Source: a bacterium
GTDB taxonomy: Bacteria > Electryoneota > JAOADG01
Length of the DNA stretch: 64,000 bases
Direction: 5' to 3'
NCBI GenBank assembly: GCA_026417415.1
Contig: JAOADG010000037.1
Span: 1 to 64,000 of the forward strand
The notes beneath the pieces are model-generated. The model ran no database searches. It had not been told where the DNA came from and worked only from the letters and a program-made list of their open reading frames with translations. A program made the position numbers and the translations under genes. This document shows, piece after piece, positions 1 to 64,000 of this stretch. Numbering within the stretch: position 1 is the stretch's first letter; each line of letters begins with the position of its first letter.

Positions 1-110
1 AGCGAGAGAATTTCAAAAATAGATTAGCAGTGTTTGAACTCCATTCTGAAAGAATACAATGAAACGATAGAAAAATGCTATAATTTTTCTACTATGGTTA
101 GTATATAAAA

Positions 111-764
111 TTATTTTTTCTTATGGTACCAACTTACCCCACTGATTTTGAAATCCTGATGAAAAAATTCTTCCACTGCTTTCATTACACCATTCCAAGT
201 GGGGGTATAGTCATGGCCAGCAATGACCCGATTGGGTTTGAGTTTAGGGTACCAATGGGATAAATCATTTTTCACATTCGCATAATCATGGGCAGCATCA
301 ATAAAAATAAAATCTACGCTACTATCGTCAAATCGCTTGCTGGCTTCTTCTGAAGTCATTTGAAGTGGAATAAAAAAACGATGAAGGTTTGCTTGTTTCA
401 TATTCTTATCAAAAGCATCATACAAACTTCCACCGCATTGGGATACTTGATTTTCGTGCTCTTCTGAACCTTTCCAGGTATCTACAGCGTAAATTGTAAT
501 GTTTTTGTTTCGGTTGAAACTTTCCACGATAAGAAAGGATAAACTTTTACCTAAGTAGGTTCCAACTTCAACAAATACAGCACCATCTTTAGCACACTGA
601 ATTTGTTTAAGATACAGATCATCAAAATCAAACCAACCTTCAAATCGAAAGAAAACGTGTGGTAAATGTTTTCGCTTACGAAACAGATTGAGCAATGGAC
701 AAAGGATGGCTTGAATGCGATATCGGAACTGACGAGCAAGTACTTTGAGTACACGGAATTTCAA
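111..764 (-). CDS. class I SAM-dependent methyltransferase (Methyltransf_24-like)
   Basis: A 217-residue protein with a Rossmann-type SAM fold. The glycine-rich motif I reads VEVGTYLGKS (about residues 66-75). An acidic strand-2 motif, AVDTW, and FIFIDAAHDY follow, then VIAGHDY near residue 182. This pattern is seen in small methyltransferases that act on sugars or cephalosporin-like substrates; the substrate here cannot be read. No ATG lies near the start. The TTG at 762-764 has GAGG just upstream, and its TTGA overlaps the stop of the preceding aminotransferase, so the two are probably translationally coupled. It is the last gene of the topA-led run. Confidence 0.75.
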   Translation of the reverse strand: MKFRVLKVLARQFRYRIQAILCPLLNLFRKRKHLPHVFFRFEGWFDFDDLYLKQIQCAKDGAVFVEVGTYLGKSLSFLIVESFNRNKNITIYAVDTWKGSEEHENQVSQCGGSLYDAFDKNMKQANLHRFFIPLQMTSEEASKRFDDSSVDFIFIDAAHDYANVKNDLSHWYPKLKPNRVIAGHDYTPTWNGVMKAVEEFFHQDFKISGVSWYHKKK

Positions 765-1993
765 ACTGACCTCGCATACAGTTGAGCGATTTTCAGCAAT
801 GCTTTCTTAAGAACATCTTCTCGACAGAGTGTAGTAAAGACCAGACAAGGAAATGAAAAATGATAAAAATAACCTGGATGGACCGCTACGTTTTTCTTTA
901 ATAAATGAATGGCTGCACATTCATCATTTTCATTTTCATCTAATAATAACCATGCATAGACGCCATTATCTGGAATAACTAGATTATTCATTTCGTTCGC
1001 TTGAGAAAATTCATAGACAAATTGCTTGCGTTGCATCACGATTTCTGAGATCCGTTCGGTTTCCTTTTGATAGGTAGAATGTTTTTCTAAGATATATTGG
1101 ATGGCGTATTGTGTTATATCTGGGACAGGCAAAAAAGAATCCATGATAAATTCAATGACCTTTAATGTGTCTCTTACGAGTTCTTTTTTCCCATCAATGA
1201 GTATCCAACCAATTTTGTGAGATGGCATCGCAAAGATTTTAGAGACACCGTTGAGGATAAAAAATAAAGGAAATTCGGATATAGAATTGAAGTAAAAGTA
1301 CTCCTTTCTCTCAAAAAAACCTTGAACGAAGTCATAACGAAACGAGTGAAATACCTCATCAACCACAATAGGTAAGTTGTTTCGCATTAAAAATGGCCAT
1401 TTCAGTAATTCCGATAAAAAAAATCGATTTGTTTCGCTACCGGTTGGGTTGTGCGGATTGATGAGTATTACAGCAGCAACTTCATCTCCTAATACCTCAT
1501 GCTTTAAGGTTTCAGAATCATAGTCAAAATTAGGTTCTAAATAGTCAAGGGAATAACCACGTAATTCTACATTTGCAATAGTAGAAAGAATATCAAAGAG
1601 AGGATATCCAGGGGTTGGAATCAGAAATTTAGAATGCTTACATCCAAGCAATTGAAATATGATCCAATAGGAAAAGCTTGTTCCGGGAGTAATGACAATC
1701 TGATCAGCATCAACTGAAAGACCTTGACAAAAGTACCAATCGGCAATGGCTTCACGTAAAATTGGTAGTCCTAATGGATGAGGATGATAGGCCTTTGAAT
1801 TTTGGATAGCATACTCATAAGCTGCTTCAATAAGTTCCTCGTCTAAAGTGAGACCTTGCTTGAACCAATTGACGTTGACTAAATCAATAAATCCTTTTTT
1901 AAATTTTGAGCGTTCGTATTGGATTGAGTAAAGATTCGGTTCACCTTTCAAAAAAGACCGACTTAGGTCAGAAAAAATAAAATCAGAGTCCAT
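761..1993 (-). CDS. PLP-dependent aminotransferase, class I/II fold
   Basis: A 410-residue fold-type I aminotransferase. Visible motifs are ITPGTSFSYW, the cofactor-binding stretch INPHNPTG, the PLP Asp in IVVDEVFH, and the Schiff-base Lys in NGVSKIFAMPSHKIGW. The spacing fits the aspartate aminotransferase superfamily; the amino acid used is not evident. ATG start. It lies 8 nt after the amidase gene and overlaps the methyltransferase gene by 4 nt. It could be a biosynthetic or catabolic transaminase or a C-S lyase-like member. Confidence 0.75.
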   Translation of the reverse strand: MDSDFIFSDLSRSFLKGEPNLYSIQYERSKFKKGFIDLVNVNWFKQGLTLDEELIEAAYEYAIQNSKAYHPHPLGLPILREAIADWYFCQGLSVDADQIVITPGTSFSYWIIFQLLGCKHSKFLIPTPGYPLFDILSTIANVELRGYSLDYLEPNFDYDSETLKHEVLGDEVAAVILINPHNPTGSETNRFFLSELLKWPFLMRNNLPIVVDEVFHSFRYDFVQGFFERKEYFYFNSISEFPLFFILNGVSKIFAMPSHKIGWILIDGKKELVRDTLKVIEFIMDSFLPVPDITQYAIQYILEKHSTYQKETERISEIVMQRKQFVYEFSQANEMNNLVIPDNGVYAWLLLDENENDECAAIHLLKKNVAVHPGYFYHFSFPCLVFTTLCREDVLKKALLKIAQLYARSV

Positions 1994-2001
1994 AGTAAAC
2001 T

Positions 2002-2634
2002 TTACCTATCTTGAATGCTTGGTTGCCATGAAGATTCGTTTCTTGGCCAGGGATCAGGGAAAGGTGCACCATCAGCGGCAATAGCCCATTCTTCTGGGGT
2101 CATATTCGGATCCTTTTTCCCTATGTTGGAAATGGAACGATGACTGACCACGGTTTGTATGGGTAAAAAGGATTTTAACCAGCGAACCAATGCTCTACAC
2201 GCTTCTAATTGCTTAAGGGAATAAGCACGTCGTTCACTGCCTTCACCATTCCAAACATGCAGCAATTCTATTCCTATGGAAAAAAGATTGTAATCTCGAG
2301 GTTTGCATTTCGTTGCGTGTTTAGCAGCTTCCGTAATGGGTACCATTTCAATGATTTTACCATTTGGCTCAATGATATAATGAGCGGATACTCGATAACG
2401 GTCAAACACTTTTTTAATTCGTGCGTAACGTAAATCGTAAGAATGTTTCGGATCAAAACTTGAATGGAGTACGATAGAAGTAATTGGGTAACCTTGTCTA
2501 TCTATGAAATGCTTTGACCAAAATTTTGGATTACTAACAATAGGTGGTTTGGAAACGCTGTCCGTCTGGGATTGGGAAATTGATGGTTGTATCAGAGCAA
2601 AAACAAAAATAACAAAAGGATAAATTAAATGCAT
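2002..2634 (-). CDS. secreted N-acetylmuramoyl-L-alanine amidase (Amidase_2/PGRP type)
   Basis: A 210-residue protein with an N-terminal signal peptide (about residues 1-21). The amidase_2 fold shows a first zinc His in IVLHSS (about residue 57), SAHYIIEPNGKI, and the second zinc His and catalytic Lys in SHRSISNIGKKDP. Such enzymes cut the amide between MurNAc and L-Ala in peptidoglycan or recycle anhydro-muropeptides. The signal peptide indicates periplasmic action. The ATG overlaps the stop of the upstream nucleotidase (TAATG), which suggests coupled translation. Confidence 0.8.
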   Translation of the reverse strand: MHLIYPFVIFVFALIQPSISQSQTDSVSKPPIVSNPKFWSKHFIDRQGYPITSIVLHSSFDPKHSYDLRYARIKKVFDRYRVSAHYIIEPNGKIIEMVPITEAAKHATKCKPRDYNLFSIGIELLHVWNGEGSERRAYSLKQLEACRALVRWLKSFLPIQTVVSHRSISNIGKKDPNMTPEEWAIAADGAPFPDPWPRNESSWQPSIQDR

Positions 2635-4142
2635 TACTTTTTAACCCACCAATGATGAATACTGGAATGAATCACTTGCTCTTTTTCTATTCGTTGAATG
2701 AAAACATCTTTCGTTGGAATACCGATATCCACGATTTGCTTTGCATCCAAAGGATAACCAAAATACTTTTTCCATTGTGCTGCTACGTATTGGTTTGTTG
2801 CAATGGTATAAATCTGCTTATCATTGCACTCTTTATCGTTTACCTTCAAAGAAAGAATCTTATTGCCTTCACTTTGTATTTGTATTCCAGAACATTGGAT
2901 GAAATCCTGAGATACTTGCAATCGGTATTCAAACATTTTTTTCAATTCAGAACCAGAAACAGAGATGCGTACTACACTATTTCCAAACGGTTCTAATTGC
3001 CAAACATCAATTTTTCTTATCGGTCCACGTAACCAATCCACACGAATTCCACCCGAGTTGTAAAGTCCAATATCTGTTCCCAAATAATTTTGTAAACTTT
3101 CACAAACCCAATTTCCTACATTTGATTCACCGTCAAACTTTCTAATAAAATCTGTTTTCAGTTCACCTATCACTTTTCCCAATTCATCTTGAACAATTTT
3201 TTCATGTTGAATTAAAATCTTGTACAGATTCGAATCCACTGGAAGTCCCCGATTAGGTCCTATTTCCACAAGTGTAGTCATTGATTGAATCACTTCATTT
3301 TTCACTGTATCCACCTTCAAATCCACACGTCCCAGATACCTTCCATATTGACCTGCTTGAACAATTCGGGTTCCATTCACCAAATAATCTTTGGTCGTTA
3401 TAGAATGGCTGTGACCACCTACGATTAGATCAAATCCTGGTACATTTAGCGCTAATTGAATATCTTGTTCTAAACCTTGATGAGTTACAGCGATTAAGAC
3501 ATCTGCATGTGATTCCATTCGTTGAACGAAGTTACGTGCAATAGGAATGATCGCGCGAATCTCAACTTGGTCCAAATGTTTTGGATGGACCACAGAAGCC
3601 AAATCTTCAAGAGTAAAAGCAATAATAGCAAACACTACACCATTTCTAACGAATGTTTTCTCTTGGATAAAAATTGGTTGTTGTGAATCTTTGTAAACAA
3701 GGTTTGCACTTACCAAAGAAATACTGCTATCTAAAGCACTTTGAAAATCTTTTAAGGCATCCATACCATAATCAAATTCATGATTTCCAACAGCAATCAC
3801 ATCTGGTTTTAAAAGATTAAGCACATCGGCTTGTTTTTTCCCTTTTGATAGGGCGGAAATAGGACCACCTGTAAATTCGTCACCTGCATCAAATGTAAGG
3901 GAAGTTGGAACCGAATTTCTCCATTCATGTAACAATCCACTTAAATAATGTACACCACCTACAGAATCAGGGACAGTATTTTCAAATTTTCTAACCAATT
4001 GTGGCATATTCATTGAGTGCAGATCATTCCAATGAAAAATAGATGCGGACACAAGTTCTGTTGCATGAATAGTTCCATATCCAACGAAAACAAACAAAAA
4101 AAGAATGATGGATAAATTTAACTTTTCAAATCGCAGTGACAT
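2634..4142 (-). CDS. secreted 5'-nucleotidase / 2',3'-cyclic phosphodiesterase (UshA family)
   Basis: A 502-residue two-domain enzyme. The N-terminal metallophosphoesterase half has HWNDLHS (usually HTNDxHG), DAGDEFTGG, AVGNHEFDYG, AVTHQGLEQD and GGHSHS as metal ligands. The C-terminal 5_nucleotid_C half has YNSGGIR. I chose the ATG at 4142, not an upstream in-frame codon, because AGGA precedes it and a signal peptide (about residues 1-27) begins there. The longer form would overlap the EIIA-like gene by 92 nt. It likely hydrolyses nucleotides in the periplasm for nucleoside or phosphate scavenging. Confidence 0.82.
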   Translation of the reverse strand: MSLRFEKLNLSIILFLFVFVGYGTIHATELVSASIFHWNDLHSMNMPQLVRKFENTVPDSVGGVHYLSGLLHEWRNSVPTSLTFDAGDEFTGGPISALSKGKKQADVLNLLKPDVIAVGNHEFDYGMDALKDFQSALDSSISLVSANLVYKDSQQPIFIQEKTFVRNGVVFAIIAFTLEDLASVVHPKHLDQVEIRAIIPIARNFVQRMESHADVLIAVTHQGLEQDIQLALNVPGFDLIVGGHSHSITTKDYLVNGTRIVQAGQYGRYLGRVDLKVDTVKNEVIQSMTTLVEIGPNRGLPVDSNLYKILIQHEKIVQDELGKVIGELKTDFIRKFDGESNVGNWVCESLQNYLGTDIGLYNSGGIRVDWLRGPIRKIDVWQLEPFGNSVVRISVSGSELKKMFEYRLQVSQDFIQCSGIQIQSEGNKILSLKVNDKECNDKQIYTIATNQYVAAQWKKYFGYPLDAKQIVDIGIPTKDVFIQRIEKEQVIHSSIHHWWVKK

Positions 4143-4488
4143 GACATCCTCGCTGAAACGCTTGCTGACAGCTTTCAAGCAAATCCGGCAAAGGCAAAAG
4201 GGTTCGTTTAGTCGCAAAACTTAATAACATCGGAAGAGAAAAACCACACACAAGGTAGTCACCTTTCTGGGCTATGGTGCGAATGATCCGCTCAGCAGTG
4301 GTACCGGGAGCATCTGCAAACCAAACGATCACGGTATCCATTTGTGGTCGTTCTAATTGATGAAATTCTGGTTCAAAGGAGATAGCGATTAATCCTGTCT
4401 CTATTTTTAAGATTGCTTGGATTTCTTCAATTAAAGCAATCCCCCAATTGCCGCGTGTGACAATTATTCCAATGGGAGATTTATTCAA
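4126..4488 (-). CDS. PTS EIIA (mannose family)-like protein lacking the phosphorylatable His
   Basis: A 120-residue protein with the EIIA-Man fold pattern: an N-terminal beta strand IGIIV, a loop, then an amphipathic helix, and a later GFSLPMLLSF resembling the GxNLPML segment of the family. In classical EIIA-Man the first loop is T-H-G with the phospho-accepting His. Here it is T-R-G (about residues 11-13), so phosphotransfer looks impossible at that site. The TTG start has GAGG upstream and overlaps the hprK stop by 8 nt. The position right after hprK suggests a regulatory role. Confidence 0.65.
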   Translation of the reverse strand: MNKSPIGIIVTRGNWGIALIEEIQAILKIETGLIAISFEPEFHQLERPQMDTVIVWFADAPGTTAERIIRTIAQKGDYLVCGFSLPMLLSFATKRTLLPLPDLLESCQQAFQRGCHVTAI

Positions 4489-5461
4489 AATCGCCCTCGA
4501 TATGTTTACGAATTTGACGTTTGCGTTCTATTTCACGTTGAAGATTTTCAGTAAATTCTTTGGCACTGTTAATGCCTAACAATCTCAACAAATAATTTAG
4601 TGCAACGATTTCAGCCAACACCGCAAGATATTTACCCGGCACAACAGGTAGTTGAATATAAGGAAGCTTAACACCAAGCAATTCTATTTCTTTTGTTTCT
4701 AAACCTATACGTTCTATATCCTCTTCGCTAGCATCAGTAATCAACTCAAGTACGACTTCCACTCGTTTTTGCAAACGAACTGCTCGTACTCCAAACAAAT
4801 GTTCAACATTTAAGATACCTAATCCTCTCACTTCAATTACGTGACGAAGCAATTCAGGTGCTCTACCCATTAAAATGCCTGTCATCCGTTTAGAAAGATC
4901 AACCACATCATCTGCGACTAACCGATGGCCTCGTTCAATTAAATCCAAAGCTAATTCGGATTTTCCTGAACGAGCTTTACCATAAATCAAAATGCCTACT
5001 CCATATACATCCACCAAAACGCCATGAACTTGTATTTTAGGAGCAAAGCGTTCATCTAAAGAGGTCCCTAACTGACTAATCAATTCAGTAGTAGACAGAG
5101 GAGTGGTTACCAAGGGGACGTGATACCGATTGGAAAGTTCAATCATTTCAGGTGACGGGACATTCTTGTCAGTAAGAATGATCAAGGGAATTGGATAACG
5201 AAATACCTCTTCAATACTATGGTATCGCGCTTCTGATGTTAAATTCCGTAAGTAACCATTTTCAGTATTACCTAAAATTTGTATACGATCGAATCGGAAA
5301 TTTCCAAAATAGCCAGTAATTGCTAAAGCGGGACGATTTAAATCCTTTTCATAAATTAGACGATCAAGACCACTTTGACCGCTGACCAATTCAAACTGAA
5401 AACGTTCACCTAAATCATCAATAATTTCTTTTACAGGAATGGGTTCTGCTTTAATCTCCAT
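4481..5461 (-). CDS. hprK: HPr kinase/phosphorylase
   Basis: A 326-residue, full-length bifunctional HprK, which phosphorylates and dephosphorylates a Ser of HPr in response to energy state. The N-terminal domain spans roughly residues 1-130. The P-loop GKARSGKSELA follows VDVYGVGILIYG, then the VADD metal-binding motif, and the HprK signature IEVRGLGILNVEHLFG. The P-loop shows ARSGKS where SGIGKS is usual. No HPr or EI gene is in the window. It sits 9 nt after hpf, a common gene order in Gram-negative bacteria with a regulatory PTS. Confidence 0.92.
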   Translation of the reverse strand: MEIKAEPIPVKEIIDDLGERFQFELVSGQSGLDRLIYEKDLNRPALAITGYFGNFRFDRIQILGNTENGYLRNLTSEARYHSIEEVFRYPIPLIILTDKNVPSPEMIELSNRYHVPLVTTPLSTTELISQLGTSLDERFAPKIQVHGVLVDVYGVGILIYGKARSGKSELALDLIERGHRLVADDVVDLSKRMTGILMGRAPELLRHVIEVRGLGILNVEHLFGVRAVRLQKRVEVVLELITDASEEDIERIGLETKEIELLGVKLPYIQLPVVPGKYLAVLAEIVALNYLLRLLGINSAKEFTENLQREIERKRQIRKHIEGDFE

Positions 5462-5470
5462 AAATCAAGG

Positions 5471-5761
5471 TTACAATTTTTTCAATTTCTCTTTATATCG
5501 TTGAATTTGGACCGTCATTTTTTTGCATACAATCGGCATAAGTTCTAAAAATTGTTGATTTCCTTCAACTTCACTATTGAAGGTATGTTGAGGAACACGA
5601 ACTGTGAGATCTACATGACGAACACCATGATCGGTAGTTAATACTACTTGAATTTCATGAATGCCATCAAAATGTTTACTCAGCGTTTCTACTTCTTTGC
5701 GAACTTCACGTTCTAACTTTTCAGATAACTTAAAACGTCTAGTTGTGACTTGGACATTCAT
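5471..5761 (-). CDS. hpf: ribosome hibernation-promoting factor (short HPF / RaiA family)
   Basis: A 96-residue protein of the short HPF/YfiA type. It begins MNVQVTTRRFKLSE, followed by a beta-alpha-beta-beta-beta-alpha pattern and a basic C-terminal helix (QRYKEKLKKL). The C-terminal dimerisation domain of long HPF is absent. It would bind the decoding region of idle 30S subunits. The ATG has a strong AGGAGG spaced by 5 nt. It lies between xerC and hprK with gaps of 8 and 9 nt. Confidence 0.85.
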   Translation of the reverse strand: MNVQVTTRRFKLSEKLEREVRKEVETLSKHFDGIHEIQVVLTTDHGVRHVDLTVRVPQHTFNSEVEGNQQFLELMPIVCKKMTVQIQRYKEKLKKL

Positions 5762-5769
5762 AGTTCCTC

Positions 5770-6690
5770 CTATTGGTTCCTTAGATTTCCACGTGGGTGC
5801 TTTTTCCGTAACAATTCAAGAAGAGGGGAATGATCGAAATGAGTATAAATTTGTGTGGTGGAGAGACGGCTGTGACCTAAAAGCGCTTGAACTGCACGAA
5901 TTTCTGCACCTGCCGATAAAATGTGTGTTGCAAAACTATGTCGCAATTGGTGTGGGGTAACGTTGGTACCGAATTGTACATTTCTGAGTAGATTAGAAAC
6001 AATACGCTGAACCGTACGTATTGAAATCGCTTGCCCTTTGTTTCCAATGGTTACTGGCGACACAGAAATGCCAATTTCGTTTTCAACTTTTCTCTCTATG
6101 AGATACGTCAGCAATGCATTCCAAGCATAATCTGATAAAGGTACACTCCGAATTTTTGATCCTTTACCTTGAACTTCAATCCGTTGTTCATTGGGATGGA
6201 TATCGCATAAGCGTAAAGAACAAAACTCTGAAACACGTAAACCGCTTCCATAAAGTCCTTCTAAAATCCAACGATCACGTGCACATAAAAAACCGCTCTG
6301 TTCTTGAATATCTAATTCTGAATTAAGTTTTGATTCAGATAAAGAGCGGGGAAGTTGTTTAGATGACTTTGGTATTCTAGTCGCACGAACAGGATTTTTC
6401 GTAACCAAATTACGGCGTAAAAGAAAGCGAAAAAAAGAGGATAAGGTCGCTCGTTCTCTGGCTACAGTACGAGAGGATAAACCAAGTTTAATTCTACTAT
6501 GAAGATAGGATTGAATTTCTGAAGTGGTCAAACTTTGAAGTTTAGAAAGTACCAAACCGCCCAACCATTTTGAAAATGCTTCTATATCTCGTTGATAGGC
6601 CAGTTCAGAATGGGTACTCCCACTACGGCGCAATCGCAAATCAGCAAGAAATTCCTGAAGTAAATTCACGTCCAACGGAATGATTGTCAC
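5770..6690 (-). CDS. xerC: tyrosine recombinase XerC/XerD
   Basis: A 306-residue integrase-family protein of Xer length. The N-terminal SAM-like core-binding domain (about 1-95) is followed by the catalytic domain. Catalytic residues seen are Arg in GSGLRVSE, Lys in GKGSKIRS, His-x-x-Arg in HQLRHSFATH, His in LLGHSRLSTTQ, and the nucleophilic Tyr in IYTHFD. It should resolve chromosome dimers at dif with a partner Xer; XerC versus XerD is not decidable here. The GTG start is weakly supported: AG lies close upstream and no better in-frame start exists. Confidence 0.85.
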   Translation of the reverse strand: MTIIPLDVNLLQEFLADLRLRRSGSTHSELAYQRDIEAFSKWLGGLVLSKLQSLTTSEIQSYLHSRIKLGLSSRTVARERATLSSFFRFLLRRNLVTKNPVRATRIPKSSKQLPRSLSESKLNSELDIQEQSGFLCARDRWILEGLYGSGLRVSEFCSLRLCDIHPNEQRIEVQGKGSKIRSVPLSDYAWNALLTYLIERKVENEIGISVSPVTIGNKGQAISIRTVQRIVSNLLRNVQFGTNVTPHQLRHSFATHILSAGAEIRAVQALLGHSRLSTTQIYTHFDHSPLLELLRKKHPRGNLRNQ

Positions 6691-6714
6691 CTCAAAATGA
6701 GCGTACGATACAAT

Positions 6715-9048
6715 TTACTTTTTCTTTTTCCGTTTTGAAACATTTTTCTGCTCTTTTGTGGTTTTGCTCGCATTTTTTTTAGTTGAGCTTGTTTTGGTTT
6801 GAACTTGTTGACTCTTGCTTGGTTTATTTTGAGTTGCTACAGTGTAAGAGCCATCCATTGTTCGCTTTACATTGACGATACCACGACAAGTTGGAAAGCG
6901 AGTACACGAGAAAAACACACCAAATCGCCCCTTTTTCGCAGTCATCGGTGAACCACATTCTGGACACCCCTCTAAACCCACTTCTTCCATTGTTAACGAA
7001 ATACCGTTTTCTTTCCCATTACTATTTGATGAAGTAGAATCTGAAGAAGTTGAAGAGGTTATCTTCCGAACATTTTTACATTTTGGATAGTTGGAACAAC
7101 CGTAAAAACTTCCAAAACGGCTAGTCCGTAATACCATTGAACTACCACACAATTCACAGGGTTCAATGGTTAGATCTTCTGCATTTTCTTTTGGTAAAGA
7201 AGAACCGTTTTCATTGATTTTTTTAATGGCTTGACATTCAGGACAACGTAAATAAGCACCAAACTTGCTGATACGAAGCTGCATTTTGGGATGACCATTG
7301 GGACAAGTTTCATCGGTTTCAATAAATGCTTGATCTTTTAATTCCTTTACTTTCTTTTGTACTACATTCAGTTTTGCTTGAAGAGGTTTATACAACTCTT
7401 CAACCACCTTTTGCCATTTTCCTTTTCCAGCTTCAATTGCATCCAACTCCGCTTCCATCTGAGCAGTAAATTCCACATTAAAAAGTTCAGGAAATTCTCT
7501 TACCAACAATTGATTGACCACTTTTCCCAAAGGAGTGGGTTGTAATTTTTTATCAATACGTGTGATGTATTCACGATCGAATAGTGTTTGGATAATGGTT
7601 GCGTATGTGGAGGGACGGCCTATTCCTAATTCATCTAAATCTTTAACTAAGTTAGCTTCAGTAAAACGTGAAGGTGGTTCAGTAAAATGCTGTGAAGGGG
7701 TTACTTGATCAAGCGGGATCTGAATACCTTGTTCTAATCCTTTAGGTAACAAACCACCATTTTCTTCTTCATCATCACGACCATACAATTTTAGGTAACC
7801 ATCAAACAGCAAACGTTGTCCATTCGCGCGAAAGATTGCTTTTTCTCGTACTTGAATATCTGCAGATTGCCTTTCAAAACGAGCTGCTTCCATTTGACAA
7901 GCAACTGTGCGGCGCCAGATCAGGTCATACAATTTGTACTGCTCACCAGTCAATGCATCTTTGATTTGTTCAGGGTGACGACGCACATCAGTAGGTCGTA
8001 TTGCTTCGTGTGCGTCTTGAGCTTCACCTTTATTTTTGTATTGGCGAATGTTTTCTGGAATGTATTCCTTTCCAAAAAGTTTCACAATTTCGTTTCGTAT
8101 GGATTGTACAGCTTCATCTGCCAATCTTACTGAATCTGTACGCATATAAGTGATTAAACCCACGGGACCTTCCTCAGGCAAATCAACGCCTTCATACAAT
8201 TGCTGAGCAATGGACATCGTTCTACGAACACCAAAACCCAATTTAGAAGATGCTGCTTGTTGGAGAGTTGAGGTCGTAAAAGGTGGTGGTGGATTCTTGC
8301 GAACAGTTTTGGTTTCTAATGAAATTACTGTTCCAACTTGGTGTTGACAATACTCTACAATTTCATTTACCTGTTCTGCTAAGTAACGATCACTTTTAAT
8401 GCAATCCCATTGAACCAACTTTGTACCTACCATTTGTTGATCCACCAAAAAATCACCGTGAATAGTCCAATACTCTTCAGGAACGAAAGATAAAATTTCT
8501 TCTTCACGTTCACATAAAAGACGTAAAGCCACCGATTGAACTCTTCCAGCGGAAATTCCGGTTTTTACAGTACGCCATAAAAGAGGACTTACCAAATACC
8601 CTACCAAACGATCAAGTACGCGTCTTGCCTGTTGGGCATTAACGCGATGGTAATCAATTGCACGGGGATTTTGGATAGCTTTCAAAACAGCAGTTTTTGT
8701 AATTTCTTCAAATTCTATTCGTGCATACTTTGTAGCTTTTTTTTCAATGACCTTAGATACGTGCCATGCAATTGCTTCGCCTTCACGATCAGGATCTGTT
8801 GCAATGAATACTTCTTTACCTGCAGTAGTGCTTTGAAGTTGTTTAATAATTTTTTCTTTACCTTCAATGACTACATAATGAGGTTCAAATGATTTTTCTA
8901 TATTCACGCCTAATTCATTGATCGGTAAATCTTTGATATGTCCAATCGTAGCAATGGTCTCGTACTGATTGCCTAAATATTTATTCAAAGCTTTGACTTT
9001 AGTTGGGGATTCTACAACAACTACAATTTTATTTTTTTTTGAATTCAA
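6715..9048 (-). CDS. topA: DNA topoisomerase I
   Basis: A 777-residue type IA topoisomerase that relaxes negative supercoils. The Toprim domain opens with VVVESPTKVKAL and contains DPDREGEAIAWH. The active-site Tyr is in ITYMRTDSVR. Three C-terminal Cys4 zinc ribbons are present (about residues 590-740), each ending in patterns like CSNYPKC or CTRFPTC. They are followed by a Lys/Thr/Ser-rich tail (SKRKKKK). The start is TTG with AAGGA upstream. A run of nine A bases sits just inside the 5' end. First gene of a nine-gene run. Confidence 0.95.
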   Translation of the reverse strand: MNSKKNKIVVVVESPTKVKALNKYLGNQYETIATIGHIKDLPINELGVNIEKSFEPHYVVIEGKEKIIKQLQSTTAGKEVFIATDPDREGEAIAWHVSKVIEKKATKYARIEFEEITKTAVLKAIQNPRAIDYHRVNAQQARRVLDRLVGYLVSPLLWRTVKTGISAGRVQSVALRLLCEREEEILSFVPEEYWTIHGDFLVDQQMVGTKLVQWDCIKSDRYLAEQVNEIVEYCQHQVGTVISLETKTVRKNPPPPFTTSTLQQAASSKLGFGVRRTMSIAQQLYEGVDLPEEGPVGLITYMRTDSVRLADEAVQSIRNEIVKLFGKEYIPENIRQYKNKGEAQDAHEAIRPTDVRRHPEQIKDALTGEQYKLYDLIWRRTVACQMEAARFERQSADIQVREKAIFRANGQRLLFDGYLKLYGRDDEEENGGLLPKGLEQGIQIPLDQVTPSQHFTEPPSRFTEANLVKDLDELGIGRPSTYATIIQTLFDREYITRIDKKLQPTPLGKVVNQLLVREFPELFNVEFTAQMEAELDAIEAGKGKWQKVVEELYKPLQAKLNVVQKKVKELKDQAFIETDETCPNGHPKMQLRISKFGAYLRCPECQAIKKINENGSSLPKENAEDLTIEPCELCGSSMVLRTSRFGSFYGCSNYPKCKNVRKITSSTSSDSTSSNSNGKENGISLTMEEVGLEGCPECGSPMTAKKGRFGVFFSCTRFPTCRGIVNVKRTMDGSYTVATQNKPSKSQQVQTKTSSTKKNASKTTKEQKNVSKRKKKK

Positions 9049-9262
9049 TCTTTATCCTTTCAATCTCTCAAATTTTCACTCAGTTCTTGAAATGAATACT
9101 CAGTTTAGTGATTACGGTAAAAACGAAAAAACAAAAAATAAAGATTTCATTTGATAGAAAGTATTGACGAACTTTAGTAAAAAAAATGCTCTAAAATAGA
9201 TCCACTAAACAAATCTGAAAACCACAATTTTGAATGAGTGCAATGCTAAGTTTAAATAGTCA

Positions 9263-12200
9263 TTAATCACGTTTCAGTGATTGTCCGTGACAATTTTTAT
9301 ACTTTTTTCCTGAACCGCAAGGACAAGGTTCATTGCGACCTACTTTTGGAGTGCTCCTTACCACAGGTTGAGTACGAATTCGTTCTTGTGTCTCAACCAT
9401 TTCTTCTTCAGATTGTGGATGTACAGCGCGATGCGAACCGGTTACTGTTGGTGCACTAAACCCAGAACTACCTTGCGTGACATTTGCAAAACCCATATTG
9501 GTTGAATCTTGATGGCGGTATTCCATACGTTCTGGACGTTTTGGTTGGGGTTGAGGTTCTTGAACTTGAATATCTGCATGGAATACAATTTTTAAAACCA
9601 GTTCATCAATTTCATACAACATTTGTTGAAACAGTTCAAATCCCTCTTTTTTATACTCAATTAAGGGATCTTTTTGTCCATAGGCGCGCAAACCCACCCC
9701 TTCTTTCAAACGATCCATCATTGCTAAATGGTCACGCCATTTTTCATCAATGACACGCAACTGGACAAAACGTAAAAATTGGCTAAACGTTTCTTCACCG
9801 ATTAAATTTTTCTTACGTTCCAGACGTTCAGTAATTCGTTTAATCCAAATCTCACGCAATTCATCTTGGAGTACATGCTCTTGTTCTTCTTTTGAAAGTG
9901 CTAAATTAAACCCAAAAATACGAAACGATTTTTTTGCAATACTTTCCCAGTCCCATTCAAAAGGACTCAACGATCGATCGGTAAATTCATTGATTAAATC
10001 TTCTACGAAATCAGAAATGGACTTTTGGAATGGTTCATAAGGATTTTCACCAAAAAGCAACTTGCGACGTTTTGAATAGATTGCTTCACGTTGCTGATTC
10101 ATCACATCATCATACTCTAACAACTGTTTACGGATACTAAAGTTATGTTGTTCTACTCGCTTTTGTGCATTTTCAATGGATTTGGTAATCCAAGGGTGTG
10201 TGATTACCTCTCCTTTTTTTACTCCAATCCGATCCATTATGCTGGCTATACGTTCACTTCCAAACAATCGCATCAAGTTATCTTCTAAAGATAGAAAGAA
10301 AATACTGGCGCCCGGATCACCTTGACGGCCAGCGCGACCACGTAACTGTCGGTCAATTCTCCGTGATTCGTGACGTTCGGTACCAATGATTTGTAAACCA
10401 CCTGTAGGATTACCATTTTCACCACGAAAGATGACGTCAGGGCTCAGTTTGATATCAGTACCTCGACCAGCCATATTCGTTGCTATCGTCACAGCACCCT
10501 TTTTGCCTGCTAAAGCAATAATCTCTGCTTCACGTTGGTGATGTTTTGCATTCAGAACGTTATGAGCAATTCCTCGCCTACTTAATAATTTAGAAAGTAG
10601 TTCAGATACTTCTACCGAAATAGTTCCTATTAAAATTGGCAATCCTTGTTCATGCAATTCTTCAATATGTTGTAAAATAGCTTCATACTTTTCCGCTTTG
10701 GTTTTGTAGATTAAATCATCGTGATCCACACGAATCATCGGACGATGGGTCGGGATGGTGATCACTTCCAATTTATAAATGGAATAAAATTCATCTTCTT
10801 CAGTAGCGGCAGTACCAGTCATCCCAGCAAGTTTATGGTATAAGCGAAAATAGTTTTGAAGAGTAATGGTAGCGATGGTTTGCGTTTCACCTTCTACTGT
10901 TACTCCTTCTTTCGCTTCAATCGCTTGATGTAAACCATCCGAGTAACGACGGCCTACCATTAAACGGCCTGTATGTTCATCTACGATGTAAATCTTTCCA
11001 TCTTGAACTACATATTCTACATCTCGTTCATAAAGCGTAAAAGCACGAAGTAATTGGGTTAAGTTATGAATTCGTTCCGATTTTGCTGAGTATGCCGATT
11101 CAAATTTTTCAAGTTCTATCTCTTTTTGTTCTTCGGTTAAACTTGGGTCATTTTTAATGCGGTGTATTTCTTCACCTACATCTGGTAAAACATACATCTG
11201 TGTGTCATCTGTGTGTTGAACCTTTGCTAAATGAATTCTACCTTTTTCCGATAGATCTACACTATGTTGTTTTTCATCAATGGCAAAGTACAATTCTTCA
11301 TCTAACGTGTGCATCTTTTTTTCGGATAACAATGAATGCTCTACAGTCGTCATCAACCGTTTCATTCCCGGTTCTGCAAGAAGTTTCATCAGACGTTTGT
11401 GTTTAGGCATTCCGCGATGACCTTTTAACAAGCATTTTCCTAATTCATACTCTTCTTCTTCGGTTAATGCTACTCCTGATTCTAATTTTTTACTCAACTG
11501 TTCTGCTTTGTCCATTTCGTAGTTGATGAGTTCTCGTTGTTTTTTTACCAACGACTCAACTGCAGGTTTTAGAGAAGCATAAATTGAGGTGTCCCCGTGC
11601 GAAGGTCCAGCGATAATTAGAGGTGTTCGTGCTTCATCAATCAATACACTATCTACTTCATCAACAATTGCGTAATGATGACCACGCTGAACCACTTCAT
11701 TTGGACTGATCGCCATATTATCACGAAGATAATCAAAACCAAATTCATTGTTCGTACCATAGGTAATGTCACAAGCATATTGTGCTTTTCGCACATCGGA
11801 AGGCATTTGTGAAAGGATACAACCTACAGTCAATCCTAAAAATTTAAAAATTTCTCCCATCCATTCGCTGTCTCGTTGGGCTAAATAATCGTTTACCGTA
11901 ACCAAATGAACCCCTTTACCTTCAAGGGCATTCAAATAAAGTGGAAGTGTTGCAACCAATGTTTTACCTTCACCGGTTGCCATTTCTGCGATTTTTCCTT
12001 CGTGGAGTACGATACCACCAATCAGTTGGACATCAAACGGAACCATATCCCATTCAATTTCACGTCCTGTAACCAACCAACGTTTTCCAAGCAATCTGCG
12101 GCAAGTTTCTTTAACAACCGCAAATGCTTCCGGAAGTAGATCATCCAAATCTTCGTTACCACTGGCTAATCGCTCTTTGAATTCAAGCGTTTTGTTTCTT

Positions 12201-12328
12201 AGTGCTTCATCTGAAAGCGAATGATAGGATTCAAAATGACGATTGATGACTTCAACAACTTTCCAATAATTTTTTATTGCACGTTCGTTTTTATCACCAA
12301 ATATGGATTTAATGATTTTCCCTAACAA
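9263..12328 (-). CDS. secA: preprotein translocase ATPase SecA
   Basis: A 1021-residue SecA motor for Sec-dependent export. It has Walker [12 protein letters not shown], the DEAD-like stretch [36 protein letters not shown], and [13 protein letters not shown]. The C-terminal zinc-binding tail [19 protein letters not shown] binds SecB or phospholipid. It is longer than E. coli SecA (901 residues). Extra length includes a Glu/Lys-rich stretch near residues 235-330, seen in several FCB-type SecA proteins. The TTG start has AAAGGA 8 nt upstream. It follows the phosphoesterase by 18 nt. Confidence 0.96.
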
Positions 12329-12346
12329 TGATGATTTCCTTTGTTA

Positions 12347-13027
12347 TCAATTTCCTAATTGTAAACGATGGGCTAAAAAACGGGGTAAACCACGATCAAG
12401 AATTTTTTGCTGAGTACGTTCAATATCATATTCAACTCTACAAAAATGAAATTTACCTAAACTCTCATTAAATACGACAAAACAGGAACGAGCATCATAA
12501 TCACGTGGTTGACCTACACTACCCACGTTAATGAGCTCACTTTTGTTATCTGAAACAAATCTAAATGGTTCATGAGTATGTCCAATAAAACAATAGCGAA
12601 TGTTTTGAGGTAAATGTTGAATTTGACGTCTGGCTTCTGATTCAGTGAAAATATAATGCCAAAGGTAAGGTTTGTACGGGGAAGAGTGAACATACATTCT
12701 ATCTTCTTCCAATACATAGAGAGGTAGTTTACTTAACCAATCACGATCCACATCCTTGAGTTGTTCTATAGTCCAAAGGATAGCTCGTTTTGCTATTTGG
12801 TTAAACTCATCAATTTCAGCAAAACATCCACATGCATCATCATGATTCCCTTTCACAATTACATCACAGTGACTACGGACAAGTTCAAGACATTCTACAG
12901 GATTTGGACCGTACCCTACAATATCTCCTAAACAGACCCATCGGTTTATTGAAAAACGCTGACCTGCTTCTAATACGGCTTCTAATGCCTCTAAATTCCC
13001 ATGAATGTCAGAAATGATTCCAATCAT
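12347..13027 (-). CDS. calcineurin-like metallophosphoesterase (YfcE/ApaH-like)
   Basis: A 226-residue single-domain phosphoesterase. Metal-binding motifs are ISDIHGN, GDIVGYG, GNHDD, HSSPYKP and GHTHEPF, followed by the NVGSVGQPRD ending typical of this subfamily. Relatives include cyclic phosphodiesterases and diadenosine tetraphosphatases; the substrate is unknown. ATG start overlapping the nusB stop by ATGA. It lies between nusB and secA. Confidence 0.8.
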   Translation of the reverse strand: MIGIISDIHGNLEALEAVLEAGQRFSINRWVCLGDIVGYGPNPVECLELVRSHCDVIVKGNHDDACGCFAEIDEFNQIAKRAILWTIEQLKDVDRDWLSKLPLYVLEEDRMYVHSSPYKPYLWHYIFTESEARRQIQHLPQNIRYCFIGHTHEPFRFVSDNKSELINVGSVGQPRDYDARSCFVVFNESLGKFHFCRVEYDIERTQQKILDRGLPRFLAHRLQLGN

Positions 13028-13593
13028 TGATCGGATAAATTAGGAATACGTGCATTGGCTGCAGCATCTAAAATTCCGTTAATAAATCGTCCTGATTGAC
13101 TCGTAGAAAATTCTTTTGCAATCTCAATGGCTTCGTTGATAACCACTTTAGGAGGGGTCTCTTCTAAAATAAAAAGTTCGCAAAGAGCCATACGTAAAAT
13201 GAGTTTATCGGTTAACGCCAAACGGTCTACAGTCCAATGCTCGACCCATTTACTAATCTCTTCATCCAACATCTCTTCGTGTTCATGAGTTTGTTGAACC
13301 AATCGTTTGCTAAATTCAATTTGATTAGGATCTCCCGTTAAAACTGTTCCGTTCCAAACTTCTAAAAATGTTCTGCCCGTAATTTCAATATCATATAGCA
13401 ACTGAAGGGCAGTTACTCTTGCTGAATGACGTGAAATTACGGGCTGATAAGATTCATCAGGATCTGGGACGTCGGATGGTTGAAGACCTATGACAACTTC
13501 TTTTAACGGAGTTTTCAAAAGTTCAATAGCAACCGATTTATACTTGGAAGTATTGCCGTTTCCTTTCTGACGTGAGTTTTTCGATTTTTTCAT
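13024..13593 (-). CDS. nusB: transcription antitermination factor NusB
   Basis: A 189-residue NusB. The conserved all-helical domain starts near residue 50 (SRHSARVTALQLLYDIE) and ends with the family signature VINEAIEIAKEFSTSQSGRF plus INGILD. An N-terminal extension of about 45 residues, Lys/Ser-rich at first, precedes the domain. NusB with NusE (S10) binds boxA RNA for rRNA antitermination. The ATG overlaps the ilvE stop (ATGA), so it may be translated together with ilvE. Confidence 0.9.
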   Translation of the reverse strand: MKKSKNSRQKGNGNTSKYKSVAIELLKTPLKEVVIGLQPSDVPDPDESYQPVISRHSARVTALQLLYDIEITGRTFLEVWNGTVLTGDPNQIEFSKRLVQQTHEHEEMLDEEISKWVEHWTVDRLALTDKLILRMALCELFILEETPPKVVINEAIEIAKEFSTSQSGRFINGILDAAANARIPNLSDQ

Positions 13594-14633
13594 ACCTTAG
13601 TTAACCATCCATATTTGTCTGGAGCTCGTCCCGTAACGATATCCATCAAACGCTGACGCAATTCTTTAGTAATTGGACCAACACCACCACGTGAAATATA
13701 GGCACTTTCATTTGGAAGTGGAACCTCTTCAACTACTTCACCCACTGCGATCCGATCAACAGAACGAATTGGGGTTACTTCTGCTGCTGTGCCTGTGAAA
13801 AATAGCTCATCACAAATGTATAGCATTTCACGTGGAATGGAAGTTTCAACTACTTTTAAACCCATTTCTTTTTCTAAAATAGTGATAACACAGTGTCTCG
13901 TAATTCCCGGTAATACACCTTCAGCCAGAGATGGAGTATAAACAATTCCTTCACGAACCAAAAATAAATTCTCTCCACTCCCTTCTGAAACCGTACCGTT
14001 TACATTTAATGCAATTCCTTCATCAAAGGTCTCGAAACCAATCACATCTTTTGTAGAATTTTCTTTATCTACTCCATTTCGCATCGCAACAGATTCAATT
14101 TTAATTAACTGACTGTTGAGATAGTTTGCCATAGATTTCGACAAAGTGGGAAACGTATCCGGTGCTGCACGTCGCCATGAACTTACCATAACATCAACCC
14201 CGGTTTCTGCTTTGGGACCAAGGTATTTCCCCCAGTACCAAGTCATAATCACAACGTTAATCGGATTGTTCTTTGGTAACACACCTAAACTTGCGTAACC
14301 ACGAAACACTAAAGGTCGGATATAGGCCTCTTCCCAGCGATTGCGTCGTATGCTTTCAATACATGCATTTTCAATTTCTTCACGACTATATGGGATGCGC
14401 ATACGACAGATTTTTGCACTATCAAACAATCTACGAACATGTTCTTTTAATCGAAATATCGCCGGACCATGAACTGTTTTGTAACAACGAATACCTTCAA
14501 AGACAGCAGAACCATAATGCAAGGCATGGACGCCAACGTGCACGGTGGCTTCTTTCCATGGAACAAATTTTCCATCAAACCATATTTCTTTTGTTTCATC
14601 AAATTCTGTTTTAATTGGAGTGGTGTTATTCAT
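13590..14633 (-). CDS. ilvE: branched-chain amino acid aminotransferase
   Basis: A 347-residue class IV (fold type IV) PLP transaminase. Motifs include VHALHYGSAVFEGIR, the catalytic Lys in LSKSMANYLNS, EGSGENLF, and GTAAEVTPIRSVD. It interconverts Leu, Ile and Val with their 2-keto acids. Compared with the roughly 310-residue E. coli enzyme, an insertion of about 14 residues lies before DEGIALNVNG (about residues 194-208). Its place downstream of acyl-CoA genes fits branched-chain amino acid catabolism; that role is inferred. Confidence 0.9.
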   Translation of the reverse strand: MNNTTPIKTEFDETKEIWFDGKFVPWKEATVHVGVHALHYGSAVFEGIRCYKTVHGPAIFRLKEHVRRLFDSAKICRMRIPYSREEIENACIESIRRNRWEEAYIRPLVFRGYASLGVLPKNNPINVVIMTWYWGKYLGPKAETGVDVMVSSWRRAAPDTFPTLSKSMANYLNSQLIKIESVAMRNGVDKENSTKDVIGFETFDEGIALNVNGTVSEGSGENLFLVREGIVYTPSLAEGVLPGITRHCVITILEKEMGLKVVETSIPREMLYICDELFFTGTAAEVTPIRSVDRIAVGEVVEEVPLPNESAYISRGGVGPITKELRQRLMDIVTGRAPDKYGWLTKV

Positions 14634-14673
14634 AGCGAGAACCCCTTGTTAATGTGGAACCTATGAGTGTTGA

Positions 14674-15819
14674 TTAATTTCGTCCGAGAAGAGAATTAGC
14701 GAGAATAAATCGTTGGATTTCACTAGTACCTTCATATATTTCACAAACCTTACTATCGCGAAGATGCCGTTCTGCACTATAATCTTTCATATATCCTGCA
14801 CCTCCGTGAATTTGAACGCCTTCATTTGCTATTTCTACACAAATTTGTGAGGTATAAAGTTTTGCCATAGCTGCTTCTACAGAGTAAGGCAACCCTTGAT
14901 CCTTTAACCATGCAGCACGGTGAGTCAGCAAGCGACCGGCATCTAACTTCATCATCATATCTGCAAACTTAAAACGGATGGCTTGAAAATTGGTAATCGG
15001 TTGTCCGAATTGATAACGTTGAAGACCATATTCTTTAGCCGCTTCCATCGCGGCAACACCAATTCCTAAAGCTTGTGAAGCAATGCCAATCCGACCAGAA
15101 TCAAGAACAGAGAGTGCAATCTTAAATCCTTCTCCCATCTTGCCTAAAAGATTTTCTTTGGGAACGATACAATTATCAAAAACGATTTGAGCACAATCGC
15201 TGGCACGGATCCCCATCTTTTTTTCTTTTTTACCTACGATGAAACCCGGAAAATTTTTTTCTATGATAAGTGAACTGGTCCCTTTACTCCCTTTAGAAGG
15301 ATCAGTCACACAAGTTACAATAAATACATCCCCATTGGCACCTGTAGTGATAAAATTTTTTGTACCATTCACTACGAAATGATCGCCTTTATCCTCTGCA
15401 AAGGTCTTTTGAGCGCCAGCATCAGAACCTGCTTGAGGTTCGGTCAACATAAAGCCACCAAGCCATTCACCAGAAGCCAATTTTGGTAAGTATTTTTGTT
15501 TTTGTTCTTCAGTACCAAACTTTAAAATCGGATAGCCCGCTAACGTGTTTGTTACGGATAGAATTACACCTACACTGGCATCACCTCTGGAAATTTCTTC
15601 AATCATCAAAGAATAAGCAATGGTGTCCATACCTGCACCGCCGTACTCTTCCGGAATTTGTATTCCACAAAACCCCATTTTACCCAATTGCTTCAACTCT
15701 TCCCAGGGAAAAAGTTCTTTTTCATCACGTTCAGTAGCTTTAGGAGCTAAAACTTCTTTTGCAAATGCCCGTGCAGTGTCACGTACCATCAACTGTTCTT
15801 CTGTGTATTGAAAATTCAT
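14674..15819 (-). CDS. acyl-CoA dehydrogenase (short-chain/butyryl-CoA type)
   Basis: A 381-residue FAD enzyme of the acyl-CoA dehydrogenase family that oxidises acyl-CoA to trans-2-enoyl-CoA. Motifs are MLTEPQAGSDAGA, the FAD segment NFITTGANGD, and the catalytic Glu in EIYEGTSEIQRFILA. The length and the ending NSLLGRN match butyryl-CoA dehydrogenases. ATG start with AGGAG; a second AGGAG copy lies just upstream. A predicted promoter in the 111-nt gap before it may drive it separately from hbd. Confidence 0.85.
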   Translation of the reverse strand: MNFQYTEEQLMVRDTARAFAKEVLAPKATERDEKELFPWEELKQLGKMGFCGIQIPEEYGGAGMDTIAYSLMIEEISRGDASVGVILSVTNTLAGYPILKFGTEEQKQKYLPKLASGEWLGGFMLTEPQAGSDAGAQKTFAEDKGDHFVVNGTKNFITTGANGDVFIVTCVTDPSKGSKGTSSLIIEKNFPGFIVGKKEKKMGIRASDCAQIVFDNCIVPKENLLGKMGEGFKIALSVLDSGRIGIASQALGIGVAAMEAAKEYGLQRYQFGQPITNFQAIRFKFADMMMKLDAGRLLTHRAAWLKDQGLPYSVEAAMAKLYTSQICVEIANEGVQIHGGAGYMKDYSAERHLRDSKVCEIYEGTSEIQRFILANSLLGRN

Positions 15820-15859
15820 TCAAACTCCTATCAACTCCTACAAAAGAAAGATAAAAAAC

Positions 15860-15888
15860 AATCTACCTCAAGCGAAAACTGCGCTCAA
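15860..15888 (-). promoter_or_regulatory. predicted sigma-70-type promoter of the acyl-CoA dehydrogenase-ilvE segment
   Basis: On the minus strand TTGAGC (15883-15888) and TAGATT (15860-15865) are separated by exactly 17 bp. They stand about 40 nt upstream of the acyl-CoA dehydrogenase ATG, in the only sizeable gap inside the acyl-CoA cluster. Sequence match only. Confidence 0.4.
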
Positions 15889-15930
15889 TTCTTAATGTTT
15901 GCAAAAAAAATGAAAACAGTTAATAAAGGT

Positions 15931-16785
15931 CTAATACTGATAAAACCCTTTGGATGTCTTGCGTCCTAAATATCCTGCAGCTACCATCTTACGTAATAAC
16001 GGACAGGGACGATATTTGGGATCACCCAATTCGTTGTGCATCACCTCTAAAATGGCTAAACAGACATCTAATCCAATAAAATCTGCTAAAGTCAAAGGAC
16101 CCATTGGATGAGACATTCCAAGTTTCATTACTTCATCAATGGCTTCTTTAGTTGCTACACCTTCGTAAAGTGCATAAATCGCTTCATTGATCATCGGCAT
16201 TAAAATCCGATTGGCAACAAAACCCGGATAGTCCTGTACCAATACAGGTACTTTTCCCATGGCTTTCGCAGTTTCTTCAATTATAGAGTAACACTCATCA
16301 GACGTTGCAAGTCCTCGAATGACTTCCACCAACTTCATCATAGGGACAGGATTCATAAAATGCATACCAATAAAGTGAGACGGATTTTTTGTCATTGCAC
16401 CCAATTTCGTTATGGAAATTGAAGAAGTATTCGAAGCCAAGATGGTATCATCGCGAACCATTTGTTTGAGTTCATCGTACAAATTCTTTTTAAGCGCTTC
16501 ATCTTCAGGGATTGCTTCAATAATCAGATCGCATTCTTCCACAAACTTTTTATCTAATCCTATTTTCGGAAACAAGTTAGAAAGTGTCTTTGCTTTATCT
16601 TCTTCGCTAATCGTCCCTTTTTTCACTTGACGATCTAAATTTGTTCCTATGGTTTTCATTGCACGATCGAGAAATTCTTGTTTGACATCGCTTAGGTAAG
16701 TTGTATAACCGGATTGTGCCGAAACATGTGCAATCCCATTGCCCATAGTACCGCCACCAATAACGAGAATTTTTTGAATTTTCAT
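15931..16785 (-). CDS. hbd: 3-hydroxybutyryl-CoA dehydrogenase
   Basis: A 284-residue NAD(P)-dependent 3-hydroxyacyl-CoA dehydrogenase. The N-terminal Rossmann motif is VIGGGTMGNGIAH. HFMNPVPMMKLVEVI carries the catalytic His, with Glu nearby. The C-terminal domain shows GFVANRILMPMINEA and GMSHPMGPLTLADFIGLD. The size fits the stand-alone Hbd rather than the fused FadB/FadJ. No enoyl-CoA hydratase lies nearby. ATG with AGGAG; 15 nt downstream of the thiolase stop. Confidence 0.92.
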   Translation of the reverse strand: MKIQKILVIGGGTMGNGIAHVSAQSGYTTYLSDVKQEFLDRAMKTIGTNLDRQVKKGTISEEDKAKTLSNLFPKIGLDKKFVEECDLIIEAIPEDEALKKNLYDELKQMVRDDTILASNTSSISITKLGAMTKNPSHFIGMHFMNPVPMMKLVEVIRGLATSDECYSIIEETAKAMGKVPVLVQDYPGFVANRILMPMINEAIYALYEGVATKEAIDEVMKLGMSHPMGPLTLADFIGLDVCLAILEVMHNELGDPKYRPCPLLRKMVAAGYLGRKTSKGFYQY

Positions 16786-16800
16786 AAGTTACTCCTCTTC

Positions 16801-17988
16801 TTATTCTGTTTGAATGGCTAATGCGGTTGCTTCTCCACCACCATTGCAAAGACCAGCGATACCGCGTTTTTTTCCGTTAGCTAACAGTTGGGAAAGCAAA
16901 GTCACAACAATACGAGCACCTGATGCACCGATTGGATGACCCAAAGCAACAGCGCCACCCCAAATGTTTACTTTGTCTGAAGGTAGTCCTAAAAGTTGAT
17001 TATTAACAAGGGCGACTACAGAAAATGCTTCATTCAATTCATAGTAATCCACTTCATCTTTGGACCATTGTAATTTTTTCAAAAGGCGTTCTACTGCTCC
17101 TGAAGGCGCTGTTGTGAACCATTCTGGGTCTTGTGAAAAAGTTGACCAACCTTTAACACTGGCTAAGATTTTTAGGTTGTTCCGAATGGCATAATCCCGA
17201 GAAACCAATACCAACGCCGCAGCACCATCATCCAAAGAAGAAGCATTGGCTGCAGTGACTGTGCCATCTTTAGCAAAAGCAGGACGTAGTTCAGCAAATT
17301 TATCCAACTTGGCTTTTTTCGGTTCTTCGTCTTCATTGATCACAATCGGATCGCCTTTTTTTTGCGGAATAGTGACGGGAACAATTTCGTTAGAGAAATA
17401 ACCATTTTTTTGAGCTTCTAATGCACGGGTATAAGACAGTTTTGCGTACTCATCTTGTTGTTCACGGGTGATGTTGTATTTTGCTGCACAAGTTTCGGCA
17501 CAATTCCCCATATGTTTATCATTGTAAACATCCCAAAGTCCATCTTTAATCACACCGTCAATTACTTGGGCATGACCGTACCCTACACCACTACGAGCCC
17601 AATAAACATAATGCGGAGTATTGGACATGGATTCCATTCCGCCAGCAACCACCACCTCTGATTCACCACTTTCAATTTGGGCTGCAGCAAGCATAATGGC
17701 TTTAAGTCCTGAGGAACAAACTTTATTGACAGTCCAAGCACTTGCAGAAGTAGGTATTCCTGCTGCAATAGACGCTTGACGTGCTGGTGCTTGACCTACA
17801 CCTGCTTGTAAAACCATGCCCATAATAACATCTTGCACTTGATCTGGTGATATATGGGCACGTTCTAAAGCACTGCGTATGGCGATACCACCCAATTGAG
17901 TGGCACTAAAAGATGAAAGTGAACCTCGATAAGCACCAATCGGTGTTCTTGCTATACCTACAATAACGGCTTCTGGATGGTGTTCCAT
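16801..17988 (-). CDS. acetyl-CoA C-acetyltransferase (thiolase)
   Basis: A 395-residue thiolase that condenses or cleaves acetoacetyl-CoA. The acyl-accepting Cys is in NKVCSSGLKAI (about residue 90). The His of GHPIGASGARI and second Cys of GLCNGGGEATA complete the active site. I chose the ATG at 17988, which has GGGGG upstream. A longer frame to 18054 would overlap the MBL gene and adds a hydrophobic stretch not found in thiolases. It acts with hbd and the CoA-transferase next door. Confidence 0.92.
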   Translation of the reverse strand: MEHHPEAVIVGIARTPIGAYRGSLSSFSATQLGGIAIRSALERAHISPDQVQDVIMGMVLQAGVGQAPARQASIAAGIPTSASAWTVNKVCSSGLKAIMLAAAQIESGESEVVVAGGMESMSNTPHYVYWARSGVGYGHAQVIDGVIKDGLWDVYNDKHMGNCAETCAAKYNITREQQDEYAKLSYTRALEAQKNGYFSNEIVPVTIPQKKGDPIVINEDEEPKKAKLDKFAELRPAFAKDGTVTAANASSLDDGAAALVLVSRDYAIRNNLKILASVKGWSTFSQDPEWFTTAPSGAVERLLKKLQWSKDEVDYYELNEAFSVVALVNNQLLGLPSDKVNIWGGAVALGHPIGASGARIVVTLLSQLLANGKKRGIAGLCNGGGEATALAIQTE

Positions 17989-18010
17989 AATAACCCCCTT
18001 CTGTAACAAA

Positions 18011-18949
18011 TTAAAGCAATGTATGATAAGGACGAAAAACAAAACGATGATCATCTTTGACTACATGGCCAACTTTAACACGTGGGGCATGGTCAAAGAA
18101 TAACAGCCAATTCTGAGCAGCAGCTTCTTCTAACAACTGTTTTTTGGATTGTTTCACTTCAAAAGGAAATAAATCAAATTTCATCACCAAATTTGGATGA
18201 ATATGGGAAGATGTGGGAATCAAATCGGCTAAAAAACAACCTGTTTCGGACGAACTTTTAATTAAAACAATGCAGTGATTCCGTGTATGTCCACCCGTAG
18301 TACGAACTTCAATTCCGGGTAGTAATTCACCATCATGATCCCATAGTTCCAACTGATTATTTTCTTGTAACGGTAAAATGTTTATCAAAGGAATGCTTTT
18401 TCGTTCTCCGGGAGGAGGATAAAGTGCGCATTCATATTCTCCGCGTGAGATAAAGTAAGTTGCATTCGGAAAAGTTGGAATAGCTTCCTTTTCTTCATTG
18501 TAGGTTGTATTTCCACCACAATGATCAAAATGTAGATGAGTATTGATTACATGGGTAATATTCGTCGGATGAACCCCTAACTTTGATAAATTATCTAACA
18601 AAAGCCTAGGTTTTTGGAAGATATAACTTCGTCCTTCGGATACTTCCCCTTTATTTCCGATTCCGGTATCTACCAAAACACGAAAAGACGGATGTTCAAT
18701 GTAAAGAACATTTAGCCCAATGAGTGTTCGTCCTTTATGTTTTGTTTCTCCTTCTGGTCTTTCGCGTGGATGTGGAATTTCAGCGGCATGATGATCTGAA
18801 GCTGCAATTTGATCCATTGTGCGAAACATGGACTGGCCCATCAATAGCATTCCACCATCAGAAATTAAATAAACTCGAAAATCACCAATAGAAAACGGAC
18901 CTTCTATCAGTGGGAATTTAGAAAAGTGCTGCCAGTCAAACGATGTCAT
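18011..18949 (-). CDS. MBL-fold metallo-hydrolase
   Basis: A 312-residue metallo-beta-lactamase-fold protein. Metal-binding motifs are THLHFDHCGG (HxHxDH), TGGHTRNH, and FFDHAPRV. The substrate is unknown; relatives include lactonases, thioesterase-like and glyoxalase II-like hydrolases. It sits inside the acyl-CoA operon, 3 nt after the second acyl-CoA dehydrogenase and about 20 nt before the thiolase. A role on a CoA thioester or lactone intermediate is plausible but unproven. Confidence 0.8.
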   Translation of the reverse strand: MTSFDWQHFSKFPLIEGPFSIGDFRVYLISDGGMLLMGQSMFRTMDQIAASDHHAAEIPHPRERPEGETKHKGRTLIGLNVLYIEHPSFRVLVDTGIGNKGEVSEGRSYIFQKPRLLLDNLSKLGVHPTNITHVINTHLHFDHCGGNTTYNEEKEAIPTFPNATYFISRGEYECALYPPPGERKSIPLINILPLQENNQLELWDHDGELLPGIEVRTTGGHTRNHCIVLIKSSSETGCFLADLIPTSSHIHPNLVMKFDLFPFEVKQSKKQLLEEAAAQNWLLFFDHAPRVKVGHVVKDDHRFVFRPYHTLL

Positions 18950-18952
18950 GGA

Positions 18953-20116
18953 TTAACCTAAAAGATCGCCTTGTAAGATGCGTCGTGCGATGACTAAACG
19001 TTGAATTTCGCTTGTCCCTTCACCGATTTCTGTCAATTTTGCATCACGCAACATCCGTTCTACTTCATATTCCTGGACATACCCATATCCACCATGAATT
19101 TGAATGGCAGTTAAACAACAGCGTGTAGCAACTTCACTTGCATAGAGTTTAGCCATAGAGGCATATTTAATATAATTTTTATCAGCATCTTTTAATTTCG
19201 CTGCAAAGTAAACCAAGTGTCGTGCGGCTTCTATTTCTGTGGCCATTGTGGCTAACTTCATTTGAGTGGCTTGAAATTCTGAGATTGGTCGGTTAAATTG
19301 TTCCCTCTCTTGAGAATACTTTACAGCCGCTAAATATGCCCCTTCAGCAATTCCAAGTGCCATTGCACCTATAGAAATCCGACCACCATCCAATACGGTT
19401 AAAAACTGCTTAAAACCTGAGTTTAACTCTCCTAACAAATTTTCTTCGGGAATGCGGCAATTGTCAAAATGTAATGTAGCCGTATCACTTCCTCGGCAAC
19501 CAAGTTTATTTTCTTTTTTACCCACGGAAAAACCTGGTGCACCTCGTTCAATGATAAAACTAGAGATTCCTTTTGTCCCTTTACTTTTATCAGTCACAGC
19601 AGTTGCTACATAGGTGGATGCATAAGAAGCGTTCGTAATGTAAATTTTTTGTCCATTTAATACCCACTCGTGGCCATCTTTCACTGCAGTGGTCTGTGTC
19701 CCGCCAGCATCACTTCCTGCACCAGGTTCTGTTAACCCAAAAGCCCCTAACACTTCACCGCGTGCCATCGGTGGTATGTACTTTTTTTTCTGGCTTTCGT
19801 TTCCAAACAAAAAAATGGGTCCAATTCCTAAAGAAACGTGTGCTGCTAAAGTTAAGGCAGTAGAACCACAGACCTTTGCAATTTCTTCTACAGCCACTGC
19901 ATAACCTAAATATCCGAGACCGGCACCATCGTATTCTTCAGGATAAGGTATTCCCATTAAACCCAATTCACCCATCTTTTTCACTTGTTCCATCGGAAAG
20001 CGTTGTTCTTCATCAATTGAGATAGCAATTGGTGCTAGTTCAGTTTTAGCAAAATCTGCTACCATATCGCGTAACATTAAAACTTCTTCAGGTAGCATTA
20101 GATCAAAATTAGACAT
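18953..20116 (-). CDS. acyl-CoA dehydrogenase (isovaleryl/short-branched-chain type possible)
   Basis: A 387-residue acyl-CoA dehydrogenase with FGLTEPGAGSDAGG, IYITNASYA and TEIGEGTSEIQRLVIAR. In the common short-chain subgroup the catalytic Glu lies in this C-terminal segment. Here the residue is Gly within IGEGTSEIQ, where the other copy in the operon has IYEGTSE. In isovaleryl-CoA dehydrogenases the base is a Glu elsewhere in the fold, so a branched-chain substrate fits; this is inference. ATG with AAGGA. Precedes the MBL gene by 3 nt. Confidence 0.82.
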   Translation of the reverse strand: MSNFDLMLPEEVLMLRDMVADFAKTELAPIAISIDEEQRFPMEQVKKMGELGLMGIPYPEEYDGAGLGYLGYAVAVEEIAKVCGSTALTLAAHVSLGIGPIFLFGNESQKKKYIPPMARGEVLGAFGLTEPGAGSDAGGTQTTAVKDGHEWVLNGQKIYITNASYASTYVATAVTDKSKGTKGISSFIIERGAPGFSVGKKENKLGCRGSDTATLHFDNCRIPEENLLGELNSGFKQFLTVLDGGRISIGAMALGIAEGAYLAAVKYSQEREQFNRPISEFQATQMKLATMATEIEAARHLVYFAAKLKDADKNYIKYASMAKLYASEVATRCCLTAIQIHGGYGYVQEYEVERMLRDAKLTEIGEGTSEIQRLVIARRILQGDLLG

Positions 20117-20144
20117 TTAGTAATCCTTCTTAGATTATCGGTTT

Positions 20145-20807
20145 TTATTCATAACGTATGATTTGAATGTTTGGAGATACTTGAAACTCTGCTTCTGTTT
20201 GACTTCTCACCTCTTCAATGGAAATACCATCTGCTAATTCAGTCAAAGTTAAGGTATGAGTATGCCTATCAATTTGAAAAACAGCCAATTCTGTGATAAT
20301 TAAATCCACACACCGAACACCAGTTAAAGGCAAGGTACATTTTTTCAAAATTTTTGGTTGACCCTTTGCTGAGTGTTGCATAGCCACCACCACCCGTTTG
20401 GCACCTGCGACCAAATCCATAGCACCACCCATTCCTTTGACCATTTTACCCGGTATCATCCAATTGGCTAAATCTCCTTCTTGAGAAACTTGCATAGCGC
20501 CTAAAATAGTCAGATCAATGTGACCTCCGCGGATCATCGCAAAGCTGTCAGCACTTGAAAAATAGGATGCTCCTTGAACTGCGGTGATGGTCTGTTTGCC
20601 AGCGTTAATCAAATCAGCGTCCACTTCTTCTTCCAAAGGAAATGGACCCATCCCAAGTAAGCCATTCTCCGATTGGAGCATTACAAACATTCCCTTGGGA
20701 ATGTAATTGGCGACCAAAGTAGGCATTCCGATCCCAAGATTGACAGCAAAGCCGTCACGAATTTCAAGTGCTGCACGTCTTACGATTTTTTCTTCACTGC
20801 TGTACAT
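20145..20807 (-). CDS. scoB: 3-oxoacid CoA-transferase, subunit B
   Basis: A 220-residue beta subunit of a family I CoA-transferase. The signature [12 protein letters not shown] carries the Glu that forms the glutamyl-CoA intermediate (about residue 46). Glycine-rich GIGMPTLV precedes it. With subunit A it moves CoA between succinyl-CoA or acetyl-CoA and a 3-oxoacid such as acetoacetate. ATG with AAAGG. It lies 11 nt after scoA. Confidence 0.9.
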
Positions 20808-20818
20808 AAGTTCACCTT

Positions 20819-21541
20819 TTATGAATGGGTCTTTGGGGTAACGGTACGACGTTCAATTCGTTTCTCACGTTTCGCGACCACAAGGTAATCCACATAGATC
20901 CCAGGTGTATGAATTTTATCCGGATCTAATTCACCTAATTCTACCAATTCTTCAACTTCTGCAATTACCAGATCAGCTGCTGTTGCCATCATTGGGTTAA
21001 AATTACGTGCTGTTTTACGATAAATTAGATTTCCGTAGGTATCTGCTACTTGTGCAGCGATCAAAGCGATTTTACCACGTAACCAATGCTCTAAAACGTA
21101 AGTTCGTTCTTCACCATACTGATCTTTGAATATGCGAGTTTCTTTTCCTTCGGCAATCGGTGTTCCTACCCCAGTAGGTGTATAAAATGCTGGTATTCCT
21201 GCACCACCTGCACGTAATCGTTCTGCAAATGTCCCTTGGGGAACAAACTCAATTTCAAGTTCACCATCTAAAAACTGCCTTTCAAAAATTGCATTTTCAC
21301 CTACATAAGTGGAAATCATTTTTTTAATTTGACGAGTCTGTAAAAGTAATCCTAAACCCCAATCATCTACACCGGCATTATTAGACACACAGATTAAATC
21401 TTTCACACCACTATCTCTTAGGGCTAAAATTAAGTTTTCTGGAATACCACACAGACCGAATCCACCAAGCAAGATGACATCGTTAGGTTGAGGATTGGCA
21501 ATACGAATGGCTTCGTTTGCACTGGAAAGGACTTTATTCAT
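20819..21541 (-). CDS. scoA: 3-oxoacid CoA-transferase, subunit A
   Basis: A 240-residue alpha subunit of the same CoA-transferase. The family signature [15 protein letters not shown] sits near residues 24-38, and [15 protein letters not shown] follows. [17 protein letters not shown] is typical. It is the first gene of the acyl-CoA operon, with GAGG before the ATG. I could not find a convincing minus-strand promoter in the 250-nt divergent gap to the ferritin-like gene. Confidence 0.9.
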
Positions 21542-21738
21542 AAATATTGCCTCAATCTATTGAAAAGAATTTTGTAATATGGTTTTTCGTAAATTTGAAA
21601 ATAATACTTTCCATCACAAAATTAAATGATTATAGACGAGTTTATTGAAAATGAGCTGAAGATAAAGAAAAATAAAATGAATAAGTATTCGAATCTTTTC
21701 ATCAAACCTTTTATATCTTAGAAAAATGTAGGTTAATG

Positions 21739-21767
21739 TTGACTAATCGGTATGAATCAGTTACTTT
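21739..21767 (+). promoter_or_regulatory. predicted promoter of the ferritin-like gene
   Basis: TTGACT (21739-21744) and TACTTT (21762-21767) are 17 bp apart, about 27 nt upstream of the chosen ATG at 21794. The -35 box is near consensus; the -10 fits only TAnnnT. Sequence match only. Confidence 0.45.
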
Positions 21768-21793
21768 GTATCTTTTCAAATAGGGGAACGAAA

Positions 21794-22327
21794 ATGAAAT
21801 TTGATGTATCCGAAACAGCATTAGGAGCATTGAAACTTGCTATTCAAGCCGAAAAAGAGGGGTTAGAAACGTATTTGCGTTTTGCGATTAAAACAGAAGA
21901 AAAAACCGGAAAAGATATGTTTCTTCAACTAGCATTAGACGAAGTGGAACATATGAAACTCCTCGAAGAGCAATTTGAGTATTTGTCTTCTACTGGGAAT
22001 TATAGACCGAAAGAATTACCCAAGACCATTTTAGAAAAAATAAGGCCTCAGGCATCAAAAAGGTTACTAAAAATTACTGGAGAAAAAGGATTATCCGCAC
22101 TGGATGGTCTTAAAGTAGCATTAGAGCATGAAACCAAAGCAGTGCGCTTTTATCAAGATTTTTATTCCAATACTGAAGATCCTGCTGCACGTGCAATCTT
22201 TGCACGATTAATTGAAATGGAAGAAGCGCATGTTGAAATTATTCAAGCAGAAATTGACTCCATTACAGGAAGCGGATATTGGTTTGGCTTTAGTGAAATT
22301 TCACTCGAACACACAGAAAGCGAGTAA
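21794..22327 (+). CDS. ferritin-like di-iron protein (rubrerythrin-type four-helix bundle)
   Basis: A 177-residue protein with two repeated helix pairs carrying di-iron ligands: QAEKEGLETY with DEVEHMK, then ALEHETKAVRFY with EMEEAHVEI. The C-terminal rubredoxin domain of true rubrerythrin is missing. Likely roles are peroxide reduction or iron handling. I chose the ATG at 21794 because AGGGG precedes it; the upstream ATG at 21752 lacks an SD sequence and adds 14 unconserved residues. Thioredoxin downstream could suggest redox defence. Confidence 0.78.
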   Translation: MKFDVSETALGALKLAIQAEKEGLETYLRFAIKTEEKTGKDMFLQLALDEVEHMKLLEEQFEYLSSTGNYRPKELPKTILEKIRPQASKRLLKITGEKGLSALDGLKVALEHETKAVRFYQDFYSNTEDPAARAIFARLIEMEEAHVEIIQAEIDSITGSGYWFGFSEISLEHTESE

Positions 22328-22375
22328 TAACCATTCAACCCAATTTAACTTACCTAAGGAAGGAGCCATCTAACG

Positions 22376-23146
22376 ATGCGTTGCCCAAAATGTAAAGGTT
22401 CCGTCCCAAATCGTTTAACCGTGATTACTTGCCCCTCTTGTGGGGCGCCCGTTAGACGAATTCCCATTACAAAAGATATCCCCTTTGCCATCCAAGTTAT
22501 GGCTGAAAGAAACGGATGGATTTTTTGGGGATTATTATCTATTCCTTTTTGGATATTTTTCGCAATGTTTGAATTGGTGTTTGGAACGGGTGATATGGCG
22601 AAACTGTTTGATGACCACTTGTTTACTTTTTTAATTCATGCTTTTTTTAGTGGTCTGATCATGGACATCTTAATGAAAACCAATGCATATGTAATGAGGA
22701 TCTCTGAAAAAGCCACTTTAAAACGCGCACCAAGACAGTTACGACAATTTCGTTTAGGGACCAATCTTTCGTTACTCATTGCGATTTTTTTATCCATCTG
22801 GTACTTTGATTTTAGACACTGGGCTTCTGCACCTTTTATGGGTACACTGCTAACAGTACTTTTCATTGGGTTGTGGTGGTCTTGGTATCCTTTCATCATC
22901 AATTTAGAAGACATGAATGATCGAAGAATAGCTGATTTTTTCTTGGAGTGGGGAGTAGAGGATCTAGGCCAGTGGAGAAGAATGGCGGTTTGGGTTCTAT
23001 GGGTTTATGTTTTATGTATCGCTGTTGCAGCGTATATGATTGCAAGACCAGGCGCCTATCGGTGGTTAACCCAATCTGATTTCATACAATTCATCGTATC
23101 AAGAACCAAGATGTTATTCTTCTGGGTACCCGATTTCTTTAAGTAA
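22376..23146 (+). CDS. zinc-ribbon integral membrane protein of unknown function
   Basis: A 256-residue protein. An N-terminal zinc ribbon (CPKCKG then CPSCGAP, residues 3-23) is followed by about five hydrophobic segments. These lie near residues 44-66, 83-102, 128-145, 155-176 and 206-228. I do not recognise a family. Strong AAGGAG upstream of the ATG. It lies between the ferritin-like gene and thioredoxin, on the same strand with gaps of 48 and 85 nt. Confidence 0.65.
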   Translation: MRCPKCKGSVPNRLTVITCPSCGAPVRRIPITKDIPFAIQVMAERNGWIFWGLLSIPFWIFFAMFELVFGTGDMAKLFDDHLFTFLIHAFFSGLIMDILMKTNAYVMRISEKATLKRAPRQLRQFRLGTNLSLLIAIFLSIWYFDFRHWASAPFMGTLLTVLFIGLWWSWYPFIINLEDMNDRRIADFFLEWGVEDLGQWRRMAVWVLWVYVLCIAVAAYMIARPGAYRWLTQSDFIQFIVSRTKMLFFWVPDFFK

Positions 23147-23231
23147 TCGTTTTTTTGTCAAACAATGAGCGGTTACTGTTCGTACAACGATACGTTTAGC
23201 ATTTCTAACTTTTAATTATTTAGGAGAAGAC

Positions 23232-23609
23232 ATGGTTAACCACTTAACTGCTGAAGATTTCAAGACAAAGATTTTTGACTATGAGAATGAACAAGATTGG
23301 AAGTATCTGGGTGAAAAACCTGCGATTATTGATTTTTATGCAGATTGGTGTGGACCCTGTAAAATGGTTGCACCAATTTTAGAAGAATTATCCAATCAAT
23401 ACGAAGGTAAACTCGATATTTACAAAGTGGATACCGAACAAGAGCAACTTTTGGCTGCAATTTTTGGTATTCGTAGCATTCCAAGTATCTTGTTTATTCC
23501 CATAGACAAAATGCCGATGATGCAAGTGGGTGCCTTACCGAAACAAGCATTCATTGAAATCATTGAAAAAGAACTACTGAATAAACCACAAATCATTACC
23601 CCTAACTAA
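23232..23609 (+). CDS. trxA: thioredoxin
   Basis: A 125-residue thioredoxin with the active site YADWCGPCKMVAP and the cis-Pro loop RSIPSILF. It is longer than classic Trx (about 108) by an N-terminal stretch of some 18 residues and a short tail. It reduces protein disulfides in the cytoplasm; no signal peptide is seen. ATG with TTAGGAG. A hairpin follows 24 nt after the stop. Confidence 0.88.
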   Translation: MVNHLTAEDFKTKIFDYENEQDWKYLGEKPAIIDFYADWCGPCKMVAPILEELSNQYEGKLDIYKVDTEQEQLLAAIFGIRSIPSILFIPIDKMPMMQVGALPKQAFIEIIEKELLNKPQIITPN

Positions 23610-23632
23610 AATGATTGATCTGGTAGATTACA

Positions 23633-23656
23633 AAGGGCGGTTTTTTGACCGCCCTT
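23633..23656. terminator. GC-rich hairpin after thioredoxin gene, possible terminator
   Basis: A perfect 9-bp stem, AAGGGCGGT with ACCGCCCTT, closes a 6-nt T-rich loop. No clear U tract follows on the plus strand, so it may be a 3'-end stabiliser rather than a strong intrinsic terminator. Confidence 0.5.
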
Positions 23657-23755
23657 AGTGTTCTATAGTAAAAAAAGTGCTCATTCCATATAATTATCAT
23701 TTCTTCTAAAATTTGGTGGTAACATAATAACCCAACTGAATTTTCTAAAAACGTA

Positions 23756-23771
23756 GAAATTTGCAAATTTC
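23756..23771. promoter_or_regulatory. 16-bp perfect palindrome upstream of the aldehyde dehydrogenase gene
   Basis: GAAATTTGCAAATTTC is a perfect 16-bp palindrome. A half-site copy, TTGCAAATT, recurs at 23781-23789. Both lie 60-90 nt before the aldehyde dehydrogenase ATG, where an operator would be expected. No cognate regulator is recognised; Fur at 28288 is one candidate, but the sequence is not a classic Fur box. Confidence 0.4.
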
Positions 23772-23845
23772 AATCAAATCTTGCAAATTAGGATACTTCA
23801 AATTATCCCACATTCTATAAAAACTTCATATCAAGGAGAATTTAC

Positions 23846-25336
23846 ATGGCAGAAAAATTCCAAAATTTTATCAATGGCGAATGGTGTGATGCTTCTAATG
23901 GTGCCACATTTGAAAATCGAAATCCTGCAAATTGGTCCGATTTAATAGGTACCTTTCCAAAAAGTACTGTGGAGGATGTAGATCGAGCGATTACTGCGGC
24001 ACAAAATGCTTTCAATTCGTGGCGTTTGATGCCTGCACCAGCAAGAGGAGAGATTTTGCGTCGTGTCGGCGAAATCATGGTACAGAAAAAAGAGTTTTTA
24101 GCAAGAGAAATGACAAGGGAAATGGGAAAAGTGTTAAAAGAGACCCGAGGTGATGTACAAGAAGGAATTGATACGGCGTTTTATGCTGCTGGTGAAACCA
24201 GAAGATTGTTCGGACACAATACCCCTTCCGAATTACCGAATAAGTACAATCTTTCCATGCGCCAACCTTTGGGTGTTTGTGGAATTATTACCCCATGGAA
24301 TTTCCCGATGGCAATCCCCACCTGGAAAATCTTTCCAGCACTTGCTTGTGGGAATACCGTGGTCTTCAAACCAGCAAGTGATACTCCGAGAACTGCGACC
24401 GAATTGGTAAAGATTTTACAAGAAGCTGGAATCCCTAAAGGTGTTGTGAATTTAGTTCATGGCGGTGGTTCAGTTGTAGGAAATGCGATGGTAGATGATC
24501 CACGTGTTGCTGCCATTAGTTTTACTGGAAGTAGTTTAGTTGGGAAGACCATTAATGAACGTGCTGCAAAATATCTCAAAAGAGTATCTTTAGAACTTGG
24601 TGGGAAAAATGCTTTGATCGTGATGAACGATGCGGACTTGGATTTAGCGTTAGAAGCGGTTATATGGGGAGCATTCGGCACAACAGGGCAAAGATGTACC
24701 GCCACTTCGCGAGTGATTTTACAATCTGGCATACACGATAAATTTTTAAAAATGTTGGTGGATGCAGCCAACAGTTTGAAATTAGGAAACGGATTGGATG
24801 AAAGTGTGGATGTCGGTCCATGTGTTAGTGAAGCACAGAGAAATTCAGTCCATGAATACACTTTGATTGGACTAAACGAAGATAAAGCCAAGTTAGAATG
24901 TGGTGGTGAACCTGCGAAAGGTGGGGAGTTGGATCTGGGTTGGTTTTACAAACCCACAATTTTTAGTGGTGTAAAACCGGGGATGAGGATTGAGCAAGAA
25001 GAAATTTTTGGTCCTGTTCTTTCAGTAATTCAAGCAGAAACCTTAGAAGAAGCAATTCATATCCTAAATGATACTGTTTATGGACTATCTTCTTCTATAT
25101 TCACTAAAGATGTAAACAGTGCTATGGTTGCTATTCGTGATATTCAAGCCGGAATTGTGTACATCAACAGTGCAACAATTGGTGCGGAAGCACATATGCC
25201 TTTTGGTGGTGTAAAAGAGACCGGAAATGGGCATCGCGAAGGCGGTTGGACCGTTTATGATTTCTTTAGTGAATGGAAAACAATTTACATTGATTTTAGT
25301 GGACAGTTACAAAAAGCACAGATTGACAACTACTGA
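23846..25336 (+). CDS. NAD(P)-dependent aldehyde dehydrogenase
   Basis: A 496-residue ALDH superfamily enzyme. It has ITPWNFPMAIPTWK, FTGSSLVGKTI, the general base in SLELGGKNA, and the nucleophilic Cys in TTGQRCTATSR. The ending PFGGVKETGNGHREGG followed by FFSEWKTIYIDFSG resembles ALDHs annotated as aminoadipate- or ketoglutarate-semialdehyde dehydrogenases; the substrate cannot be fixed here. Monocistronic: AAGGAG before the ATG and a strong terminator after the stop. Confidence 0.88.
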   Translation: MAEKFQNFINGEWCDASNGATFENRNPANWSDLIGTFPKSTVEDVDRAITAAQNAFNSWRLMPAPARGEILRRVGEIMVQKKEFLAREMTREMGKVLKETRGDVQEGIDTAFYAAGETRRLFGHNTPSELPNKYNLSMRQPLGVCGIITPWNFPMAIPTWKIFPALACGNTVVFKPASDTPRTATELVKILQEAGIPKGVVNLVHGGGSVVGNAMVDDPRVAAISFTGSSLVGKTINERAAKYLKRVSLELGGKNALIVMNDADLDLALEAVIWGAFGTTGQRCTATSRVILQSGIHDKFLKMLVDAANSLKLGNGLDESVDVGPCVSEAQRNSVHEYTLIGLNEDKAKLECGGEPAKGGELDLGWFYKPTIFSGVKPGMRIEQEEIFGPVLSVIQAETLEEAIHILNDTVYGLSSSIFTKDVNSAMVAIRDIQAGIVYINSATIGAEAHMPFGGVKETGNGHREGGWTVYDFFSEWKTIYIDFSGQLQKAQIDNY

Positions 25337-25360
25337 TCAATAACAAAAATCTGGATTGAT

Positions 25361-25385
25361 AAAAAGGCGGCTTAGCCGCCTTTTT
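25361..25385. terminator. bidirectional intrinsic terminator between aldehyde dehydrogenase gene and scpA
   Basis: A perfect 11-bp stem, AAAAAGGCGGC with GCCGCCTTTTT, has a TTA loop. The flanking A and T runs make it work in both directions, fitting the convergent genes on either side. Confidence 0.9.
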
Positions 25386-25427
25386 GATTCAGTTCTAGTA
25401 ATACCAAAGCTACAAATGATTCTAAAA

Positions 25428-26297
25428 TCAATTGGAAATGGCAAGTGATAACTGATCTGTACCTTCACCCGAATTGGATTCTGCTAAAGTGATCGGCGTC
25501 TTGATGCGTTCAATCCACAAATCTTTTTCATCGTCCATTTGCGAAAGCAATACCACTTGTTGGAATGATAAATCTAAAAGCGTTAGAAATGTTAAAACCT
25601 TTTCTAAAGTCGTTTCGTTTTTCCACAACGATTGTAGAGATACTTTTTGACGTAATGGTAGTTTTCGGATGAGTTCTTGTCTTCTAAGAGTGATGGGTGT
25701 GATATCTGTCTTTAGGATAGTTGTAGTAGGTTGTGGACGATTAAGAAGTTCCCAATAACAATAAAGAAGTTTTTTCCTAGTACTCAAATCCACTTTTCCC
25801 AGTGGACGATACAAATCGCCCGATGCACTACCTCGAGGAAACATTCCATACCATTGCTGATAGGTCTGAAAAAGAAAAGTAACGGCTAAAGACAAATCGC
25901 TGGAAGAAGTATCAACTTCATTCGTTTCAGGGGGTGTAAGTTGGATTTCAGGTAAATGGTATTGACTAAGAAGCGCACTTTTAACTTGCAGCAACAAGGC
26001 ATCATAATAAAGTGTTTGTCCTGCACCAAAAATATCTTGACCTGCTAAATGGGGAATAATTTCGTTTACTTGACGTGCAACTTCAACGGAAGAAATTTTT
26101 TTTGCATCAATTTCACCTCGTCTTAATAGCAAACATAAGACATCCAATGGTCCTTTATACACAGGAAGATTGACTTGAACGATTCCAGCAAAGATATTTT
26201 CTTGCAGTTCAATTTCTTCATCTGACATTTTTTGTGTTTCATCTAAACTGCGGAGTTCGTCAATGGATATTTTTGTACCTTGTGAATCGCTATTCAA
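25428..26297 (-). CDS. scpA: segregation and condensation protein A
   Basis: A 289-residue ScpA-type kleisin that bridges SMC heads with ScpB. The N-terminal helical signature is YKGPLDVLCLLLRRGEIDAKKI, cut here to its key parts: KGPLDVL and EIDAKKISSVEVARQV (about residues 46-75). A variable middle and a winged-helix end follow. About 40 residues precede the conserved start. The reported TTG start has AAAGAG upstream; an internal ATG at codon 24 is an alternative. It follows trpS by 15 nt. No scpB or smc is in the window. Confidence 0.8.
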   Translation of the reverse strand: MNSDSQGTKISIDELRSLDETQKMSDEEIELQENIFAGIVQVNLPVYKGPLDVLCLLLRRGEIDAKKISSVEVARQVNEIIPHLAGQDIFGAGQTLYYDALLLQVKSALLSQYHLPEIQLTPPETNEVDTSSSDLSLAVTFLFQTYQQWYGMFPRGSASGDLYRPLGKVDLSTRKKLLYCYWELLNRPQPTTTILKTDITPITLRRQELIRKLPLRQKVSLQSLWKNETTLEKVLTFLTLLDLSFQQVVLLSQMDDEKDLWIERIKTPITLAESNSGEGTDQLSLAISN

Positions 26298-26312
26298 AGT
26301 ATGTCTCTTTTG

Positions 26313-27341
26313 TCAAATTTCGTACGTAATGATTTTTTGAAATCCCATCACCTCGCGAACTTCAGACATCGTATCACGTGCAATTGTTCTTGCTTTTTGT
26401 TCGCCTGTAGAAAGTACATCTTCCACGAAATTGGGTTGGTTTTGAATCTCTTTTCTTTTTTCTTGCATTGGAGATAAAAAACTCAAAATAGCATCGCCTG
26501 CCCATTTCTTACAATCTACACAACCTAATGCACCGCTTCTGCAATCCATTTCAATTTTCTTTACTTGGTTGGGATTAAATTTTTGTTGATAAGAAAATAC
26601 AGGACAAATTTCTGGGTGGCCTGGATCATTTTTACGGACTTTTTGTTCATCAGTAATTGCACTACGTAATTTCTGCCTGATTTCTTGTTCACTATCAGAC
26701 AACAAAATTGTGTTTCCCAAAGATTTTGACATTCTACGGCGATCCAGACCCGGCAATCTGGCAAATGCTGTAAGCATTGGTAGCGGTTCTGGAAAAATAG
26801 GAGCGCGATCTTGACAATAGATAAAGTGAAATCGGCGCACCAGTTCACGACTGAGTTCAATGTGGGGTACTTGATCTTCACCTACGGGGACATAGTTCCC
26901 TTTGTACAATAGGATATCAGCCGCTTGTAACACAGGATAACCGATATGTCCATAGGAGTATTCATCTTCTAATCCTAAATCTCGAATCTGTTCTTTGAAA
27001 GTTGGATTCCGTTGTAAACGACCAAAAGAGACCAGCATGGACAGCATCAAATGGAGTTCTGCATGTTCTAATATCTGGGATTGACGAAAGATAAGCGATT
27101 GATTCGGATCAATTCCTGCCGCTAACCAATCCAAAACCATTTCGTATGTATTTGGCCAAATGCGTTGTGGATGCTCATAATCTGTTGTTAGCACGTGCCA
27201 ATCAGCTACTAAGTGAAAATTTTCGTAATCATTTTGTAAGCGAACCCAGTTCTCTAAAGCGCCTGTATAATGACCAAGGTGTAATTTACCTGTAGGACGC
27301 ATGCCAGATAATATTCGCGGTTTTGATGTCCTATTTTCCAT
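26313..27341 (-). CDS. trpS: tryptophan--tRNA ligase
   Basis: A 342-residue class Ic aminoacyl-tRNA synthetase. It has SGMRPTGKLHLGHYTGAL (HIGH motif as HLGHY) and the KMSKS motif as RMSKSLGNT. GALGCVDCKKW is seen near residue 270. I chose the ATG at 27341, which has AAGGAAT; the upstream ATG at 27371 lacks an SD sequence and adds 10 unconserved residues. It is divergent from lipB and appears co-transcribed with scpA. Confidence 0.94.
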   Translation of the reverse strand: MENRTSKPRILSGMRPTGKLHLGHYTGALENWVRLQNDYENFHLVADWHVLTTDYEHPQRIWPNTYEMVLDWLAAGIDPNQSLIFRQSQILEHAELHLMLSMLVSFGRLQRNPTFKEQIRDLGLEDEYSYGHIGYPVLQAADILLYKGNYVPVGEDQVPHIELSRELVRRFHFIYCQDRAPIFPEPLPMLTAFARLPGLDRRRMSKSLGNTILLSDSEQEIRQKLRSAITDEQKVRKNDPGHPEICPVFSYQQKFNPNQVKKIEMDCRSGALGCVDCKKWAGDAILSFLSPMQEKRKEIQNQPNFVEDVLSTGEQKARTIARDTMSEVREVMGFQKIITYEI

Positions 27342-27523
27342 TGGATTCCTTAGATGAATGAATAGACACAAAGAATAATTTAATCCAATCCCGAAAGTTT
27401 CTAAAACCAGAGATAAAATTGGAAAAGTAAACCTTCACAACTATTTTCTAAAATCGTGCAAAAACACGAATAAATCTCTTATTAAATGAATGCAGGACCA
27501 TAGAATTCTTTTTCATCATTACC

Positions 27524-27551
27524 TTGAGTAGCGTATAACATTACCTATATC
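27524..27551 (+). promoter_or_regulatory. predicted promoter of lipB
   Basis: TTGAGT (27524-27529) and TATATC (27546-27551) are 16 bp apart. Transcription would start only about 9 nt before the lipB ATG. That agrees with the absence of any SD sequence there, so the message may be nearly leaderless. Confidence 0.4.
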
Positions 27552-27566
27552 TATCAATGAAAATTT

Positions 27567-28313
27567 ATGGAACTTAATCAAAAAAACAACGCTTTGCTTC
27601 TGATATCCAATGAATTGATACCTTATGATAAGGCCTATGAAAAGCAGAAGCAGTTAGTTGAATTACGAAAATCACAGGAAATACCAGATTTTGTTTGGTT
27701 GTTACAGCATCCACCAGTTTATACTATTGGACGATCCAACGAAAGTTCAATCAGGAATACGAAGCAGATTCCCAATTTGCTATGGGATAAATCTACTTTA
27801 GAAAAGTATGGTATTCAGCTTTATTATACAGACCGTGGAGGGGATATTACCTACCATGGACCTGGACAGATCGTTGGATATTTCATCGTAGATCTTAACC
27901 TTAGACAAAATGACATTCATCAATTTTTTCGTGATCTTGAAGAAGCAATCATTCAAACAATATCTCACTGGAAAATTCAAGGTGTACGGTTAAAAGGAAA
28001 AACAGGTGTATGGGTGAATGGTGAAAAAATATGTGCTATGGGAATACGTGTATCTCGATGGATTACATTACACGGATTTGCATTGAACATCAATCCTAAC
28101 CTTTACCATTTTCAAGGGATTATTCCGTGTGGAATACAATCCGCACCTGTAACGTCATTATCCAAGATTCTTCAAGAAAAAGTAGAAATCAATCATGTGA
28201 TTCCTATTCTAATCAATGCATTGGAACAAATTTTTCAATGGGAATTTACTCAAGTTGAAAAAATTGAAACTATTTTAAGCATCCATAATGAACAAGTCAT
28301 ATTCAGAAATTAA
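27567..28313 (+). CDS. lipB: octanoyl-[acyl-carrier-protein]-protein N-octanoyltransferase
   Basis: A 248-residue LipB, which moves octanoate from ACP to lipoyl domains. Motifs are TDRGGDITYHGPGQIVGY, the catalytic Lys in GKTGVWV, KICAMGIRVSRW, HGFALN, and the nucleophilic Cys in IIPCGI. No SD precedes the ATG. It overlaps the fur-family start by 26 nt. lipA is not in the window. Confidence 0.93.
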   Translation: MELNQKNNALLLISNELIPYDKAYEKQKQLVELRKSQEIPDFVWLLQHPPVYTIGRSNESSIRNTKQIPNLLWDKSTLEKYGIQLYYTDRGGDITYHGPGQIVGYFIVDLNLRQNDIHQFFRDLEEAIIQTISHWKIQGVRLKGKTGVWVNGEKICAMGIRVSRWITLHGFALNINPNLYHFQGIIPCGIQSAPVTSLSKILQEKVEINHVIPILINALEQIFQWEFTQVEKIETILSIHNEQVIFRN

Positions 28314-28722
28314 AATCCGCGAAGACCTTAAGATGGTGGGTTTATCCGCTACACAGGTACGAATCAGAATTCTCGCTATGTTGCGTACTGCTACAACACC
28401 TCTGACAGTAGAGCAGTTAATGCATCTTTTAAATTCAGTAGGTATTTCTATTGGACGTGCTTCTCTTTTTAGAAATTTAGATACCTTTGTGCGCGTAGGG
28501 TTAGCAGAACGGTTATCATCCAATGCAAGAGCAAGTCAATACACAGCGTGTCACTATTCTTCAGATCACCATCATCATTTGATATGCACCAAATGCAATC
28601 GCGTTGTAGAGGTTGATGGTTGTGTTTCGGTGGATACGTTAAGTGAAATTGAAAAAAATGCAAAGGTGAAAATTACTGGTCATTCAATCATCTTTTATGG
28701 TTTATGTGCGCGGTGTCAATAA
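28288..28722 (+). CDS. Fur-family metalloregulator
   Basis: A 144-residue Fur/Zur/PerR-type repressor. The winged helix spans about residues 15-85 (SIGRASLFRNLDTF is the recognition helix). The metal-binding part has SDHHHHLICTKCNRVVEV and a final CARC pair, so the two structural CxxC motifs are present. The metal sensed cannot be read. The start is uncertain: the ATG at 28288 overlaps lipB and has a poor SD, and an internal ATG at 28333 is possible. Its stop is 2 nt from the convergent PBP1A stop. Confidence 0.85.
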   Translation: MNKSYSEIKIREDLKMVGLSATQVRIRILAMLRTATTPLTVEQLMHLLNSVGISIGRASLFRNLDTFVRVGLAERLSSNARASQYTACHYSSDHHHHLICTKCNRVVEVDGCVSVDTLSEIEKNAKVKITGHSIIFYGLCARCQ

Positions 28723-28724
28723 AC

Positions 28725-30821
28725 TTATTCTGCACCTTCTACGACTTCAATTTGTCGTTTTAACGGAATCTTGGTAGTATCAATAGATGCAGGCACTTTG
28801 AAAGGTTCATCAAAGAATAATTTTTTTTCAAAGGCTTTGGTAATCGTTTCTGCCCAAACCGGCAGTGCAATCACACCCCCGGTTTGACGATTCCCAATAC
28901 TTTGTGCAGGGTCATCAAAACCAACCCAAACCCCCAACGAAACTTGAGGGGTATAACCAATAAACCAAGCATCTGTAAAATTATTTGTCGTACCGGTTTT
29001 CCCAGCACAATCGCCTGTGAATTGATATTTGCTCCGAATGGCATAACCGGTACCACCATTGATTACATCGCGTAACATATCGGTTATTAAATAAGCATAC
29101 TGTTCTTCTACGCCAACTTTACGAGTCGGTTTATATACAAAGATAGGATCACCTTGATTTGAATGGACACTTTCAATGAAATGCCATTGCGCTAATATAC
29201 CATTTTGACCCCAAGCACCGTATGCGTTCACCATTTCAATCAATTTGACACCGCTGGAACCGATGGCTAATGGTAAATATCGTGCAAGAGGTGTGGTTAT
29301 TCCCATACTTCTTGCAACATCAATCACTGCATCTATTCCGGTTACATCTTTCATAACGCGGATGGTGCACAAATTCAATGATCGTTTCAATGCATTTCTA
29401 TAAGTAACAGTTCCACCATATTTACCATCATAATTTTTGGGCCGCCATGCTTTTTGCCCAGGAATCTGGATGACGATAGGCGCATTGGAAACTAAATCGT
29501 CAGGGGTCTTTCCCTTTGTGAGTGCTGTTAGATAGACAAACGGTTTAAATGTAGAACCCGGTTGACGAGTGGACTGTACTGCACGGTTAAATTTGGAACG
29601 TTGAAAATTTCTACCTCCAACCATAGCGAGTACACGGCCGTTACGTGGATCTATGGCTACTGCTGCGATTTGAAGTTTTTTACTTTCTGGCAAGATCGAA
29701 TCCAAAAGGGAAATGTTTTTAGATACATCACGATATTTTTTAGCAAGGTCTGGATAATGTTTCCGAAGCCAGTAATCGCCACCTAACGAACGATAAATTT
29801 GAGGATGAAAACGTTTATCCAATTCTTTCATATGATTTTGAACAACTTGATCTAAAACCGATTGTAGTTTTGCATTTAATGTGGTATAAATCGTTAAACC
29901 ATCTTGTAAGTAATCAAATTGATACACATCATTTTTTTCTTCCAGTTCCTGCCGAACCAATTCTGTAAAGTAAGGTGCAATTCCTAAGTCATCATTGGGT
30001 GCCGATGGATATAAATCCAAAGGTGAGTTTTTTGCTTGGTCATATTGTTCTTTTGAAATCACATTTAGTTCGTACATTCGTTTTAGAACAATATTTCGAC
30101 GGCGTTTGGCTTGTTCTGGGAAGTTCAAAGGGGAATGTCGGCCCGGTGTCTGGATTAAACCTGCCAACAATGCTGCTTCGTGTAATTTTAGTGTAGTAAC
30201 GTCTTTGGAAAAAAATCTTCGAGATGCAGCACCTACCCCATATGCTCCATGGCCAAAATAAACTTGGGTAAGGTACATTTCTAAAATTTCATCTTTGGAA
30301 TATGTCTTTTCAATTTGAATAGCAGTAAATTGTTCTTTGATTTTCCGTGTTACCCACTTTTCAGGACCAAAATACAATTGTCTAGCGAGTTGTTGTGTGA
30401 TGGTGCTAGCGCCTTGGCTTTTACGTCGGGTTAATAGGTTTACAAACAATGCTCTTCCTATACCAATGAGATCAACCCCCCAGTGTTGATAAAAACGGTG
30501 ATCCTCAATAGATAGGACTGCATTTTGAAGATTTTTAGGAATTTTGGAAAGCGGTATAAATTCGCGTTTTTCAACAAAAAATTCGTGCAATAGTACGCTG
30601 TCTTGAGAAAAAACTTTTGAAGCCAATTTGGGTTGAAAACGTTCCAGTTGAGATAGGGAAGGAAGATCTGAGCGAAAAGATAAGTAAACCAGGTAAACTC
30701 CAACCCCACCGAATAGAAAAAGAACCAATCCAACAATAGACCAAGTTAGAAAGAACCGAAACCAAGATCTCGATTGCTGTTCAGGTACGGATTTCGTGGA
30801 ATACTTTATAGTCGTTTTCAT
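28725..30821 (-). CDS. mrcA: class A penicillin-binding protein (PBP1A)
   Basis: A 698-residue bifunctional peptidoglycan synthase. One membrane helix spans about residues 24-46. The glycosyltransferase domain has EDHRFYQHWGVD with the catalytic Glu, GASTITQQLARQL and EMYLTQVYFG. The transpeptidase domain has PGSTFKP (SxxK), an SLN triad and AGKTGTTNNF (KTG). ATG start; it follows the LpxH-like gene by 3 nt. Confidence 0.94.
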   Translation of the reverse strand: MKTTIKYSTKSVPEQQSRSWFRFFLTWSIVGLVLFLFGGVGVYLVYLSFRSDLPSLSQLERFQPKLASKVFSQDSVLLHEFFVEKREFIPLSKIPKNLQNAVLSIEDHRFYQHWGVDLIGIGRALFVNLLTRRKSQGASTITQQLARQLYFGPEKWVTRKIKEQFTAIQIEKTYSKDEILEMYLTQVYFGHGAYGVGAASRRFFSKDVTTLKLHEAALLAGLIQTPGRHSPLNFPEQAKRRRNIVLKRMYELNVISKEQYDQAKNSPLDLYPSAPNDDLGIAPYFTELVRQELEEKNDVYQFDYLQDGLTIYTTLNAKLQSVLDQVVQNHMKELDKRFHPQIYRSLGGDYWLRKHYPDLAKKYRDVSKNISLLDSILPESKKLQIAAVAIDPRNGRVLAMVGGRNFQRSKFNRAVQSTRQPGSTFKPFVYLTALTKGKTPDDLVSNAPIVIQIPGQKAWRPKNYDGKYGGTVTYRNALKRSLNLCTIRVMKDVTGIDAVIDVARSMGITTPLARYLPLAIGSSGVKLIEMVNAYGAWGQNGILAQWHFIESVHSNQGDPIFVYKPTRKVGVEEQYAYLITDMLRDVINGGTGYAIRSKYQFTGDCAGKTGTTNNFTDAWFIGYTPQVSLGVWVGFDDPAQSIGNRQTGGVIALPVWAETITKAFEKKLFFDEPFKVPASIDTTKIPLKRQIEVVEGAE

Positions 30822-30824
30822 GGT

Positions 30825-31592
30825 CTAAGTTTGAGTAGAGTGAGGTCCTAATTGTTCCTTGTATTCAAATCGCTCTAATCGCCATTGCCCATTGTTTAAA
30901 ACTCCATAGGACCGCTCAATGATACCATCTCCCGTGTTGATGTACAAACCATTAGGACGCTGTACAATTTTTGGTAAATGAGTATGACCCATTACTACAC
31001 AATCAAATTGATGGGAAGATAAGATTTGATCCACATAATCCAAATACTCTTCGTCAGGCGGCAAACCTATATTTTCTGATTTATACCGCGAACTTTTGGA
31101 AGCAGACAAAGCAATTTTCATACCGATATCAGGATGAAGCCACCGAAAAAGAAAATTAGCCCATTTAGAAGCAAACACTTTTTTCAGGACGCGGTAACCT
31201 CGATCGCTATTCGCAACTCCATCACCATGGACCCAATGAATTCTTAAACCATCTACAATTATCGTGGAAGGATTAGAATGTAAAATTAAACCCACTTGAG
31301 ATTGAAGAAACTGGTGGAGGGCAAAATCGTGGTTGCCGGGCATAATATGGATTGGAAAACCAGCATCACACATTTTTTTAAATTCTGACAGAATTTCAAA
31401 ATGAACTTTTGGAATAACTGTTTTCCATTCATACCAGAAATCAAATAAATCACCACCGATCCAAAGTGATTTAGCATTATTGAAAGTATAACGAAGAAAC
31501 CGAAGAAACCAATCACGACGTTCCAAGTCGTCTTTACGACCACTCATTAAATGAATATCGGATATGAAAAAATGCATAGAAGTAATATGCAT
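30825..31592 (-). CDS. LpxH-like UDP-2,3-diacylglucosamine diphosphatase
   Basis: A 255-residue metallophosphoesterase with ISDIHLMSG, GGDLFDFWYEW, PGNHDF, WVHGDGVANSD and GHTHLPKI. The RDFDW-type insertion pattern and VLKKVFASKWANFLFRWLHPD match lipid A pathway hydrolases. LpxH has GNRDF where this protein has GNHDF, so it is nearer the LpxH2-like branch. It supports an LPS outer membrane. ATG at 31592; Met6 is an alternative start. Confidence 0.78.
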   Translation of the reverse strand: MHITSMHFFISDIHLMSGRKDDLERRDWFLRFLRYTFNNAKSLWIGGDLFDFWYEWKTVIPKVHFEILSEFKKMCDAGFPIHIMPGNHDFALHQFLQSQVGLILHSNPSTIIVDGLRIHWVHGDGVANSDRGYRVLKKVFASKWANFLFRWLHPDIGMKIALSASKSSRYKSENIGLPPDEEYLDYVDQILSSHQFDCVVMGHTHLPKIVQRPNGLYINTGDGIIERSYGVLNNGQWRLERFEYKEQLGPHSTQT

Positions 31593-31625
31593 AGGAAGAG
31601 CAAGTTCTTCAAATATACGTGAGAA

Positions 31626-31654
31626 ATTATCTCATCCAGTCAATCAGCTATCAA
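31626..31654 (-). promoter_or_regulatory. predicted promoter of the lpxH-like/PBP1A operon
   Basis: On the minus strand TTGATA (31649-31654), 17 bp, then GATAAT (31626-31631). The -10 lies within TGAGATAATTTCTCA, an inverted repeat with 5-bp arms that might be a regulator site. Confidence 0.55.
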
Positions 31655-31680
31655 TAGAAGTCAGAATGGGTAAGAAAAAC

Positions 31681-31703
31681 TCTTAGGTTGAATAAAACTA
31701 AGA
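31681..31703 (-). terminator. intrinsic terminator after acs
   Basis: A 9-bp stem with one mismatch and a 5-nt loop overlaps the acs stop codon. On the minus strand it is followed by GTTTTTCTT. Confidence 0.6.
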
Positions 31704-33647
31704 TTCTTGCTCTTCATATTTCTTTTTGAGAAACTCAACTACACTTGGATCTGCCAAAGTCGTAGTGTCTCCCAAAACGCGCCCTAAAGCAATATCTCTT
31801 AATAATCGGCGCATAATTTTCCCTGAACGCGTTTTAGGTAAATCCACACTAAATAATATTTTCTCTGGTTTAGCAATGGCACCAATGGTATTGGCTACAT
31901 GCTCTTTTAGTTTACTTACCATTTCTACATCACCCAACTTGCCACCTTTCAAGGTAACAAATGCTGCAATAGCTTCACCTTTGATATCATGTTCAATCCC
32001 TACTACTGCAGCTTCTGAAACATCAGGATGACTAACCAAAGCACTTTCTACTTCCATAGTAGAAATACGATGACCAGCAACGTTCATTACATCATCTACA
32101 CGTCCTAACAACCAAAAGTTCCCATCTTCATCTATGCGTGCACCGTCACCGGGGAAGTAAACATTTTCCCATTTTGACCAATACACTTGTTTGTAACGTT
32201 CTTCATCGCCCCATATACCGGCTAACATTCCGGGCCATGGTTTACGGATTGCCAAATAACCACCTTGATTGATAGGTACTTCATTGCCTTGTTCATCAAG
32301 AACTGCCGCATCAATACCAGGTAATGGTTTGGTTGCTGAACCCGGTACAGTTGTTGTCAAACCTGGCAAAGGTGAAATTAAAATTCCACCAGTTTCAGTT
32401 TGCCACCAAGTATCTACAATTGGACACTTTCCACGACCGATGGTTTGGTGATACCATAGCCATGCTGCTGGGTTAATGGGCTCACCTACAGTACCCAATA
32501 ACCGTAGGGTAGAAAGGTCATGCTTTTCTGGATGCTCATTACCCCATTTCATAAACGCACGAATTGCAGTGGGAGCAGTATAGAAAATGGTTACACCGTG
32601 ACGTTCAATGATTTCCCAGAAACGATCTTTTTCTGGATAATCTGGTGCACCCTCATACATCACAATCGTAGCACCTAAAGAAAGAGGTCCATAGACCAGA
32701 TACGAGTGACCTGTAATCCAACCAACATCTGCGGTACACCAAAAAACATCTTCTGGTCTAATATCAAATACCCATTGGGTGGTACGATTGACCCAAACCA
32801 AATAACCACCGGTGTGGTGTAAAATTCCTTTCGGTTTTCCAGTAGAACCACTCGTATAGAGTGTAAAAAGAGGATCATTGGAAAACATGGCTTCTGGGTC
32901 GCAATGGGCGGGTGCTTCTTGCATTAAGCGATGATACCAATGATCACGCCCTTCTTTGACACGGAGTAAAAAATCACCGCGTTTAACAATTACTACATGT
33001 TTTATTGAAGGACATTGTGATATAGCGACATCTGCATCATGTTTTAAGGGGAGTACTTCACCACGTCGCCAACCACCATCTGCAGTGATTAAAACTTTTG
33101 CTTGAGCATCGTTTATACGATCGCGAAGTGACTCGGGTGAAAATCCACCAAAAACTACACTGTGAATAGCACCAATGCGTGCACAAGCAAGCATGGAGAT
33201 TACTGCTTCTGGAATAAGAGGAAGGTATATAGCAACGCGATCCCCTTTGCTTACACCGAGTTTTTTGAGTGCATTTGCAAATTTATTTACGGATCGCCAC
33301 AACTCCCGATAGGTCAAGGTTCGTCGGTCACCCGGTTCGCCTTCCCAAATGATGGCCGCTTTGTTGCCATGGCCTGAAAAAATGTGACGATCCAAACAGT
33401 TAAAAGAAGCATTCAGTTTCCCACCAACAAACCAGGAATAAAAGGGAGGGTTTGAGCGATCACAAATGGTATGAAATGGTTCTATCCAATCCAAAAATTT
33501 TGATTGTTCATTCCAAAAAGTTTCAAAGTCATTTGCTAACTCAAATAGTGAATTATCCTTTACATAAGCACGTTCTTGAAAAGACCGATTGGGTGGAAAA
33601 CGATGGCTTTCTTGAAGCAAGATCTCAATGGTTTTATTCACGTTCAC
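31698..33647 (-). CDS. acs: acetyl-CoA synthetase
   Basis: A 649-residue AMP-forming acetate--CoA ligase. The P-loop-like motif is [36 protein letters not shown] and the conserved C-terminal Lys in [10 protein letters not shown] (the usual acetylation site) are present. It activates acetate to acetyl-CoA. GTG start with GAGG 6 nt upstream. It has its own predicted promoter and terminator, so it is probably monocistronic. Confidence 0.94.
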
Positions 33648-33677
33648 GGACTACCTCGCAAAGATAAACAAGTTTCA

Positions 33678-33706
33678 AAAATAGAATGTTCACATACGGT
33701 TCGCAA
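33678..33706 (-). promoter_or_regulatory. predicted acs promoter
   Basis: On the minus strand TTGCGA (33701-33706), 17 bp, then TATTTT (33678-33683), about 30 nt upstream of the acs GTG start. Confidence 0.5.
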
Positions 33707-33749
33707 TAAAAAATCAAACCTAAATCTATTTTTCCACTAACCAAAAATT

Positions 33750-34082
33750 TCATAGTGAAATTACAGTTCGTGAAAACATTTCTTTTTGAATTTCGGACAT
33801 CGTGACAATTTGGCCTATTGCAACCTTTTCACTGATTTGATAATTATCGCAGCAAGTTTTACAAGCCAACAATCGTACTCCATCATTGGCTAAAAGGGAA
33901 AACAGATCATAAAGCGGTGAGTCCTCTAACAGACAAAATACGGCACTATGAACAAATAATACCGATTGTGGACGTTCAATCGATTCGACTAGCGTTCTAA
34001 AATAATTGAGAAATAGTTTTCTACCCAGTTCATCATCTTGTCCAATAAAATTCCGTTGTAAAAATAAAGTGACCTCTTTCAA
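33750..34082 (-). CDS. DsrE-fold protein resembling the C-terminal domain of YedF
   Basis: About 110 residues. LQRNFIGQDDELGRKLFLNYFRTLVE, SVLFVHSAVFCL and ACKTCCDNYQI match, in order, the C-terminal DsrE-like domain of YedF selenium/sulfur proteins. The N-terminal TusA domain is absent. The Cys pair in CKTCC is the likely sulfur-handling site. I prefer the TTG at 34082: GGAGG sits 4 nt before it and it clears the upstream gene. An ATG at 34127 would extend it by 15 residues and overlap the carbonic anhydrase gene by 35 nt. Confidence 0.6.
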   Translation of the reverse strand: MKEVTLFLQRNFIGQDDELGRKLFLNYFRTLVESIERPQSVLFVHSAVFCLLEDSPLYDLFSLLANDGVRLLACKTCCDNYQISEKVAIGQIVTMSEIQKEMFSRTVISL

Positions 34083-34092
34083 ATGCCCTCCA

Positions 34093-34626
34093 TTATTGTC
34101 TAAGATGGTCGTAAAATCTTTGCGCATTTTCTACGTAATGTTTTGCATTATCAATCAAATTCAATCGTTCGTCTTCGCTTAAGATACGTTTCACTTTAGC
34201 AGGAGTTCCGAGCACCAATGAACCTGAAGGTACTTCCATTCCTGGAGGTACTAATGCACCTGCTCCAACCATAGCACCTTTACGAATGATTGCACCATTG
34301 AGCACGATTGAACCAATTCCGATTAATGCTTCATCTTCTATAGTACAACCATGTAAAATCGCTTGATGACCTACAGTAACAAAGTTTCCAATTCTAACAG
34401 GATAACCTATATCTACGTGAATAACGCTACCGTCTTGGATATTTGTTGAGTGTCCAATTTCAATGGAATCTACATCACCACGAATTGTAACTGAAAACCA
34501 GACTGAACTATATTCTCCAATACGGACATTTCCGATTACAGCTGCATTGGGTGCAATCCAGGTGGTAGAAGCAATTTGTGGAAATGTGTGTTCTAAACCA
34601 AATAGTGGAAAACGTGTTGAATTCAT
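34093..34626 (-). CDS. gamma-carbonic anhydrase family protein (left-handed beta-helix)
   Basis: A 177-residue hexapeptide-repeat protein (YrdA/PaaY-like). Repeats such as AAVIGNVRIGEYSSVW build the beta helix. Zinc His ligands are seen in VIHVD and VGHQAILHG. LVLGTPAKVKRIL ends the fold, with a C-terminal helix. It may hydrate CO2 or act as an uncharacterised transferase-like protein. I chose the ATG at 34626 with AAGGAAG; the track-length frame to 34650 lacks an SD. Confidence 0.85.
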   Translation of the reverse strand: MNSTRFPLFGLEHTFPQIASTTWIAPNAAVIGNVRIGEYSSVWFSVTIRGDVDSIEIGHSTNIQDGSVIHVDIGYPVRIGNFVTVGHQAILHGCTIEDEALIGIGSIVLNGAIIRKGAMVGAGALVPPGMEVPSGSLVLGTPAKVKRILSEDERLNLIDNAKHYVENAQRFYDHLRQ

Positions 34627-34676
34627 AATAACTTCCTTACAAGATTTCAATAAAGTAAAGAGTAGAATTGTTCAAA

Positions 34677-34705
34677 AAGATAGTGTTTACTTAAACCCTT
34701 ATCAA
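34677..34705 (-). promoter_or_regulatory. predicted promoter of the gamma-carbonic anhydrase gene with an operator-like spacer
   Basis: On the minus strand TTGATA (34700-34705), 17 bp, then TATCTT (34677-34682). The spacer holds GTTTACTTAAAC (34687-34698), an inverted repeat with 5-bp arms, in the 102-bp divergent gap shared with the CARF-like gene. Confidence 0.5.
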
Positions 34706-34728
34706 ATGGTAAGTTACAAGGAAAAAAG

Positions 34729-35577
34729 ATGAAACGAATTCTTAATCATCGTTATAGGAATGAAGTGAAAGGTGTATTTTTCACTTTATTTGGTCAAAAA
34801 AAATTAGGTACTATCGCTCTATTGCTTTTATTTACGGTCTTTCTTTTATCAGGGTGGATACCGGATAGTTTTTTGCAATTGATGGAATTATTGGGTGTGG
34901 AGGGTTGGAAAAAACTAACGATTATGTGGATTATCTGTCTTGTTGTAGTCATCATCTGGATAGGGCTATACATCAAAGTAAAGCAGAAACAACCACCTTT
35001 AAAAGTACTAAAAGAACTATCAGATAAAAATCAAATTCTTATTTTGCTTTTAAGCATTCTCAACAAGTTTTCAAAAGATATTCAGCCACAGATAGAGCAA
35101 TTTTTAGATAGCAACCAAGCAACTTATGATGATTTCATATCCTTTGTAAAAAGTTTACTACCTAATGATAACATTCATTACAATTGGGAAATGCCCATAC
35201 GAGCCATTCACGCACATATTCCAGTTCTACAAAAAGTATATGTTCTAACATCCCACGAATCCAGTTTGCAGTATCAAAATTTTCTAAAAATTTGTAATTC
35301 ACTATTTCCAAACATAGAGTTTGAAGAGGTGATAAAAGGTGGTGTTGATTTTGATGACTTAGAGAATTGTTTTTCGGAAATAGATAAAATCATTAAGAGA
35401 TACCGAAGAGGGCAAAGGCATAAAACTGTAATAGTGGACGTAACAGGTGGGAAAGTACCTACCAGTATAGCCGCTGCATTAAGCACCCTCTCGTATGGTC
35501 AGAAGTTCCAATACATTGATACGGAAGAAAAAATTGCACACCAATTTGATGTGGTTTTATCCGATGAAGAAAACTAA
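34729..35577 (+). CDS. membrane-anchored CARF-like protein (orphan)
   Basis: A 282-residue protein. Two hydrophobic helices (about residues 26-43 and 63-83) lie at the N terminus. A soluble domain of about 180 residues follows, with alternating strands and helices: VYVLTS (170-175), FEEVIKGG (198-205), VIVDVTGGKVPTSIAAAL (234-251) and FQYID. The strand-turn-helix DVTGGK plus a small-residue helix is the hallmark nucleotide-binding segment of CARF domains, which bind cyclic oligoadenylates. No nuclease motif and no cas gene or CRISPR array is visible. AAGGA before the ATG. A plus-strand island between minus-strand genes; its stop overlaps the convergent gene by 4 nt. Confidence 0.6.
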   Translation: MKRILNHRYRNEVKGVFFTLFGQKKLGTIALLLLFTVFLLSGWIPDSFLQLMELLGVEGWKKLTIMWIICLVVVIIWIGLYIKVKQKQPPLKVLKELSDKNQILILLLSILNKFSKDIQPQIEQFLDSNQATYDDFISFVKSLLPNDNIHYNWEMPIRAIHAHIPVLQKVYVLTSHESSLQYQNFLKICNSLFPNIEFEEVIKGGVDFDDLENCFSEIDKIIKRYRRGQRHKTVIVDVTGGKVPTSIAAALSTLSYGQKFQYIDTEEKIAHQFDVVLSDEEN

Positions 35578-36692
35578 CATTGGTAAAACTCTGCAATAGT
35601 TCGTATAACCTCTTCGGCTTGTTCATCGGTCAATTCAGGATAAATGGGAATGGCAATGGTTTCTTTAGCAGCTTGTTCACTAACAGGAAAATCACCTTCT
35701 TTGTATCCTAAATACTGAAAACACTCCAGCAAATGAAATGGATAAGGATAGTAAACTTCACAACCGATTGAACGTTGTTTTAGATAATTTACCAGTTCAT
35801 CTCGTCGTTCTACACGTAGAATGTATTGATTAAAAATATGTCGCGATTCTTTGATTACCGGTAAGGAAAGAATACCATTTCCTAAAAGGTGATACTGTTC
35901 AATCAGTTTCTGATAGCGTTCTGCGTTGCTTTTTCGTTTTTCTGACCATCCATCCAAATAGGGCAATTTTGCTAATACCACTGCAGCATGAATGGAATCA
36001 AGTCTAAAATTTCCGCCCACAAAAATATGATGATATTTAATCTTTGAACCATGATTACGATAAGTTTTTAACAACTCATCACGTGTTTCATCATTTGTTG
36101 TAACAATTCCACCATCACCTGCACAGCCAAGATTTTTTGAAGGGAAAAAACTAAAACAGCCATAATGACCCATTGAACCAGCTCGGCATCCTTTGTATTC
36201 TGCTCCGATGGATTGTGCTGCATCTTCAATCACAAGAAAATGGTACTTTTCAGCAAGTTCTAAAATCGGATCCATATCTGCCATTTGGCCAAAGAGATGA
36301 ACAGGGATGATGGCTTTCGTTTTTTCAGTAATGGCGGATTCGATTTTAGCAGGGTCAATGTTGTATGTATCAGGTAAAATATCAACAAAGACAGGTTTCG
36401 CCCCCACGCGTACCACTGCACCAGCAGTTGCAAAGAAAGAATAATCTGGTACAATTACTTCATCACCAAAACCAATTTGTTCAGCCATTAATGTGATGAC
36501 TAATGCATCTGACCCTGAACTAACACCAGTAGCATATTTTGTTCCACAATACGATGCAATGGCTAACTCACATTGTTTTACTTCAGGTCCATTAATAAAA
36601 AGCTGACTTTCAAAAACCTTTGAAACTGCTGTGTCAATATCTTGTTTGATGGATTGATACTGGGCTTTTAAATCTAAAAGGGGAACACTCAT
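35574..36692 (-). CDS. DegT/DnrJ/EryC1/StrS family sugar aminotransferase
   Basis: A 372-residue PLP enzyme of the family that aminates nucleotide-linked keto sugars. It has GSDALVITLMA, VIEDAAQSIGAEY, and the PLP Lys in FSFFPSKNLGCAGDGG. FRLDSIHAAVVLAKL and an IPIYPELTDEQ ending are typical. The product would feed LPS, capsule or glycan synthesis. ATG with AAGGA. It is alone on this strand between two plus-strand genes. Confidence 0.88.
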   Translation of the reverse strand: MSVPLLDLKAQYQSIKQDIDTAVSKVFESQLFINGPEVKQCELAIASYCGTKYATGVSSGSDALVITLMAEQIGFGDEVIVPDYSFFATAGAVVRVGAKPVFVDILPDTYNIDPAKIESAITEKTKAIIPVHLFGQMADMDPILELAEKYHFLVIEDAAQSIGAEYKGCRAGSMGHYGCFSFFPSKNLGCAGDGGIVTTNDETRDELLKTYRNHGSKIKYHHIFVGGNFRLDSIHAAVVLAKLPYLDGWSEKRKSNAERYQKLIEQYHLLGNGILSLPVIKESRHIFNQYILRVERRDELVNYLKQRSIGCEVYYPYPFHLLECFQYLGYKEGDFPVSEQAAKETIAIPIYPELTDEQAEEVIRTIAEFYQC

Positions 36693-36788
36693 AAGGATTT
36701 TCCTTTGTTATACAAATAGAGAATTCTCAAAATGTAAAGAAATTTCAAACGACTATCAAAAAAAGAAAAATCTTACTATCTTTTGTTT

Positions 36789-37076
36789 ATGATGCATCAA
36801 AATTCCCATGATCAAGACGAGTTCAGCTTTTCTAAACAAAGAATAGAAGAGTGGAAAGAACGTAATCTGCGAATGAAAAAGAGACAAAATGTCCAAAATT
36901 TTGTCTGGATCTTGGTTGCTTTAGGGATGTTACTGATTTTATTTGCTGTGACGAAATTTTTATCCAGCCCTACGATCCAAAAACTTCAAAAACAACAGTT
37001 TCATTCAACTCAACAGGATACCACAATTCAAACACACGATACTTTCCGTATCATTCCTAAACCTGTTCAAAAATAA
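36789..37076 (+). CDS. small single-pass membrane protein of unknown function
   Basis: About 95 residues. A charged, Lys/Arg-rich N-terminal part (about 1-43) precedes one hydrophobic helix (VWILVALGMLLILFAV, about 45-60), then a Gln/Thr-rich tail. The topology suggests an inner-membrane anchor. I do not recognise a family. No clear SD precedes the ATG at 36789; an ATG also follows at 36792 and a TTG at 36783 is possible. It is divergent from the DegT gene and upstream of rpmE. Confidence 0.5.
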   Translation: MMHQNSHDQDEFSFSKQRIEEWKERNLRMKKRQNVQNFVWILVALGMLLILFAVTKFLSSPTIQKLQKQQFHSTQQDTTIQTHDTFRIIPKPVQK

Positions 37077-37123
37077 CCGATAACAAACATTGAAACTTAC
37101 CTAACGTATCACAAAATCAAGGG

Positions 37124-37152
37124 TTGCATAGAATCGAAAAAATATGTATAAT
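37124..37152 (+). promoter_or_regulatory. consensus sigma-70 promoter of rpmE
   Basis: TTGCAT (37124-37129), 17 bp, then a perfect TATAAT (37147-37152), 38 nt before the rpmE ATG. It is the best promoter in the window and shows that the organism uses ordinary -35/-10 boxes. Confidence 0.75.
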
Positions 37153-37190
37153 TTTGGCTATAAATTTGGAATAGAAAATAGGTAATACTT

Positions 37191-37403
37191 ATGAAAACAG
37201 AAATTCATCCACATTACACCGTAGTTACAGTTCATTGTGCTTGTGGAAATACATTCACAACCAGAAGCACTACTACCAAAGGTGAGTTAAAAGTAGAAAT
37301 TTGCAGTCGTTGTCATCCGTTTTTCACGGGTCAAAACAAATTGGTGGACACTGCTGGACGTGTTGATAAATTTTTGAAAAAGTATGGCAAAGTCCCCAAG
37401 TAG
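37191..37403 (+). CDS. rpmE: 50S ribosomal protein L31 (zinc-binding type)
   Basis: A 70-residue L31. Four Cys ligands, CACG and CSRC, mark the zinc-containing C+ form. [20 protein letters not shown] is the family core, given here as HPFFTG and DTAGRVDKF. It overlaps the next gene by 20 nt, a frequent partnership of rpmE with DUF1385 genes. Confidence 0.93.
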
Positions 37404-38544
37404 TTTGTTAAAAACGCACCGTTACTCTTTCGTTTACCGATTATTATCTATCTTACACTTTCCGTTTTTCTTCTTACGTTGGATAGAAGAAACACACGAA
37501 CTTGAAAAAACAGTCAACCAAGAAGATAAGGAAGAAACACCATACGGATACAGTTGTGTTGTTGCTTCAGATCAAGGTGATGGACTTGGACTTAGAAGAT
37601 CCAATGCCGTTGGTGGACAAGCAGTCATTGAAGGTGTAATGATGCGTTCAAAAAACTTTGTTGCAACTGCGGTGCGTGCACCTGATGGACGGATTGTTTG
37701 TAAAATTCAAGAATTACTAAACCCTTCCAGTCAATTGTTCAAAAAGCCCATTATGCGCGGTGCTAGTATGTTGTTTGAAACGCTTAAATTGGGGATTAGT
37801 ACGTTAGAATGGTCAGCAAAAATTTCTACCGCGCAAGAAGATCAAAAGCCCTTGAAATGGTGGGAAAAAGCATTTCAATCTATTTCTCTACCCATTAGTT
37901 TAATCTTAGCGTTGTCCCTGTTTTTGTGGTTGCCTTATTCAATAGCGAAATGGACTGTCGGTGCAGATGGAAATCAATATCTTTATCATTTGGTGTCCAA
38001 TTCAGTTCAAATGGCAATTTTAATCGGTTATATGATGTTGATTTCGTTTTCAAAAGAAGTTAGGCGTGTGTTTGAATATCATGGTGCTGAGCACAAAGGG
38101 ATAATGTGCTACGAAGCAGGCGATCAAGTGATACCAGAAAGAATGCAGCATCATACACGATTTCATCCAAGATGTGGTACTAGTTTTTTATTGGTCTTAG
38201 GAATTGTTACCATGCTTTTTTTTAGTACCTTAGATGCTATTTTGTTACTGGCGGGATGGGTTTATCCGAATGCTCTGGTGCGGGTGCTTTTTCACTTGCC
38301 TTTAGTACCAATTGTTGGCGGGATAGGGTATGAACTCCTCAAGTTAAGTGATCGGAAGAAAAATATCGCTGCGGTTGCTGCACTCATTCAACCGGGATTA
38401 TGGTTACAAAGAATCACTACAAAAGAACCCAATCTTGAACAACTGGAAGTAAGTGCCATTTCTTTACGTGCTGCGATTTTAGGATATATAGAAGAAAGTG
38501 ATAAAGTTATTTCAGAAGAAACTTATCAAATCCAATCCACCTGA
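37384..38544 (+). CDS. DUF1385 (YqhQ-like) membrane protein
   Basis: A 386-residue protein. The DUF1385 hallmark [13 protein letters not shown] begins near residue 76, followed by [14 protein letters not shown] and [13 protein letters not shown]. Three to five hydrophobic segments lie between residues 165 and 320. The biochemical function of the family is unknown. The ATG lies inside rpmE (20-nt overlap), so the first 60 or so residues are poorly conserved and the start is not certain. Confidence 0.8.
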
Positions 38545-38547
38545 TTT

Positions 38548-38826
38548 CTATCCTTCTTTAGATGCAATTGCTGCACAAATCTGAAGCAAACGCTGTTGGG
38601 CACGTGCACTTAACATTGTGTACTCTTCTGCTAAAACAATGCGTAATTGTTCAGTTTCTAAAGGGTTATGTCCATTTTCCAACATATATTCAGTAACCAC
38701 ATCCCGTAAAACCAAACGATACATTTCTTCTGCAATAGCACGTGTAGGAGCTGCATGAATAAACTGTTCAATTTCGGCTAAAGGGTTATCCCATAACCCC
38801 CAGTTTTCTAAGTTATCGGAACACAT
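38548..38826 (-). CDS. small helical protein of unknown function
   Basis: A 92-residue, mostly helical protein (MCSDNLENWGLW start; Leu/Ala/Glu-rich helices). No family recognised. I chose the ATG at 38826, 1 nt after the stop of the MIP18-like gene (TAATATG); the longer frame to 38862 would overlap that gene by 35 nt. The tight junction hints at a link with Fe-S assembly genes. It ends 3 nt from the convergent DUF1385 gene. Confidence 0.55.
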   Translation of the reverse strand: MCSDNLENWGLWDNPLAEIEQFIHAAPTRAIAEEMYRLVLRDVVTEYMLENGHNPLETEQLRIVLAEEYTMLSARAQQRLLQICAAIASKEG

Positions 38827-38827
38827 A

Positions 38828-39130
38828 TTAAATCTTAAAACCCAATTGTAATTTGGCTTCATCGGACATCATTCGCGGATGCCATGGAGGATCCCAAACG
38901 ATGGCTACATGACAACTTTCAACCCCTTCTAACTGCAATATAGCATTTCGTGCACCGTTAGATAATCTGTCAGAAAGTGGACATCCAGGGGTTGTAAGAG
39001 TCATTTTGACTTGAACATGTTTGTCTTGAATTTGGACATCATAAATCAAACCCATATTCACGATATCAAGACCGGTCTCTGGATCATACACATTCTTTAA
39101 TGCTTCCATAATTTCATGTTCAGTAACCAT
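38828..39130 (-). CDS. MIP18/DUF59-family Fe-S assembly factor
   Basis: A 100-residue SufT/PaaD-like protein. It has VYDPETGLDIVNMGLIYDV, the conserved Cys in TTPGCPLSD, and VWDPPWHPRMMSDEA, which matches the family ending. Members help mature Fe-S proteins. AAGGAG precedes the ATG. It lies 10 nt after mrp, which carries its own N-terminal domain of the same family. Confidence 0.87.
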   Translation of the reverse strand: MVTEHEIMEALKNVYDPETGLDIVNMGLIYDVQIQDKHVQVKMTLTTPGCPLSDRLSNGARNAILQLEGVESCHVAIVWDPPWHPRMMSDEAKLQLGFKI

Positions 39131-39140
39131 ACTAAACTCC

Positions 39141-40208
39141 TTACGAATGAAGTTTCAATTGAATTTTTTTAGCAATTTCATAAAATATTTTTGCTTCTAC
39201 CGAATCGGGTGAAGATACTGCAATAGGAGTACCACGATCACCGCCTTCCCGAATGCTTAATTTAAGTGGGATTTCGCCTAGAAAATCAATGCCCATCTCC
39301 ATTGCAGAAGCACGTCCACCACCATTCGAAAAAATATCTGTTCGTTCACCGCAGTGTGGGCATAGAAAGTAACTCATATTTTCAACTATTCCCAAGATAG
39401 GTACATCAACCTTTTGGAACATCACTACACCTTTTCGTGCATCCAAAAGTGCCAAATCTTGTGGGGTGGTAACAATAACTGCACCCGATAAGTTCACTTT
39501 TTGGGCTAAGGTTAACTGAGCATCACCAGTTCCGGGAGGTAGATCCACCACCAAATAATCCAATTCACCCCAAAGGACATCACGTAGCAGTTGTTCAACT
39601 GCTCCCATAACCATCGGACCACGCCAAATCAGCGCTTGATCTGGGGAAATTAAAAAACCTACAGACATCAATTTTAATTGATACTTTTCGTGAGGAACCA
39701 TTTTTCCATCTTTTATAAGTGGTGTATCATCTAAACCAATCATTAAAGGTAAAGAGGGTCCATAAATATCACAATCAAGCAAACCTACACGATTCTGCAA
39801 CTGGGATAAAGCAACTGCTAAATTCACTGCTACAGTGGATTTTCCCACACCACCTTTACCTGAAGCGATGGCAAGAATGTGTCGTACACCCGGTACCAAT
39901 GGTTCTTTCGGTCTAAGCGGATTGCCGTGGCCCCCAAATTGATGCGTTTGACGACTTTTCGGAGGAGTATATTGCGCGAGTACCTCTATATCACGAATTT
40001 CTGGGATCGATTGGATACCTGCTCGAATGGAAGCACCGATAGAGGTAGCGATGTTTGGATCATTGGTGGTTAAAGCCAATACAACTTTTCCTTTTCCATT
40101 GGCATCAACTTCAACGGAATCAACCATTCCGAATGATACGATATCTCTACTTAATCCGGGATATTTTACTGTCTTTAAAAACTCATACAATTTTTCTTTA
40201 GGTGTCAC
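39141..40208 (-). CDS. mrp: Mrp/ApbC (NBP35-type) Fe-S cluster carrier ATPase
   Basis: A 355-residue protein: an N-terminal MIP18-like domain (about 1-85) and a P-loop ATPase. The deviant Walker A is GKGGVGKSTVAVNLA; LLDCDIYGPSLP and VDLPPGTGDAQLT follow. The C-terminal CPHCG pair binds the Fe-S cluster. It transfers Fe-S clusters to apoproteins. GTG start with AGGAA. It lies 61 nt after the barrel gene of the pgs locus. Confidence 0.92.
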   Translation of the reverse strand: MTPKEKLYEFLKTVKYPGLSRDIVSFGMVDSVEVDANGKGKVVLALTTNDPNIATSIGASIRAGIQSIPEIRDIEVLAQYTPPKSRQTHQFGGHGNPLRPKEPLVPGVRHILAIASGKGGVGKSTVAVNLAVALSQLQNRVGLLDCDIYGPSLPLMIGLDDTPLIKDGKMVPHEKYQLKLMSVGFLISPDQALIWRGPMVMGAVEQLLRDVLWGELDYLVVDLPPGTGDAQLTLAQKVNLSGAVIVTTPQDLALLDARKGVVMFQKVDVPILGIVENMSYFLCPHCGERTDIFSNGGGRASAMEMGIDFLGEIPLKLSIREGGDRGTPIAVSSPDSVEAKIFYEIAKKIQLKLHS

Positions 40209-40269
40209 AATGGTTCCTTCATATTATGGATGTGATACGTTGGAAGAAAAAATACCAAAAAGAATTGGA

Positions 40270-41421
40270 TCAAAATACACGATAACTCATCTCGATAAAA
40301 AATCGAGAAGCGTTGTAGTTTTTGTATTTCGGTACAGTTGGGTTAGGAGAAGTGGTCAAACGCTTTTCAAATTCAACACGTGGAGTAACCGTGATATAAC
40401 GCATCAATTCTTTGCGTACTTCAATACCAACAGTTTGTAGGATATGCTTTCTACCCCTATGAAATGGTGCATCTTGTAATGAAAGATTTGTAGTGTACAC
40501 TCGGTTACGTATGCGGTAATCTGCAGCAATTTCTAATTTACCTATGTTTTCAAGTTCTATTGCATAACTTCCTGAAACAGTAGCATCATCTTCATCATAG
40601 GAAGAATCACCGTACTCACTTTCAGCTGACACTGGATTTAACACAATAGAACCAGTCGCTTGTGAATGTCCCACATTATCCATCGTAACAAATTTATATT
40701 CCAATTGGAATTGTAACTTTCTTATCGGTTGATAGGAGATTTCTATTCCCAACGAATTTCCTTTGGAATCAAATTCAGTAAAGTAGGGATTGTAATAAAT
40801 GGTACGGATTGTATAAAGCGGTGTAATTGTCCATTCAGGAACAAAACGAATCGGAAACTTCAATCTAAATTCGGAATAATCATATTCTGCGGTTTGCCAT
40901 TTGCGAGTATCACGATCCGTGAAGTTCCGTAAATAAACGTTATCCATAAAAGTATATTCAAGCCGAACATCAGCATGTTTACTAAGTTGTTGTTGAAATT
41001 TCAACCAGAAAGAACCATAATTCATCGGACTATTTTTAGAATAATTGTACCACTTTCCAATGAAGCCATAAGAGGTTTTTTTAGTCGAAAATAGGTAGTG
41101 TTCATATGATCCACGAACACTAAAACAATGAATCCAATCACTTAAACTTGAAAGTGGAGTAACTTTATTGATAGGTTCAGTTCCATTTTCAAAGCGATCC
41201 ATTTCAAACTGAGAATACTTCAAAACATTTGAATCATATTCAGGAATATATTCTAAGTACAATCTAAATTTACTGGGTTTGATTTTACTGCGTTGTGGTT
41301 TGGAAAAGTCATAGGGCATTCGTCTTTTTTGCGAACTTTGGGCAGCAGAAACTGCGAAACCGCTGAAAAAAACAGCGAAGACAAGTAAACAACGAATTAC
41401 AAAAATAAATCTTTTTAGCAA
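40270..41421 (-). CDS. predicted outer-membrane beta-barrel protein of the pgs locus
   Basis: A 383-residue secreted protein with a signal peptide (about 1-28). The rest shows alternating polar/aromatic strands (for example LYLEYIPEYDSNV, FQLEYKFVTMDN). It ends in SYRVF, a C-terminal Phe with alternating aromatics, which is the BAM recognition signal of outer-membrane barrels. No named family recognised. TTG start with AGGA. It follows the repeat protein by 2 nt, so it is very likely translated with the pgs genes. It may form the outer-membrane exit or anchor for the polymer; inferred. Confidence 0.62.
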   Translation of the reverse strand: MLKRFIFVIRCLLVFAVFFSGFAVSAAQSSQKRRMPYDFSKPQRSKIKPSKFRLYLEYIPEYDSNVLKYSQFEMDRFENGTEPINKVTPLSSLSDWIHCFSVRGSYEHYLFSTKKTSYGFIGKWYNYSKNSPMNYGSFWLKFQQQLSKHADVRLEYTFMDNVYLRNFTDRDTRKWQTAEYDYSEFRLKFPIRFVPEWTITPLYTIRTIYYNPYFTEFDSKGNSLGIEISYQPIRKLQFQLEYKFVTMDNVGHSQATGSIVLNPVSAESEYGDSSYDEDDATVSGSYAIELENIGKLEIAADYRIRNRVYTTNLSLQDAPFHRGRKHILQTVGIEVRKELMRYITVTPRVEFEKRLTTSPNPTVPKYKNYNASRFFIEMSYRVF

Positions 41422-41423
41422 AA

Positions 41424-42314
41424 TTATTTTCCTGTATTTTTAAGTGATGTTTTAGGAATAAAGATACGATTTAACACGCGAATGTCTTTATCCAATACAT
41501 GAATGGAGATGTTGTGTTTTCCTTCAGGTAAATTTAAGTTAATCGTACTTCCTGAAGTAACCACATAATCACTTTCTTTGGCATGTGTAGCAACATTGCT
41601 GATTGTTTCTTCACAAGGAAAAACGCCTAACGATTGTCCATTGCTTTTGACTTCAATTCGCCATTTGAAAATGCGTTCTTCATTCCCACCTGGAACTTCA
41701 GCACGACTAATGATGCGTAATTTGGTTGGACCATTGATTCGAAGTTCCAAAGGACGTTCAGAAGTTTGGCGATAGTAAGTGGCTTCTTGTTCTCTGACCA
41801 CGATACCGACCAAATCTTTGAAGCCACGAGGTGCCATAGACTGCCATTGTTGGGGTTCACCTGTATCAAACACCCGTTTGCTAATTCGTAAATAAAGTGT
41901 GGTAGTATCGCTTGGCTTAAGAACCAACTTATGTTGTCCGTCAGGGATACGAAAATCTAAATCTCTTCGGGCGGTTAAGCGTAATCCATTTGGACCTTCT
42001 GCATCACGTGCGGGTCCTGCTGTTTCATTAAATTCTACCGGCAAACCATCGTCTAATGCGGCAAGCACTTGATATTGCCGTACAGAAGTGCTTGCAGCAA
42101 CACGAACAGATACACGTAGAATAGAAGGTCCTTCAATGTTTACCACCAAAGGATTGGTATGTGTGGCTGGTGAATAACGAATCAGTTTACCACCAATAGC
42201 AACAGGGAATCCATGTTTACTTTTTGGAGGAGGTTCAATGACTTTCCAAGTTGCTCCAATTGTACTGCTTAAATACACGGTAGTTACAATTAACGCTGTA
42301 ATCAAGCGTTTCAT
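41424..42314 (-). CDS. secreted protein with a duplicated beta-rich repeat, pgs locus
   Basis: A 296-residue protein with a signal peptide (about 1-20). It contains two copies of a domain of about 100 residues. IEGPSILRV (60-68) corresponds to INGPTKLRI (193-201), and IPDGQHKL (123-130) to LPEGKHNI (262-269). Each copy looks like a beta sandwich. One Cys only (C234). No family recognised. It lies between pgsW and the barrel gene with gaps of 14 and 2 nt, so a periplasmic role in polymer handling is likely. Confidence 0.62.
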   Translation of the reverse strand: MKRLITALIVTTVYLSSTIGATWKVIEPPPKSKHGFPVAIGGKLIRYSPATHTNPLVVNIEGPSILRVSVRVAASTSVRQYQVLAALDDGLPVEFNETAGPARDAEGPNGLRLTARRDLDFRIPDGQHKLVLKPSDTTTLYLRISKRVFDTGEPQQWQSMAPRGFKDLVGIVVREQEATYYRQTSERPLELRINGPTKLRIISRAEVPGGNEERIFKWRIEVKSNGQSLGVFPCEETISNVATHAKESDYVVTSGSTINLNLPEGKHNISIHVLDKDIRVLNRIFIPKTSLKNTGK

Positions 42315-42328
42315 AATAATCCTCCAAA

Positions 42329-43486
42329 TTACTTGCTGATAGGAAGGGTATCAGGATCTACACCTTCCTCTTTCAAAGCATAACGACGACGGTCAAATTC
42401 AACAACTATCCCGAAAAATAACAAAAAGATGGCTAAAGCAACTGCAGTAACACGAATGTCATAACGTTCAGTTGAATAAACTCCACCTGAACCGGGTGCA
42501 GGTAAGGGGACAGGTGATTTCGGTAAATGATGAACAATCGCAATTTGAATGGCATCGTACAAATGAATAAATGGAATCCCTTGATCGGCATATTCATGTA
42601 GCACACCCCGATTGGGATAGTTTCTTGAGGGTAAAACAGGGGAATACCCTGTGGGAATGAGTTGAGCATTTTCTGGATGACCTAATGCTGCAGCACCGCC
42701 ACCAACGGTTAAAAACAATTTCGGTTTTCCTTTTCCATACATTTCATAGATTCTCATGCGATAGGCAATTGAGGAATCCAAAGACAAACTTTCAAACAAT
42801 TCAACACCATTACGTGCAATAGCATCACGAATACGAATCCGTCCTTTATCAGACAGTCCGCGCCCATAATCTCCACCACCACCAATCGTTGCTACCACTG
42901 AACGATGATGAATAATCCTCTTCTCATAAAGAATTCTCTCCATATCCAGCCAAGTGAAGTCGGGATCATTAGCCCCCCATTGTGCAGATCCTACTGCAGT
43001 AATGATAATCGGTTTCAATTGAAGTGCTTCAATGGCACAAAGCGTGGCTAAGTTCAAACCGGGTAATGATCCAGTCAAGGAAACAGCAACCACATCTCCC
43101 TTTTTTAAGTTTGCTTCCATCAAATAACTTACCACAGCAGCTGCCATATTCGGATTAAGTGACGTTAGTGCCCATTCTATGTTCCCGCTTTCCGTAGTGA
43201 TGGGAGAATCTTGACGTCCAATCAATGCAGTTGCGTTAGGATCATTGATGGGATCAATTTCTGATGGCGAAGTATTTCCAAAACGTTCTTGGCGTAAAAC
43301 CTGTAATCCTTGGAGCATGGTTCTTGAAGCGAGTAACTTCGTTTCGTAATTCGGCAAGCGAACTTGACGTCTTGATGTTTCAGCCCAAATAAAGCAAAGT
43401 ATAGATAGAATTGCTAAAATTACCAATGTAGTAGGATCACGAAGCGAGGGCTTAAACATTTTGATTTTGGAGCGTAAACTAAACAT
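42329..43486 (-). CDS. pgsW: PgsW family poly-gamma-glutamate system protein
   Basis: About 385 residues: an N-terminal membrane helix (about 15-32), a periplasmic alpha/beta domain with GDVVAVSLTGSLPGLNLA, ITAVGSAQWGANDPDFTW and TIGGGGDYGRGLS, and a C-terminal membrane helix (about 345-362). This is the pattern I associate with the PgsW family found with PgsB/PgsC in Gram-negatives. I chose the ATG at 43486, which overlaps the pgsC stop by 8 nt and has GGGAGG upstream. The longer frame starts within the SD. Confidence 0.8.
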   Translation of the reverse strand: MFSLRSKIKMFKPSLRDPTTLVILAILSILCFIWAETSRRQVRLPNYETKLLASRTMLQGLQVLRQERFGNTSPSEIDPINDPNATALIGRQDSPITTESGNIEWALTSLNPNMAAAVVSYLMEANLKKGDVVAVSLTGSLPGLNLATLCAIEALQLKPIIITAVGSAQWGANDPDFTWLDMERILYEKRIIHHRSVVATIGGGGDYGRGLSDKGRIRIRDAIARNGVELFESLSLDSSIAYRMRIYEMYGKGKPKLFLTVGGGAAALGHPENAQLIPTGYSPVLPSRNYPNRGVLHEYADQGIPFIHLYDAIQIAIVHHLPKSPVPLPAPGSGGVYSTERYDIRVTAVALAIFLLFFGIVVEFDRRRYALKEEGVDPDTLPISK

Positions 43487-43934
43487 TAGGGAAGAACCTC
43501 CCACCGGTTGCTATCATCACCAATAGCCGAGTAGTTATGGAACAGATAAGAACAGCAGAAATTGTTTTCACAATTCCTTGTCGCTCCATCCAATTGGCAA
43601 TAAGACCCGGAACCACGAAACCGATGGCTTGCAAGCCCGGATCTAACGGCAACATATGGGAAGCGACCAATTGTCTTGATAAATAACCAAAGATAAAACC
43701 CAAGAGAATTGATAAAACCAATCGCCGTCGTCCAAAAAGAAAGACAAAGTTGGAAATAAAGCGTAACAATATCCAAACTAAAAAACTAACAACAAATGTG
43801 GCGAGTAGCGATAAAGGTTGATCCAATTGTAGCGCCACATAGCCCGGTACTACAATTCCACCTGCGGCTACCCCCAAAGTTTCTTGGAATAGAAGCGAGA
43901 GAACCACTCCTAAACCTACAGTTGCTTCAATCAA
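43479..43934 (-). CDS. pgsC: poly-gamma-glutamate biosynthesis protein PgsC/CapC
   Basis: A 151-residue integral membrane protein with four hydrophobic helices. It begins IEATVGLGVVLSLLF and contains GGIVVPGYVAL, the conserved motif of PgsC/CapC. It forms the membrane part of the polyglutamate synthase with PgsB. The TTG start has a strong GGAGG 7 nt upstream and overlaps the pgsB stop by 8 nt. It also overlaps pgsW, so the three are coupled. Confidence 0.9.
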   Translation of the reverse strand: MIEATVGLGVVLSLLFQETLGVAAGGIVVPGYVALQLDQPLSLLATFVVSFLVWILLRFISNFVFLFGRRRLVLSILLGFIFGYLSRQLVASHMLPLDPGLQAIGFVVPGLIANWMERQGIVKTISAVLICSITTRLLVMIATGGRFFPNV

Positions 43935-45123
43935 GGCCTGTCCTCCGATCGCGGAATAAATTTGCTACAGCGAGGCCACCAGCACCGACATTTCCAATCC
44001 CAATGACAGTTCCGCCTTCACTGCCTACTTTACTAAAAATCGCTTCAAAAATCGTTTCCGGTTTCGTTATCCCTAATGTGATCACTTTTTCTACGGGAAT
44101 ACCATATTTTGCAAAATATACCAATAGGCGATCTGTACGTTCACCAATCGAGAAAAACCAATCGTGTTCAATATTTTCACCCACCATTCGCAACAACTGC
44201 AAGGAACGATCAAAGCGGTCAGCGCGAGTATTCAATAAAACAATTCGAGTTCCCATTTTTCCTTGATAGCGTTCCACAGCTTTTTGCCAAATCATCAGTG
44301 TTGATTCTGGATCGTTAGCCGCCATTGCATTAACAAAACGACACCATTTACCTTTGTGTTCAACACGAAAGATTTTCAAAGCCCCTGAATCTGGATAACA
44401 CGTATGCATTCCTTTAAGAGCCACTGAACGTGGAATGTTCAAGGATTGACAAACTGTTAAAGCCAACGCCACATTTTCCGGATGTTCAACGTAACTAAAG
44501 CCAGCCATATCTTCAGCTGTAATAGAATCTGCGATGGCGCTACGCGCAGGTGTGACTATAGTAATTTCTGTATTTCTCTGTGCTGCAACTTCTTGAAAAA
44601 TTTTAGCCATCTTGCGTTCTGCTGTAAAAAATTTTGCACGAACGGGAATAGTATTTGATAGAGAGCGTGTTACATTTTCTACTGTCGGACCCATTTCCAT
44701 CAAATGATCGGGGCGTGCATTGGTAATAACACCATGCGTTGCATGAATGATTTGATGTTCGCAAATCCATTGATATTCTGGTTGAACAGCCATGCATTCA
44801 ATCACGATAGCTTGAGGTTTACGTTTAGACATGAATTTGATAATCTTGATTTGTTCTAAAATATTTGCATTAGAACGGCGTTGAATGGCAATTTCTAAAC
44901 CATTTTCGTCAATGATACGTGGAAGAGTTCCGGTTGTTTTTGCTAATGTGCGGTAGCCACCTGCACGTAAACCGGCTGCAATTAAACGGGTGACAGAAGA
45001 TTTGCCACGTGTACCGTTGACATGCACACGTATGGGAATGGAATAAATTCGGCGTTGATGGAGAAAGTATTCCGTAGTCCACCAAACCAAAATGATTACA
45101 AGCAATAGTAGTACCGCAGTCAC
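43927..45123 (-). CDS. pgsB: poly-gamma-glutamate synthase ligase PgsB/CapB
   Basis: A 398-residue Mur-ligase-like amide ligase. One N-terminal membrane helix (about 3-20) is followed by the P-loop RVHVNGTRGKSSVTRLI, then ECMAVQPEYQ, VITNARPDHLMEMG, NAMAANDPEST and LLNTRADR. It polymerises glutamate through the gamma carboxyl with ATP. GTG start with AGGAG about 11 nt upstream; GTGA overlaps the stop of a small membrane ORF. No pgsA/capA-type gene follows. Confidence 0.93.
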   Translation of the reverse strand: MTAVLLLLVIILVWWTTEYFLHQRRIYSIPIRVHVNGTRGKSSVTRLIAAGLRAGGYRTLAKTTGTLPRIIDENGLEIAIQRRSNANILEQIKIIKFMSKRKPQAIVIECMAVQPEYQWICEHQIIHATHGVITNARPDHLMEMGPTVENVTRSLSNTIPVRAKFFTAERKMAKIFQEVAAQRNTEITIVTPARSAIADSITAEDMAGFSYVEHPENVALALTVCQSLNIPRSVALKGMHTCYPDSGALKIFRVEHKGKWCRFVNAMAANDPESTLMIWQKAVERYQGKMGTRIVLLNTRADRFDRSLQLLRMVGENIEHDWFFSIGERTDRLLVYFAKYGIPVEKVITLGITKPETIFEAIFSKVGSEGGTVIGIGNVGAGGLAVANLFRDRRTGLD

Positions 45124-45269
45124 GAGGAATACTGCTCCTGCTTATAATTGAAAAAAATGGTTAATGGATAAAGAATCATTGCAATTGAAAATACTAAATG
45201 GAATGGCGAGTCGTAGAGGAAATTAGATGTTGTTAGGTAAAACATCGAATAGGATGCGGCTTGCACCAT
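45120..45269 (-). CDS. small membrane protein (49 aa) heading the pgs locus, possible PgsE-like subunit
   Basis: A 49-residue ORF that is easily overlooked. It reads MVQAASYSMFYLTT at the start, then a hydrophobic helix, LVFSIAMILYPLTIFF (about 25-40), and a charged tail NYKQEQYSS. GGGGAG sits 5 nt before the ATG. Its TGA overlaps the pgsB GTG (GTGA), as in other true coupled genes here. B. subtilis pgs operons carry a small membrane protein, PgsE, after pgsA; similarity here is in size and topology only. Confidence 0.6.
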   Translation of the reverse strand: MVQAASYSMFYLTTSNFLYDSPFHLVFSIAMILYPLTIFFNYKQEQYSS

Positions 45270-45348
45270 TAAAACTCCCCGTACGAAGACACCGCAAATT
45301 AAAAAGAAAAGTAATGAATTTCTATGTAACTTCGCAAACCTTTGTTAA

Positions 45349-46224
45349 TCAAAAATCTTCTAAGCCAAGAGACCGTGATGCTGCAATTACACAATTTTTT
45401 AATAAGTTCGCTATGGTTAAAGGGCCAATCCCACCAGGAACGGGCGTAAATGCTTTAATTTTAGCATCAGTATCAATTCGTACATCACCTACCAGTTTGG
45501 TGGAATTGGTGGTAGGATGAACAATGCGATTAACACCGACATCAATCAACCAACTATCGGCTTTAATATCCGAAGTACTTAAAAATTCAGGTGAACCAAT
45601 TGCTACAATCACTCCATCAAACTCTTGAATCATTTCCTTCAAATGTACAGTTTTACTATGGGCTAAAGTTACGGTTGCATCATACCCTTTTTGGGAAAGT
45701 AAAATGGAAATGGGACGTCCCACGATATTAGACCGCCCGACCACCAATATTCGTTGGCTAACAATAGGGACCTTGTAAAACTCCAAGAGTGCTAAAATTC
45801 CAGCAGGAGTGCAAGGAATGTATTGTGGGATGTTGAGAACCAGTTTACCAATATTTTCTGCAGTTAAACAATCCACATCTTTAGACGGATGGATCAAATC
45901 AAGCAGTTTTCGTTCAGGAAGATGTTTAGGTAAAGGCAACTGAATAATAAAACCATGGATTTCTTGTTTCGTATTGAACGATTGAATGACTTGTGCCACT
46001 TCTTCAAAGGTACTTTCTTGGGATAGAACTTTCGTTTCGGAATAAATTCCATATTTTTTACACGCTTCACCTTTCATTCGTACATAAATTTCAGACGCAG
46101 GGTCATTTCCTACCAATAGTAAACCTAACCCTGGTTGTAATCCTTTTGTTGCAAGAAAACGACAACGTGATTGAATATCTTGATAGATTTTTTCAGCAAC
46201 TGGTTTTCCATACCAAATTTCCAT
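45349..46224 (-). CDS. folD: bifunctional methylenetetrahydrofolate dehydrogenase/cyclohydrolase
   Basis: A 291-residue FolD. It has VGNDPASEIYVRMK, IQLPLPKHL, the catalytic region PSKDVDCLT, VVGRSNIVGRPISILL for NADP, and TPVPGGIGPLTIANLL. It interconverts methylene- and formyl-tetrahydrofolate. The catalytic Lys is in YVRMKGEACKK. I chose the ATG at 46224 with AGGAGAG; the frame to 46245 adds 7 unsupported residues. Confidence 0.94.
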   Translation of the reverse strand: MEIWYGKPVAEKIYQDIQSRCRFLATKGLQPGLGLLLVGNDPASEIYVRMKGEACKKYGIYSETKVLSQESTFEEVAQVIQSFNTKQEIHGFIIQLPLPKHLPERKLLDLIHPSKDVDCLTAENIGKLVLNIPQYIPCTPAGILALLEFYKVPIVSQRILVVGRSNIVGRPISILLSQKGYDATVTLAHSKTVHLKEMIQEFDGVIVAIGSPEFLSTSDIKADSWLIDVGVNRIVHPTTNSTKLVGDVRIDTDAKIKAFTPVPGGIGPLTIANLLKNCVIAASRSLGLEDF

Positions 46225-46264
46225 AAAAACTCTCCTAAGAAGCAATTGGATATAGATTTTGTGA

Positions 46265-47212
46265 TTAGACCTCTTGGGAATCGATCAGTCCAGTACGTAC
46301 ATATTTTTCAAAACCAAAGACAGTAGCGTGATAACATAGAAATGGGATCACAGTTTTCACTGTCCATTTAGGGTTGCCATGTTCTCCAATCCAAACAAGA
46401 AATTGAACTGGAACCATTCTTAAAAAGAATCGAAGCAATTTTTGGAATAGAGTACTAGGAAACTGCTCTTTCAATTGAAAGACCGTATGCAATCGCGCTT
46501 TAGAAAAAATATCCGTAGAAATGCGAATAATTCTTGGTAACCCTTGCGAAGCGTATGCAAACTTTACTTGATACAACTGTTCAATGGAGCGAGGATGATT
46601 ATGATAAAAAATTGCAGTTGGCACACTTCGTACTACAATTTGATGTTGCCCGAGGATTATTCCAAATGCCACATCTTCACCTGAACGACCACCAAATTCT
46701 TCAGGAAACCCGCCTATATTGCAAAACAATGATTTTTCAATAAGGAAACATCCACTTTGCAAAAGGCGAGGATCAACTGCTTGTGAACCAAAACGGTAGG
46801 CACTGCTCCGATGAACTTCATATATTCGTGCTGGACAATGTGCTTCTGGATGAACAGCGATTGCACTTTGAACTACTTGACGAATCTGTTTGTTCTTCCA
46901 TAATTCATAAACGAAAACTTCATTTAACTCACCATCACCATCTAAAAAGAGTAACCAATCGCCTTGTGCGATTTTTGCACCACGATTTCTTGCCTTTGAA
47001 CGATTAGTATGTTTTGCATACTTGTCTGCAATGCGAAAAGGAAAAGTAAAAGTAGAGTTCAACAACGCTTCAATTGTACCGTCAGTACTTCCATCATCTG
47101 TGTAGATAACCTCAAAGGTAGGCGGTTGAACTTGTTTTTCAATACATGATAATAGACGCAGTACTTTTTCTTTTTGGTTGTAACCAAGAACTATTATAGA
47201 GAGCTCAACCAC
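46265..47212 (-). CDS. family 2 glycosyltransferase
   Basis: About 315 residues. The GT-A fold begins VELSIIVLGYNQKEKV, then YTDDGSTDGTIEALL, the metal-binding FLDGDGELN, and GRSGEDVAFG. The C-terminal third (FLRMVPVQFLVW) is amphipathic or membrane-associated. I place the start at the GTG at 47212, just before the fold; the open frame to 47272 would overlap the upstream gene by 79 nt. The sugar donor is unknown. Last gene of a four-gene cluster. Confidence 0.75.
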   Translation of the reverse strand: MVELSIIVLGYNQKEKVLRLLSCIEKQVQPPTFEVIYTDDGSTDGTIEALLNSTFTFPFRIADKYAKHTNRSKARNRGAKIAQGDWLLFLDGDGELNEVFVYELWKNKQIRQVVQSAIAVHPEAHCPARIYEVHRSSAYRFGSQAVDPRLLQSGCFLIEKSLFCNIGGFPEEFGGRSGEDVAFGIILGQHQIVVRSVPTAIFYHNHPRSIEQLYQVKFAYASQGLPRIIRISTDIFSKARLHTVFQLKEQFPSTLFQKLLRFFLRMVPVQFLVWIGEHGNPKWTVKTVIPFLCYHATVFGFEKYVRTGLIDSQEV

Positions 47213-48360
47213 GATAATCTCACGGGTGGTGGAGATACAGATTGTAATGGTTTTGGAATTTCTTGAATCCAACCCAACTCTAAGTAGTAATCATACAATT
47301 GACGCATCACAACCATTGCAGCATGATACTTTTCTAAAAAGGTAAATCCTGCTTGTCGTTTTTGATATCGTAAATCTGCATTATAGATCACTTTTTCAAG
47401 GATTGTTTCTAAAGTTTCGTTTTCTGTGTTAAAAAATGGATGGTCTGGCAAAAAAAGTTCATATTCTTTACGCATTTTGGTAATGACCGGAATACCCAGA
47501 GCCATAAACTCGAGCGAAGACATTCCGTAGCCCCACCCACCCAAATCAGTCAACTGATCGATAGCAAGATGGCATTGCTTTTGTTTATGAATAACATCAG
47601 GATGAGGAGTATTTTCAATTAATATCAATTCAATTGGATATCCTTTTTGTTGCAATTTCTCAACACATTGAATCACCGTTTCTGTACCTTTCAAACGACG
47701 ATTTCTGGCTGCATGACCTATACGAAAAACTTTTGGATGTGGATCAAATTCAATGGGTTGAATCAATGTCAAATCAATTGGTAGATATAGATAGCGAAGT
47801 TTTGGATGAAGGGTAAGTAAATCCAATTCACTGGTCAAATGTAAATCACAAAGATCATCAACAGCTTCTATTACACCACGATTTCGTACGTCTGTTCCAT
47901 GATAAAAAGCAATGAAATGTTTGCCCATTTTTTTTAATTTTTTCACCCATCGTCCATCACGGTAAAACTCTAAACCCATATCCAATTGATAAAGATCGAA
48001 CTCGAATAAATTGTACTTGCGCTCTAACCTAAACAGGATAGGTGTCCAAATGAGTTCACGCAATCTAAAGATGAAAGAAGAGAACAGATCATCCGCTTGC
48101 CATTTAGGAGGAAATCCTTTTGGTGTTGGACGTTCCGGATCAAGAGGTAAATTCAACAAGCGACGACGAAACTCTTTTAGAAAAGCAAATAGACCTTTGG
48201 TCGGAGAAAAAGGTAAATTCAAACAAATTTCATCTTCAAATCCAAAAACATTTTGAAACATCGTCATAAACTGACATTCATCACCCAATAATGTATGATA
48301 TGTTTTGTAAATGCTAAGTGTACCAGAAATATGTTCAGGTGAGAGATACAGAATTCGCAT
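47194..48360 (-). CDS. GT-B fold glycosyltransferase (family 4-like)
   Basis: A 388-residue protein. It opens MRILYLSPEHISG; a mid-chain RIGHAARNRRLKGTETVI starts the C-terminal Rossmann domain, and WGYGMSSLEFMALGIPVI is the donor-binding motif of GT4 enzymes. The ATG at 48360 overlaps the previous stop (TAATG). Acceptor and donor are unknown. Co-transcribed with the GT2 and eIF2B-like genes. Confidence 0.75.
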   Translation of the reverse strand: MRILYLSPEHISGTLSIYKTYHTLLGDECQFMTMFQNVFGFEDEICLNLPFSPTKGLFAFLKEFRRRLLNLPLDPERPTPKGFPPKWQADDLFSSFIFRLRELIWTPILFRLERKYNLFEFDLYQLDMGLEFYRDGRWVKKLKKMGKHFIAFYHGTDVRNRGVIEAVDDLCDLHLTSELDLLTLHPKLRYLYLPIDLTLIQPIEFDPHPKVFRIGHAARNRRLKGTETVIQCVEKLQQKGYPIELILIENTPHPDVIHKQKQCHLAIDQLTDLGGWGYGMSSLEFMALGIPVITKMRKEYELFLPDHPFFNTENETLETILEKVIYNADLRYQKRQAGFTFLEKYHAAMVVMRQLYDYYLELGWIQEIPKPLQSVSPPPVRLSWLSSL

Positions 48361-49241
48361 TAAACGGGCCAACCAAGTGCATTCATTGCTTGTTTACCTA
48401 CATTCTCCCAATCTGTGTTTGAATTTGGTTGAAAAAAATTGCATCCAACATATATATCTGTTATATGTTCAATCCAAGGTACTTCTTCCAACAATACTCC
48501 TTCATTAGGTAAATAAGGATGCAAATCGTTCAATTCGCGAAAATACCGAACATTGGTACGAACCCAATTCTCTGGTGGATTGCGTTTTAATGCATCGGCT
48601 AAAACCAAAACATTCGTTCCAGTTTGTCTTGCGGTATGGACAAGCGGAACTGTTCCTACTTTATGGTAGAATGAGTTTCTGGTAATTCTATCGCAGCCAA
48701 GTAAAAGAATGCTATCTTCATCTAAACGATAAGATAAACTGGTATCCGTCATCAATCTAACTGGTAGATCCAATTCATAAAGCTCTTCAGCCAATTTTAC
48801 ACCTTCATTTCCCGGGCGACCTTCAGCGATGTAAATCGGAGGTGCCATTCTAGAACGCTGCCTTAAAACTTGTAATACAGCACTACCTGCTGAATAAACA
48901 ACGACCACATGATTGGCAATTTTTTCATTGATAAAGTTGGCTTGTTTCAGACGGTCAACGAGTAAAAACTCACGTAAAGAAGATAAAAGATTGATAAAAT
49001 CTTTAGGAGATTCATTCACCCAAATGGCTGCGTCAATGCGCCAAGCCAGCCATTCAATCGGTGCAAATCCCGGAATGGTTTCAAGTAGCAAGCCCGGTAA
49101 ACGCTCTGAACCTTCTTCCCATTCGTAGTGATGCGCGAAATGTTTTTGAAATGCGTCAATTGCTTTTAGTAAACAACTGGTAGCGCCCAATGAGTGTGAG
49201 CTGCCTATCTCGCGCCAACGGTTAATTAAAGGGGCAAGCAT
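48360..49241 (-). CDS. eIF-2B alpha/beta/delta-like (ribose-bisphosphate isomerase-related) protein
   Basis: A 293-residue protein of the IF-2B superfamily. It has SAGSAVLQVLR, YIAEGRPGNEGVKLA, LLGCDRITRNSFYHKVGT and VLADALKRNP. The family includes methylthioribose-1-P and ribose-1,5-bisphosphate isomerases. The catalytic Asp of isomerases corresponds to the D in GCDRIT, but the usual catalytic Cys (in an SxxCTxG-like segment) is not obvious. Substrate unknown. It precedes two glycosyltransferases in the same run. Confidence 0.72.
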   Translation of the reverse strand: MLAPLINRWREIGSSHSLGATSCLLKAIDAFQKHFAHHYEWEEGSERLPGLLLETIPGFAPIEWLAWRIDAAIWVNESPKDFINLLSSLREFLLVDRLKQANFINEKIANHVVVVYSAGSAVLQVLRQRSRMAPPIYIAEGRPGNEGVKLAEELYELDLPVRLMTDTSLSYRLDEDSILLLGCDRITRNSFYHKVGTVPLVHTARQTGTNVLVLADALKRNPPENWVRTNVRYFRELNDLHPYLPNEGVLLEEVPWIEHITDIYVGCNFFQPNSNTDWENVGKQAMNALGWPV

Positions 49242-49244
49242 AAA

Positions 49245-49469
49245 TTAGGCATGAAAGATACTTGTCATATCAAATTGGTGGTATTCTGACATACAATATT
49301 TACAACCATTGTAAGGTGGTTTCGCTTGATGATCATTGAGCAAACGTTTGACAGCATCAAGAGTAAAAATCTTTTTCCGTTGCTCTTTAGGAAGCTTGTT
49401 CAACTGACATTCATAGCGGGGATTGCTTGCGTCGTGGATAATATGAGTTTGCAAATCAAGGATATACAT
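49245..49469 (-). CDS. small Cys-containing protein of unknown function
   Basis: A 74-residue soluble protein. YECQLNKLP in the middle and YNGCKYCMSEYHQ near the C terminus give three Cys and nearby His residues, a possible zinc site. No family recognised. It has a good SD (AGGAGAACC) and its own promoter, and it leads the eIF2B-like/glycosyltransferase run, 3 nt before the next gene. Confidence 0.6.
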   Translation of the reverse strand: MYILDLQTHIIHDASNPRYECQLNKLPKEQRKKIFTLDAVKRLLNDHQAKPPYNGCKYCMSEYHQFDMTSIFHA

Positions 49470-49498
49470 AATGGTTCTCCTGATGGTACCCTTAAAAA

Positions 49499-49528
49499 AG
49501 TATAATGTAAAAATGAAAAGAGAGGCAA
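49499..49528 (-). promoter_or_regulatory. predicted promoter of the small Cys protein/glycosyltransferase operon
   Basis: On the minus strand TTGCCT (49523-49528), 18 bp, then TATACT (49499-49504), about 30 nt before the ATG. It directly follows the terminator of the glycolytic operon. Confidence 0.6.
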
Positions 49529-49529
49529 G

Positions 49530-49562
49530 AGAAAAAAACGAGACGCTGTAAATCGTCTCGTT
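49530..49562 (-). terminator. intrinsic terminator after tRNA-Leu
   Basis: A 9-bp perfect stem, AACGAGACG with CGTCTCGTT, has an 8-nt loop and on the minus strand runs into seven T bases. It ends the pfk-gap-pgk-tpiA-secG-tRNA transcript. Confidence 0.88.
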
Positions 49563-49577
49563 GAAAAATTTTAAATG

Positions 49578-49661
49578 TGCCGGAGAGCGGACTTGAACCG
49601 CTATGCCCTTTCGAGCGCCACCCCCTCAAGATGGTGTGTCTGCCAATTTCACCACTCCGGC
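49578..49661 (-). tRNA. tRNA-Leu(GAG)
   Basis: 84 nt with a 7-bp acceptor stem (GCCGGAG/CTCCGGC), a long variable arm (GGCGCTCGAAAGGGC region) and a T arm with GGTTCAAGT. The anticodon stem CCATC/GGTGG closes the loop TTGAGGG, so the anticodon is GAG (Leu, CUY codons). The 3' CCA is not encoded. It lies 5 nt after the secG stop and is probably processed from that transcript. Confidence 0.93.
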
Positions 49662-49666
49662 GAAAA

Positions 49667-49996
49667 TCACTTGGACTCCGTTGGTACAGATGGAAGTGAA
49701 CCCGCTTGATTGGCGGAACTTTTCTTTAATTCTTCTTGAACTGCAGATGTAGGTTTATTCAATCCTGTAGAAAATACGATTGCTAAACACAAAAGCATAA
49801 ATAGAGCCGCTAAAACCGATGTCGCTTTGGATAAAAACGTTGCTGTACCACGTCCGCCTAAAATGGTCGTTGCAGTTGTACTAAGTCCACCAAATGCGCC
49901 AGAAAGACCGCCACCTTTTGATGCTTGAAGTAGAACCACAATAATCAATAGAACACATACAACTACATGAAGAAAAATTAAAAACCCCAACAACAT
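49667..49996 (-). CDS. secG: preprotein translocase subunit SecG
   Basis: About 109 residues with two membrane helices. LLQASKGGGLSGAFGG between them is the SecG signature, followed by TTATTILGGRG. It assists SecYE. I chose the ATG at 49996, which has AAGGAG 9 nt upstream; the longer frame to 50050 would overlap tpiA. tpiA-secG-tRNA-Leu is a classic gene order. Confidence 0.9.
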   Translation of the reverse strand: MLLGFLIFLHVVVCVLLIIVVLLQASKGGGLSGAFGGLSTTATTILGGRGTATFLSKATSVLAALFMLLCLAIVFSTGLNKPTSAVQEELKKSSANQAGSLPSVPTESK

Positions 49997-50036
49997 AGAA
50001 ACAATGCTCCTTAATTTTTGCAAACTAAATGATACA

Positions 50037-50792
50037 TTATTGAAAGGCAACTTCGCAAATTGAGTAAAACGACTCTGGTTTCAAAGAAGCACCTCCTACC
50101 AACATCCCATCTACATCCTCACAAGAAAACAATTCTTTTGCATTGGAAGGCGTTACGCTTCCACCGTAAAGTATTCGTGTTTGATAAGCCAGCTCACCAC
50201 GCGTAACATTTAAGAATTTACGAATAAACGCATGGGCTTCTTGTGCTTGTTCGGGAGTTGCGTTCACCCCTGTACCAATTGCCCAGACCGGTTCATATGC
50301 AAGAACTACTTTTGAGAATTCTTCATCAGTCAAATGAATTAAACTTAAAAGTTGATGTTCTAAAACGGAATGAGTTTCACCCTTTTCACGCTCTGAGAGG
50401 CGCTCACCAATACAAAATACTGGAATTAATCCACTATGCACAGCACGAGTTAATTTTTTACGTAATCCTTCCTCCGTCTCACCAAAGATATGTCTTCTTT
50501 CAGAATGCCCGATGAGAACATATTGACAACCAACTTCCAACAACATTTCTGCTGATATTTCACCTGTATAAGCACCTGCCTCATATTCACTTACATTTTG
50601 GCCACCTAAACCAATATCATTCCGATTTTCAAAAACGTTGCGAACCGATAAAATTGATACAAAAGGTGGAAATAAAACCACTTCAAAAGGATGGCGTAAG
50701 GGTAAAAGTTGATCAAATACGTTGGCAAATCGAACCGCTGCAGATGGCGGTAAGTTCATTTTCCAGTTTCCTGCAATGATCGGTTTTCGCAT
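50037..50792 (-). CDS. tpiA: triosephosphate isomerase
   Basis: A 251-residue TIM barrel. It has GNWKMN with the active-site Lys, the catalytic His in IGHSERR, the catalytic Glu in AYEPVWAIGTG, and the phosphate loops YGGSVTPSN and VGGASL. I chose the ATG at 50792 (AAGG upstream), which gives the family's normal length. The frame to 50816 would overlap pgk. Confidence 0.95.
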   Translation of the reverse strand: MRKPIIAGNWKMNLPPSAAVRFANVFDQLLPLRHPFEVVLFPPFVSILSVRNVFENRNDIGLGGQNVSEYEAGAYTGEISAEMLLEVGCQYVLIGHSERRHIFGETEEGLRKKLTRAVHSGLIPVFCIGERLSEREKGETHSVLEHQLLSLIHLTDEEFSKVVLAYEPVWAIGTGVNATPEQAQEAHAFIRKFLNVTRGELAYQTRILYGGSVTPSNAKELFSCEDVDGMLVGGASLKPESFYSICEVAFQ

Positions 50793-50802
50793 CAACCAAC
50801 CT

Positions 50803-51999
50803 TTACTCTTGTTCATCCAATGCTGCGATTCCCGGTAAAACCTTACCTTCCATCAACTCCAAAGATGCTCCTCCTCCTGTAGAAACATGGCTAAATCCTT
50901 CTGATAAGCCCATTTCTTCCACAGCGGCAGCACTATCACCACCTCCAACTACAGTAATTGCGCCTCGTTCGGTAGCTTGAACCATCGCTTCTGCAATTTT
51001 TCGCGTTCCGTTTGAAAAATCAGGAATTTCAAAGATACCCATTGGGCCATTCCAAAAGATTGAATTGGCTTCTTCAATGTGTGAAACAAAGTCATCAATA
51101 GCTACAGGTCCAATATCCACCCCGATCCATCCTTCAGAAAATTGATCGGTTTTAAGGATTTTTGTTTCTGCACCTTGTTCAATTTTTTGAACCGCGATAT
51201 GGTCGCCAGGCAAGAAAATAGAAGTAGTGGAATCAAAGACGGTTTGAAGAATATCTTTTGCTAAACCTATTTTGTCTTCTTCAACTAAAGATGATCCTGT
51301 AGGCCTACCTTGAGCACGGAAGAAAGTAAACGCCATTCCACCACCGATCATAAGCACATCTACTTTACCTATTAAATTCTTTATCACATCAATTTTACCC
51401 GATACTTTAGCACCACCTAAAATGGCAAGAAACGGTCTTCGTGGATTTTCCAGTAACATCGCTAAATGTTTCAATTCTTTTTCAATTAAAAAGCCAGCAA
51501 CTTTGGGACTAAGATACTTAGTAACTCCTTCAGTAGAAGCGTGAGCACGATGGGCTGTACCAAAAGCATCATTGACGTAAACTTCTCCTAAACTGGCTAA
51601 CTTTTTTGAAAATTGCGGATCATTTTTTTCTTCTTCGGAATAAAACCGAACATTTTCTAAGAGCATCACTTCACCACTTTTCAGTTGATTAGCCAGTTCA
51701 AAAGTATCTTGTCCGATACAATCTTTTCCGAAAATCACAGGTTGTCTTAGTAACTCCTGTAACCGTTCAGCAACAGGTTGTAGTGAGTATTTCGCATCAA
51801 ATCCACCTTTTGGTCGTCCTAAATGAGACATTAAGATAACCTTACCCCCTTGGTTCAGTAAATACTGAATAGTCGGTATCGACTCACGTATCCGTCGGTC
51901 ATCGGTGATTCTACCTTCTTGGATAGGTACATTAAAATCAACTCGAACTAATACCCGTTTGTTGGTGACAGAAATATCACGAATAGTTTTCTTATTCAT
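50803..51999 (-). CDS. pgk: phosphoglycerate kinase
   Basis: A 398-residue two-domain kinase. It has RVDFNVPIQ, LMSHLGRPKG, the conserved ILGGAKVSGKIDVI, FWNGPMGIFEI and VGGGDSAAAVE. It forms ATP from 1,3-bisphosphoglycerate. ATG with AGGAG; 9 nt after gap. Confidence 0.96.
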   Translation of the reverse strand: MNKKTIRDISVTNKRVLVRVDFNVPIQEGRITDDRRIRESIPTIQYLLNQGGKVILMSHLGRPKGGFDAKYSLQPVAERLQELLRQPVIFGKDCIGQDTFELANQLKSGEVMLLENVRFYSEEEKNDPQFSKKLASLGEVYVNDAFGTAHRAHASTEGVTKYLSPKVAGFLIEKELKHLAMLLENPRRPFLAILGGAKVSGKIDVIKNLIGKVDVLMIGGGMAFTFFRAQGRPTGSSLVEEDKIGLAKDILQTVFDSTTSIFLPGDHIAVQKIEQGAETKILKTDQFSEGWIGVDIGPVAIDDFVSHIEEANSIFWNGPMGIFEIPDFSNGTRKIAEAMVQATERGAITVVGGGDSAAAVEEMGLSEGFSHVSTGGGASLELMEGKVLPGIAALDEQE

Positions 52000-52008
52000 A
52001 GTTCGCTC

Positions 52009-53028
<1,020 letters not shown>

Positions 53029-54063
53029 TTAAAAGAACAGTTTTGCAATTTCATATAACTTTGGATCTACAGTTTTATTTTGTAAAACTGCATCCTCTAA
53101 TGGAATTAGGATTATTTCTTCTGAACGCAAAGCCACCATTTTACCGCGTTCACCTGCTGCAACTGCATCCACAGCAGCCACACCAAAACGTGTGGATAAA
53201 ATACGGTCATAAGCAGTAGGTGTTCCACCACGTTGAATATGACCTAAATTGGTATGGCGTGTCTCTAAACCTGTACGATTTTCAATTTCATCTGCTAACC
53301 ATTGTCCAATGCCTCCTAAACGAACATGCCCAAAAGCATCGCGTTTTCCACTGGTAGCAATAATTTCACCATCTTTTGGAACAGCACCTTCCGCAACCAC
53401 AATCACAGCAAACTTTCTACGTTCATAACGTTTTTTCAGTTTTTCACAAACCTCATCAAGATCAAAAGGTATTTCAGGAATTAGAATTTCATCTGCACCG
53501 CCAGCAATACCGGACATCGTTGCAATCCAACCTGCATGACGTCCCATAACTTCAACTACCATCACTCGGTGATGTGATTCAGCCGTGGTCTGTAATTTAT
53601 CCAAAGCATCCGTAACAATTTCTACAGCAGTGTTAAAACCGAAAGTAAAATCAGTTCCTTTGATATCATTATCAATGGTTTTAGGAACTCCTATAACATG
53701 AAATCCTCTTTCGTGAAGCCATAATGCTACACCTAATGTATCGTCTCCACCTATCGGAATGAGAGCATCAATTTCATATTTTTTCATATGATACAAAATG
53801 CGATCCAAATCATCCGGATTTTTTTTAGGATTTGTTCTTGAGGTTCCTAAAATAGTACCACCCCGTCTAAGAATTCCGCTTACAGACAAAGCCGACAAAG
53901 GTTCTACGTTCCCATCAATGAGTCCTTTCCAACCATCACGAAATCCAAATACTTCAAAGTTATATTTTTGAACTGAGCACCGCACGACGGCGCGTAAAAC
54001 TGCGTTTAACCCGGGGCAATCGCCACCACCAGTTAATACTCCTATTTTTTTACGTTGTTCCAC
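53029..54063 (-). CDS. pfkA: 6-phosphofructokinase, probably pyrophosphate-dependent
   Basis: A 344-residue PFK. Substrate-binding motifs are GGGDCPGLN and MVVEVMGRHAGW. The two residues that separate phosphoryl donors are both of the PPi type: Asp in GGDDTLG (105-111, ATP enzymes have GGDGS) and Lys in PKTIDND (127-133, ATP enzymes have GTIDND). The length matches group III enzymes. Donor use is inferred from these positions. GTG start with AGGAG. First gene of the glycolytic operon. Confidence 0.92.
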   Translation of the reverse strand: MEQRKKIGVLTGGGDCPGLNAVLRAVVRCSVQKYNFEVFGFRDGWKGLIDGNVEPLSALSVSGILRRGGTILGTSRTNPKKNPDDLDRILYHMKKYEIDALIPIGGDDTLGVALWLHERGFHVIGVPKTIDNDIKGTDFTFGFNTAVEIVTDALDKLQTTAESHHRVMVVEVMGRHAGWIATMSGIAGGADEILIPEIPFDLDEVCEKLKKRYERRKFAVIVVAEGAVPKDGEIIATSGKRDAFGHVRLGGIGQWLADEIENRTGLETRHTNLGHIQRGGTPTAYDRILSTRFGVAAVDAVAAGERGKMVALRSEEIILIPLEDAVLQNKTVDPKLYEIAKLFF

Positions 54064-54128
54064 GGTTGGATCTCCTTATCCTTAAGCTCATAAGATAAAT
54101 ATACTGGAAGAAAATGCCGGATGAAATT

Positions 54129-55652
54129 CTATTTATCTAAACAACGATATTGGATCGCTTCAGCGATATGTTGTCTTTGGATGGTTTCCTCACCAGATAA
54201 ATCAGCGATTGTTCTTGAAACGCGCAAGATCCGATCATGCGTACGAGCTGAAAGCCCTAAACGGGTGAAAGCTTCTCTAAGTAATTCCATCGCTGCAGGT
54301 TCGCATACACAGTATTTTACTAAATCTTTACTACTAAGGTCTGCATTACGGTATACGCCCTTACGATGTTTATATCGTTCCAATTGCACTTGTCTGGCTA
54401 GTTGAACGCGTTCCCGTATCAAACAAGAACTTTCTCCTGGTTTTAATTGTTCTATTTCTTGAGGAAGCAAACCCGGAACTTCAATTTGCATATCAATACG
54501 ATCTAAAAGTGGCCCACTTAACTTTCTACGATAACGCATTACTTCGGCAGGAGAACAACGACACTCTTTTCTATGGTCACCCAAATATCCACAAGGACAA
54601 GGGTTCATGGCTGCAACCAACATAAACTGGGAAGGAAAAGTTAGAGATGATTGAGCCCGTGAAATGGTGATTTTTCCATCTTCTAAGGGTTGACGTAAAA
54701 GTTCAAGTACTGCAGTAGAAAATTCTGGAAATTCGTCTAAAAACAAAACACCGTGGTGGGCAAGTGATACTTCACCTGGGCGGGGAATTACACCACCGCC
54801 TACCAATCCTGCATCACTAATCGAATGATGGGGACTACGAAAAGGTCTTGCGGGGAGAATAGAAGCACCATTAGGAAGTTGTCCTGCGACTGAATGGATT
54901 CGAGTTGCTTCTAACGCTTCATCTAAACTCCAAGAAGGTAAAATGGTCGGTAAACGTTTTGCTAACATCGTTTTTCCGCTACCCGGAGGACCGATAAAAA
55001 GAATATTGTGACCTCCTGCAGCTGCTATTTCCAAAGCACGTTTGGCAGTATGTTGGCCCTTAACATCATTCATATCAATATCAAAATGTTGTAAATTGTG
55101 AAATACTTCTTCTAAATTGACTTTCAAAGGGGTTATAGGAACGATTCCACTTAGAAATTCTGCGGCTGTCTGTAAACTATCTACAGGGTAAACTTCAATC
55201 CCTTCAATCATAGCAGCTTCATTCCCATTGGCAGTAGGGACAATCACACCACGTAAACCACTCATACGGGCAAGTAAAGCGATGGATAAAACTCCTTGAA
55301 CCGGTCTTACTGTACCATCCAAAGAAAGCTCACCGACCACTAAAAATTCATTCAGCAATTCGCCTCGGACTTGGCCGCTGGCTGCAAGAATGCTTAATGC
55401 GATGGGTAAATCAAAAAGGGATCCTTCTTTCCTTAGGTCGGCAGGAGCAAGGTTGACGATGATGCGTTTATTGGGATAGACATATCCAGTATTCTTGATA
55501 GCTGCAGGAACGCGTTCTCTTGCTTCTCGTACACCTTGATCTGGAAGTCCTACAATGATCATAGAGGCCTGTGAGATTTCTAAGTGAACTTCTACAAAAA
55601 CTTGAAGGGCTTCTATACCTTGAAGCGTTGCTGAATTAGCTTGTCCTAACAT
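54129..55652 (-). CDS. comM: YifB/ComM family Mg-chelatase-like AAA+ ATPase
   Basis: A 507-residue protein with an N-terminal Lon-substrate-like domain (GLPDQGVREARERV, NLAPADLRKEG), the Walker A GPPGSGKTMLAKRLP, FRSPHHSISDAGLVGGG, and NPCPCGYLGD, ending with SGPLLDRIDM. ComM is a helicase for branch migration in natural transformation. I chose the ATG at 55652; the frame to 55757 adds 35 hydrophobic residues foreign to the family. The 168 nt up to the tRNA hold nothing I recognise. Confidence 0.92.
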   Translation of the reverse strand: MLGQANSATLQGIEALQVFVEVHLEISQASMIIVGLPDQGVREARERVPAAIKNTGYVYPNKRIIVNLAPADLRKEGSLFDLPIALSILAASGQVRGELLNEFLVVGELSLDGTVRPVQGVLSIALLARMSGLRGVIVPTANGNEAAMIEGIEVYPVDSLQTAAEFLSGIVPITPLKVNLEEVFHNLQHFDIDMNDVKGQHTAKRALEIAAAGGHNILFIGPPGSGKTMLAKRLPTILPSWSLDEALEATRIHSVAGQLPNGASILPARPFRSPHHSISDAGLVGGGVIPRPGEVSLAHHGVLFLDEFPEFSTAVLELLRQPLEDGKITISRAQSSLTFPSQFMLVAAMNPCPCGYLGDHRKECRCSPAEVMRYRRKLSGPLLDRIDMQIEVPGLLPQEIEQLKPGESSCLIRERVQLARQVQLERYKHRKGVYRNADLSSKDLVKYCVCEPAAMELLREAFTRLGLSARTHDRILRVSRTIADLSGEETIQRQHIAEAIQYRCLDK

Positions 55653-55820
55653 ACTTCTCTCAGAAGGTAATTCGAATAAAAATTGAATAAAAAAAGAAAA
55701 CAAAATGTAAAACACTAAAAAGTGAAACCAAAACCTTGCAGATGCGTAGCTTTTCAAAAAAGTTTTGCATTCTGATAATTCTCACCCTATCTTTGCGTTG
55801 CTATTCAAATCGATCATTTT

Positions 55821-55895
55821 GCTGGGGTAGCTCAGTTGGTTAAGAGCGCTAGACTGTGGATCTAGAGGTCGCGGGTTCAACTCCCGCCCCCAGTA
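55821..55895 (+). tRNA. tRNA-His(GTG) with atypical acceptor end
   Basis: 75 nt. The D stem is GCTC/GAGC and the T arm GCGGG/CCCGC with TTCAACT. The anticodon stem CTAGA/TCTAG closes CTGTGGA, anticodon GTG. The acceptor stem is GCTGGGG/CCCCAGT, so the first pair is G1-U72 and the discriminator is A73. Position -1 is T, not the G-1 found in almost all tRNA-His. CCA is not encoded. It is followed by the structured rpsA leader. Confidence 0.9.
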
Positions 55896-55923
55896 CAAAA
55901 TCGCTGAGAATAGCATCTCAATC

Positions 55924-55979
55924 GTTGTACATCTTAGATAAGGGTCACTAAGTATGTACAACAGAGTTTTGTTGACCCT
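55924..55979 (+). ncRNA. candidate H-type pseudoknot in the rpsA leader
   Basis: A 14-bp stem (55924-55937 with 55948-55962, one bulged T at 55953) encloses a 10-nt loop. Seven loop bases, AGGGTCA (55941-55947), pair with TGACCCT at 55973-55979. No nucleotide separates loop pairing and stem, so both helices could stack coaxially as in classical H-type pseudoknots. It lies 85 nt before the rpsA ATG. A 15-codon ORF (55954-56001) starts inside the stem. Pairing is seen; function is inferred. It matches no family I can name. Confidence 0.5.
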
Positions 55980-56063
55980 AATTGCCACTCGCTTGAAGTA
56001 GTTTTGTAAATAATTGAAACTAACCCAATGAAACGCGGGAGGTACAAAAAGGAATAATTGAGA

Positions 56064-57866
56064 ATGACAGAAAACGTTCCAGAAAATCCATCAGTTCAAC
56101 CAACAAATATAGATTCCATCTCTATTCTCAAAAAGAAAAAAAGCAAAACCATTTTAGCCCCTGAAATTGAAGAACATACTCCCCAAGAAGTGGAGTACTA
56201 TTCCCAACTAATCGATCGAACAGCGACTGAGATGAAAGTCGGTTCAATCGTCAAGGTGCTTGTTTCAGGAAAGTCTGAAAAAGAAATCACAGTGTCAACC
56301 AATTTCAAATCGGACGTAAGCATTCCCATTGAAGAATTTGACAATATTTCGGAACTGAAAATTGGCGACGAAATTGAAGTTCTGTTTGATTACATTGATG
56401 AAGAAACCAGTCAACCAGTACTTTCTAAACGAAAAGCAATTAAATTGCGCGCATGGGAAAATTTACGTTCAAAATATGAACAAGGGGAAATTGTAAAAGG
56501 AAAAGTGATTAAACGTATCAAAGGTGGTTTGATCGTTGATATAGAAGGTGTTGAAGCATTTTTACCGGGTTCACAAATTGATGTACATCCAGTTCGTGAT
56601 TTTGATATGTATTTAGGAAAAACCATGGATTTCCGAATTATCAAAATCAATGAACAAAGACAAAATGCAGTGGTTTCTAGAAAAGTATTGGTCGAAGAAA
56701 ATCTCTCAGAGCGGCGAACTGAAATTTTAGATACGTTACACAAACTTATCCACGAAGAAGGAAGACAAGACGTCGTCTTAGAAGGTACGGTGAAAAATAT
56801 TACTGACTTTGGTGTATTTGTGGATTTAGGTGGAGTAGATGGGTTATTGCACATCACTGATTTATCCTGGGGACGTGTTGATCACCCAAGTCAAGTTGTG
56901 TCAATGGATCAAAAAATCAAAGTTAAAGTACTCAGTTACGATCCTGAAAAGAGACGAATCTCACTTGGTCTAAAACAATTACAAGAAAATTATTGGGAAT
57001 CAATTGAATCTAAGTACCCAGTGGGTAGTAAAGTCAAAGGCAAAGTGTCTCTCATTAAAAGTTATGGTGCTTTCGTAGAATTAGAACCCGGTGTTGAAGG
57101 ATTGGTGCATGTGAGTGAAATGAGTTGGACCCAACACATTAAACACCCTTCTCAAATGGTACAACCCGGTGATGAAGTAGAAGTAGTGGTGTTGAAAGTG
57201 GATACTGTGAATCGAAAAATTTCTCTTGGGATGAAACAAGTGAATCCTGACCCTTGGCAGAATATTGAAGAGAAATATCCTATCAACAGTAAACAAACTG
57301 GTGTAGTCCGTGATATCATGCCCTATGGTGCTTTTGTGGAGTTAGAGCCCGAAATTGATGGTCTTGTCCATATAAGCGATTTATCATGGACCAAGAAAGT
57401 TAAGCATCCAAGTGATATTCTAAAGAAGGGCGATAAAATAGAAGTGATGATTGTCTCTATTGATAAAGCAGAAAGAAGAATTGGCTTATCGTTGAAACGC
57501 TTGGAATCGAATCCCTGGGATATTTTTGCAGATCGATTCCCAATCAAATCGCGAACAGTAGCGCAGGTACAACGACTCAATGAGAAGGGAGTAGTGGTCA
57601 CGTTACCCTATGGTATTGAAGGATTCATCCCAAACAGTTTACTCTCAAGAACAGCAGATGGTCCAAAACGAAAAAACTTGAAACCTGATGATTTGGTAAT
57701 TGTTGAAGTAACCGAGTTTGAAAGAGAAAATCGCAAGGTCATTCTTACTGCAATAGATTTTGCAAAGGATATGACTATGCCTTCCGATGATGATTTTCCT
57801 ATGCCATTGCCAACTGGTGCTACGATTGCAGATATCTTAGAAGAAAATAAAAAAGAAAATCATTAA
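56064..57866 (+). CDS. rpsA: 30S ribosomal protein S1
   Basis: A 600-residue S1 with six S1/OB-fold RNA-binding repeats between about residues 50 and 580. The best-preserved ones show VKNITDFGVFVDLGGVDGLLHI-type cores, here recognisable as TDFGVFVDLG, KSYGAFVELEPG and MPYGAFVELEPE. It binds mRNA to the 30S subunit. I chose the ATG at 56064; a TTG two codons upstream shares the AAGGA. The long leader could allow autogenous control, as known for S1 in E. coli. A terminator follows. Confidence 0.95.
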   Translation: MTENVPENPSVQPTNIDSISILKKKKSKTILAPEIEEHTPQEVEYYSQLIDRTATEMKVGSIVKVLVSGKSEKEITVSTNFKSDVSIPIEEFDNISELKIGDEIEVLFDYIDEETSQPVLSKRKAIKLRAWENLRSKYEQGEIVKGKVIKRIKGGLIVDIEGVEAFLPGSQIDVHPVRDFDMYLGKTMDFRIIKINEQRQNAVVSRKVLVEENLSERRTEILDTLHKLIHEEGRQDVVLEGTVKNITDFGVFVDLGGVDGLLHITDLSWGRVDHPSQVVSMDQKIKVKVLSYDPEKRRISLGLKQLQENYWESIESKYPVGSKVKGKVSLIKSYGAFVELEPGVEGLVHVSEMSWTQHIKHPSQMVQPGDEVEVVVLKVDTVNRKISLGMKQVNPDPWQNIEEKYPINSKQTGVVRDIMPYGAFVELEPEIDGLVHISDLSWTKKVKHPSDILKKGDKIEVMIVSIDKAERRIGLSLKRLESNPWDIFADRFPIKSRTVAQVQRLNEKGVVVTLPYGIEGFIPNSLLSRTADGPKRKNLKPDDLVIVEVTEFERENRKVILTAIDFAKDMTMPSDDDFPMPLPTGATIADILEENKKENH

Positions 57867-57887
57867 TCCTATTAAAGGGAAGAGAAA

Positions 57888-57916
57888 AAGGGGTGAACAT
57901 TCACCCCTTATTTTTT
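57888..57916. terminator. bidirectional intrinsic terminator between rpsA and the NosL-like gene
   Basis: The stem AAGGGGTGA pairs with TCACCCCTT around a 4-nt loop and is followed by ATTTTTT. A run of A bases before the stem lets it also end the convergent transcript. Confidence 0.85.
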
Positions 57917-57930
57917 GAATTCATATGAAA

Positions 57931-58494
57931 CTACTTTGGTTGTTTAACTTCAATTACTTTAGGAACAATGATAAAATCTTGATCGGTAGAATCAGCTTCT
58001 AAACCATTCAAGTACTTTAACACACTACGTTTTAAGTCCACAAAGCGTAGAACCCCTTTTCCACCATTTTTGCGTGAAAAGTTCTCAGCATCTTCTTTTT
58101 TTGCAAAAGGAATGGCTTCCCGTTTACCATCCGGACCAATAATTTTATCGCCAATCACATAATAAGCAAACAATGCATTGATCCAAGTTTTCTTTTTTGA
58201 AGCATAATCTCGAACCCAAATATCACCACTATGTTTCACAGGTTTGCCAACATACTTTTCAGAAAAATGAACAAATTCCAAAAAGTTACGAACACCAACA
58301 AAAACAGTCCAAGAACCGTCTGCTGCTTGGTGACAAACTAACCAAGGTTGGTAGGAATTTGCTGCTAAGCCACTTACGAAACACTTTCCATTTTGAATCA
58401 GATAATCAGGAGGACTAAAATCCCCATCATCTTTTCCGAAAGAAAGCGAAAGATTCATAAGTGTAAAAAAGAAAATTATTCCGTATTTTTGCAT
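57931..58494 (-). CDS. secreted NosL-like protein
   Basis: A 187-residue protein with a signal peptide (about 1-20). DIWVRDYASKKKTWINA, YYVIGDKIIGPDG, and FAKKEDAENFSRKNGG follow in the order seen in NosL, the copper chaperone linked to nitrous oxide reductase. The N-terminal NosL Cys-x-Met metal site is changed: KCFVSGLAA keeps a Cys but no nearby Met. No nos genes are in the window. It may bind copper or be a general periplasmic chaperone. Its ATG is 20 bp from the divergent next gene. Confidence 0.6.
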   Translation of the reverse strand: MQKYGIIFFFTLMNLSLSFGKDDGDFSPPDYLIQNGKCFVSGLAANSYQPWLVCHQAADGSWTVFVGVRNFLEFVHFSEKYVGKPVKHSGDIWVRDYASKKKTWINALFAYYVIGDKIIGPDGKREAIPFAKKEDAENFSRKNGGKGVLRFVDLKRSVLKYLNGLEADSTDQDFIIVPKVIEVKQPK

Positions 58495-58514
58495 ATTGGC
58501 ATCCTAAAAAGAAA

Positions 58515-59699
58515 ATGATCCGAATAATATTTTTAGTCACTTTATTCTTAAAAACTGCTTTAGCCCAAGTTTTACCTAATTTAGAAAATCAAATAGAACA
58601 AAATGATTTTGCTTCTTCTCCTAAATTATACGTCTGGGAAAGACAAGATGAGACGAATGTTCACGCAACGTTAATCATCCGTCTATCAAAAGAAGATTAC
58701 TTGTTGTATGGAACACGTTTAACCAAAATCATCCAAGAATTATGGAACAGTTCTGTACCTTTAAGGTCACTAACCGACATCGCAGGAAAAAATTCCATTC
58801 AAATATATGATAGTGTACTGACTATCTTATTAAAAAACAATCATACCAATGAGTATCAAAGAAATTCCATTTTGAAAGAGTACTTTTCACAACAATCTGT
58901 ATTAAAACAAAGGGTACTTTCTGTAAACGCCAATTTAATGGTTGGTAGAAAACTATCTGTTAAAAGTGCAATAGAATGTGAACAAGCCATTTTAGTCCGG
59001 TTTATCATGGACAACTCAAGTGTTGATAAATGGATGGATTTTATTTTTGAAAAAGTACACCAACCATTTTGGTTAGAAGCGTATGAATGGTTCAAAAGAA
59101 TTGAACAAGGTTACCCTATTGAATCGAGTGCACGGATACTGATGCCATTGCCTACCAATTTATCACTTAATGAGTTTTGGTATCAATTCATAAGAAATGC
59201 TGATGTTTCAGTTGCAATTGTTGGGAATGTGAAGGGAAACGAGGTCATCACATTAAGTAATCTCTATTGGTCCAATTGGATGAAAAAAAATAAATTGAGC
59301 CATGCTGACTGGAATCAAGTGTACACTCAATTTGGTCCATACACTAGGCCAATTCCAACAAACAGTCAGTATGAAATAAAAAATTGGCTCGCAAGTTATC
59401 TTAATCTTCCTTATCAAGAAAAGTGCAAGCTTATCATTTCCAACGTACCAATGATCCACTTTCAATTCAATTCGCTTCCCCAACCACCCAATCCTACAGA
59501 AGTTTACAAACGTTGGTTAAATTGGATGAATGTATCCCTAAATAGAGCAGATCGTGCAGCTGATCTATTAGCCATAGCAGCAATCAATGGAGGTTGGGAA
59601 AAATGGTATGAAATGGATGTATCCTTTATAGATTATGAGAATATTCCTGACTTTTATTGGTTAAAGAAAATGTTAGAAGATACCAATCACGTACGATGA
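58515..59699 (+). CDS. secreted protein, possible degenerate M16-peptidase-like first half
   Basis: A 394-residue protein with a signal peptide (about 1-17). Residues near 230-240 read VSVAIVGNVKGNEVITL, similar to the strand after the long helix in M16 (pitrilysin/insulinase fold) domains. No HxxEH zinc motif is present. Several Trp-rich stretches occur. I cannot name a family. It is coupled by ATGA to the next secreted protein and shares with it the strand of mutAB. Confidence 0.42.
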   Translation: MIRIIFLVTLFLKTALAQVLPNLENQIEQNDFASSPKLYVWERQDETNVHATLIIRLSKEDYLLYGTRLTKIIQELWNSSVPLRSLTDIAGKNSIQIYDSVLTILLKNNHTNEYQRNSILKEYFSQQSVLKQRVLSVNANLMVGRKLSVKSAIECEQAILVRFIMDNSSVDKWMDFIFEKVHQPFWLEAYEWFKRIEQGYPIESSARILMPLPTNLSLNEFWYQFIRNADVSVAIVGNVKGNEVITLSNLYWSNWMKKNKLSHADWNQVYTQFGPYTRPIPTNSQYEIKNWLASYLNLPYQEKCKLIISNVPMIHFQFNSLPQPPNPTEVYKRWLNWMNVSLNRADRAADLLAIAAINGGWEKWYEMDVSFIDYENIPDFYWLKKMLEDTNHVR

Positions 59700-60790
59700 A
59701 AAAAGTAGTTGTTTTCAGTTTCGTCCTTATCCTTCATTCCATAACCTTTACACAATTGAAAAATGTCCCTTTTGCTGAAGCGATTTCTTCAAATGGACTG
59801 AAAGCAATAATCGGTGAAATCCCTTCTATGAATCACACCTACATCGTTGTTACCATACCCACCAAATATATTCTTAAAAGTGAATCGATTTGGAAAAAAA
59901 TTGCGTTGAATTGGGCAAGTGATAATCCTACTCGTGAAATTGTTCTTACACCAAGTATTGAGTATCCTATACTTTCAGTGATTTGCGATCGAGAAAACGA
60001 TGAAGGTGCATTTTACCAATTCATTCAAAAAATGATCAATGAAAATTGGGTGGATACGCAAGAAAAGTTAACAGCAGAAACTCCTTCTTTAAGTTGGTTT
60101 CAACTCAACAGAAAAATTGGATTATCTCCACCTACACCAACCGATTTAACAATTGGAGTACTAAGCAATACTCCTATAGAAATTACTTGGAGATGGATGG
60201 AAGAAAGCACCTCGAATTGGATTGTAAAAAAATCTTTAGTACCTGATCTACCGTTGGATACAACAGAACACAACTGGGTTATTCACAGATTTGGAGAAAG
60301 GGTGGATCTGATTTTATTTCAACCATTGATGAATTTTAAAGTCGCAATGATTTTACTCAATGAAACACGAATGAAAAATTTACAAGCTTATTTTTACAAA
60401 GCATATTTACTTGCCAACATTCCAGTCATTTCTATTGAAGCCAATGTATTTCCACCAATGGATCCGCAATATTTATGGATGAAAATAAGCGGTACTGAAC
60501 AAGAGTTTCAAACCTACATTTCCAATTGGAATGTTGTTTGGCAAGAGTACTTGTTAAATACGGACATTCCTCAAAAAGTACAAAAAAACGATCAAATCCT
60601 TACCTTATATGAAGAATTAGAACAAAAATGTTTGCAGAAAACATATCCAAAACTTTTTTCTAATCGTACTTTTGAGTACTCAATGAATGAAGTTAGATCA
60701 ATGATGAATGATGAAAAATGGAGTGTGTTAGCTTTTGTAGATACGACCAGAGTGAAAGTTGACGAATACTTTCGTATCAGAAAAAACTGA
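59696..60790 (+). CDS. secreted protein, possible degenerate M16-peptidase-like second half
   Basis: A 364-residue protein with a signal peptide (about 1-19). After it, FAEAISSNGLKAIIGEIPSMNHTY resembles in part the opening strands of M16 domains (SNGLKAIIGE), and SVLAFVDTTRVK near the end resembles their last strand. No zinc motif. I chose the ATG at 59696, which overlaps the upstream stop (ATGA) and starts the signal peptide; the frame from 59657 is not supported. Pairing of two inactive M16-like proteins is known for other families, but this call is tentative. Confidence 0.42.
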   Translation: MKKVVVFSFVLILHSITFTQLKNVPFAEAISSNGLKAIIGEIPSMNHTYIVVTIPTKYILKSESIWKKIALNWASDNPTREIVLTPSIEYPILSVICDRENDEGAFYQFIQKMINENWVDTQEKLTAETPSLSWFQLNRKIGLSPPTPTDLTIGVLSNTPIEITWRWMEESTSNWIVKKSLVPDLPLDTTEHNWVIHRFGERVDLILFQPLMNFKVAMILLNETRMKNLQAYFYKAYLLANIPVISIEANVFPPMDPQYLWMKISGTEQEFQTYISNWNVVWQEYLLNTDIPQKVQKNDQILTLYEELEQKCLQKTYPKLFSNRTFEYSMNEVRSMMNDEKWSVLAFVDTTRVKVDEYFRIRKN

Positions 60791-60832
60791 ATAACCTAGA
60801 GTTTAGAAATCCTAATCAAGAAAGGATTATCC

Positions 60833-62656
60833 ATGCTGCAATTCACTGAATTTACCACCAATAACGAGGAAAGATGGCTAAAAGAGGTGGAACTTGGGTT
60901 AAAAGGTGGTTCAATAGAAAAATTGTATCGTTCAGATGCAATTGAAGAAATTTCAATAAAACCACTTTATACAAGGGATGATATCAATTCTTTAGATACT
61001 ATCAATTCCTTACCTGCAAATGCTCCCTTTTTAAGAGGGTTTCATATCCCCCAAATGTTTCCAAGAACATGGAATATTGTACAAAAAACAACAATTGAAG
61101 AATCCATTCAAATAGCACAAGCACCAAAATCATTTTTAGAAGCTGGTTTCAATACCATTGAATTGTACCTTCATTCCAATGATCTAACATCCATTGAAAC
61201 ATTGTTAATTTTTTTACCACAAAACCTCAAACTTTACCTTAAATTTTCTCCTGATACAGTAATTCCAATGCTTCAACGAATGAAGCAAATTCATCATCAA
61301 GAATCTTTATTAAACGTATCTTTGGCAATTGATCCAATTTCCCATCACAAACAGGATACATCTTGCGAATCAGAAATATTACAAATGTTAGAACATTTAC
61401 GGGAATTTAATCAAGAACGAAACATTGCAATATTACGAATTGATGGATGTATGTATCATCACGCAGGAGTCAATATTGTACAAGAGTTAGCGATTGTTAT
61501 GGCGCTTGCTGTGGAATACCTACGGTTATGGGACCAACTTAACATTCCTCCTAAAATTTCTTCTAAGTGGATTCATTTCGCTTTTGGTGTGAGTTCACAA
61601 TTTCTTTATGAAATTTCAAAGTTACGAGCTGCAAGGTTGTTGTGGCACTTTATTTTAGATCAAGCAGAAGTACAATCTAACGATCAAACCATGTTTATTC
61701 ATTGTGAAACCTCTTTAACCAACATCACTCTGTACGATCCAGAAACCAACTTGTTGAGGACAACCACAGAAACCTTAGCTGCAGTTCTCGGAAATGTGGA
61801 TAGTATTTGGGTTGCCCCCTACGATTTCTATCAAGAAAGTAAAAAAGATTTTACAGAACAGTATGCAAAAAACATTCCATTAATTTTAAGAGAAGAAGCA
61901 CATATTGCGGATTTAATGGATCCTATCGGAGGTTCTTATGCGATAGAATCACTTACACAACAAATTGCTGAAAAGGCGTATGAAAAATTTCAACAAATCG
62001 AAAACAACGGAGGAATCATTCCGTCCATTCAATCCGGTACAATTCAAAATTGGGTGAAAGAGGTAACGCTAAAAAAGAAAAATCACTTTATTCAACGCAA
62101 ACGAAAATTGATCGGAATCAATGAATCACCCAATCCAAATGAAATAGAACCACGGTCTAACCAATACCAAAACAATCCAACAGTTTCTTTTCTAACACCA
62201 TTCATCGAATCAGAGCCAATTGAAACCATTCGTAGCAAGGTGTTGCAATCACGATCTCTTAGAAAAGATTGTAAAGTTACGATACTTACCTTAGGAAATA
62301 TCACCTCGTTTATCCCAAGATATGATTTTACCAAAGCATTTTTTGAAATTGGTGGATTCGAAGTTGAAACAGTATCAATCAAGGATGTATCTGAGTGGTC
62401 AAATACTGATCCATTCAACAATAATGTGGTAGCAATCTGTAGTACTGAGCAAAATTATTCCATGTATCTAAATACAATTGTACCATTGCTCAGAACGAAG
62501 AATCCATCCACCCTGATATTCCTAATGGGCGAACCAAAATTGGTATCAGAAAAAGAGCATTACCAATCTTTAGGAATAAATTCCTTCATTCATAATCATT
62601 CAAACATCATAGAAATTTTTCAATATATAATACAGGCGAAAGGAATCGAGTTGTGA
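60833..62656 (+). CDS. mutA: methylmalonyl-CoA mutase small subunit
   Basis: A 607-residue MutA. The TIM-barrel part has [17 protein letters not shown] (in part FLRGFHIP), [24 protein letters not shown] and [13 protein letters not shown]. The C-terminal cobalamin-like domain lacks the DxHxxG histidine motif, as expected for the non-catalytic subunit. It pairs with MutB to convert methylmalonyl-CoA and succinyl-CoA. ATG with AGGAT. It overlaps mutB by GTGA. Confidence 0.92.
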
Positions 62657-64000
62657 AAACTGTACCCAATTTTGCAAATCTGCCTTTGAAAATAAAACCT
62701 CCTCATATCAATTGGAATGAGTGGAAAAATCAATTTAAAAGTTGTACAGGACAAAATTTTGATTCAGCGTTATACAAAACTATGGAACAAATTCCAATCA
62801 AAAAGTTGTACACTCATGAAGATATTGTAAACCTTCCACATTTACGTTTTCAATTCCCCGGCATTCCTCCTTACTTACGTGGTCCTTATGCTACTATGTA
62901 CATTGCACAACCTTGGACCATTAGACAGTATTCTGGTTTTTCTACCGCAGAAGAATCGAATGCTTTTTATCGCAGAAATATAGCTGCTGGACAAAAAGGG
63001 TTGTCTGTTGCATTTGATTTAGCAACCCATCGTGGATATGATAGCGACCATCCGAGAGTCATTGGCGATGTGGGTAAAGCTGGAGTTGCAATTGATTCAA
63101 TATTAGATATGAAAATCCTTTTTGATGGTATTCCATTAAATCAAATGTCTGTTTCCATGACCATGAATGGTGCAGTTCTCCCAATTATGGCCTTCTACAT
63201 TGTAACGGCATTAGAGCAAGGTGCGACCTTAGATCAACTTTCTGGCACTATCCAAAATGATATTCTAAAAGAGTACATGGTTCGTAATACTTACATTTAC
63301 CCACCTCAAGGTTCTATGCGAATCGTCGCCGATATTATCGCTTATACAGCAAAGCATATGCCTAAATTCAATAGCATTTCTATTTCTGGTTACCATATGC
63401 AAGAAGCAGGTGCAACTGCTGATTTAGAAATGGCTTATACCTTAGCAGATGGGTTAGAATATGTGAGAACAGGGTTAAATGCTGGTTTAACCATTGATGA
63501 ATTTGCACCAAGGTTATCTTTCTTTTGGGGCATCGGGATGAATTACTTTATGGAAATTGCAAAGTTGCGTGCTGCAAGAGTACTATGGGCAAAACTGATG
63601 AAACAATTCCAACCCCAAAATGAAAAATCATTGATGTTGCGTGCTCATTGTCAAACATCAGGATGGTCTTTAACCGAGCAAGATCCAATGAACAATGTCA
63701 TTCGTACCTGTATTGAAGCAATGGCAGCAGCGTTAGGTCATACACAGAGTTTGCATACCAATGCATTAGATGAAGCAATTGCTTTACCTACCGATTACTC
63801 TGCAAGAATCGCAAGGAATACACAATTGTATTTACAAAATGAGACGGGAATATGTAATATCATTGATCCACTTGCAGGTTCATATTACCTCGAAACACTT
63901 ACTGCTGAGTTAATCCAATTAGCTAACCAACACATTTTAGAAATTGAAGAGCTAGGTGGTATGACCAAGGCAATTGAACAAGGACTACCCAAAATGCGAA
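62653..64000 (+). CDS. mutB: methylmalonyl-CoA mutase large subunit, cut by the window end
   Basis: Open for 449 codons to the window edge. I see [20 protein letters not shown] (in part), [64 protein letters not shown] and [14 protein letters not shown]. These are the substrate-binding barrel motifs of MutB, including the Tyr and His used in catalysis. The cobalamin domain lies beyond the window. GTG start at 62653 with AGGA, overlapping the mutA stop. Confidence 0.95.

What the first reader, a model, noticed from the sequence alone, without database searches (positions are those of the whole stretch)
40270..45269. Poly-gamma-glutamate locus adapted to a Gram-negative envelope
Six overlapping or near-abutting genes run in order: a small membrane ORF, pgsB, pgsC, pgsW, a secreted repeat protein, and a barrel ending in SYRVF. 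The Gram-positive order pgsBCAE includes PgsA, which is missing here. PgsW plus two secreted proteins may replace it. The unknown proteins would be candidates for a trans-periplasmic route and outer-membrane exit or anchor for the polymer.
Basis: partly seen in the sequence, partly recalled or inferred. Interest (0 to 1): 0.7.

Follow-up and report, generated by a model that had tools for sequence, protein, structure and literature searches.

The report
Polyglutamate export machine across two membranes
A five-gene bacterial operon combines the known enzymes for making polyglutamate with two undescribed proteins, a positively charged periplasmic protein and an outer-membrane channel, that together probably carry the polymer through a double-membrane cell wall, a step for which I found no described machinery.

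Summary
On the minus strand at 40270-45123 lie pgsB, pgsC, pgsW, a secreted two-domain protein (Rep) and an outer-membrane-type barrel, nearly abutting. The sixth, 'small membrane ORF' is found in no relative and is dropped. Rep and the barrel match no Pfam or NCBIfam family and no PDB sequence.

AlphaFold2 gives a confident 14-strand barrel (pLDDT 89) and two tandem beta-sandwiches for Rep (pLDDT 90). In 386 genomes, all 61 with the barrel also have PgsC and PgsW. The cassette is near-universal in the window's own phylum (37 of 39) and spans the FCB group. In at least five other-phylum genomes the barrel lies far from pgsC yet is never found without it. Single-gene fusions join PgsW to Rep, and a Rep domain to the barrel. 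Rep is strikingly basic (median pI 9.5; exported proteins in the same loci, 5.0), as expected for a polyanion-handling protein.

Best reading: PgsB/C/W make and extrude poly-gamma-glutamate, Rep handles it in the periplasm, the barrel is the outer-membrane exit or anchor. No chemistry is shown. The barrel's conserved residues cluster on its outer face, so a gate or enzyme role is also possible.

The parts
43927..45123 (-). pgsB: poly-gamma-glutamate synthase (Mur-ligase-like amide ligase), N-terminal membrane anchor, P-loop GTRGKS
   Evidence: TIGR04012 435 bits (cut-off 222.7), Mur_ligase_M 1.2e-8
43479..43934 (-). pgsC: poly-gamma-glutamate synthesis membrane protein
   Evidence: TIGR04011 132 bits (cut-off 96.45); PF14102 6.6e-36
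42329..43504 (-). pgsW: membrane protein with TM at residues 25-43 and 350-368 around a ~305-aa domain that the positive-inside rule puts in the periplasm
   Evidence: TIGR04332 291 bits (cut-off 100); hydropathy; in 37 of 39 genomes of the phylum together with pgsC, 2 more keep only a second copy
41424..42314 (-). Rep: secreted, basic, two tandem homologous beta-sandwich domains; proposed periplasmic polymer guide
   Evidence: AlphaFold2 pLDDT 90.3; halves homologous, prob 99.85; pI 9.6; Foldseek hits to tandem CBMs and BcsB; PgsW-Rep fusions
40270..41421 (-). Barrel: signal peptide plus 14-strand outer-membrane beta barrel ending in F; proposed outer-membrane exit or anchor
   Evidence: AlphaFold2 pLDDT 89.2, pTM 0.82; Foldseek CymA/OmpG; strand in/out alternation; phylogenetic profile

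Best explanation
A poly-gamma-glutamate (PGA) synthesis and trans-envelope export operon of a diderm bacterium. PgsB with PgsC makes the gamma-glutamyl chain at the inner membrane, and PgsW works with them at the periplasmic side (inferred from families and topology). The polyanionic chain enters the periplasm, where the basic two-domain Rep protein binds and guides it (inferred from charge, fold and fusions). The 14-strand barrel lets it out of, or holds it at, the outer membrane (inferred). Shown here: gene order, conservation, exclusive co-occurrence, fusions, predicted folds, charge. Not shown: that PGA is made, that it passes through Rep and the barrel, or the order of contacts.
For: PgsB, PgsC and PgsW are above curated cut-offs. 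Six Omp85-family matches in the genome: it has an outer membrane. The order B-C-W-Rep-Barrel is kept across the phylum and in named loci of KSB1, Neomarinimicrobiota, Bacteroidota, Stahlbacteria/WOR-3, Fermentibacteria, Hydrothermota and others. 61/61 genomes with the barrel have PgsC and PgsW; 311 genomes have neither barrel nor PgsC; Fisher p = 7e-58 for all, 8e-18 collapsed to approximate family counts outside the phylum (families are not fully independent). In at least five other-phylum genomes the barrel sits inside a different contig from pgsC yet is still present only with PgsC. Two genomes of the phylum that lack PgsC also lack Rep and barrel. PgsW-Rep fused in one ORF in L121, L122, L123, L125, L133, with a third TM that keeps Rep periplasmic; a Rep-type domain fused to the N-terminal, periplasmic end of the barrel in about 11 loci. 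Rep median pI 9.5 against 5.0 for exported-like ORFs of the same loci, p = 1e-29. Folds: 14-strand barrel; Rep like tandem CBMs and the periplasmic cellulose-synthase subunit BcsB.
Against: No biochemical data; the polymer is inferred from PgsB/PgsC family membership. Conservation of the barrel is highest at its extracellular end, not along the lumen, which a plain pore does not demand. Lumen-facing positions are only slightly more positive than negative. Some diderms have PgsBCW without a detectable Rep or barrel (L144, L157, L160), and Flavobacteriia carry another barrel-like protein instead. The Foldseek similarity of Rep to BcsB is weak (TM about 0.2) and shared with many beta-sandwich proteins.
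Confidence: 0.68

Rival explanations
1. The barrel is not a passive exit but an outer-membrane enzyme (like omptins, OMPLA or LpxR) that cuts, caps or attaches PGA at the cell surface, using the invariant N65, S70 and H321 on its outer face. Export would then need another route.
For: N65, S70 and H321 are invariant in 44 divergent barrels; R165, R324, K367, D218 and R354 are nearly so; conserved positions lie in extracellular loops and outer strand ends (outer against inner p = 2e-6). Extracellular loops of porins are usually variable (general knowledge).
Against: No sequence or listed fold match to a known outer-membrane enzyme. The pattern also suits a structured gate or an anionic-ligand site. 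The window's own barrel carries S and A at the near-invariant D94 and D318.
Confidence: 0.2
2. PgsBCW here makes some other secreted gamma-linked or poly-amino-acid polymer, and Rep/barrel export that.
For: Only family membership argues for glutamate. A second PgsW paralog is linked to gamma-glutamyltranspeptidase and deacylase genes in the phylum, which shows only a gamma-glutamyl theme.
Against: PgsB and PgsC are above equivalog cut-offs; Rep is basic, so the cargo is probably acidic. PGA-like staining has been reported around Cloacimonadota cells, which carry a CapB/C/A operon (PMC13082233).
Confidence: 0.1
3. Rep and barrel are unrelated envelope proteins that merely sit in a conserved operon.
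For: Operons can carry passengers; the carriers are related to one another through the FCB group.
Against: Exclusive co-occurrence even where genes are unlinked, two kinds of gene fusion, and the opposite charge of Rep.
Confidence: 0.05

Closest known systems
PgsBCA(E) / CapBCA(DE) poly-gamma-glutamate synthetase of Bacillus and Fusobacterium nucleatum
   Same: PgsB and PgsC orthologs in the same order. F. nucleatum is a reported Gram-negative PGA producer with a homologous operon (PMC3815933).
   Different: No pgsA in the locus. PgsW, Rep and barrel follow pgsC. The published models that I could read name no outer-membrane part: CapsuleFinder bases one PGA model on B. anthracis, although it states that diderms need at least one more protein to cross the outer membrane (PMC5542703).
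NCBIfam TIGR04332, poly-gamma-glutamate system protein (PgsW)
   Same: Window protein 291 bits against a cut-off of 100.
   Different: The NCBIfam entry concerns PgsW alone. No paper in the library mentions TIGR04332 or links pgsW to PGA, and no Rep or barrel model exists in Pfam or NCBIfam.
Synthase-dependent exopolysaccharide secretion (Bcs cellulose, Pga PNAG, Alg alginate)
   Same: Works-like: inner-membrane synthase, periplasmic beta-sandwich subunit (Rep resembles BcsB), outer-membrane barrel (4y25, the polysaccharide secretin, is rank 25).
   Different: Amide ligase instead of a glycosyltransferase; Rep is a beta-sandwich protein without a predicted helical (TPR-type) part; 14 predicted strands instead of 16-18; no sequence homology.
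14-strand outer-membrane porins CymA and OmpG
   Same: Best fold matches of the barrel (E 6e-10 and 6e-9).
   Different: 8-10% identity, TM about 0.5; here the outer-face loops are the most conserved part.
Cloacimonadota CapB/C/A operon (PMC13082233)
   Same: Diderm group with phylum-wide PGA genes; DAPI staining interpreted as PGA.
   Different: That operon is described as CapB, CapC, CapA with typical Gram-positive organisation; my search of its text found no mention of 'outer membrane' or 'export'.

Membership tests
Poly-gamma-glutamate synthesis system (PgsBC core) | PgsB equivalog | tested here: met
   TIGR04012 435 bits, cut-off 222.7
Poly-gamma-glutamate synthesis system (PgsBC core) | PgsC equivalog next to PgsB | tested here: met
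   TIGR04011 132 bits, cut-off 96.45; overlaps pgsB by 8 nt
Poly-gamma-glutamate synthesis system (PgsBC core) | The product is PGA | not testable with these tools
   Needs chemistry
Gram-positive-type PgsBCA(E)/CapBCA(DE) operon | pgsA/capA in the operon | tested here: not met
   No PF09587 in the five genes; the domain is on another contig in a 978-aa protein
TIGR04332 PgsW subfamily | Score above the curated cut-off | tested here: met
   291 bits against 100
Synthase-dependent exopolysaccharide secretion (Bcs/Pga/Alg) | Processive glycosyltransferase | tested here: not met
   No glycosyltransferase in the cassette; the synthase is a Mur-ligase-like enzyme
Synthase-dependent exopolysaccharide secretion (Bcs/Pga/Alg) | Outer-membrane beta barrel | tested here: met
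   AlphaFold2 14-strand barrel, pLDDT 89.2; Foldseek
Synthase-dependent exopolysaccharide secretion (Bcs/Pga/Alg) | Periplasmic TPR or TPR-like domain | tested here: not met
   Rep is all beta apart from the signal peptide and a short C-terminal helix; no TPR hit
Wza/OPX-type capsule exporters | Poly_export / Wza outer-membrane protein | tested here: not met
   No Pfam hit for Rep or barrel
Outer-membrane enzymes (omptin, OMPLA, LpxR type) | Catalytic residues at the outer face of the barrel | tested here: inconclusive
   Invariant N65/S70/H321 at the outer end, but no homology and no geometry measured

The most novel reading that the evidence does not exclude
A previously undescribed trans-envelope export pathway for a poly-amino-acid polymer: PgsW, the basic Rep domains and a 14-strand barrel form a continuous conduit from inner to outer membrane across the FCB group. 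The conserved outer face of the barrel may act as a gate or surface-attachment site, assisted in many phyla by the neighbouring LVIVD-propeller lipoprotein and gingipain-type C25 peptidase.
Probability: 0.35. Interest if true: 0.85.

Novelty: new variant of a known kind. Interest (0 to 1): 0.72.

Why it matters
How diderm bacteria move polyglutamate across the outer membrane appears not to have been described in the papers I could read: the published capsule model for PGA has no outer-membrane component although its authors note that diderms need one (PMC5542703). The two protein families found here are exclusive companions of PgsBCW in about 60 of 386 genomes and across many phyla, which makes the question directly testable. 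It would add a poly-amino-acid counterpart to the cellulose, alginate and PNAG export machines, and suggests that PGA surface layers are common in the FCB group.

Tried and rejected
Small ORF 45120-45269 as a sixth part: rejected, no relative in any locus. L134 as a Rep-Rep-barrel fusion: set aside, since an internal signal peptide after a truncated Rep end suggests a frameshift joining two genes. Flavobacteriia barrel-like protein (cluster c41) as a homolog of the barrel: not supported (hhalign probability 5.5%). Sequence relatives of PgsW, Rep and barrel in the PDB: none for PgsW and barrel; only chance-level hits (E 0.33-0.96) for Rep. Weak TIGR02221 (Cas) hit of the barrel, E 0.016, 15 bits against a cut-off of 76: chance. 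Weak barrel or Rep hits (E 1e-4 to 1e-10) in some genomes were not counted. Distances between conserved residues in the models could not be measured because coordinates are not given to scripts. Structure prediction was limited to two jobs, so neither PgsW nor a complex was modelled.
Full report
Observation. The window carries, on the minus strand, five nearly abutting genes: PgsB 43927-45123, PgsC 43479-43934, PgsW 42329-43504, Rep 41424-42314 and Barrel 40270-41421. The first three are above the curated cut-offs of TIGR04012, TIGR04011 and TIGR04332; Rep and Barrel match nothing of note in Pfam or NCBIfam. The upstream neighbour is folD and the downstream neighbour an Mrp-type ATPase gene.

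Organism. The genome is 2.2 Mb in 40 contigs, 100% complete. Contigs of its phylum mates match public records of LCP-89, 'Calditrichaeota' and KSB1 bacteria of the FCB group. One of them, RPQS01, is named as a class of Candidatus Electryoneota in PMC10439189, so the phylum is probably Electryoneota; this is inference. Six Omp85-family matches show an outer membrane.

Conservation. In 39 genomes of the phylum the barrel profile finds 37, and 27 of 27 high-quality genomes. The order B-C-W-Rep-Barrel is kept. The two genomes without barrel also lack PgsC and Rep and keep only a second PgsW copy. A named scan with PgsW alone returned 80 loci; of 62 with at least 3 kb beyond PgsW, 56 have Rep and 50 the barrel. 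These include KSB1, Neomarinimicrobiota, Bacteroidota, Krumholzibacteriota, Stahlbacteria/WOR-3, Fermentibacteria, Eisenbacteria, Hydrothermota and Latescibacterota records. The scan keeps the closest relatives, so these fractions are not a random sample.

Co-occurrence. The same 386 genomes were searched with barrel, PgsC, Rep and PgsW. Sixty-one have a strong barrel, and all 61 have PgsC above cut-off and PgsW. Fifty-seven have a strong Rep, all with PgsC and barrel. Fourteen have PgsC (seven of them below cut-off) without barrel, and 311 have neither. Fisher p is 7e-58, and 8e-18 after collapsing to approximate family counts outside the phylum; relatedness makes these optimistic. In at least five other-phylum genomes (such as G041, G364, G233, G278, G189) the barrel lies inside a different contig from pgsC, so the link does not depend on operon position.

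Fusions. In L121, L122, L123, L125 and L133 one ORF holds PgsW followed by Rep. In L121 a third hydrophobic segment between them keeps Rep on the periplasmic side. In about 11 loci a Rep-type domain precedes the barrel in one ORF (L116, L121, L122, L123, L125, L131, L132, L133, L140, L150, L158). L134 looks like a frameshift merger and is not counted.

Structure. The barrel model (44-sequence alignment) has pLDDT 89.2, pTM 0.82 and 14 strands with long loops on one side and short turns on the other. Foldseek's best matches are 14-strand CymA and OmpG; a polysaccharide secretin, 4y25, is rank 25. Inward positions are polar and outward ones hydrophobic in nearly all strands. Conservation is concentrated at the extracellular end: N65, S70 and H321 are invariant, and R165, R324, R354, K367 and D218 nearly so. 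The Rep model has pLDDT 90.3 and two tandem beta-sandwiches; its halves are homologous; Foldseek finds tandem carbohydrate-binding modules and, more weakly, BcsB.

Charge. Rep has median pI 9.5 in 97 sequences, against 5.0 in 137 exported-like ORFs of the same loci (p = 1e-29). This fits binding of a polyanion.

Mechanism. Most likely PgsB/C/W make and extrude poly-gamma-glutamate at the inner membrane, Rep guides it and the barrel releases or holds it at the surface. The synthesis step rests on family membership. Topology, fusions, charge and fold support the route, but no step has been assayed. The conserved outer face leaves open an enzymatic or anchoring barrel.

Extras of the neighbourhood. 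Outside the phylum the cassette is often flanked by a Peptidase_C25 gene and an LVIVD-repeat propeller lipoprotein; the propeller stays beside the barrel even where the barrel is unlinked from pgsBC (L168, L174, L175). These are candidate accessory parts, absent from the window's locus.

PgsA. It is absent from the locus. A PF09587 domain occurs in a 978-aa exported protein on contig C36 (36 of 39 phylum genomes have the domain), beside a C25 peptidase with a Por secretion tail and phosphate-transport genes. Whether it takes part is unknown, so 'replaces PgsA' is not established.

Known. PGA operons of Bacillus and Fusobacterium are pgsBCA-type (PMC3815933). Cloacimonadota have capBCA with PGA-like staining (PMC13082233). 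CapsuleFinder has one PGA model with no outer-membrane part (PMC5542703). No paper found links PgsW, Rep or this barrel to export. The library covers open-licence papers only, so earlier description elsewhere cannot be excluded.

Noticed in passing
L022:8918-11629 (own genome C9) and L024, L027, L029, L032, L033, L043, L047, L050, L052, L057, L058: A second, shorter PgsW paralog (~330 aa, no TM found by hydropathy in the own copy) lies beside a gamma-glutamyltranspeptidase; in one family also beside a DctM-like permease and an AspA/AstE-type deacylase. It looks like a gamma-glutamyl polymer breakdown or uptake locus.
   Followed up: partly
L165:254-8259 (own genome C36): A C25 peptidase with Por_Secre_tail stands next to a 978-aa exported protein with a PgsA/CapA (PF09587) domain, upstream of phosphate ABC-transporter genes.
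   Followed up: partly
L097, L098, L101, L112, L141, L146 and others: Peptidase_C25 (~1200 aa) and LVIVD-propeller lipoprotein genes flank the pgs cassette in many FCB phyla; possible accessory or surface-attachment parts.
   Followed up: partly
L114, L115, L119, L120, L129, L156: Flavobacteriia keep pgsBCW-Rep but have a CarboxypepD_reg lipoprotein and another barrel-like protein, with no detectable homology to this barrel, in the barrel's place.
   Followed up: partly
window:40270-41421: The window's own barrel has S and A at positions 94 and 318, where nearly all relatives have D.
   Followed up: no
L144, L157, L160: Myxococcales and Spirochaetota records carry PgsB/PgsW (PgsC too in L144 and L160) with no Rep or barrel beside them; their outer-membrane exit is unknown.
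   Followed up: no
L176:7812-8633, L177:7987-8811: A ~274-aa two-domain protein, apparently a strongly diverged Rep, sits between pgsW and the barrel in another family.
   Followed up: partly

Follow-up and report, generated by a model that had tools for sequence, protein, structure and literature searches.

The gene for ribosomal protein bS1, rpsA, occupies positions 56064–57866 on the plus strand of the window, the 64,000-nucleotide (nt) stretch of DNA analysed here, and its product, counted from the ATG at 56064, comprises 600 residues with five S1 repeats recognized by the Pfam S1 model. A gene for tRNA-His (GTG; 55821–55895, plus strand) lies upstream, separated from rpsA by a 168-nt leader, and the gene order near rpsA reads PFK–GAPDH–ComM–tRNA-His. 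The order around rpsA differs in G001, the sole other member of the window's family (f1) in our sample of 39 genomes of the phylum. There, the gene upstream of rpsA (locus L009, minus strand, approximately 3610–4722) has the look of a subtilisin-type protease whose C-terminus carries a sorting-like domain; this name, like those in the gene order of the window, was assigned by sequence reading alone. Neither tRNA-His nor a tRNA of any other kind was found in the 4.7-kb locus around G001 rpsA, and tRNA-His therefore stands outside the conserved unit.

The leader can form an H-type pseudoknot at 55924–55979 (plus strand), which begins after a gap of 28 nt from the end of tRNA-His and ends 84 nt before rpsA, so that it spans approximately 85–140 nt upstream of the start codon. 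Stem 1 joins the 5′ arm GTTGTACATCTTAG (55924–55937) to the 3′ arm CTAAG-T-ATGTACAAC (55948–55962), with a single bulged T at 55953. Between these arms lie loop 1, ATA (55938–55940), and the 5′ arm of stem 2, AGGGTCA (55941–55947), which pairs with the 3′ arm TGACCCT (55973–55979); loop 3, AGAGTTTTGT (RNA AGAGUUUUGU; 55963–55972), is A/U-rich. The earlier note had proposed precisely this geometry, a 14-bp stem with one bulge and a 7-bp pairing, connected by loops of 3 and 10 nt and a junction of 0 nt, and every part was recovered letter for letter at the coordinates it gave. By sequence and energy the element thus has a loop that pairs with a downstream strand, stackable stems and short loops, as expected of an H-type pseudoknot. 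At idealized A-form distances, a loop of 10 nt can bridge 14 bp in a straight line, the lower bound being approximately 5–7 nt; this estimate uses general helix constants and had two groove columns swapped, with the same lower bound either way.

When one bulge was allowed, the best H-type pseudoknot of the 168-nt leader was exactly the 55924–55979 structure, with a stacking energy of −34.6 kcal/mol. Dinucleotide shuffles of the leader averaged −15.6 kcal/mol and gave −23.8 kcal/mol at best, and 0 of 300 reached the value of the window; the pseudoknot fold is far above chance. The energy of stem 1 was equalled by none of 5,000 shuffled flanks with the loop held fixed, stem 1 is present in both the minimum free energy (MFE) and the centroid structure of a 205-nt fold, and the fold of the entire leader is moderately more stable than those of its shuffles (z = −2.15; 5/200). 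Because a stricter, bulge-free scan did not single out the window pseudoknot (108/200 shuffles), the outcome hinges on permitting the one-base bulge. A DNA search of the window's own genome returned, besides the element itself, only chance-length matches of at most 20 bases, and a repeated element was rejected. Rfam release 15 likewise yielded only the tRNA at or above gathering score in the window, leaving the pseudoknot unmatched, and matched no family in 20 related loci; the earlier note had named no family of this shape.

Comparison with G001 showed the predicted pseudoknot kept at rpsA in this sole available relative, with stem 1 rebuilt. The S1 protein of G001 is 71% identical to that of the window over the matched part, and the two leaders can be aligned over most of their length by local alignment, which we used because MAFFT alignments placed the two pseudoknots out of register. 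In the aligned stem 2, GGATCA/TGATCC in G001 stands against GGGTCA/TGACCC in the window, so that six pairs are kept, one of them by a double change that amounts to a single compensatory replacement of G-C by A-U (n = 2 sequences). A descriptor of stem 2 (a 6-nt arm with at most one mismatch to that of the window and its exact complement 15–40 nt on) was matched in 28 of 5,000 shuffles of the G001 leader. The score of the local alignment over the pseudoknot part was reached in 21 of 2,000 shuffles; given the two arm changes, a permutation retained pairing by chance in approximately 15% of cases, which makes it a weak test. Stem 1 of G001 is built from unrelated letters (GCU.UUCC..UCG / CGA..GGAA.AGU) and has an energy of −10.2 kcal/mol when the stem-2 loop is constrained to stay unpaired, a value reached by 24 of 5,000 shuffles; the MFE structure of the segment is a shorter form of the same stem. 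The 3-nt loop 1 and the 0-nt junction are common to both genomes, and loop 3 of G001 is AUAAUUUGU, 13 nt long when the outer pairs are omitted. Because stem 1 of G001 has internal loops, a blind search for the best pseudoknot chose a different structure there, one equalled by 204 of 300 shuffles.

The signature AAGGRTCA-N12..40-TTGTTGAYCC, drawn from the alignment, occurs in 2 of the 39 phylum genomes, once in each and both times at rpsA, and its reversed control in none; given its origin, it shows specificity and is not an independent discovery. In viral contigs the signature was found at at least 120 loci, and an rpsA protein search of 120 of them matched none. A wider contig search for family members returned a single locus, with a match to just a portion of the query. 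A conserved structure before a ribosomal-protein gene, as in an r-leader, was thus present in 2/2 genomes of the family, that is, in two sequences, and for these two the predicted structure is well supported. The check that the earlier note had proposed, an alignment of rpsA upstream regions from related genomes, yielded one compensatory pair in stem 2 and a rebuilt stem 1, at n = 2.

Downstream of the pseudoknot, the leader holds several further elements, all on the plus strand. CUCGC (55988–55992; CUCGU in G001) is a weak candidate for pairing with GCGGG at 56035–56039, and this CUCGY/GCGGG pairing was all that RNAalifold retained when the downstream domain was aligned by hand. Positions 55999–56022 can form a hairpin with an AU loop, UAGUUUU-GUAAAUAAUU-GAAACUA, whose G001 counterpart is CC(U)AGUG-UUAAUAAUU-CACUGG; both genomes keep the loop, and their stems differ in letters yet pair in each. 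The sequence ACGCGGGAGG is also common to both leaders. GGGAGG (56037–56042), a complement of the anti-Shine–Dalgarno (anti-SD) sequence, is predicted to be mostly paired in both genomes (mean probability of being unpaired, 0.17 in the window and 0.18 in G001), and AAGGA (56049–56053), the likely working SD, lies 10 nt ahead of the ATG in each genome and is predicted to be open (0.99 and 0.82, respectively). The anti-SD CCTCC was found in the window genome and in G001, and with AAGGA in both leaders we did not find an initiation region of the E. coli rpsA type, which has no canonical SD. Because its stability is unremarkable against shuffles (z = −1.6 in the window and 0.1 in G001), the downstream domain makes a weaker case than the pseudoknot.

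Transcription of this leader probably starts upstream of tRNA-His, where a promoter-like TTG-N20-TATCTTTG at 55765–55795 (plus strand) predicts a start near 55801; from such a start, a single transcript would cover both tRNA-His and the complete rpsA leader. This best promoter match lies upstream of the tRNA and not downstream of 55979, where a start would, according to the earlier note, have spoken against the element. The pattern TTG-N19..21-TAnnTTTG, a promoter type like that of Bacteroidota, occurs in the window at four noncoding and two coding sites, although coding sequence makes up 90% of the window by a crude gene call; the noncoding sites, in which the pattern is thus enriched, are 55765–55795 on the plus strand and 33706, 33744 and 47142 on the minus strand. 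A weaker −7-like sequence, TAGTTTTG at 55999, has no −33 element at a suitable distance and is not shared by G001; the conserved TTG stands 24 nt upstream of it, outside the usual spacing.

Other rpsA leaders of the phylum are predicted to form different structures. In family f3 the leader was readable in 10 of 11 genomes (L017, L019, L020, L022, L024, L026, L029, L030, L049 and L050), the eleventh genome, G038, being 56% complete, and all ten can form another H-type pseudoknot, approximately AACCCCG-N0..7-YYCCGG-N0..2-CGGGCAUAAAA-CCGGAR; the final strand of this pseudoknot corresponds to the purine-rich SD region, 5–9 nt before the ATG. In a hand alignment made to fit the structure, 101 of 102 pair cells were canonical, a figure equalled by 0 of 2,000 re-deals of the partner arms; the row of L024 is two letters short in loop 1 and so not verbatim in the locus, its stem letters being right. 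A covariance-model alignment of the f3 leaders was dropped, as stem 2 was out of register; the coordinates used there for L024 missed the pseudoknot. The bulge-free scan, which used an incorrect start (GTC) for L026 and hence a wrong distance to its ATG, found the f3 pseudoknot as the best pseudoknot in 10/10 leaders, nine of them at no more than 10 of 200 shuffles and the tenth, L022, at 17/200. A strict form of the pattern occurs in 8 of the 11 f3 genomes, once in each and always at rpsA, and Rfam had no match in the eight f3 rpsA loci scanned. The f3 pseudoknot seems to constitute a new r-leader by itself.

Among the 21 leaders outside f3, only L013 and L028 came out at no more than 10/200 in the bulge-free scan, and no common pseudoknot emerged from the set, which includes the window and G001, whose pseudoknots need bulges; the f1 form is therefore lineage-restricted. 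The predicted f3 pseudoknot is unrelated to that of f1, though both stand at rpsA. Three of the f2 leaders read, L012, L014 and L018, carry instead of the f3 structure a CYC/GRG-based hairpin directly before the SD, with arms such as CUCAC..GUGAG and CCUCGCUC..GAGCGAG, and L018 could form a pseudoknot too (16/200 shuffles). Together, the f2 and f3 leaders suggest a putative phylum-wide leader of the form AACCYCR...YGRGCAUAA.

We propose that the f1 element acts in cis as a ribosomal leader for the bS1 gene and would serve feedback by bS1, a reading to which we give about an even chance. Pseudoknots are described as high-affinity targets of bS1, and in gamma-proteobacteria bS1 represses its own mRNA by competing at a leader whose SD is weak (PMC10931766). 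The tisB mRNA needs a 5′ pseudoknot for binding of S1 and the 30S subunit, and selection experiments (SELEX) yielded an H-type pseudoknot as an S1 ligand (PMC7708055). It is because of this published work on S1–pseudoknot binding and rpsA repression that we read the pseudoknot as an S1 site and the leader as a feedback element; an S1-responsive leader is plausible on these grounds (PMC10931766, PMC7708055), and from the same analogy we infer S1 as the ligand and repression as the outcome. A transcript begun upstream of tRNA-His would carry the pseudoknot with its A/U-rich loop 3, followed by the AU-loop hairpin and then by the pairing that would hide the strong GGGAGG, with the weaker AAGGA acting as the ribosome-binding site. 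Excess free bS1 would bind the A/U-rich loop of the pseudoknot and the loop of the AU hairpin, would compete with the 30S subunit or trap it at the weak AAGGA, and would thereby lower its own synthesis. The putative contact with loop 3 is modelled on rpsO, for which S1 is proposed to act on an A/U-rich connecting loop (PMC3858243).

The main rival to feedback is that the pseudoknot enhances translation or acts as a standby site; it would recruit the 30S subunit through its S1, a role also proposed for the tisB pseudoknot, and raise rpsA translation without feedback. The anatomy resembles that of tisB, with a pseudoknot well upstream of the start, A/U-rich stretches downstream of the pseudoknot and an SD region that is hidden in part, and the requirement of the tisB pseudoknot for S1 and 30S binding (PMC7708055) would fit such a role; AAGGA, however, is predicted to be open in both genomes, which leaves no obvious need for a standby site, and rpsA feedback is the pattern known from gamma-proteobacteria (PMC10931766), so we regard pure enhancement as unlikely. 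Somewhat more improbable is a part in protecting or processing the transcript, whereby the structure would separate tRNA-His from rpsA, set the trimming of the tRNA 3′ end or block exonucleases at the 5′ end of the processed rpsA mRNA. The short distance from tRNA-His to the pseudoknot and the predicted promoter common to both would suit such a part, but G001 has its pseudoknot before rpsA in a 4.7-kb locus devoid of tRNA, and on this ground the narrower idea of a tRNA-His processing element was rejected.

Readings that dispense with the RNA fold or give it another task fare worse. Dimeric repressors bind long inverted repeats, so the long repeat here could equally suit such a protein, and the conserved TTTGTTGA could be a −33 element; the repeats might then act as DNA, as an operator, part of a promoter or a terminator, with the RNA pseudoknot unused. 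Yet G001 keeps the pairing of stem 1 and not its sequence, no −7 element follows the conserved TTG at normal spacing in either genome, and no terminator-like site was found in 55700–56100, which disposes of the terminator; we consider a DNA element very unlikely. The earlier note had also suggested that folding could mask AAGGG (55940–55944) as the SD of a 15-codon open reading frame (ORF) at 55954–56001, nine nt downstream; with stem 2 as the mask, this would be a scheme of attenuation or upstream-ORF control. Both the ORF and its SD spacing are present in the window, but G001 has no ATG between the arms of stem 2, and its sole start-like codon, at the 3′ arm of stem 2, is a TTG that opens four codons. 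With no counterpart in G001, the masking role was dropped as barely credible, and what the one available relative supports of that account is the geometry of the pseudoknot and its link to rpsA.

The proposed leader of the bS1 gene shares features with several known systems. Like the rpsA leader of E. coli and other gamma-proteobacteria, it lies in the leader of the same gene, has AU-rich unpaired segments accessible to S1 and is proposed to act in feedback; the E. coli leader, by contrast, is without a canonical SD and is not described as a pseudoknot in the excerpted text of PMC10931766, whereas that of the window combines an H-type pseudoknot with a GGGAGG that is predicted to be hidden and an AAGGA predicted to be open. 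With rpsO (uS15) it has in common a pseudoknot in the leader of a ribosomal-protein mRNA, and the rpsO pseudoknot is unfolded by S1 (PMC3858243); the gene and repressor are different, and the E. coli rpsO pseudoknot embraces the SD and start codon, unlike the one at rpsA, which ends well upstream. The tisB and SELEX pseudoknots are likewise H-type and are bound by S1 (PMC7708055), while for that of the window S1 binding is putative; stem 1 of tisB has 9 nt and stem 2 has 5 nt, with loops of 0, 2 and 3 nt (PMC7708055), against 14 bp, 7 bp and loops of 3, 0 and 10 nt here. The leaders of Eckert and Weinberg are also conserved structures before ribosomal-protein genes, but 0 of the 20 in Table 1 have an S1 ligand or the rpsA gene (PMC7247131). 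Among the matches listed in our literature search on rpsA and ribosomal leaders, covariation, autogenous control and pseudoknots, no title describes an rpsA pseudoknot, and we consider the rpsA pseudoknot leaders new as a variant, on the basis of two f1 and ten f3 sequences.

In several families of gamma-proteobacteria bS1 is known to regulate itself, an effect attributed to unpaired AU-rich stretches of the leader. We tentatively suggest that bS1 may also control its own gene through natural pseudoknots, and that, at rpsA, two or more unrelated ones may have arisen in this phylum, that of f1 placed upstream with an A/U-rich loop and that of f3 compact and lying over the SD. If pseudoknots are the S1 handle in another phylum, the pseudoknot selected as an S1 ligand gains a natural counterpart, and two unrelated pseudoknots at rpsA would be a good test of convergent evolution among ribosomal-protein leaders.
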